IMG/VR virus record: IMGVR_UViG_3300048589_000702
Span: 1-23,511 of that record
Strand: one strand, 5' to 3'
From: a virus
Length of the DNA stretch: 23,511 nt
Part shown: one piece after another, positions 1 to 23,511 of the stretch
Layout: every line of letters starts with the position of its first letter
Numbering within the stretch: position 1 is the stretch's first letter
Program-made: the position numbers and the translations under genes
Notes under the pieces: model-generated
Seen by the model: the letters and a program-made list of their open reading frames with translations, nothing else
What the model was told of the DNA's origin: nothing
Databases searched by the model: none

Positions 1-172
1 GGGTTGTGGGTGCGAGCACCAGGTTTCGGCCCGACTCGATTTCCGCGTCGAGCTGCGCAACCTGGTCCTCTGTAAGCGTGTCCGTATCGACCGTGACAGC
101 CGTCGACCGGTTGAACTGGATACCCGCGCGACGAAACGTCGGGGCGATCGAGCGGATGCTGAACTTTGCCAT
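1..172 (-). CDS. FluMu N-terminal-type phage protein (partial, C-terminus off the left edge)
   Basis: This leftward gene starts at the ATG at 172-170 and runs open to the window edge, giving 57 residues that begin MAKFSIRSIAPTFRRAGIQF. The pattern of a short beta-like start, an FRRAG motif, a TVDTDTLTEDQVAQL stretch and then a LVL segment matches, from memory, the FluMu N-terminal domain family found just after the major capsid gene in Mu-like phages. Its exact role is unknown; its place in the late head/tail operon suggests a virion or assembly protein. It follows the gpT gene by 91 bases on the same strand, which is the usual Mu order. The fragment is too short to judge the rest of the protein. 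Confidence 0.72.
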   Translation of the reverse strand, partial: MAKFSIRSIAPTFRRAGIQFNRSTAVTVDTDTLTEDQVAQLDAEIESGRNLVLAPTT

Positions 173-217
173 GACTGCGTCGCCTGTGGTTCTGATGCGG
201 CCGGTGTCTTGAAGCGA

Positions 218-235
218 CCGGGCCTTGCAGCCCGG
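218..235. terminator. Short GC-rich hairpin between gpT and the next late gene
   Basis: Six-base perfect arms CCGGGC and GCCCGG enclose a six-base loop in the 91-base gap downstream of the gpT stop codon. No run of T follows on either strand, so it is a poor intrinsic terminator. It may attenuate transcription or protect the 3' end of the abundant capsid message, but it could also be chance in GC-rich DNA. Confidence 0.25.
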
Positions 236-263
236 CCTGTGGCGTCAGTGCGCCGTCGGGTGA

Positions 264-1160
264 CTACAGGTGACGCGCGATGTGCAGCTTCAGCGCGTTG
301 TTCATGATGTTGTCGGCGCCGTTGGCGAGCCGCGTGGTGTTCAGCAGCTCCTTGGCCTTCCACTCCAGCGTGGACGGCACCACCAGGTGGGTGGCCCGCA
401 GCGCAAGCTTCTTGCCGTAGTCACCGGTGCGCGCGTTGAGCGCCGTCAGCGCGGCCTGCAGGTTGGTCGCGTCGAGCGTCTTGCGCGAGCCGTAGGCCAG
501 CTGCCAGAGGGCAAAGCCGGCGTTGCAGCGCGAGTCCACCCCGTAGACGAAGGTCTTCGCGTTGAAGACGTTGTCGTCCGTCTCTGCCGTCTTGGCCACG
601 AACTGCGGCCGCTTGCGGTCCTGGAAGATCAGCGGCTTGATGACCTGCGAGCAGTCCATGATGTACCAGGGCGTACCCGAGCCGGAGTTGTTGTCCCAGT
701 TGGCCTGCGACTGAGCGACACCCTCTTCATCGAGCACCGGATGATCGGTGTCGAAGAAGTTCTGGCCGTCGTAGCACAGCGTGCTGGCCCCGGCGGCGAG
801 CAGGCCATAGACCAGCTCATCCGGGTGCGATGCAGCCGACTGACCGAGGCCGGACATCAGCGGCGTGTAGATGCCGAGGTTGTCGTCCTCGATGTCGTCG
901 CGGTCGACGCCCACGGTCAACTCGAACGGCTTGTTGCGGATCGAGTAGCCGTGCGACTTGATGCCGTGCACCACGCGGTCGCCAAGCCACTCGCGCATGC
1001 GCGGCAGATCGCCCAGCCAGCCGTATTCGTTGCTGCGGGTGGTGCTGGGCACCGTCGAGGCGATCTCGCCGAAGGTCGGCTGCGCCTGGTTGAGACCCGC
1101 CCCGAACGCGGCGCTGAACGCGACCATGAGCGAGGAGAGATTCGCGTGATTGATGTGCAT
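264..1160 (-). CDS. T: Major capsid protein, Mu gpT-like
   Basis: The 298-residue product has the hallmarks of the Mu gpT major head subunit family: an N-terminal segment MHINHANLSSLMVAFSAAF, a PSTTRSNEYGWLGDLPRMREW block near residue 40, the NKPFELTVGVDRDDIEDDNLG block near residue 77, and the GQNFFDTDHPV block near residue 135. It forms the icosahedral shell after cleavage of the scaffold by protease I. The ATG has a GGAG six bases upstream. It lies downstream of the protease/scaffold and decoration genes on the same strand, as in Mu. What is odd is the strand: in Mu this gene follows gpG in the same rightward operon, whereas here it is on the opposite side of the repressor and transcribed leftward. 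Family call is confident. Confidence 0.95.
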   Translation of the reverse strand: MHINHANLSSLMVAFSAAFGAGLNQAQPTFGEIASTVPSTTRSNEYGWLGDLPRMREWLGDRVVHGIKSHGYSIRNKPFELTVGVDRDDIEDDNLGIYTPLMSGLGQSAASHPDELVYGLLAAGASTLCYDGQNFFDTDHPVLDEEGVAQSQANWDNNSGSGTPWYIMDCSQVIKPLIFQDRKRPQFVAKTAETDDNVFNAKTFVYGVDSRCNAGFALWQLAYGSRKTLDATNLQAALTALNARTGDYGKKLALRATHLVVPSTLEWKAKELLNTTRLANGADNIMNNALKLHIARHL

Positions 1161-1250
1161 GGAGTGCTCCGGGTAGTCGAGGTCGGTGTGGTTTGCGATG
1201 GCTGCCGGGCGGGTGGGCCCGGCGTGCCTTGGAACGGTTCGCTGCGGCCG

Positions 1251-1700
1251 TTAGCCCGGCTCGCCCTGGATGCCCTGCGGGCCGACCGAGCCGGGGCTCA
1301 CGTCCACCCAGACGCCCTGGGCGTCGACGTCGACGATGGCGCCTGCGACCTCGCGGGCGCCGCTGTCATCGGTCAGTGCAACCGTCTCGTCGTCGACGAT
1401 GTAGGCCGGCTGGCCGATGTGCGCGATGGTGATGAGGTCGGCATCGGCGCTGTTGTTGAAGCGGCCGGTGGCGAACACGACCTCAACGCGCTCGGCGCCC
1501 GCCAGACCGGCGTTCACGACCGTCTCATTGGCAATGCCAACGGCGCGACCGCTCGATGCGGTGCCGGCTGGCACCGCGCCGGTGCCGGTTGCGAGGACGG
1601 ACACGAGACTGCCCGCGTAGATCGTGGTGGCGGCGGCGACAGGCAGCGAGCTGAGCCGATTGGGACGGCGCAGGGTGTTGCGTGCTGAGGTCAAGGGCAT
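1251..1700 (-). CDS. Head decoration / capsid cement-like protein
   Basis: The 149-residue product reads as a small beta-rich structural protein: YAGSLVSVLATGTGAVPAG, a GRAVGIANETV segment, then a GRFNNSADAD and IGQPAYIVDDETVAL block followed by AGAIVDVDAQGVWV. This pattern is common in proteins encoded between protease I and gpT in transposable phages, where they are thought to bind the outside of the capsid. The last residues form a few Gly-x-y triplets (GSVGPQGIQGEPG), a tiny collagen-like tail. An AGGA lies about seven bases before the ATG. It sits 38 bases after the protease gene and 90 bases before gpT in a leftward operon. The role is inferred from context and fold pattern, not from catalytic residues. 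Confidence 0.75.
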   Translation of the reverse strand: MPLTSARNTLRRPNRLSSLPVAAATTIYAGSLVSVLATGTGAVPAGTASSGRAVGIANETVVNAGLAGAERVEVVFATGRFNNSADADLITIAHIGQPAYIVDDETVALTDDSGAREVAGAIVDVDAQGVWVDVSPGSVGPQGIQGEPG

Positions 1701-1738
1701 CGGAGGTTCCTGGCAGTGTCGGGGCTTGGTGCAGTGAG

Positions 1739-2713
1739 TCAGGCGGTCGCGCGGGCCTTGCGCGACGCGATGAACTGCTCGGACGTGATGCCCATCAGTT
1801 CACACACACGCTTCTCGTCGGCGTTGAGCGCCGTGTTGCTGGCGTCGGCCTTCTTCTTGTCCAGGTCGGTGTCCGGCGCGATGACCGGCGCCGCGCCCAC
1901 GAACTTCTGGAAGCGCTCCAGCCCGGCCTGGTCGCTGCAGCTGGCGCGGTGGTAGTCGACTGCGCCTGGCGAAATCTTGCCGGCCTTGGTGGCGGCATCG
2001 ATGGCGGCGTCGACCGCCGCCTTGTGCGCATCGGCATCGCGCTTGACGAGCTGCTGCTCGGCGTTGTTGGCGCGAGCGACGACGGCGTCGTAGTCCGAGC
2101 GCGGCACGAAGCGGTCCAGCGACGGCTGTTGCGAGTTCGAGGCCGTGGCCAGATCGCCCTTGAGCTTGGCGATGGCGGTGACGCCTTCGTCTTCGGTGGC
2201 CGTGGCGGCAAGACCGAGGGCAGCGCAGATGGCGGCAGCAAGTTTCATCGGGGACTCCTGGTTGAGTGCCTGCAGGTGCAGGTTGGGTTTGTTCGTCAAG
2301 CCGACCGAGACCAGGCGCGCGATGCGCCCGCTCTGCGGGTCGTAGTCGAAGACCGGGCTGAGGTAGCGGTACTCGTTCGCCTCAAGCTCATTGCGGCCGC
2401 GCGGCGTCCACAGCGCGGGAGCCCACAGCGAGCCGTCGGCGCGAACTTCGAGCGTCTTGAGCCACCCGGCGGCTGGCGACTCGTCGCCCTTGGGCGCGCG
2501 CAGCTCGGTGGAGTGGTTGCGATCGATGACGATGTCGACGGCGCGCTCTGCGTGAGCGGCAAGCACGGACTGCTGCGCGTCGGCATCCCAGACCCAGTTG
2601 CGGCCATCGCGACCGCGAACGATCCCGAACGCATCCGGCGCCGGGATCAGCTGCACCTTGTCAGGCGCAGAGCCGGTGGGTAGTTCGAAGCAGAGGGCGA
2701 GGCGGCGGGGCAT
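1739..2713 (-). CDS. I: Mu gpI-like head maturation protease with C-terminal scaffold
   Basis: The 324-residue product begins with a protease-like part, including RGRDGRNWVWDADAQQSV near residue 35, VDIVIDRNHSTELRAPKGD near 60 (the likely active-site region, with DRNH), AAGWLKTLEV, GSLWAPALWTPRGRNEL and EYRYLSPVFDYD near 117. This is the Mu gpI / phage protease family pattern. The C-terminal half is Ala/Lys/Asp-rich and helical, as expected for the scaffold that is removed during head maturation; it contains PMKLAAAICAALG near residue 153, an in-frame Met where a separate scaffold product could start, as in Mu where Z is the in-frame 3' part of I. It is the first gene of the leftward late operon. 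No clear Shine-Dalgarno precedes the ATG, which lies inside a predicted hairpin. Confidence 0.92.
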   Translation of the reverse strand: MPRRLALCFELPTGSAPDKVQLIPAPDAFGIVRGRDGRNWVWDADAQQSVLAAHAERAVDIVIDRNHSTELRAPKGDESPAAGWLKTLEVRADGSLWAPALWTPRGRNELEANEYRYLSPVFDYDPQSGRIARLVSVGLTNKPNLHLQALNQESPMKLAAAICAALGLAATATEDEGVTAIAKLKGDLATASNSQQPSLDRFVPRSDYDAVVARANNAEQQLVKRDADAHKAAVDAAIDAATKAGKISPGAVDYHRASCSDQAGLERFQKFVGAAPVIAPDTDLDKKKADASNTALNADEKRVCELMGITSEQFIASRKARATA

Positions 2714-2736
2714 GGGCGACGATGGTCGAGCCCATG
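2711..2736 (-). promoter_or_regulatory. Hairpin enclosing the start codon of the protease gene
   Basis: CATGGGC at 2711-2717 and GCCCATG at 2730-2736 are perfect seven-base inverted repeats, with a further GAC/GTC pairing inside. In leftward mRNA the AUG of the protease gene is the last part of the 3' arm, so initiation would be hidden unless the helix is opened. No ribosome-binding site is visible upstream. If transcription starts very close to the ATG instead, the 5' arm would not be present and the mRNA would be almost leaderless. Confidence 0.45.
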
Positions 2737-2749
2737 CGCCCGCGGCGGT

Positions 2750-2766
2750 GTATCACCGCGGTGAGT
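2750..2766 (-). promoter_or_regulatory. Candidate late activator (Mor-type) binding dyad of the leftward late operon
   Basis: Read leftward the site is ACTCACCGCGGTGATAC, containing the perfect 12-base palindrome TCACCGCGGTGA at 2753-2764. A site differing at only 2 of 17 positions lies upstream of the holin gene at 15024-15040 in the same orientation relative to the genes it precedes. Similarity continues into an ACC-x-CCGCG block just downstream in both. A Mor-type activator is encoded at 13587. The dyad centre is about 45 bases from the protease ATG. No convincing -10 element was found. Confidence 0.6.
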
Positions 2767-2785
2767 CAATCAAACGAGGCCAGGC

Positions 2786-2813
2786 GATGAAAATGGCGCG
2801 GCTAGCCGCGCCA
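2786..2813 (-). terminator. Leftward intrinsic terminator after the immunity operon
   Basis: Positions 2794-2813 are a perfect 20-base palindrome (arms TGGCGCGG / CCGCGCCA around CTAG). Read leftward it is followed immediately by TTTTC, the form of a rho-independent terminator. It would stop transcripts coming from the repressor and zinc-ribbon genes before they enter the late operon that begins at 2713, so that the late genes depend on their own promoter. No T-run follows on the plus strand. Confidence 0.6.
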
Positions 2814-2877
2814 CTATCGAGCACCAGGAGGACGCCATGTGAACCACCCTGATGGACCGCGTATGTCACAAGAGATG

Positions 2878-2899
2878 ACGCCCGGCAGGTGCCGGGCGT
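2878..2899. terminator. Strong 10-bp GC hairpin, possible rightward terminator
   Basis: ACGCCCGGCA and TGCCGGGCGT are perfect inverted ten-base arms around a GG loop. On the plus strand TTGCGCTTTT follows, a weak, interrupted T-run, so rightward termination is the better reading, although no gene runs rightward into it from the left. On the minus strand no T-run follows. It may be a relic of an inserted segment or a barrier to read-through in either direction. Confidence 0.4.
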
Positions 2900-2951
2900 T
2901 GCGCTTTTCGGCGTATCGGCTGGCTCAGCAGGCGACCAGGCAGATCAAACC

Positions 2952-2971
2952 CGCGTGCAAACGCGTGCAAA
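2952..2971. repeat. Tandem ten-base direct repeat
   Basis: CGCGTGCAAA occurs twice in immediate succession. The ten-base period places both copies on the same face of the helix, which would suit a DNA-binding protein, but with only two copies the function is unknown. It lies in non-coding DNA between the zinc-ribbon gene end at 3060 and the hairpin at 2878. Confidence 0.5.
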
Positions 2972-3059
2972 GGGCTCTCGCTGCGAAACCTGCCAGCACT
3001 CACGCCCCATCGCAGCGCTCAGGGACGGCACGGGGCGCAGAGCGCGGGAGGTTTGCAGC

Positions 3060-3302
3060 TCAGTCAGCAACCCAGATGTGCATCGCGTTGCAGTCGTAAA
3101 CACTGCATTGCCCACGTCGCTCGGCTGGACGCGAGCGCAGCGACCGGCGCTCTTCGATCTGCGATTGACTGTGCCGACACGTCGCGTCGATCAGCGCCCC
3201 ACCACAGCGGCGACATCGATCCGGCAAAGGCGGGTCGCGAGAGTTTGTGGTGACAGCGCAAGCGACACATCGAGCGCTGTAGTAGATCGGCTGCCAAGGC
3301 AC
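3060..3302 (-). CDS. Small zinc-ribbon-like protein next to the immunity region
   Basis: The 80-residue product has a CVAC pair near residue 12 and a CRRCGG pair near residue 30, followed by two more scattered cysteines, consistent with a small zinc-binding protein. The GTG start at 3302 is preceded by AGGTGATCTA, a good ribosome-binding site, and comes only 28 bases after the stop of the upstream zinc-ribbon gene on the same strand, which supports it as a real second gene of the repressor operon. Phage Mu encodes a small zinc-finger translational regulator, Com, which has a similar CxxC...CxRC plan; the likeness here is only to that plan and no orthology is claimed. It could also be a nucleic-acid-binding or lysogenic-conversion protein. 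Confidence 0.5.
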   Translation of the reverse strand: MPWQPIYYSARCVACAVTTNSRDPPLPDRCRRCGGALIDATCRHSQSQIEERRSLRSRPAERRGQCSVYDCNAMHIWVAD

Positions 3303-3330
3303 TAGATCACCTGCCTGCCAGCAACCGGCC

Positions 3331-3756
3331 TCATTGCTTGCCCGCCTTCCATGAGTACCCGCACTTCATGCAGGTGATGTCCACTTTGGTGGAACCAATA
3401 AAGCCACCCAGCAGCCCAACTCCACCAATCAGAACGCCACCGACAATTGCTTTACCCAGACCAAATCCTGCCTTGTTCGCAGCAAGATCGACTGAGCTGC
3501 ACTTTGGACAGCAGAGCGTTGGCGAAGGCGCAGCACTGCCATCTGAACTTGGTGGCACTTCCCCCTGTGCTGGGTGAAGAACTGATTGGTAGGCCTCAGT
3601 GAACTCCTGCTTCTGAAGCTCTCCAACTCGCGACTTGGCGGCGAGAAACTCAAGCTTGAGCGACTCCTCAAGGTCGACAAGCTCGCTGCTCGTCAGCAGA
3701 CCAGCCGCGGCAATCTCTCTAACGTGACGTGTTGCCAGGTCTGTTGCTTCTCTCAT
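3331..3756 (-). CDS. Zinc-ribbon protein with embedded glycine-rich membrane-like segment
   Basis: The 141-residue product has an N-terminal helical, charged region (residues 1-60), a Pro/Ser linker, then a split zinc ribbon: CCPKC at 82-86 and CMKCGYSW at 129-136. The two cysteine pairs flank a hydrophobic, glycine-rich stretch from about residue 97 to 120 with GxxxG-type spacing (GLGKAIVGGVLIGGVGLLGG), which could enter or span the membrane. Proteins with a ribbon interrupted by a Gly-rich hydrophobic hairpin are scattered in bacteria and phages, function unknown. AGGTGA precedes the ATG. It lies 36 bases downstream of the repressor on the same strand, the usual place for genes expressed in the lysogen, so superinfection exclusion or another lysogenic trait is plausible. 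GC content looks lower than in the structural genes. Confidence 0.72.
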   Translation of the reverse strand: MREATDLATRHVREIAAAGLLTSSELVDLEESLKLEFLAAKSRVGELQKQEFTEAYQSVLHPAQGEVPPSSDGSAAPSPTLCCPKCSSVDLAANKAGFGLGKAIVGGVLIGGVGLLGGFIGSTKVDITCMKCGYSWKAGKQ

Positions 3757-3792
3757 GTCGTCACCTGAATGGTGTTGTCTCTGAGGTGATGG

Positions 3793-4263
3793 TCAGCTCG
3801 CTTTGTTGCCTTCGCCGCCATCTGTCGTGGCCAGCGAGTCTCCAAAAATGCGAGCCGCCAACTGCTCGATGAGCAAGAAGTCGGGCTCCGCACAAAGGGC
3901 GAGCCTGCTACTCAGCACCTTCAGCCTTTGGCGACGTTGCGCAGTGTGCTTCGCCTTCCTCGCCATTGTAGTGAGAAGCAGGTCATGCATCGGCCCCCTG
4001 CCTCCAGGCTCGCGGATGCCTGCCTCCGAAATCATGTGCTCGTCTTCACGCTCAGCGCCGGGCAGTGAAGCCTCGCCCGTGAGGATGTAGAGAACGTCAA
4101 GCCCCGCCGATGCCGCCTTGGCCAGCACCTCGCCTCCGGGCACCGCCAGGTCTCTCTCGTACTTTCCCCACATTTCCCGAGAGACGCCGCAGAGCTGAGC
4201 CAGCTCGGCCTGACTGCGCCCAGCGCTCTTTCGCTGCTCACTGAGGCGAGAACCAAAGTTCAC
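3793..4263 (-). CDS. c: Phage repressor, XRE/Cro-C1-type helix-turn-helix
   Basis: The product, 156 residues from the chosen start, opens with an XRE-type DNA-binding domain: RLSEQRKSAGRSQAELAQL then CGVSREMWGKYERD, covering about residues 5-45, followed by VLAKAASAGLDVLYILTG, the typical end of the domain. The remaining 100 residues are helical, with no S24 autocleavage peptidase motif, so induction by RecA-stimulated self-cleavage is unlikely. I chose the GTG at 4263 because AAGGGG lies seven bases upstream; an in-frame TTG at 4281 has no such site. It is divergent from the early operon, 79 bases away, with matching operator-like dyads in between and over its own start. This is the expected position for the lysogeny repressor controlling both directions. 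Confidence 0.88.
   Translation of the reverse strand: MNFGSRLSEQRKSAGRSQAELAQLCGVSREMWGKYERDLAVPGGEVLAKAASAGLDVLYILTGEASLPGAEREDEHMISEAGIREPGGRGPMHDLLLTTMARKAKHTAQRRQRLKVLSSRLALCAEPDFLLIEQLAARIFGDSLATTDGGEGNKAS
4248..4263. promoter_or_regulatory. Operator O1 candidate (repressor/Ner site)
   Basis: GAGAA-CCAAAG-TTCAC overlaps the first codons of the repressor gene. It matches the site at 4283-4298 in the left arm, in three of four central A/G bases (AAAG) and in four of five right-arm bases. Centre-to-centre distance between the two is 35 bases. Binding here would allow self-repression of the repressor gene. Confidence 0.5.
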
Positions 4264-4274
4264 CTCAACGCCCC

Positions 4275-4303
4275 TTGACAAAGAGAATTAAAGTTCTCAC
4301 GAT
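4275..4303 (+). promoter_or_regulatory. Candidate early promoter
   Basis: A perfect TTGACA at 4275-4280 is followed, 17 bases later, by CACGAT at 4298-4303, a weak -10 match. The operator-like dyad GAGAA-N6-TTCTC at 4283-4298 fills the spacer, which would allow simple repression by the adjacent XRE protein. This would drive the operon beginning with the Ner-like gene at 4343. Confidence 0.5.
4283..4298. promoter_or_regulatory. Operator O2 candidate within the early promoter
   Basis: GAGAA-TTAAAG-TTCTC has perfect five-base arms around a six-base A/T-rich centre and lies exactly between the -35 and -10 elements of the early promoter. A near copy is at 4248-4263. The arrangement fits a dimeric helix-turn-helix repressor. 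Confidence 0.55.
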
Positions 4304-4342
4304 GTGCCTTAGGTCCGAACACAAGTAACAAAGGATACAACC

Positions 4343-4561
4343 ATGAAGGATGCCTTAGCGCCCTGCCCCGAGTTGGTTCGCAAAGTCCGCGCCAACTTCG
4401 TGCTTCAGGGAACGACTCTCGGCCGTTGGTGCAGAGAGAACGGGATACCGCGACAGAACGCCAGGGACACCTTGCTTGGCGGTTGGGACGGCCCAAAGGG
4501 TCGCGAGCTTCGGGCGAAGATCCTCAAGGCCGCCGGCCTGGTCGCAAAGGCGGCCGCATGA
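4343..4561 (+). CDS. Ner-like early DNA-binding regulator
   Basis: The 72-residue product is basic and contains a helix-turn-helix-like segment around residues 24-46 (TTLGRWCRENGIPRQNARDTL) followed by GGWDGPKGRELRAKILKAAGL. The small size, the W-x-x-x-x-G-x-E/R-like tail and the place as first gene of the early operon, divergent from the repressor, fit the Ner role: a Cro-like negative regulator of the early and repressor promoters. AAGGA lies seven bases before the ATG. The next gene overlaps its stop by four bases. Sequence identity to Mu Ner is not obvious, so the name is by position and general form; it could equally be a Cox/excision-type regulator. Confidence 0.65.
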   Translation: MKDALAPCPELVRKVRANFVLQGTTLGRWCRENGIPRQNARDTLLGGWDGPKGRELRAKILKAAGLVAKAAA

Positions 4562-4893
4562 GCTGCCAAACCAAACCCAATGCCGACCGTGATGCCAGCA
4601 AGGCCGCAGTGGCTCATGCCTTTGCGCTCATCTACGCGCTCGCAGGCAACACCTTTGATGGGTTGCGCAACGCGCAGATTGCCGAGGCCGTAGGCGAGTC
4701 CCAGCCAACCACCTTTCGCCGCCTGCAAGCGTTGGAAGCGACCGGAATCGTGGAGCGCATCCCAGGCCGCGACGAACGCTGGCGGCTATCGCCGCGCCTC
4801 GTGCAGATCGCCATCGCGCACCAGCAGGAACTAGCTCGCCTGAACCAGCGAGTCGACGACTTCACCAACCGCTACAGCCGTAGCCCGAACTGA
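4558..4893 (+). CDS. Winged-helix DNA-binding protein (IclR-like fold)
   Basis: The 111-residue product starts at the ATG overlapping the previous stop (ATGA). It has a clear winged helix-turn-helix: FALIYALAGNTFDGLRNAQIAEAVG then SQPTTFRRLQALEATGIVERI and a wing ending ERWRLSPRLVQIA, covering about residues 15-85. The layout resembles the N-terminal DNA-binding domain of IclR-type regulators, without their ligand domain. The tail is a short charged helix. Small winged-helix proteins of this kind are common in the early operons of Mu-like phages and may tune early transcription. An upstream in-frame extension into the Ner-like gene is possible but has no ribosome-binding site reason to prefer it. 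Confidence 0.75.
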   Translation: MSCQTKPNADRDASKAAVAHAFALIYALAGNTFDGLRNAQIAEAVGESQPTTFRRLQALEATGIVERIPGRDERWRLSPRLVQIAIAHQQELARLNQRVDDFTNRYSRSPN

Positions 4894-4901
4894 GGACCCC
4901 C

Positions 4902-5279
4902 ATGAAATTCGATTTGACCGCCACCACCAATCAAATACGCGAGCAGCTGAAGGCAGCACTCAATCGTGACGTGAACGGCTGCGTCCACAGGAACGCATAC
5001 CAGACCGCACTGGCGGCCACTACGGGAATCCCCGGCCGTCAGGTCACGATTGCCTATGTCCTTGGCATCACAGCGGGCGTGGAGTTCGACGTGCATGACA
5101 CGGTCCCGTCGGGCTCGATCTTCAATCCCGGCACCCGCGAGGCGGATGACTACGCGTCAGGAATCAAGGACGCGCTGTTGATTGCGGCGGAATATCAACG
5201 CGTGATGCCGAGTGCGCCGGACGCGCTCAGCGTGTTTTTTGAAAGTCACCGCGCGCAGAAGATCGAGGCGACCCGCTGA
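4902..5279 (+). CDS. Early-operon protein of unknown function
   Basis: The 125-residue product begins MKFDLTATTNQIREQLKAAL and contains an ITAGVEFDVHDT segment and a C-terminal helical part ending ESHRAQKIEATR. I recognise no domain. A possible AGGA lies before the ATG (AGGACCCCCATG), and the stop overlaps the next start by one base, showing that it is translated as part of the early operon. Composition and codon use match the operon. No signal peptide or membrane segment is visible. Confidence 0.7.
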   Translation: MKFDLTATTNQIREQLKAALNRDVNGCVHRNAYQTALAATTGIPGRQVTIAYVLGITAGVEFDVHDTVPSGSIFNPGTREADDYASGIKDALLIAAEYQRVMPSAPDALSVFFESHRAQKIEATR

Positions 5280-6169
5280 TGGCCGCCCGTAAGTTGCCGC
5301 CTGCAGCGCCAGGCACCGACGTTCAGATCGTCAGCAAGACCCCGGCCGAGATCGCAGCGCGGGAAGTGCTTTGGCGCGACGCGACGGAAGAGCAGCTAAC
5401 CCGCGCCCAGTCACTGGCAGAAACACTAGGTTACGACCAAGAGCTGAGCCTCCCGGCATTGACTGATCGCGTCCACTTTTACGCGCGCCGCACAGCAGAG
5501 GATCTCTTGGAAATGGGCAGAGCCCTGCTCCTGATCAAGGAGCTGGTGCCGCATGGAGGGTTCGGCGAGTACTTGGCGAGCGTTGGCTTTCGTTCGCGGG
5601 CCGCACAGAAGTTCATGCAGGCGGCCGAGTTTGCTGCCAAAAGCGCCGTAGCGGCGCATTTGATGGGGCGAATCAAGAGCCCGAGCGTCGTCTTCGAGTT
5701 CATTTCTGTGGACGACGAAGTCTTAGAAGAGTTCGGGGAGATGGATGACATTGAACGCATGAGCGCGCCCGAGGTAAGGCGGCGCCTGCGAGATCTGCGC
5801 GCCGACCTCGACGCCAAAGACAGCCGCATCGCCAAGCGCGAGCAGGAAGTCCAGCAGCTGACATCGCAGCTGCGCAAGGTGAAGGGCGAGCGCGCCAAGG
5901 CGACGCCAGACCAGAAAGCGTCCGACCGACGCACCCAGTGCCAGATCGCAGCGATGCAGGTGAAGGCTGACCTGGTGTCCACCGGCGGGGAGACCCGCAG
6001 CCTGCGCAGCTCGATCATCGAGCTGGTCGAGCTTGGCGGCGTCGACCATCACGACTTCCTCGCTGGACTGATTGGCGAGCTGCTCAAGAGCATCCGCGTG
6101 CTGCGCGACGAGTTCGATCTGCCGATCGTCAACGACCACGGCGACCCCGAGTGGATGAAGGGCATCTGA
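5279..6169 (+). CDS. DUF3102-like protein with central coiled coil
   Basis: The 296-residue product carries, at about residues 65-115, the pattern RRTAEDLLEMGRALLLIKE, then PHGGFGEYLASVGFRSRAAQKFMQAAEF, which matches the DUF3102 type: a helix with a G-x-x-L-x-x-I/V-K-E motif, H-G-x-F, and a helix-turn-helix-like end. Residues 160-210 are strongly charged and heptad-like (RRRLRDLRADLDAKDSRIAK and following), a likely coiled coil. Proteins of this type in phages and plasmids are suspected DNA-binding or partition-related proteins, function unproven. It overlaps the preceding stop by one base and ends two bases before the next start, in the early operon upstream of the transposase. Confidence 0.75.
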   Translation: MAARKLPPAAPGTDVQIVSKTPAEIAAREVLWRDATEEQLTRAQSLAETLGYDQELSLPALTDRVHFYARRTAEDLLEMGRALLLIKELVPHGGFGEYLASVGFRSRAAQKFMQAAEFAAKSAVAAHLMGRIKSPSVVFEFISVDDEVLEEFGEMDDIERMSAPEVRRRLRDLRADLDAKDSRIAKREQEVQQLTSQLRKVKGERAKATPDQKASDRRTQCQIAAMQVKADLVSTGGETRSLRSSIIELVELGGVDHHDFLAGLIGELLKSIRVLRDEFDLPIVNDHGDPEWMKGI

Positions 6170-6171
6170 CG

Positions 6172-6393
6172 ATGACCGCCTTGCTCACCGACGCGCTACG
6201 CGAGGCGCTGCAGCTCAGCGTGACGTCCGCGCGCGAATGGAATCGCGCGCTGGTCGCCATTCGCCGCGCGCTGCCGGGTCGCCGCGACCTGGTCGCGCAG
6301 GCGCGTGACCAGCGCGCACGTCAGATGCGCATCGCGCGGCACCGCAAGGCCGCGCTGCTCGACAGCGCTGCACTCGACGCAACAGGGAACTAG
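6172..6393 (+). CDS. Small basic early protein of unknown function
   Basis: The 73-residue product is rich in Arg, Ala and Leu and almost entirely helical (for example ALREALQLSVTSAREWNRAL and a basic stretch near residue 40). It starts at an ATG two bases after the upstream stop and ends two bases before the transposase start, so it is translationally coupled on both sides. An earlier in-frame ATG at 6151 would overlap the upstream gene and is less likely. The basic character suggests nucleic-acid binding, but no motif supports a specific role. Confidence 0.62.
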   Translation: MTALLTDALREALQLSVTSAREWNRALVAIRRALPGRRDLVAQARDQRARQMRIARHRKAALLDSAALDATGN

Positions 6394-6395
6394 CC

Positions 6396-8186
6396 ATGGC
6401 CGCAGCGCTTAACGAGCAGTTGCAGGAGATTGCCCGCGCCGCAGAGGCGGCCGGGTTTGGCAAGCAGACGCTGATCTACACCGCCGCCGCACGTCGCCTG
6501 GGCATGTCGGTGGCGACGCTGCTGAAGAAGCTGGAGACGGTGCGCGTCAGGAAGGAACGTCAACGCCGCAAGGATGCCGGCAATAGCGCGCTGTCCCAGG
6601 ACGAGATGAAGACCATCGCGGCGACGCTGGTCGAAACAATCCGTCTCACGGGAACGGGGGCGGTCAACCTGGAAGAGTGCATCAAGCATCTGCGGACGAA
6701 TGGCAAGATTCGTGCGACGGTGGTCGACCGCAGCACGGGTGAAGAGACGCCGCTCAGCCTCAGCGCCATTCGCCGCGCGCTTGCCAACGCCGGCTTGCAC
6801 CCCGAGCAGCTGGCACAGCCGCATGCGTCAACCCGCATGCAGAGCCTGCACCCCAACCACGTGTGGGAGATCGACGCTTCCGTATCCCGCCAGTGGTACC
6901 TGGCCGACAGCGGCACCGAAGTGATGGACGCCAGCGTGTACTACCGCGGCAAGCCGGCCAACTTCATCAGCATCAACGACCGGCGAATCATCCGCTACTC
7001 AATCACCGATCACACCAGCGGGCACACCCTGCTGTTCTACGTGCTGCGCGCCGAGAGCGCGATGAACGTCGTCAGCGCCCTGATCTATGCGATGACGCTG
7101 AAAGATGGGATCGCGATGCACGGGCTGCCGCGCGTCATCTACGTGGACAAGGGCACGTACTCGCAGACCCTGCAGGCGTTCTGCGATTCGCTCGACATCG
7201 AGCTGATCGCGCATGCCACCGGCAACGCACGCGCCACCGGCCAGGTGGAGAGCAGCCACAACATCATCGAAACGTGCTTTGAGGCGCCGCTCAAGCTGCG
7301 CAAGCCCGTGTGCAGCATCGAAGAGATGAACGGCTACGCCGCGCTGTGGGCGCGGCACTATTGCGCCACCAAGATCCACACGCGCACCGGCATGACGCGC
7401 CGCGATGGCTGGCTGCGCATCACCCCCGAGCAGCTGCGGCTCGCGCCACCCGTCGAAGTACTGCGCCAGCTCGCGACGACCACGCCCAAGCCGTGCACGG
7501 TGCGCGACCTGCGCATACGGTTCCGCGGTGCGGTGTGGGATGTCAGCGGCCTGCCTGGTGTGCTCAATGGCGCCAAGGTGCTGGTCACGATCAACCCGTT
7601 CGACGACGCGAACACCGTTCGCATCGTGGTCACCGGCGAGGACCGCCGCATCGCGCACTACCTGGCGCCGCGCATTGAACTCAACGGCTGGGGCTTCGAG
7701 GCACACGCGCCGATCATCGGCCAGAGCTTTGCGCCGATGCCGGACACCGCAACCGACACGGCGCGCAAGGAGATCGAGCGCATCGCGATGGAGGCGATGA
7801 CCGACGCCGAAGCCGTCGCCGCGCGCAAGGCCAAGCGCGTCGCCTTCGGTGGCTCGATCGACCCCACCAAGGTATGGCGCGAGACCGAGATCCCGCAGCA
7901 CCTGCCGCGCGCTGGCCAGGCATCGGAGATCACCGGGCCGCAGATCGTCGAACCCACGCAGCGCATCCCGGAGATTCGTCCGGCCTACGTGCCAGCCGCA
8001 CTCGATCACGTTGCGATGGCCACCGCGCTGAAGCCACGCGTGGAAGCACGCGGCGCGACGTGGGGCGCTGACACCTACGCCCGCATGGCCGCGCTGTGGC
8101 CGGCTGGCGTCGCAGAGGAGCGGCTGGATGACTGCGTTGTGCAGCTGCTGCGGAGTGGGTTGCGGATTGCGGGAGGTGCGGCATGA
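6396..8186 (+). CDS. A: MuA-type DDE transposase
   Basis: The 596-residue product is the phage transposase that cuts and joins the prophage ends during integration and replicative transposition. An N-terminal helix-turn-helix part (about residues 1-60) precedes an rve-type catalytic core. The acidic triad is visible: D160 in VWEIDAS, D251 in VIYVDKGTY, and E285 in TGQVESSHNIIE, with 34 residues between the last two, as usual for the DDE class. A beta-barrel-like domain follows (WDVSGLPGVLNGAKVLVTINPF near residue 390), then a basic helical C-terminus, where MuA contacts MuB. It is somewhat shorter than the 663 residues of MuA. It overlaps the next gene by four bases. The core motif set is closer to the D3112/B3-type transposases than to MuA itself, judged from memory. 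Confidence 0.95.
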   Translation: MAAALNEQLQEIARAAEAAGFGKQTLIYTAAARRLGMSVATLLKKLETVRVRKERQRRKDAGNSALSQDEMKTIAATLVETIRLTGTGAVNLEECIKHLRTNGKIRATVVDRSTGEETPLSLSAIRRALANAGLHPEQLAQPHASTRMQSLHPNHVWEIDASVSRQWYLADSGTEVMDASVYYRGKPANFISINDRRIIRYSITDHTSGHTLLFYVLRAESAMNVVSALIYAMTLKDGIAMHGLPRVIYVDKGTYSQTLQAFCDSLDIELIAHATGNARATGQVESSHNIIETCFEAPLKLRKPVCSIEEMNGYAALWARHYCATKIHTRTGMTRRDGWLRITPEQLRLAPPVEVLRQLATTTPKPCTVRDLRIRFRGAVWDVSGLPGVLNGAKVLVTINPFDDANTVRIVVTGEDRRIAHYLAPRIELNGWGFEAHAPIIGQSFAPMPDTATDTARKEIERIAMEAMTDAEAVAARKAKRVAFGGSIDPTKVWRETEIPQHLPRAGQASEITGPQIVEPTQRIPEIRPAYVPAALDHVAMATALKPRVEARGATWGADTYARMAALWPAGVAEERLDDCVVQLLRSGLRIAGGAA

Positions 8187-8641
8187 GCGACATCTATTGC
8201 GAATGCTGGCGCTGCCGGAACAAGCACTGGGAGAGTGAGCGTGAAAGTCGGCCAGCCTTGCGTTACCAGGTCAAGGTAAACGACCTGGTGTGTCCGCGTT
8301 GCGGCGCGAAGAGCTATTACCGAGTCGCCCCTGATAAGTGGCCGGGCAAGCGAACCGGCCCGGTCACGACGCGCGGCTTCACGCTCATCGAGCTTCTGAT
8401 CGCCATCGCAGCCATCGGCATTCTTCTGGCGGTCATATTCGGCGAGCCGGATCCAGGTCCCGCCCCGGCTCCAGTGATCAAACCACCCCATTATTACGAG
8501 CTGTGCATCGATGGCCTCACCTTCATTGAGGCGATCGACGACGGCTGGAGACGCGAGCAAGGCAACTACGCCCTGGTCCAACTCATCGGCACCGACGGCC
8601 TGCCGGTTCCCTGCGGCAGCAGCAGCGAGGTCGAGCAATGA
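8183..8641 (+). CDS. Zinc-ribbon / type IV pilin-like chimeric membrane protein
   Basis: The 152-residue product joins three parts. Residues 1-50 form a zinc ribbon (CECWRC at 6-11, CPRCGAKSYY at 37-46), a type seen as a small stand-alone protein in other transposable phages. Residues 61-86 contain a textbook prepilin signal: TTRG|FTLIELLIAIAAIGILL, with the conserved Gly65 before the cut, Phe66 as new residue 1 and Glu70 at position +5, followed by a hydrophobic helix. A Pro-rich linker leads to a small C-terminal domain with Cys108 and Cys144 that could form a disulfide outside the inner membrane. A 65-residue leader is far longer than normal prepilin leaders. GGAGGT lies before the ATG, and both ends overlap A and B by four bases. 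Possible roles: altering type IV pili against superinfection, or simply a membrane anchor. Gene call firm, function unknown. Confidence 0.85.
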   Translation: MSDIYCECWRCRNKHWESERESRPALRYQVKVNDLVCPRCGAKSYYRVAPDKWPGKRTGPVTTRGFTLIELLIAIAAIGILLAVIFGEPDPGPAPAPVIKPPHYYELCIDGLTFIEAIDDGWRREQGNYALVQLIGTDGLPVPCGSSSEVEQ

Positions 8642-9801
8642 CCGCCCTTGTCCTGCGCAGCCTGCTGGCCGAGGCCGACATCGAGGTGCTCGCGCTGGCT
8701 CGCCACTGCCAGCTGTCGCGAACCATGGCCAGCCGCCTGGTCAACCACGGCGCGTGGCCCAAGCGCCGCAACGAGGGCGAGCTGCGCCAGCGCATCAACG
8801 GCTTTCTGCAGAGCCACGGGCTCTGCCACCGCCACGCCTTCCGCAAAGAAAAAGCCCCGACGCGCAGCAACGCGCCGAGGCCGTGTGCCCCACCAACCGC
8901 AAAGTCAGGAGACGACGAAATGCTACCACGCAAGATTTCCCTCACGCCGCAAGCCCGCCAGCACTTCCGCATCACCCGCGACCCGTTCATCGACTGTCGC
9001 GAGTTGGACGACGTGTTCATGACGCCCGACATCCGCTACGTGCGGGAGGCGATCCGCAGCGCCTGCAAGCACAACGGCTTCCTCGCCGTGATCGGCGAAA
9101 GCGGCGCGGGCAAGACCACGCTGTTCGAGGAGCTGCAGGAGCGCCTGCACGATGACGCGGGCACCGTGCTGATCAAGCCCTACGTGCTGGCGATGGAGGG
9201 CACCGACGCCACCGGCAAGACGCTGCGCAGCCAGCACATCGCCGAGGCGGCGATGCGGCAGATCGCGCCGCTGGCGCGTTGTGCGTCCAGCCCGGACGCC
9301 CGCTTTGCCCAGGTGCATCGCGCGCTGATCGACAGCAGCCGCAATGGGCGCAATCACGTCATCGTGATCGAGGAGGCGCACGCGGTGCCGGTGCCCACGT
9401 TGCGCCACCTCAAGCGGTGGATGGAGTTGAAGGATCGCATGCGCCCGCTGTGCGCGGCGGTGCTGTTCGCCCAGCCCGAGCTGGAAGCAAAGCTGGCTGA
9501 TCCTGCATTGCGCGAGGTCGCCCAGCGCATCGAGCTGGTGCACCTGCCGCCACTCGACAACCACCTGGCCGCGTACCTCAAGCATCGCCTGGCGCGCTTC
9601 GGCGTGGACGTTGCGAACGTCATCGACGACGCCGGCATCGAGGCCATCCGCGCCCGTCTCACCACGACGGGAAAGGGCCAGCGCAACGGCTCGATGGTCT
9701 ACCCGCAGGCCGTGCACAACGTGCTGGCCGCGTGCATGAACGCTGCCGCAAACCTGGGCGCGCCAAACGTCACCCGCGAGCTGGTCGGAGGTGTGCTGTG
9801 A
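8638..9801 (+). CDS. B: MuB-type AAA+ ATPase, transposition target protein
   Basis: The 387-residue product is the transposase partner that binds DNA with ATP, selects target sites and stimulates strand transfer. The N-terminal 60 residues look like a DNA-binding helix-turn-helix (HCQLSRTMASRLVNHGAWPK). The AAA+ domain starts after a Pro/Lys-rich linker: FRITRDPFIDCRELDDVF near residue 110, Walker A GESGAGKTT at 153-161, Walker B VIVIEEAH at 241-248, and an arginine-containing LADPALREVAQRIE block near 285. It is in the TniB/ExeA-like group of small transposition ATPases. It is longer than MuB (312 residues), because of the extra N-terminal linker. Four-base overlaps link it to the genes on both sides. 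Confidence 0.93.
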   Translation: MTALVLRSLLAEADIEVLALARHCQLSRTMASRLVNHGAWPKRRNEGELRQRINGFLQSHGLCHRHAFRKEKAPTRSNAPRPCAPPTAKSGDDEMLPRKISLTPQARQHFRITRDPFIDCRELDDVFMTPDIRYVREAIRSACKHNGFLAVIGESGAGKTTLFEELQERLHDDAGTVLIKPYVLAMEGTDATGKTLRSQHIAEAAMRQIAPLARCASSPDARFAQVHRALIDSSRNGRNHVIVIEEAHAVPVPTLRHLKRWMELKDRMRPLCAAVLFAQPELEAKLADPALREVAQRIELVHLPPLDNHLAAYLKHRLARFGVDVANVIDDAGIEAIRARLTTTGKGQRNGSMVYPQAVHNVLAACMNAAANLGAPNVTRELVGGVL

Positions 9802-10100
9802 GGGCCTTGCTGAGCAGCGCGAACATTATCGCCGACAAGGCCCTGCGCAACGCGCTCCAGGCCATCGAACACCTCGACGCCGCCGGGCAGAAGGTGCTGC
9901 ACGTCGAGCTGCGGAGCGGGCGCGCAGTGATCCAGATCGATCCACCAACGATGGCCGGCGAGATCCAGCAGGCCGGCGCCTTGACCACCCGTCGAACGCA
10001 GCACGGGGTCACGCGATCGGTCTACGTGCTCGCCGCGTGGAACTGCCAGATCGAATGGGAACAGGCGCACCGCCCGGTGCAGGCCGCGGCCCGCGCATGA
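9798..10100 (+). CDS. Small early protein of unknown function
   Basis: The 100-residue product starts at a GTG that overlaps the B stop codon (GTGA) with GGAGG seven bases upstream. It has a helical start (ANIIADKALRNALQAIEHL), a beta segment KVLHVELRSGRAVIQID, and a further beta segment TRSVYVLAAWNCQIEWEQA. This alpha-beta plan with a W-N-C-x-I-x-W motif recurs, from memory, in unnamed proteins next to B in transposable phages. No enzymatic motif is visible. The next gene overlaps its stop by four bases. Confidence 0.72.
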   Translation: MRALLSSANIIADKALRNALQAIEHLDAAGQKVLHVELRSGRAVIQIDPPTMAGEIQQAGALTTRRTQHGVTRSVYVLAAWNCQIEWEQAHRPVQAAARA

Positions 10101-10441
10101 ACACCATCAGCAACATCATCCACGATCAACTGGCCGTAGCCGCAGGCACGCATCTGCTGCTTACCGGTAAGGGCTGCGTCGTGGTTCGCGTGCTGATCGA
10201 CGGCTGCCAGCCGCGGCTCACCCTCGACGAGCCGCCGCCACCGACCGCATCGGCGCTGCTCGCACGTGCGGCGCTGCGCATCGAGCGCACGGCCGACGGT
10301 GCGCGGCGCGAGCTGGTCACCACCGTGTTCGGCGGCTGCCTGGTCGAGTGGTCACCACGTGCGCACCTGCCGCCGTGTATCGGCGCGCAGATCCGCGATG
10401 AAGTGGCCAACACCTTCACGCGCGAGACCGGGCCCGGCTGA
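10097..10441 (+). CDS. Small early protein of unknown function
   Basis: The 114-residue product begins MNTISNIIHDQLAVAAGTHL and contains a CVVVRVLIDGCQPRLTL beta segment near residue 28 and VTTVFGGCLVEWSP near 78. It looks like a relative in plan to the preceding gene product: both alternate helix, strand and a late C-x-x-E-W segment, so the two may be ancient duplicates. It starts at an ATG overlapping the preceding stop and ends with a one-base overlap of the next start. No domain is recognised. Confidence 0.68.
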   Translation: MNTISNIIHDQLAVAAGTHLLLTGKGCVVVRVLIDGCQPRLTLDEPPPPTASALLARAALRIERTADGARRELVTTVFGGCLVEWSPRAHLPPCIGAQIRDEVANTFTRETGPG

Positions 10442-10638
10442 TGGCGCGCCGGCAGCACAACCGCATCGTCACTACCCACATGCGCGTGTGCATGTGGCTG
10501 CAGACGCTGCCCAAGGTACCGGCGGCCATAACGATCGCCATCAAGTTCAACACATCCGAGAACACCGCGAGGCAGTGGCGCACGGCCTTCCTCGACGCAT
10601 GCAGACCGCCGCTCGTGCCGGCAACGGATCAGGAGTAA
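10441..10638 (+). CDS. Small helix-turn-helix-like protein
   Basis: The 65-residue basic product contains AITIAIKFNTSENTARQWR, which reads as a helix-turn-helix with a recognition-helix-like end. It begins at an ATG sharing one base with the preceding stop (TGATG) and ends just before the Gam-like gene. It may be a minor DNA-binding regulator of the early operon. The evidence is operon position and this one motif. Confidence 0.6.
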   Translation: MARRQHNRIVTTHMRVCMWLQTLPKVPAAITIAIKFNTSENTARQWRTAFLDACRPPLVPATDQE

Positions 10639-10641
10639 CCC

Positions 10642-11172
10642 ATGGCAACCGCAACCAAGAACCGGATCAAGTCCGCCGCCGTGACCTTCGTGCCGCAGTC
10701 GCGCACCGAGTGCACCGAGGCCATCGCCGAGATCGGCCGGGCCCAGCGCGAGCGCGCGCGCATCCAGGCCGCTATGAACGACGCGCTGGCCAAGACCCGG
10801 CAGCACTTCGAGGAACAGGCCAAGCCGTTCGCCGACGTGATCTCGCAGCGCACGCTGGGGGTGCAGACCTGGTGCGAGACGCACCGCGCCGAACTGACGG
10901 TCGGCGGCAAGACCAAGACGGTCAACCTGGCCAGCGGCGAAGTGCGCTGGCGCATGCGCCCGCCGTCGGTGCTGGTGCGCGGCGGCGACCTGGTGATAGA
11001 GGCCCTGCGCAGCCTTGGCCTGCAGCGCTTCCTGCGCGAGAAGGTCGAGGTCAACAAGGAGGCCATCCTGGCCGACCCCGAGGCCGTCAAGGCGGTGCGC
11101 GGCATCACCGTCACCCAGCGCGAGGACTTCGTCATCGTGCCGTTTGAGACGGAGCTGGAGGAGGTGCTGTGA
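10642..11172 (+). CDS. gam: Mu Gam-like host-nuclease inhibitor, DNA-end-binding protein
   Basis: The 176-residue product has the Gam family layout: two long helices in the first half (RTECTEAIAEIGRAQRERAR and following) with a FEEQAKPFADVI turn, then a beta core GGKTKTVNLASGEVRWRMRPPSV near residue 90, and the final EVNKEAILADPEAVKAVRGI and EDFVIVPFETELEEVL segments. Mu Gam, a relative of eukaryotic Ku, binds double-stranded DNA ends and blocks RecBCD, protecting the infecting linear genome. Length matches Mu Gam (174 residues). GGAG precedes the ATG by seven bases. It is in the early operon, as in Mu. Confidence 0.93.
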   Translation: MATATKNRIKSAAVTFVPQSRTECTEAIAEIGRAQRERARIQAAMNDALAKTRQHFEEQAKPFADVISQRTLGVQTWCETHRAELTVGGKTKTVNLASGEVRWRMRPPSVLVRGGDLVIEALRSLGLQRFLREKVEVNKEAILADPEAVKAVRGITVTQREDFVIVPFETELEEVL

Positions 11173-11441
11173 AGAAGTCAGTGGATCAGATCGATCCGGA
11201 TATCCCCGACGCCATGAAGCGTGGCGAGAGGATGGCCAACGCCGTGGTGCCGCTAATGTTCGAGGCGCTGACGAAAATTGGCGATGCGCATGGCCGCGTT
11301 CAGTTCTTCAACGGATTCCTGGTCTGTATTGCTAGTGCCATGGGCGTCGTCGTCAACCACGAGATCGCTGCCCAAGCGTTCGACAGGTGCGCAGAGACCC
11401 TGCGTCGCATGTCGCCGGCGCGGCGGAAGCACAACTCATGA
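11169..11441 (+). CDS. Small protein with a hydrophobic centre, unknown function
   Basis: The 90-residue product starts at a GTG overlapping the Gam stop (GTGA). Its charged start (MKKSVDQIDPDIPDAMKRGE) leads into a mostly hydrophobic stretch around residues 45-65 (FFNGFLVCIASAMGVVVN), which might bind a membrane or pack as a buried helix, then an R/K-rich tail. The next gene overlaps its stop by four bases. No family is recognised. Confidence 0.65.
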   Translation: MKKSVDQIDPDIPDAMKRGERMANAVVPLMFEALTKIGDAHGRVQFFNGFLVCIASAMGVVVNHEIAAQAFDRCAETLRRMSPARRKHNS

Positions 11442-11914
11442 GCCGCCCGCGCCACCGACCACCGGCCGAGCAACGCCGACTCGACCTGGCGACGATCCAC
11501 GCCGCCAAAAAGCAGCTCGGGCTCGATGACGACACCTATCGCGACATCGTCGAGCGGGTGGCCGCCGCGGCCGGCGAACCCGGCATCCGCAGCTCGGCCG
11601 AGCTGAGCGTCCAGGCGCGGCGCGACCTGGTGCAGGAGCTGCTGCGCCTGGGCGGCGGAACGCCAGCGAAGCGGCGCCATCCTGGAAGGCCAGCCACCAT
11701 CGAACCCGGCTCGATGCTGACCCGCATCGAGCAGCTGCTCACCGCCATGCAGCTGCCCTGGGCATACGCCGACGCGCTGGCCAAGCACATGTACCGCGTC
11801 GACCGCGTCGCCTGGCTGACGACGGTCGACCAGATGCGCGGCGTGATCGCTGCGCTCGATGCCGAACAGAAGCGGCGCGAGCTGCGGGCGGGCCCGGCCG
11901 AGGCATCCAAGTGA
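11438..11914 (+). CDS. gemA: GemA / gp16-type early regulatory protein
   Basis: The 158-residue product matches the GemA (gp16) family: an N-terminal RLDLATIHAAKKQLGLDDDTYRDIVERVA block near residue 14, with the D-x-x-Y-R motif, a central SSAELSVQARRDLVQELLRLG segment, and a C-terminal part beginning LTRIEQLLTAM near residue 94 and containing LPWAYADALAKHMYRVDRVAWLT. In Mu, GemA affects host DNA gyrase activity and host gene expression. The start was placed at the ATG overlapping the preceding stop. It sits in the canonical place between Gam and Mor. Confidence 0.92.
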   Translation: MSRPRHRPPAEQRRLDLATIHAAKKQLGLDDDTYRDIVERVAAAAGEPGIRSSAELSVQARRDLVQELLRLGGGTPAKRRHPGRPATIEPGSMLTRIEQLLTAMQLPWAYADALAKHMYRVDRVAWLTTVDQMRGVIAALDAEQKRRELRAGPAEASK

Positions 11915-12762
11915 GAAAGATGGGCGCCCGCTTCGTGCCCGCCGAAGACGAGATCATCCGTCGGCTGTGGGAGCGGAACACCGCCGCCGATATCGGCGCG
12001 CTGATCGGGCGCACGGCGAAGCAGGTAAACGCGCGCACCAAGCACCTCGGCGTGCGCAAGCGGCAGCAGTGGAACTGGACGCCAGAGGCCGAGGCGCAGC
12101 TGCGCCAGCTCTACCCCGATCTACCCACGGTTGAGGTTGCTCGCCAGCTGGGCTGCTCCGAGAGCCGTGTGAACAACCACGCCTATAGGCTCGGGCTGAA
12201 GAAGTCCGAAGCGCGTCGCGCCGAGCAGATCGAGCAGCAAGTAGCACGGGCGCGCACCGATCCGAGAGTGAGGGCGAACCAGTTCAAGCCGGGGCAAGTC
12301 AGTCACAACAAGGGCAGGCGCATGCCTGGCTACGCGGCCGGCCGCATGGCGGAAACCCAGTTCAAGAAGGGCCGGCCGCCGAGCGAGGCCCGCAACTACC
12401 TGCCGATCGGCAGCGAGCGCGTCGACGAGAAGCGCCGCACCGTGATCCGCAAGGTCTCGGACGATCAGTCGCTCTATCCCGCCGCGCGCTGGCGTCCGGT
12501 GCACGTGCTGGTGTGGGAGGCCGAGCACGGCCCGGTGCCGGCTGGGCACATCGTTCGCTTTCGCGACGGCATGAAGACGCTCGACTCAGCGCGGATCACT
12601 GTCGATCGACTGGAGCTGGTGACCCTCGCCGAGAACATGCACCGCAACAGCTACCACACGCGCTACCCGAAGGAACTGGGCCTCGCCATTCAAGCCCGAG
12701 GCGCGCTCATGAGAAAGATCAACCGCCTGGAAAGAGAGAGCCGACATGAAGAACAAGATTGA
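11911..12762 (+). CDS. HNH endonuclease with two N-terminal Myb/SANT-like DNA-binding repeats
   Basis: The 283-residue product has two successive helix-turn-helix units of the same form, residues 8-48 (AEDEIIRRLWERNTAADIGA and following) and 54-96 (WTPEAEAQLRQLYPDLPTVE and following). A basic linker with two FKxGQ/FKKGRPP-like motifs follows, then an HNH nuclease at 195-245: H198 in RPVHVLVWEAEHGPVP, H213 in AGHIVRFRDG, and the LELVTLAENMHRNS end with a conserved Asn. This is the HNH_3 kind seen in phage homing endonucleases. It starts at a GTG overlapping the GemA stop and overlaps the next gene by 17 bases, so it is part of the operon rather than an obvious intron-borne insertion. It may be a free-standing homing enzyme or may act on host or rival phage DNA. 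Confidence 0.88.
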   Translation: MRKMGARFVPAEDEIIRRLWERNTAADIGALIGRTAKQVNARTKHLGVRKRQQWNWTPEAEAQLRQLYPDLPTVEVARQLGCSESRVNNHAYRLGLKKSEARRAEQIEQQVARARTDPRVRANQFKPGQVSHNKGRRMPGYAAGRMAETQFKKGRPPSEARNYLPIGSERVDEKRRTVIRKVSDDQSLYPAARWRPVHVLVWEAEHGPVPAGHIVRFRDGMKTLDSARITVDRLELVTLAENMHRNSYHTRYPKELGLAIQARGALMRKINRLERESRHEEQD

Positions 12763-13009
12763 GGACCTGCGCAACCACCTCTTCGCTACCCTCGAAGCAC
12801 TGGGCGACAGGGAAGCGCCGATGGACATCGCGCGCGCCAAGGCCATCGCCGAGGTGGGCCAGACGATCATCAACAGCGCAAAGATCGAGGTGGACTTCCT
12901 GAAGGTGATCGGGGAGCAGAAGAGCCGCAAGCTCGGCTCCGACTTCATCCCTGCCGAGCCCAGGCCCGCGCTGCCCATGGGCGACAAGCACCGGTTGAGC
13001 GAGGGCTGA
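12746..13009 (+). CDS. Conserved small phage protein of unknown function
   Basis: The 87-residue product begins MKNKIEDLRNHLFATLEALG and continues with a MDIARAKAIAEVGQTIINSA helix and a KIEVDFLKVIG segment. I recall closely similar proteins widely in transposable and other phages of proteobacteria, always without known function and often just before regulatory genes. It is entirely helical for 55 residues, then has a Pro-rich tail. The ATG lies inside the end of the HNH gene (17-base overlap), with GAGAGAG upstream. Confidence 0.82.
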   Translation: MKNKIEDLRNHLFATLEALGDREAPMDIARAKAIAEVGQTIINSAKIEVDFLKVIGEQKSRKLGSDFIPAEPRPALPMGDKHRLSEG

Positions 13010-13011
13010 GG

Positions 13012-13590
13012 ATGCTGCCCGGCTGCTGCCCCTCCTGCGGCTTCTCCGGCGAGGTGGAGGCCTTCCTGGTCGAGCCCGACGCCAAGCGCGCGATCGCTCG
13101 GGTCGCGGCGCTGGAGCCCGCGCTGGGCCGCGTGATCGGTCCTTACCTGCGGCTGTTCGGCGCCGGCAAGCGCGGGCTGCAGCTGCGTCGCGCGGTGAAG
13201 CTGATCGACGAGCTGGTTGCGCTGATCGATGTCGGCACGGTCTGTCGCGACGAGCGCGGCGATGTGCGCCGGCCGGCGAACGCGGCCGTGTGGGCGGCTG
13301 GCGTCGAGCAGTTGCTGACGTCACCGCCCAGTGGCCAGCTGCAGAACCACCACTACCTGCGCTCCATCGTCTTCGGCCTGGCTGACAAAGTTGACGCCGC
13401 CGCCGAGCGTCAGCGCGAGGAGCAGGTGCGCAGCGGCGGGCATCGTGTCGCGCCCAGCGCGACCGCGCGGGAGGAGGACGCGCTGACCAACGCGCTGCGC
13501 TACGCGGAACAGATGGTCAAGCTCGCTGGTTGGACGCCTGAGCAGCGCGATGAGTACGTCAACGCCGCACGCAGCCGGAGCCAGCCATGA
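13012..13590 (+). CDS. Conserved phage protein with an N-terminal CPSCG motif, unknown function
   Basis: The 192-residue product opens with MLPGCCPSCGFSGEVEAFLV, a half zinc-ribbon, then a helical domain: RAIARVAALEPALGRVIGPY, a GAGKRGLQLRRAVKLIDEL block near residue 50, and NHHYLRSIVFGLADKVDAAA near 117. The C-terminal 40 residues form another helix pair (NALRYAEQMVKLAGWTPEQR). From memory this belongs to a family seen upstream of Mor in Mu-like phages, and resembles small replication-associated phage proteins, but no activity is known. It starts two bases after the preceding stop and overlaps Mor by four bases. Confidence 0.75.
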   Translation: MLPGCCPSCGFSGEVEAFLVEPDAKRAIARVAALEPALGRVIGPYLRLFGAGKRGLQLRRAVKLIDELVALIDVGTVCRDERGDVRRPANAAVWAAGVEQLLTSPPSGQLQNHHYLRSIVFGLADKVDAAAERQREEQVRSGGHRVAPSATAREEDALTNALRYAEQMVKLAGWTPEQRDEYVNAARSRSQP

Positions 13591-14018
13591 GCCCACAAGC
13601 GACGATGTTCGATGCGCTGACCTGCGACCCGTTGGAGCTGATCGAGCGCGGCGGTGACGTGCTTGATGACCGCACGCGCTGGCCGATGCGCCTGGTCGAG
13701 ATCTACGACATCGAGTTTGCCTACTCGCTGCGGCAGGGCCTGGACCGCGACGCCGCCGCCCGCGACGCCGCGGCGCGCACCATCCTGATCGCCGACTACA
13801 TCGGCGGCAGCAGCATCTACCTACCGCGCGGTGATGACCTGCGCCGCGCCGTGCGCGACTCCGAGGTCTACGCCCGCCACCGCGGCAGCAACCACGACGC
13901 CCTGGCCCGCGAGATCGGCATGACCAGCACCAAGCTCTACGAGCTGATCGCCCGCGAGAAGGCGCGGCGGACGCGGAAGCTGCAGGGGCGGCTGTTCGAG
14001 GTGGAGTCAAGCACGTGA
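13587..14018 (+). CDS. mor: Mor-type transcription activator of middle/late genes
   Basis: The 143-residue product has the Mor/C family plan: an N-terminal helical dimerisation part (LVEIYDIEFAYSLRQGLDRD), the strand-turn GGSSIYLPRG at residues 73-82, and a C-terminal helix-turn-helix at about 103-122 (HDALAREIGMTSTKLYELIA) followed by a basic tail. In Mu, Mor binds a dyad upstream of the middle promoter and recruits RNA polymerase; it then turns on C, which activates late promoters. No second Mor/C-type gene is present in this window, so this protein may act directly on the two late operons. Candidate sites are the similar dyads at 2750-2766 and 15024-15040. It overlaps genes on both sides by four bases. 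Confidence 0.92.
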   Translation: MSPQATMFDALTCDPLELIERGGDVLDDRTRWPMRLVEIYDIEFAYSLRQGLDRDAAARDAAARTILIADYIGGSSIYLPRGDDLRRAVRDSEVYARHRGSNHDALAREIGMTSTKLYELIAREKARRTRKLQGRLFEVESST

Positions 14019-14515
14019 AAGCGCTGACGATCTGCCAGCCGTACGCTCACCTGATCGTCACTGGCCACAAGCGTGTCGAGAACCGCGAGTGGTTTATTCG
14101 CTACCGCGGCCCGCTCGTGATTCATGCCGGCAAGAGCCGCGCGTGGCTGGGCGCCGATGACCCGAGCGAACCGATGGACTTCGGGTGCGTGATCGGACAG
14201 GCGAACCTGGTCGACTGCCGGCACATCGACGCCATCGAGCGCGGCGACTGCCACGACAGCCACCCGTGGCTGCGCACCCATCCGCATACCAACGGCACCT
14301 GGTGCTGGGTCCTGGCGGACGTGATGAGGTTCGATCCGATCCCGCACCGGGGCGCGCAGGGGCTGTGGGAGTTTCCTGATTGTTTGCTGCCTGCTCACCG
14401 ACGCAGAGCGCTCTGGATCGACACCTTCGGCCAGCGGTACGAGAGCCAGGCCGGCGGTTACACTCCCGGCCAGCACTCACCGACGGGCTCGCGCCTGATC
14501 CGCTTCCTCGATTGA
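14015..14515 (+). CDS. ASCH-domain (PUA-like) protein
   Basis: The 166-residue product begins with the ASCH signature: KALTICQPYAHLIVTGHKRV, ENREWFIRYRGPLVIHAGK, then GCVIGQANLVDC near residue 68 and TWCWVLADVMRF near 93, ending GLWEFPD. ASCH domains have a beta-barrel related to PUA domains and are thought to bind RNA or modified nucleic acids; some members are nucleases or amidohydrolases. The role in phages is not established; an effect on RNA or on host defence is possible. The GTG start overlaps the Mor stop (GTGA), so it is co-translated with the activator. The C-terminal 35 residues past the domain are basic and Gly/Ser-rich. Confidence 0.85.
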   Translation: MKALTICQPYAHLIVTGHKRVENREWFIRYRGPLVIHAGKSRAWLGADDPSEPMDFGCVIGQANLVDCRHIDAIERGDCHDSHPWLRTHPHTNGTWCWVLADVMRFDPIPHRGAQGLWEFPDCLLPAHRRRALWIDTFGQRYESQAGGYTPGQHSPTGSRLIRFLD

Positions 14516-14543
14516 CTTACTCTGCTGCAGGGGAGAGACCTAG

Positions 14544-14768
14544 ATGGACAAGCTGCAGGACTTTCTTGAGCTGCATCCCGACGCTGCCTCCCCGCCAGAT
14601 GCACTCCTGAATCCAAGACTGTGCGCCGCGCTCGTCGCCGTGAGCTATCCCCTGAGCGACTACGCTGAATTCTCCGTTGTGTGGCCGTTCTCCGCCGACG
14701 ACATTGCAGTGGCGCACACCTGGCTGGCGCGCAACGGGCTGGTGTCATCCGGGCCAGTCCGCACATGA
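14544..14768 (+). CDS. Small protein of unknown function
   Basis: The 74-residue product begins MDKLQDFLELHPDAASPPDA and has no recognised domain. AGGGGAGAG lies upstream of the ATG at slightly long spacing, and the stop overlaps the next start by four bases. It follows the ASCH gene after 28 bases, the largest gap in the early operon, so it might start a separate transcript; a TTGACT is present at the end of the previous gene but no clear -10 is seen. Confidence 0.62.
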   Translation: MDKLQDFLELHPDAASPPDALLNPRLCAALVAVSYPLSDYAEFSVVWPFSADDIAVAHTWLARNGLVSSGPVRT

Positions 14769-15037
14769 AGCTGTTGGACGGACTGATTCCCGAGCAGATC
14801 AAGGCGCTGATGTTGCTGCAAGCAACTCCGCACCTTGAAGCCTCTGAGGTGTGCGAGAGAGCCGACTGCTCTTGGGATGAGCTTGCGCGGCTGTGGGAGG
14901 TGGGACTCATCAATCCCGGCTCTGGGCGAATAGCGCCGAACAGGCTTCACCCAGTGATCACCACCCTGGGACTGGAAGCGTGCGACGAGGCAGAACTGGC
15001 TGGCTACCAGCTTCACCGCGATAACTCACCGTGGTGA
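14765..15037 (+). CDS. Small protein of unknown function, possible winged helix
   Basis: The 90-residue product begins MKLLDGLIPEQIKALMLLQA and continues with ASEVCERADCSWDELARLWE, VGLINPGS and a short beta-like end TTLGLEACDEAELAGYQL. The order helix, helix, helix, short wing is compatible with a winged-helix fold. It is the last gene before the late operon. Its final codons and stop overlap the dyad at 15024-15040 that is proposed as an activator site, so coding and regulatory use share the same bases. Confidence 0.65.
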   Translation: MKLLDGLIPEQIKALMLLQATPHLEASEVCERADCSWDELARLWEVGLINPGSGRIAPNRLHPVITTLGLEACDEAELAGYQLHRDNSPW

Positions 15038-15040
15038 AAC
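15024..15040 (+). promoter_or_regulatory. Candidate late activator (Mor-type) binding dyad of the rightward late operon
   Basis: ACTCACCGTGGTGAAAC matches the reverse complement of 2750-2766 at 15 of 17 positions and has arms TCACC and GGTGA around GT. It overlaps the stop codon of the preceding gene. Downstream similarity (ACC-x-CCGCG) also holds after a two-base shift. The centre is about 79 bases from the holin ATG. This fits a shared activator site for both late operons. Confidence 0.6.
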
Positions 15041-15047
15041 CCACCTC

Positions 15048-15059
15048 CGCGCGCGCGCG
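15048..15059. repeat. Alternating CG tract
   Basis: Six CG dinucleotides in a row lie eight bases after the late dyad and upstream of the holin gene. Alternating CG of this length can adopt Z-form under negative supercoiling. It may be a by-product of GC-rich composition. Confidence 0.55.
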
Positions 15060-15087
15060 AATCACCCTGCAAGAGCGGGGGTGACCG

Positions 15088-15105
15088 ACTCCCGGTAACG
15101 GGAGT
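15088..15105 (+). promoter_or_regulatory. Hairpin hiding the holin ribosome-binding site
   Basis: ACTCCCG and CGGGAGT are perfect seven-base arms closed by GTAA, which in RNA is a GNRA-type tetraloop and so very stable. The 3' arm contains GGGAG, the only plausible Shine-Dalgarno sequence of the holin ATG at 15111 (six-base spacing). Holin translation would be held down unless the helix opens. Confidence 0.55.
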
Positions 15106-15110
15106 GGCGC

Positions 15111-15470
15111 ATGCAAAACCCATTCAAGGCTGGCACGCAGTGGCTGGGCGATATCGCCGAGGCCTTCGGCCAGTGGCTGCGTGACAGCGCCGAAACCATT
15201 GGCCACAAGCTCAGCGCGACGCCGAAGGCGATGGTGCTGTTCTGTCTCACTTTCGCCATCGTCATCGCCCTGAACCCGGCCAAGGTCGGGCTCGTGCTCT
15301 ACGGCGTCAGCAAGTTGTGCCTGTTCGCCCAAGTCGGCCTGTGGGTCGATGGCTGGGTTTTCCGCAACGCGCGGCCGGAAGACCTAACGGGCGCGGCGCA
15401 GGGCACGGCGTGGAAGCGCCGGGCGTGGATCGTCTGCACGGCCATCCTGGCAGGAGCGTTGCTGCCGTGA
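15111..15470 (+). CDS. Putative holin (two or three membrane segments)
   Basis: The 119-residue product has an amphipathic start, then hydrophobic segments at about residues 42-70 (AMVLFCLTFAIVIALNPAKV and on through GLVLYGVSKL) and at the C-terminus (WIVCTAILAGALLP), separated by the motif RPEDLTGAAQGTAWKRRAWIV. This motif is characteristic, from memory, of small putative phage holins in which R-x-E-x-L-x-G-x-A precedes a last membrane helix. Such proteins permeabilise the inner membrane to start lysis. It is first in the late operon, directly followed by the transglycosylase and spanin genes, with a one-codon overlap. Its ribosome-binding site lies within a hairpin. Confidence 0.8.
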   Translation: MQNPFKAGTQWLGDIAEAFGQWLRDSAETIGHKLSATPKAMVLFCLTFAIVIALNPAKVGLVLYGVSKLCLFAQVGLWVDGWVFRNARPEDLTGAAQGTAWKRRAWIVCTAILAGALLP

Positions 15471-16198
15471 TCCTGCTCATCCTCGGCCTGCTCGCGGTCT
15501 TCGCCTGGTGCCTGGCGTCTCGCCAGAGCAGCCGGACGAATCAGATCGCCTGGCTGGTGATGGCCGGCGTGCTGCTGATTGTCTGCATTCTCAGCGTGGG
15601 TGCGGCGGGCGCGAACAGCGCATCGCCCGCGCCGGCAAGCAAGCCGGACGTGCGCATCCCCGAGCTGTCGCAGCGCTATCGCCGCGCGGTCGAGCACGCC
15701 AGCGCCGAGCAGTTCGGACTCAACGCATCGCCCGCACGTCTGGCGGCACAGCTGCATGCCGAGAGCGGCTGGCGCCATGATGCGGAGAGCCCGTACGCGC
15801 AGGGCCTGGCGCAGTTCGTGCCGGCGACCGCCAGGTGGCTGCCGGAGGTATGCCCGGCCATCGGGGTCTTTGACCCGTGGGACCCGATGCAGAGCATCGA
15901 GGCTGCGGCCTGCTACGACCGCTGGTTGTTTGACCGCACGAGTGGTGCGACCGAGTGCGACCGTTGGGCGTTCACGCTCTCGGCCTACAACGGCGGCGAG
16001 GCCTGGGTGCGTCGCGACAAGCGTCGAGCGTCGGCTGCCGGGGCCGATCCTGCCCGATGGTTTGGCCACGTCGACGCACACAGCGGCCGAGCCGCGTGGG
16101 CCATCAAGGAAAACCGCACCTACGTGGTGCGCATCCTTTTGCACTACGAGCCAGCCTACATCCGTGCAGGCTGGCTCGGCTCGGCGGCCTGCCCATGA
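15467..16198 (+). CDS. Membrane-anchored lytic transglycosylase (SLT-type endolysin)
   Basis: The 243-residue product starts at a GTG overlapping the holin stop (GTGA). Two hydrophobic segments at residues 1-17 and 27-48 are followed by an Ala/Pro/Ser linker and an SLT-type catalytic domain from about residue 65. The catalytic Glu is E99 in LHAESGW, followed by the signature SPYAQGLAQFVPATARWLPE and by the late FTLSAYNGGEAWVRRD motif near 175. It cleaves the glycan strands of peptidoglycan. The two-segment N-terminus implies export by the host Sec system without a dedicated holin pore for the enzyme, like signal-anchor endolysins. Muramidase activity is very likely; the mode of release is inferred. 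Confidence 0.88.
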   Translation: MILLILGLLAVFAWCLASRQSSRTNQIAWLVMAGVLLIVCILSVGAAGANSASPAPASKPDVRIPELSQRYRRAVEHASAEQFGLNASPARLAAQLHAESGWRHDAESPYAQGLAQFVPATARWLPEVCPAIGVFDPWDPMQSIEAAACYDRWLFDRTSGATECDRWAFTLSAYNGGEAWVRRDKRRASAAGADPARWFGHVDAHSGRAAWAIKENRTYVVRILLHYEPAYIRAGWLGSAACP

Positions 16199-16803
16199 GC
16201 GTGCTGGCCATCCTCGGCATCGCCAAGTGGGGCCGCGTTGCGGCCCTTGTTGGCATCGTGGCCACGTCAGCCGCGGGCGGTGGATTCTGGGCAGGCAAGG
16301 AGTGGACGGAAGGTCGACGCGCGCAGGCCGAGGTGGTGGACTTGCGCGCTGACGCCACCGCGCTCCGCGAGGCCGCGAACGAACTGCGACAGAGCGGCGC
16401 CAATGCCGCGCAGGACATGCGCACCAGTGCGCGTCGGATGGACGCAATTTCAATCGCACATCAGGAGGTGGTCGATGGCATCGATCGGCTGCTCGTTGAA
16501 CAGCGCGAAGCGCTGGATTCCCAGATCGACAGCGCAGCTGCTGCTGATCTGCGCGCTTGTCGCATCGGCAACTTCGGGATGCGCATTTGGGCCGAAGCCG
16601 CGACCGGAGGCGCAGCCGTTGCCGGCAGCCCCGCCGGAGCCGCCAGCGCCAATCCCTGGTGGCTTGAAGGCGCCGTGCCCCCCAGCCCTGCCGATGCCGA
16701 TCAACGATTCCGGCCCGGCGGTGTTGGCGGCGTACCAGCTGGGGGCAGCGCAGTACTTCCGCTGCCTGAGAAGCAAGGCAAAGCTGGCGGAGGCGGCGAG
16801 TGA
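16195..16803 (+). CDS. Rz-like inner-membrane spanin subunit
   Basis: The 202-residue product has one N-terminal membrane segment (about residues 12-32, VAALVGIVATSAAGGGFWAG) followed by a periplasmic coiled coil rich in Ala, Arg, Glu and Asp (residues 40-105). That is the i-spanin plan. From about residue 115 it becomes Gly/Ala/Pro-rich and low in pattern, which is what is expected where a second frame encodes the Rz1 partner. The ATG overlaps the transglycosylase stop. It works with Rz1 to fuse inner and outer membranes at the end of lysis. Assigned by position, topology and the embedded lipoprotein gene. Confidence 0.8.
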   Translation: MSVLAILGIAKWGRVAALVGIVATSAAGGGFWAGKEWTEGRRAQAEVVDLRADATALREAANELRQSGANAAQDMRTSARRMDAISIAHQEVVDGIDRLLVEQREALDSQIDSAAAADLRACRIGNFGMRIWAEAATGGAAVAGSPAGAASANPWWLEGAVPPSPADADQRFRPGGVGGVPAGGSAVLPLPEKQGKAGGGGE

Positions 16804-16882
16804 GTACGAACGCTCGGTGCAAGCCCGCTACTGCGAAGCGCTCGCCAAACAAGGGCTCAACGCCGACGACTGCGCTCTGTGA
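16475..16882 (+). CDS. Rz1-like outer-membrane spanin lipoprotein, nested in the Rz gene
   Basis: The 135-residue product lies in the +1 frame relative to Rz, starting within it and running 79 bases past its end. AGGAGG six bases before the ATG at 16475 is the best ribosome-binding site in the lysis region. The N-terminus is basic, then hydrophobic (STAQLLLICALVASATSGC), with a lipobox-like end whose cysteine would be the lipidated residue; the -3 position is Thr instead of Leu, a weak box. A Pro-rich stretch (PLPAAPPEPPAPIPGG) follows, typical of Rz1. The C-terminal half is longer than usual, with FRCLRSKAKLAEAASEYERS, a helical tail. Confidence 0.8.
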   Translation: MASIGCSLNSAKRWIPRSTAQLLLICALVASATSGCAFGPKPRPEAQPLPAAPPEPPAPIPGGLKAPCPPALPMPINDSGPAVLAAYQLGAAQYFRCLRSKAKLAEAASEYERSVQARYCEALAKQGLNADDCAL

Positions 16883-17087
16883 GCTGAAGGTTACGCGGGG
16901 CGATCTGGATCGTCTGCTAAAGCATCTGCGCGCGCGCCACGCGACCTGGTCGCGGCACGCTTCCACCACCTCGACGGCGCGCGAGCAGGCCGGTGCGCAT
17001 GGCCATTGCAGCGCAACGCTCGCGGCAATCGAAGATCTTGAAGACGTGCTGGCCGGCCGTCGCTTCCGAGAACGACCCAATGGCTGA
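16800..17087 (+). CDS. Small late protein of unknown function
   Basis: The 95-residue product starts at a GTG overlapping the Rz stop (GTGA) and shares its first 83 bases with the end of Rz1 in another frame. The first 28 residues are Ser/Thr/Lys-rich without pattern; from VTRGDLDRLLKHLRARHATW on it is a convincing helical protein ending AAIEDLEDVLAGRRF. No other in-frame start lies nearer the helical part, so the GTG is the best choice. The next gene overlaps its end by eight bases. Function unknown. Confidence 0.6.
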   Translation: MSTNARCKPATAKRSPNKGSTPTTALCELKVTRGDLDRLLKHLRARHATWSRHASTTSTAREQAGAHGHCSATLAAIEDLEDVLAGRRFRERPNG

Positions 17088-17331
17088 CATCGCGGATGAA
17101 GCACAACTGCTGGAGCAGGCGGCGCGTGATCGGGCGCTGGCCGAGCACGCGGCGCGGCAGCAGCGCATTGCTGATTCGTTCGGGTCGCGCGATCCATCGA
17201 AGGAAGGCAACTGCCTGGACTGCGACGGGCCGATTGAACCTCAGCGCCTACGCCTGCTGCCGTGCTGCTCGCGCTGTGCCACCTGCGCCCATGCGGCCGA
17301 ACGAACCATGAGGGGAGCCCATGGAAGCTGA
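17080..17331 (+). CDS. DksA/TraR-type C4 zinc-finger protein
   Basis: The 83-residue product has a helical N-terminus (DEAQLLEQAARDRALAEHAA) and a C-terminal zinc finger with CLDCDGPI at residues 46-53 and CSRCATC near 64-70. This is the short TraR-like kind, which acts at the secondary channel of RNA polymerase and mimics DksA with ppGpp. A copy in the late operon is common in Mu-like phages and may shift host transcription. The ATG overlaps the preceding gene by eight bases and the stop overlaps the next by eleven. Family call from the cysteine pattern and length. Confidence 0.85.
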   Translation: MADIADEAQLLEQAARDRALAEHAARQQRIADSFGSRDPSKEGNCLDCDGPIEPQRLRLLPCCSRCATCAHAAERTMRGAHGS

Positions 17332-17641
17332 TCACTGGATCCTGCTGGCGAACCTCGCCGTGCTGTTGTTCAGCGTGGCGATGAACGTCTGGATGTTCCT
17401 CTCCATGCGCTCGGACTCGCGCTGGACGGCGTTCCACACGCGGCTCAACTCGGTCGAAACGCGTCAATCGATCGTCGAGACGCAGCTCAAGGCGGTGCCC
17501 GACCAAGACGACCTGCAGGAGATTCGGGAAAAGCTGGGGCACATCGACCGTCTGGTCGCCGCCCAGGGCGAGCGCAACAACGCGCTGCTGAACAGCGTGA
17601 CGCGCATTGAGAGCTATTTGCTGGGAGGGAACAAGCGATGA
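17321..17641 (+). CDS. DUF2730-type membrane/coiled-coil phage protein
   Basis: The 106-residue product has one N-terminal membrane helix (WILLANLAVLLFSVAMNVWM) followed by a charged coiled coil (VETRQSIVETQLKAVPDQDD and IREKLGHIDRLVAAQGERNN). This matches the DUF2730 family found just before the terminase genes in Mu-like phages; its function is unknown. The ATG is preceded by GGGGAG. It overlaps the neighbours on both sides (11 and 4 bases). Confidence 0.85.
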   Translation: MEADHWILLANLAVLLFSVAMNVWMFLSMRSDSRWTAFHTRLNSVETRQSIVETQLKAVPDQDDLQEIREKLGHIDRLVAAQGERNNALLNSVTRIESYLLGGNKR

Positions 17642-17946
17642 GCAAGACGTTCGCTGACATCGTCAACGAGGATCGGCGGTTGGCGCTTCTCCGCGTGCTG
17701 TCGGAGCAGCCGTCGCGCGAGATGAACAGCAGCAACCTCGACACCTGGTTGCGGCACATCCGCACGCCGGGCAGCCGCGCAGAAACCATGCTCGCGCTGC
17801 GCTGGCTGGCCGCCGAAGGGCTCATCACACTGGCGCCGGTCGCCGGGCTGGAGTCGCTGCACGTGGCCACGCTCACGGCGGCCGGCCTCGACGTTGCCCA
17901 GGGCCGTGATGTGTACGAGGGCGTGTCTCGCCCGAGCCTGCGCTGA
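17638..17946 (+). CDS. Winged-helix phage protein (VpaChn25_0724-type)
   Basis: The 102-residue product contains a winged helix: DRRLALLRVLSEQPSREMNS, then NLDTWLRHIRTPGSRAETML, then LRWLAAEGLITLAPV and a short wing with TLTAAGLDVAQGR. The same family of about 100 residues stands between DUF2730 and the small terminase gene in many transposable phages. It may be a DNA-binding factor for packaging or late regulation, not established. Four-base overlap upstream and one-base overlap downstream. Confidence 0.88.
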   Translation: MSKTFADIVNEDRRLALLRVLSEQPSREMNSSNLDTWLRHIRTPGSRAETMLALRWLAAEGLITLAPVAGLESLHVATLTAAGLDVAQGRDVYEGVSRPSLR

Positions 17947-18494
17947 TGGGCCGCAAGAACAACGTCCACAAGCTGTCGCCTGACGCGCGGCGCTACGTCG
18001 AGCGCATGCTGCGCGAGGACCGCTGGTCGCTCGACGAGATCGTCGACGCGACGCTGATGGAGTTCCCGGATGAGCGCCTGTCGCGCTCCAGCCTGCACCG
18101 GTACCAGCCCGAGTTCGCCGAGCTGCGCGAGCGCATGGATGCGATCGACCGCGTCTCGGAAGCGTTGATCGGCGGGCTCGGCGAAGGCGCCGGTGACAAG
18201 GCCGGGGCGCTGCTGGCGCATGCAGTGACCACGGCGGTCACGCATGCCGCGCTCAAGGCGCAGTCGAGCGAGGAAGACATCAGCATTGCGGAGATTCGCA
18301 AGCTGGCGGGCGCGGCCAAGCTGGCACTGGAGACGCGCACGCTGAGCATGCGCGAGCGTAAGGCCATCGCGCAGGAAGCGCGCGAGCAGCAGCAGCGGGA
18401 GCAGGCCGATCGGCTCGACCAGCTCGGCCACGCGCAGGGTCTCTCGGAAGAGCAGGCCAACTTCCTGAAGCGCGACGTGCTCGGCATGAAGTGA
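17946..18494 (+). CDS. Small terminase subunit candidate, DUF3486 (Mu gp27-like)
   Basis: The 182-residue product begins with MGRKNNVHKLSPDARRYVER, followed by DRWSLDEIVDATLMEF and LSRSSLHRYQPEFAELRERM, a helix-turn-helix-like DNA-binding part, and a long helical second half ending in LSEEQANFLKRDVLG. This is the DUF3486 family, whose position directly before the large terminase in Mu-like phages makes it the likely small terminase that recognises the packaging site at the prophage left end. It shares one base with the preceding stop and the next start. Functional role is by position and family. Confidence 0.9.
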   Translation: MGRKNNVHKLSPDARRYVERMLREDRWSLDEIVDATLMEFPDERLSRSSLHRYQPEFAELRERMDAIDRVSEALIGGLGEGAGDKAGALLAHAVTTAVTHAALKAQSSEEDISIAEIRKLAGAAKLALETRTLSMRERKAIAQEAREQQQREQADRLDQLGHAQGLSEEQANFLKRDVLGMK

Positions 18495-20137
18495 TGGCTG
18501 CCACTGCCCTCAAGCCCCTGGCGTCAACGCTGCGCGTCCTGGAATGGGGCGATCTGCCGGCGAGCGTGCGCGAGGTGCCCGACAACTTCGACCCGCTGGC
18601 CGAAGGCGTGTTGATGAAGCACCAGGTGGAATGGGTGCAGATCCATGCGGCGATCAAGGCGTGCCCGAAGGGACGGCGCACCGGCATGACCTTTGCGACG
18701 GCGCTGGCGCGCACGGTGACGGCGGCCAGCCGCAAGAGTGCGGGCGGTAGCAACGTCTTCTACATCGGCGACACCAAGGAGAAGGGACTCGAGTTCATCG
18801 GCTATTGCGCCAAGTTCGCACGCTCGATCGCGCGGGCTCAGCTGCAGGGTGTGTCGTCGATCGAGGAGTTCCTCTTCGAAGACCAGGACGAGACCGGCCG
18901 CACCAAGCACATCACCAGCTATCGCATCCGGTTTGCCAGCGGATTCCAGATCACTGCGCTGTCGAGCCGGCCGGCGAACATCCGCGGCCTGCAAGGCATC
19001 GTCGTGATCGACGAAGCCGCGTTCCACGCCGACGTGCAGGGCGTGCTTGATGCAGCGACGGCGTTGCTCATCTGGGGCGGCTCGATCGAGGTTATCTCCA
19101 GCCACAACGGCAAGAAGAACCCGTTCAACCAGTTCTGCAACGACATCGAGGCCGGCCGCTACGGCGACGAAGCCGTGGTCTACACCGCCACGTTCGATGA
19201 CGCGGTGGCCAATGGCCTGTACGAACGCGCACAGATGATGCAGGGCAAGCCCGCGACGGCCGCCGACAAGGCCAAGTGGTATGCGCGGATCCGCAACGCC
19301 TACGGCCCGCGCCGCGCGGCGATGCTGGAAGAGCTGGACGCGATCCCGCGCGACGGTGGTGGCGTGGCGATTCCCGGCGTCTGGATCGAGAACGCGATGC
19401 GCGAAGAGCGGCCTGTGCTGCGCGTGGTGCTCGATGAAGACTTCGCCAAGCTGCCGCCGAAAGAGCGCGAGCGCTGGGCCGAGGACTGGATCAAGCAGCA
19501 CCTCGCGCCTGAGCTGGCCAAGCTCAACGATCAGCTGACGCACGTCGGCGGTTATGACTTCGCGCGGCACCGCGACTTCTCGGTGCTTGTGCCGATAGCA
19601 ATCTATCCCGGCCTGGTGCGGCGCGTGCCGTTCACCATCGAAATGCATAAGGTGCCGACGCGGCAGCAGGAGCAGATTTCGTGGGCGCTGTGGCGCGGGC
19701 TGCCGAAGTTCTGCGGCGCGGCGATCGACGCCACCGGCACCGGCGAGACGATGGCCGAATACACCGGCGACGAGTTCGGCGAGCTGATCCACCAGATCAA
19801 GCTGAGCCGCGGCTGGTATGGCACCTGGATGCCGAAGATGGCGCAGGGCTTCGAGGATGGCGTGATCGATATCCCGCGCGACAACCAGCTGCACGATGAC
19901 CTGCGCGCGATCGAGGATGTCCAGGGAATCATGATGGTGCCCGACGTGCGAACGGCGGACATCAAGGACCCCGACCTCTTCCGCCACGGTGACTTCGCGA
20001 TCGCGCTGTGCCTGGCCTATTACGCGTCGCTCAACCTGAGCGGGCGCATCGACTTCCACCGCGTGCAGGCAACCCGCGAGACCGAGCGACTGGTGAAGCG
20101 CGGCGCAGGGTGGCGGAACAATGAGGGGATTTGGTGA
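18494..20137 (+). CDS. Large terminase subunit (Mu gp28-like ATPase/nuclease)
   Basis: The 547-residue product packages DNA into heads. A degenerate Walker A-like PKGRRTGMT is at residues 58-66, as in Mu-type terminases where the P-loop begins with an SRR/GRR-type motif; Walker B IVVIDEAA is at 169-176. The ALSSRPANIRGLQG segment and EVISSHNGKKNPF (ATPase coupling region) follow. A nuclease-like GYDFARHRDFSVLVPI is near 353-368, with D355 as a candidate metal-binding residue, and AIDATGTGETMAE near 415 fits a further acidic site. Start set at the ATG sharing one base with the preceding stop; a GTG three bases earlier is equally possible. Confidence 0.94.
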   Translation: MAATALKPLASTLRVLEWGDLPASVREVPDNFDPLAEGVLMKHQVEWVQIHAAIKACPKGRRTGMTFATALARTVTAASRKSAGGSNVFYIGDTKEKGLEFIGYCAKFARSIARAQLQGVSSIEEFLFEDQDETGRTKHITSYRIRFASGFQITALSSRPANIRGLQGIVVIDEAAFHADVQGVLDAATALLIWGGSIEVISSHNGKKNPFNQFCNDIEAGRYGDEAVVYTATFDDAVANGLYERAQMMQGKPATAADKAKWYARIRNAYGPRRAAMLEELDAIPRDGGGVAIPGVWIENAMREERPVLRVVLDEDFAKLPPKERERWAEDWIKQHLAPELAKLNDQLTHVGGYDFARHRDFSVLVPIAIYPGLVRRVPFTIEMHKVPTRQQEQISWALWRGLPKFCGAAIDATGTGETMAEYTGDEFGELIHQIKLSRGWYGTWMPKMAQGFEDGVIDIPRDNQLHDDLRAIEDVQGIMMVPDVRTADIKDPDLFRHGDFAIALCLAYYASLNLSGRIDFHRVQATRETERLVKRGAGWRNNEGIW

Positions 20138-20340
20138 TGGGCTTCAGGAACAGATATCGCGTCACCTTCGTTCGTGGCCATTACTACGCTTGGCTGAAGC
20201 GTTGGTACTGGCCGTTCTGGTGTCGACTCGGGCACCGCGAATGCGATCAAGTTGGAGCCCAGAACAGATGCGAGCTGCACGCCGCAAAGAACGTCGTATG
20301 GACAAGCGAGTCGGAGACGGAGCGCAAGCATGGCCAGTAG
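20137..20340 (+). CDS. Small aromatic-rich protein between terminase and portal
   Basis: The 67-residue product has an unusual Trp/Tyr-rich core (VTFVRGHYYAWLKRWYWPFW) then a Cys-containing segment CRLGHRECDQ and CELHAAKN. It shares one base with the terminase stop and overlaps the portal start by eleven bases, so translation is coupled. GC content is lower than in its neighbours, suggesting a later insertion. The aromatic patch might sit at a membrane surface. No family recognised. Confidence 0.6.
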   Translation: MGFRNRYRVTFVRGHYYAWLKRWYWPFWCRLGHRECDQVGAQNRCELHAAKNVVWTSESETERKHGQ

Positions 20341-22888
20341 CCGCATCCTCGGCCCCGACGGGCAACCCTTCGAACTCGACGCGCTGCACGAGGAAGTCTC
20401 GGCACCGTCGACCACGGGCATTCGCCAGGTCTGGCACGGCAGTGTCGCCAACAACCTGACGCCGCAGCGGCTGGCGCGCATCCTGTCGGCCGCGGCCGAT
20501 GGCGACGCGCACCAGTACCTCACGCTGGCCGAGGAGATGGAAGAGCGCGACATGCACTACGCGTCCGTCCTCGGCACGCGCAAGCTCGCCATCGTTGGGC
20601 TGCAGGTGCGCGTTGACAGCGCCAGCGACGACAAGGAGGACATCCGCCGCGCCGATGCGGTGCGCGAGCTGATCGATGCCGCCGAATTCAGCGAGTTGTG
20701 CTCGCACCTGGTTGACGCGCTGGGCAAGGGCTACGCCGTCAGCGAGATCGTCTGGGATCGCAGCGGCAAGGAATGGATGCCGAAGTATCACGACCGCGAT
20801 CCGCGCTTCTTCAACTACGACCGCGCGACCGGGCGCGAGCTGCGGCTGCTTGACGAACAGGACGCCTTCAATGGTCTGCCGCTGGGACCGTTCAAGTTCA
20901 TCGTGCACCAGCCGCGCATCCGCAGCGGCCTGCCGATTCGCGGCGGCCTCGCGCGCCTGGCCGCGCCGAGCTACATGTGCAAGTCATGGAGTTGGAAGGA
21001 TTGGATGGCGTTCGCCGATATCTTCGGCCTGCCGATGCGCATTGGCCGCTACGGGCCGAACACGACCGAGCCGGATATCCGCAAGCTGATCAACGCGATC
21101 GCGAACCTCGGCAGCGACGCTGCCGCGGCGATTCCCGACAGCGTCAAGATCGAGTTCCAGCAGGCGGCGCAGGTCGGTGGCGCGGGCGACTTCTTCGAGA
21201 AGCTGGTGACCTTCTGGGACAAGCAGGTCTCGAAGGGCGTGCTCGGCCAGACGATGACCGCCGACGACGGCGCGTCGCTGTCGCAGGCAAGGGTGCACAA
21301 CGATGTGCGCATGGATCTGCTGGAGGCCGACGCGCGCACGCTGAGCAACACGCTGAACCGGCACCTGGTGCACCCGTTCGTGTCGCTCAACTTCGGCCAG
21401 GATCGCAAGTTCCCGAAGCTCACGATCGTCACGCCGGAGGTGGACAACACGGCGGCGCTGGTCGATGCAGTGAACAAGCTGGTTCCGCTCGGTCTGCGGG
21501 TCGAGCAATCGGTGATGCGCGACAAGCTCAACATTCCGGATCCGGCCGAGGGCGGCGAGCTGCTGGCGCAGCCGGTGACGGCGCTGCCAGTACCGCCTGC
21601 GGGCGTCGATATCGACCCGGCTGAGCCGGCTGTCGCTGCCGTGGCGGGCGATGTGCAATCCGCAGCGCTCAACGGCGCACAAGTCACCGCGCTGCGCGAG
21701 CTGCTCAACGCGGCTGCGCGTAAGGAGATTCCGCTGGAGACGGCGCGGGCGATGATCGCGGCGAGTTTTCCGACACTCACCGAGGTGCAGATCGGCCAGA
21801 TGGTGGACCCGCTGCGCAACTTCGAGCTGCCCGAGCCAGTCGCGCCGCCAGCGCCGGCATTGAACGTGGAGACCCTTGCGTCTGCCATTCGCCGTGCGAT
21901 GAACAACGAGCCGGCACCGGCCCCGGCGGATCCCATATACCTCGGCGTCGAGGTATTGGCGCGCGCGGTCGATCCGATGGTGCAGACGTGGGTCGATGTG
22001 ATGCGCGAACAGGCCGAGCAGGCGGGCAGTTTTGACGCCTTCGTTGCATGGCTGGATGAGCGCGCGCCGCAGGTGCTTTCAACCGAGCTGGCGACCCGGC
22101 AGATCGCGCAAGGCATGGCTGTGGTGAACCTCGCTGCGCGAGCCGATATCCAGCGCCAGCTGGAGGAGGAGATCGGCGGCGGAATGGCCGAGAGCCTCAA
22201 CGCCGAGCAGGCAGGTGGCGGCATCATCAACCGCGGCTGGCAGCCCGCCGCCGAGTACTTCCTGCGCAAGATCAACGTGCCCACCGCGCGCTGGGATGAC
22301 CTCTGGCAAGAGCAGCACGCTCGGGCGTTCAGCGTGGCCGGTGCGATGCGCGCCGATCTGCTGGCGGACTTGCGCGCGGCGGTTGCCGAAGCGGTCGAAG
22401 GCGGCGGCAGTTACGACCAGTTCCACCAGCGCTTTGAGGAGATCGTCGCGCGGCGTGGCTGGACCGGGTGGACGGGCGAAGGCACCGAGGCCGGCCGTGC
22501 CTGGCGTACCCGGACCATCTACCAAACCAACCTGTCGACGGCGCAAGCCGCTGGCCGCTACACCCAGATGACCGACCCGGCCACGCTGGAGCACATGCCC
22601 TACTGGCAATACCGGCACAACACCGTCAACAACCCGCGCGCTGCGCACAAGGCGTGGGACGGGCTGGTATTGCGATGGGATGACCCGTGGTGGAACGAGC
22701 ACTACCCACCAAACGACTGGGGATGCAACTGCGACGTGCGGCCGGTCAGTGATCGCATGCTTCGCCGGATGGGCAAGGCTGGTCCGGACAGGGCGCCAGA
22801 GCCCGGACCCGGCGACCCGCCGCCCGAGTGGGCCTATCACGTCGGCCGCGCCCCTGGTGCCGGCGCAGCGGGGCGCGGAGGCCCATAG
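20330..22888 (+). CDS. Portal protein (DUF935, Mu gp29) fused to gpF-like minor head protein
   Basis: The 852-residue product holds two proteins that are separate in Mu. Residues 1 to about 620 are the DUF935 portal: LTPQRLARILSAAADGDAHQ near 43, EEMEERDMHYASVLGTRKLA, an IVHQPRIRSGLPIRGGLARL block near 190, KSWSWKDWMAFADIFGLPMR near 220, and a Pro/Ala-rich C-terminal part. From about 635 the Mu gpF-like head-morphogenesis domain follows: AAEYFLRKINVPTARWDDLW, AFSVAGA, WRTRTIYQTNLSTA, and the signature AHKAWDGLVLRWDDPWWNEHYPPNDWGCNCDVRPVS near 780. The reading frame is open throughout. An in-frame ATG at 22184 with GGAGGAG upstream could also yield gpF alone (234 residues). The portal forms the head vertex; gpF is a minor capsid factor. 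Confidence 0.93.
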   Translation: MASSRILGPDGQPFELDALHEEVSAPSTTGIRQVWHGSVANNLTPQRLARILSAAADGDAHQYLTLAEEMEERDMHYASVLGTRKLAIVGLQVRVDSASDDKEDIRRADAVRELIDAAEFSELCSHLVDALGKGYAVSEIVWDRSGKEWMPKYHDRDPRFFNYDRATGRELRLLDEQDAFNGLPLGPFKFIVHQPRIRSGLPIRGGLARLAAPSYMCKSWSWKDWMAFADIFGLPMRIGRYGPNTTEPDIRKLINAIANLGSDAAAAIPDSVKIEFQQAAQVGGAGDFFEKLVTFWDKQVSKGVLGQTMTADDGASLSQARVHNDVRMDLLEADARTLSNTLNRHLVHPFVSLNFGQDRKFPKLTIVTPEVDNTAALVDAVNKLVPLGLRVEQSVMRDKLNIPDPAEGGELLAQPVTALPVPPAGVDIDPAEPAVAAVAGDVQSAALNGAQVTALRELLNAAARKEIPLETARAMIAASFPTLTEVQIGQMVDPLRNFELPEPVAPPAPALNVETLASAIRRAMNNEPAPAPADPIYLGVEVLARAVDPMVQTWVDVMREQAEQAGSFDAFVAWLDERAPQVLSTELATRQIAQGMAVVNLAARADIQRQLEEEIGGGMAESLNAEQAGGGIINRGWQPAAEYFLRKINVPTARWDDLWQEQHARAFSVAGAMRADLLADLRAAVAEAVEGGGSYDQFHQRFEEIVARRGWTGWTGEGTEAGRAWRTRTIYQTNLSTAQAAGRYTQMTDPATLEHMPYWQYRHNTVNNPRAAHKAWDGLVLRWDDPWWNEHYPPNDWGCNCDVRPVSDRMLRRMGKAGPDRAPEPGPGDPPPEWAYHVGRAPGAGAAGRGGP

Positions 22889-22889
22889 C

Positions 22890-23393
22890 GTGGCAGGCGT
22901 CGAGGTCAAGCTGCAGCTCGATGACCGCGAGGCGCGCGAGTTGTTTGCACGCCTCAAGGCGAGCGGTGCGCGCAATCGCGGACTGATGGCCGAGATTGGT
23001 TCGGTGCTGGAGCAGAGCACAAGGGATCGGTTCGACAGCGAGACATCGCCGGCCGGCATTCCCTGGGCACCGATCTCCAAGGAATGGAAAGAGGAGAAGG
23101 CCGAGCGCGGATTTAACACCGGCATCATGAAGATGCGGGGCGACTTGCTCCGCAGCACCCGCTTCGAGAATGACGACAATTCGGTCAGCGTCATCCAGTC
23201 CCAGCCCTACGCGGCGATCCACCACTACGGCGGGGAGATTCGGCCGAAGAAGGGACGGGCGCTGGTGGTGCGCGGCAGGCTGCTCGGGAAGGTGACGATT
23301 CCGGCCCGGCCCAGCATCGGCGTCTCCACAGAGGACCGCTCCGAGATCCTCGACGCCGTCGCCGATTTCATCGGACGGATCGGTCGCCGGTAG
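22890..23393 (+). CDS. G: Virion morphogenesis protein, Mu gpG-like
   Basis: The 167-residue product starts at a GTG with GGAGG eight bases upstream. It has the gpG / phage virion morphogenesis pattern: LFARLKASGARNRGLMAEIG, TRDRFDSETSPAGIPWAPIS near residue 45, then MRGDLLRSTRF and QPYAAIHHYGGEI near 105, and a C-terminal IPARPSIGVSTEDRSEILDA followed by FIGRIGRR. In Mu it takes part in head-tail assembly. It is the last gene of the rightward operon; in Mu it is followed by protease I, but here non-coding repeats follow and protease I is at the other end of the window on the other strand. Confidence 0.92.
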   Translation: MAGVEVKLQLDDREARELFARLKASGARNRGLMAEIGSVLEQSTRDRFDSETSPAGIPWAPISKEWKEEKAERGFNTGIMKMRGDLLRSTRFENDDNSVSVIQSQPYAAIHHYGGEIRPKKGRALVVRGRLLGKVTIPARPSIGVSTEDRSEILDAVADFIGRIGRR

Positions 23394-23427
23394 AATTACC
23401 GACGCCGCAATTCAATTTCCGCGGGCT

Positions 23428-23461
23428 TTTCGTTTTGTCCCGGTTTGTTTCGTCTGGTCCC
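23428..23461. repeat. Imperfect 14-base direct repeat, 20-base period
   Basis: TTTCGTTTTGTCCC (23428-23441) and TTTCGTCTGGTCCC (23448-23461) agree at 12 of 14 positions and are spaced by 20 bases, about two helical turns. They directly precede the second repeat pair. Confidence 0.55.
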
Positions 23462-23462
23462 A

Positions 23463-23497
23463 CACTTATCAAGCCACGTGACCACCACTTATCAAGC
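23463..23497. repeat. Perfect 12-base direct repeat, 23-base period
   Basis: CACTTATCAAGC occurs at 23463-23474 and 23486-23497 with an 11-base spacer. The spacing is close to the roughly 22-base period of transposase-binding sites at Mu ends, but no further copy was found elsewhere in the window and the sequence is unlike Mu sites. Confidence 0.65.
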
Positions 23498-23511
23498 GCC
23501 GGGGCAGCCGG

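Follow-up and report, generated by a model that had tools for sequence, protein, structure and literature searches.

A transposable-phage gene between transposition genes A and B joining a zinc ribbon to a prepilin-type anchor and a two-cysteine domain

Organization of the locus

The window is the whole 23,511-nucleotide stretch of DNA analysed (IMG/VR virus record IMGVR_UViG_3300048589_000702), in which a 152-aa open reading frame was found, as originally claimed, between the genes for the MuA-like transposase A and the MuB-like transposition protein B (Table 1). The start codon is an ATG with GGGAGG 6 nt upstream, as read from the sequence, and both ends of the gene are ATGA overlaps, with A and with B, which places it inside the A-B operon; its GC3 (0.76) is slightly below that of A and B (0.86 and 0.89). 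Start codons are absent from residue 37 to the prepilin-type motif, so that the leader preceding the motif has at least 30 residues whichever start is used, and the ATG with its good Shine-Dalgarno sequence sets it at 65 residues. The ribbon as an artefact of a wrongly chosen start was rejected, since ribbon relatives also start from this ATG, and the best that the GTG at codon 36 offers is an AAGG at poor spacing.

The ribbon, prepilin-type motif, Pro-rich linker and two-cysteine C-terminal domain that had been proposed to share a single frame were all recovered there. The ribbon cysteines form the pairs C8/C11 and C37/C40, C6 being additional, and the cleavage-type motif reads TTRG65/F66TLIE70, the slash marking the cleavage position, while the Pro-rich linker stands where helix alpha-1 of true pilins continues into its long second half. 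The protein aligns end to end with stand-alone ribbons plus mini-prepilins, and the gene joins two phage modules that normally occur apart.

Table 1. Features of the A-B region and domains of the fusion protein
Feature	Position	Strand	Basis
Transposase A (MuA-like)	6396..8186	+	phrog_310 E 3e-84
Shine-Dalgarno GGAGG of fusion gene	8172..8176	+	sequence 5′ of ATG 8183
Fusion gene: zinc ribbon, prepilin-type anchor, two-Cys domain, 152 aa	8183..8641	+	ORF, ATGA overlaps with A and B
Zinc ribbon, residues 1-50 (C8, C11, C37, C40)	8183..8332	+	phrog_26321 E 4.5e-12; 31 IMG/VR relatives; strands predicted at 5-48
Basic linker, residues 51-64	8333..8374	+	low predicted confidence
Prepilin-type segment, residues 65-86 (G65 -1, F66 +1, E70 +5), predicted helix 68-86	8375..8440	+	Pfam PF07963, TIGR02532 above cut-offs
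Pro-rich linker, residues 87-103	8441..8491	+	sequence
Two-cysteine beta domain, residues 104-147 (C108, C144)	8492..8623	+	mini-prepilin C-terminal HMM; predicted strands 104-133
Transposition protein B (MuB-like ATPase)	8638..9801	+	phrog_296 E 2.4e-52

Elsewhere in the window, the genes for the major head protein and the head protease occupy the left end (264-2713, minus strand) and those for terminase, portal and neck the right end (18491-23393, plus strand), an unusual head-gene order that perhaps reflects an inversion or an assembly fault. The portal and minor head protein, of the Mu gp29 and gp30 kinds, share one 878-aa frame (20252-22888, plus strand), either a natural fusion or a sequencing error. 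A second phage protein (3331-3756, minus strand; phrog_2546), in which a split zinc ribbon surrounds a Gly-rich hydrophobic segment, adjoins a repressor-like gene.

The zinc ribbon and its phage relatives

The four-cysteine ribbon at the N-terminus is that of the phrog_26321 family, the match covering residues 1-52 of phrog_26321 (Table 1). A scan with the ribbon alignment detected 31 relatives in IMG/VR, with tblastn E values as low as 2e-14, the highest identity (53% over residues 1-50 of the fusion protein) being to a relative of 53 aa that stands alone. L233, L237, L242, L243 and L260-L263 encode the ribbon by itself, in ORFs of 53-61 aa; in the remaining relatives the ribbon is joined to a ‘WASGLIE...VPGVPE’ domain, and a prepilin motif was found in none of the 31. 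The relatives lie mostly in the early region of transposable phages, between B/DUF3164/Gam and GemA. The WASGLIE domain of the full-length phrog_26321 family is missing from the fusion gene and from the whole window; it also occurs without the ribbon, as at the A-B junctions of L029 and L032.

The ribbon is weakly similar to Com translational regulators (phrog_6417, E 5e-4), and the stand-alone relative in L237 lies directly 3′ of a gene assigned as Mom-like by eye, without a profile search. A search with Pfam Zn_ribbon_Com did not report the fusion protein and scored its relative L234 at 11 bits, below the cut-off of 22.9. Com regulators would be expected to carry a Com zinc ribbon scoring above cut-off and to adjoin mom, and the ribbon is not placed among them.

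The prepilin-type segment

The fusion protein scores above the curated cut-offs of both Pfam N_methyl (PF07963; 26.7 bits against 21.2) and NCBIfam TIGR02532 (28.8 bits against 16.3), and its ORF was the sole prepilin-like match among 752 ORFs with hydrophobic segments in the transposable-phage loci examined. A chance hydrophobic helix was rejected on these cut-offs, on the 1-in-752 control and on the matches of both halves to independent phage families. Class III signal peptides have Gly or Ala at -1, about 20 hydrophobic residues and usually Glu at +5 (PMC10191384), and the fusion protein conforms at -1, in the hydrophobic stretch and at +5. It departs from the usual hydrophilic leader, which with the ribbon amounts to 65 residues compared with mostly 3-11 in mini-prepilin relatives from phages, and the leader is thus as exceptional as had been supposed. 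The lollipop fold is likewise absent: the AlphaFold model has a helix at 68-86, the Pro linker and a small beta domain, with no long alpha-1 bearing a globular head, and in structure comparison the likeness to solved pilins is limited to the first helix.

The two-cysteine domain and its anchors

Residues 65-147 match a family of phage mini-prepilins, proteins of 70-90 aa with leaders mostly of 3-11 residues, a G/FTLIE helix and the pattern C-x-x-G-x-x-[FY] ... Q ... G ... C. An HMM of 22 members, taken from IMG/VR motif scans and named phages and built without the window protein, gave the window C-terminal domain an E value of 0.07-0.085; at E 0.085 it was the top sequence outside the family among 29,370 ORFs. 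Because the scan patterns had fixed the first C, the G and the aromatic residue, the shuffle test was conditioned on these residues, and with C, G and F fixed 0 of 20,000 shuffles reached the window score, while fixing the last C as well let 1 of 20,000 do so. These results support the window protein as a member of the mini-prepilin/two-cysteine family, and its most divergent one. In AlphaFold models, the window protein and L278 have the same order of elements, a helix followed by beta strands with cysteine; fold searches with the two-cysteine domain gave no significant structural match. An alignment of eight C-termini was discarded as a scan query, being too divergent.

The same domain occurs behind an ordinary membrane helix in Acidovorax phage ACP17 (ASS33915.1; HMM 37.8 bits), behind an apparent lipoprotein signal in Xanthomonas phage XacN1 (BBA65503.1; 36.0 bits, the lipobox being read by eye) and with an ordinary helix in the neighbour of the L157 mini-prepilin (20.9 bits). 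The ACP17 and XacN1 proteins were found with C-terminal queries and are free of motif bias; most family members were found through the prepilin motif, and that most of those found carry it is not a measure of anchor frequencies. The original prediction had taken homologues with an ordinary membrane helix in place of the motif as a sign of chance resemblance. Such homologues do exist for the C-terminal half (ACP17 and the L157 neighbour, with XacN1 lipoprotein-like), whereas most relatives found keep the motif. The prepilin segment therefore seems to be one interchangeable anchor among several, which suggests that a common function may be carried by the predicted periplasmic two-cysteine domain rather than by the pilin motif. 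At L157:4223-4655 (plus strand) an adjacent gene pair has the common two-cysteine end, one gene with a prepilin anchor and the other with an ordinary helix.

Position and recurrence of the fusion

A and B are directly adjacent in most relatives. Among the closest Xanthomonadales prophages the A-B junction is either empty or occupied by an ORF of 52 aa or a membrane ORF of 49 aa, and this variety of small ORFs marks the junction as a site for small accessory genes, the position that the fusion gene occupies. The A-B junctions of B3/D3112-like phages (L029:7781-8137, L032:7835-8146, L307 and L309) also carry varied small cargo genes, and mining them may pay. Prepilin peptidase is encoded in all four genomes that contain the closest prophages.

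When the halves were searched separately to see whether the fusion recurs, as had been advised, each half was found to have phage relatives and no other ribbon-prepilin fusion appeared. No full-length relative was detected by tblastn in phages, plasmids, IMG/VR or GTDB genomes, a whole-protein search of Xanthomonadales genomes matched the pilin motif only, and a direct scan with a fusion pattern, which covered one of the two cysteine codons, gave no second example. Outside this gene, each half has its known counterparts solely in phage protein families that have not been studied. The statement that no system of this form has been described agrees with the literature searched, in which no paper on a ribbon-prepilin fusion was found.

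Three other loci have long frames ahead of a prepilin motif. At L137:483-1097 (plus strand) a YqeY domain (Pfam, 62.6 bits) reads in frame and without a stop into a phage mini-prepilin, where an internal GTG with GGAG upstream could yield the short mini-prepilin alone; at L232:4041-4727 (minus strand) an ORF of about 150 aa shares its frame with a mini-prepilin for which a separate ATG and Shine-Dalgarno sequence are present, making these in-frame nested genes. Both were set aside as parallel fusions owing to the internal starts. At L192:725-1690 (plus strand) a DUF1559 prepilin has a 62-residue leader resembling an Arc/RHH DNA-binding domain (below cut-off), the leader having at least 43 residues whichever start is used.

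Possible function

With confidence slightly better than even, the gene is regarded as accessory cargo at the A-B junction, consisting of two fused phage modules and encoding an early inner-membrane protein that changes the host envelope. It would have arisen by fusion of a transposable-phage zinc ribbon with a phage mini-prepilin, that is, a type III signal-anchor with a small two-cysteine domain, and would be expressed early, together with A and B. Inserted in the inner membrane, the protein would have its ribbon on the cytoplasmic side and its disulfide-capable two-cysteine domain on the periplasmic side, the prepilin segment acting primarily as an anchor that displays the latter. Host prepilin peptidase may cut after Gly65 to give a freed ribbon and an 87-residue mini-pilin; topology and possible cleavage are both inferred from knowledge of class III signal peptides (PMC10191384). 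The most likely use would be an early change to the host envelope such as superinfection exclusion, with pilus interference as one possible route. Against this explanation, the fusion has been seen once, the C-terminal domain is the weakest-scoring member of its family (E 0.07-0.085) and is without a structural match, and mini-prepilins also occur in large phages, in which a need for exclusion is not obvious.

The original proposal was that the protein caps or poisons pili: prepilin peptidase would remove the ribbon leader and the mini-pilin, with Phe+1, Glu+5, no alpha-1C and a tiny head, would enter a type IV pilus or type II secretion filament and cap or jam it, excluding pilus-dependent phages. 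The motif is intact at -1, +1 and +5, only the first helix resembles solved pilins, and the four host genomes of the closest prophages all have the peptidase. Proteins of other phages are known to block type IV pili, through inactivation of PilB or in other ways (PMC11436027; see also PMC8764522), which makes the idea reasonable. It is nevertheless weakened by the presence of the same cysteine domain on different anchors, the relatives in ACP17, XacN1 and beside the L157 mini-prepilin lacking the motif; a folded 65-residue leader is unlike the usual short ones, and the gene neighbourhoods examined offer no pilus link. Poisoning as such is thus not supported, and we consider it unlikely.

A recent accidental fusion without a selected function would fit the single example, the divergent C-terminal domain and the slightly lower GC3, but the open frame, the intact cysteines and motif, the good Shine-Dalgarno sequence, and the tight coupling on both sides within a compact early operon make it decidedly improbable. 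It is very doubtful that the protein is a regulator in which a nucleic-acid-binding ribbon is held at the membrane until freed by prepilin peptidase. The weak Com likeness of the ribbon, the relative beside the Mom-like gene in L237, and the YqeY (L137) and possible RHH (L192) domains in frame 5′ of a prepilin motif would agree with such release, but the ribbon falls short of Zn_ribbon_Com, none of the window genes was noticed to be Mom-like, and given the internal starts with Shine-Dalgarno sequences in L137 and L232 it may be the short product that counts in those two. A combined scheme has even less to commend it, namely that one cut by prepilin peptidase as a splitting enzyme yields both a free zinc-ribbon regulator and a mini-pilin that disturbs type IV pili or type II secretion.

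The fusion gene draws attention to what seems to be an undescribed group of phage envelope proteins, unrelated phages carrying one small two-cysteine domain on anchors of prepilin, plain-helix or lipoprotein type. By adding a predicted cytoplasmic ribbon, it offers a single protein for probing cleavage by prepilin peptidase, the exchange of anchors and any effect on pili and, if the folded 65-residue leader is processed, the known substrate range of prepilin peptidase would be widened.

Comparison with known systems

Like Tip of phage D3112 and other pilus-blocking proteins of phages, the fusion protein would target type IV pili if the pilus reading were right; those proteins have been described as acting on the machinery of the pilus (PilB) rather than as pilin-like, and the likeness is drawn without a claim of sequence relation. 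With type IV prepilins and type II pseudopilins (PF07963, TIGR02532) the protein shares Gly at -1, Phe at +1, Glu at +5 and the hydrophobic segment, but it differs in its 65-residue ribbon leader, the lack of alpha-1C and a head of about 40 residues, so that the match is one of motif alone. The phrog_26321 family (L109/L241, L234 and L103) has the same N-terminal CxxC...CxxC ribbon and is likewise from transposable phages, whereas its members stand alone or continue into the ‘VAWCWASGLIEIG’ domain, and their usual site is between DUF3164/Gam and GemA rather than between A and B. The ACP17 and XacN1 proteins have the two-cysteine domain of the fusion protein but a plain helix or an apparent lipoprotein signal instead of the prepilin motif. 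The mini-prepilins of L278, L282, L231, Xanthomonas phage X1 (WEM34242.1) and Synechococcus phage BUCT-ZZ01 (UTS52068.1) have in common with it the G/FTLIE motif, helix, short linker and CxxGxx[FY]...G...C domain, and differ in being 70-90 aa in length, with short leaders mostly of 3-11 residues and no cytoplasmic domain.
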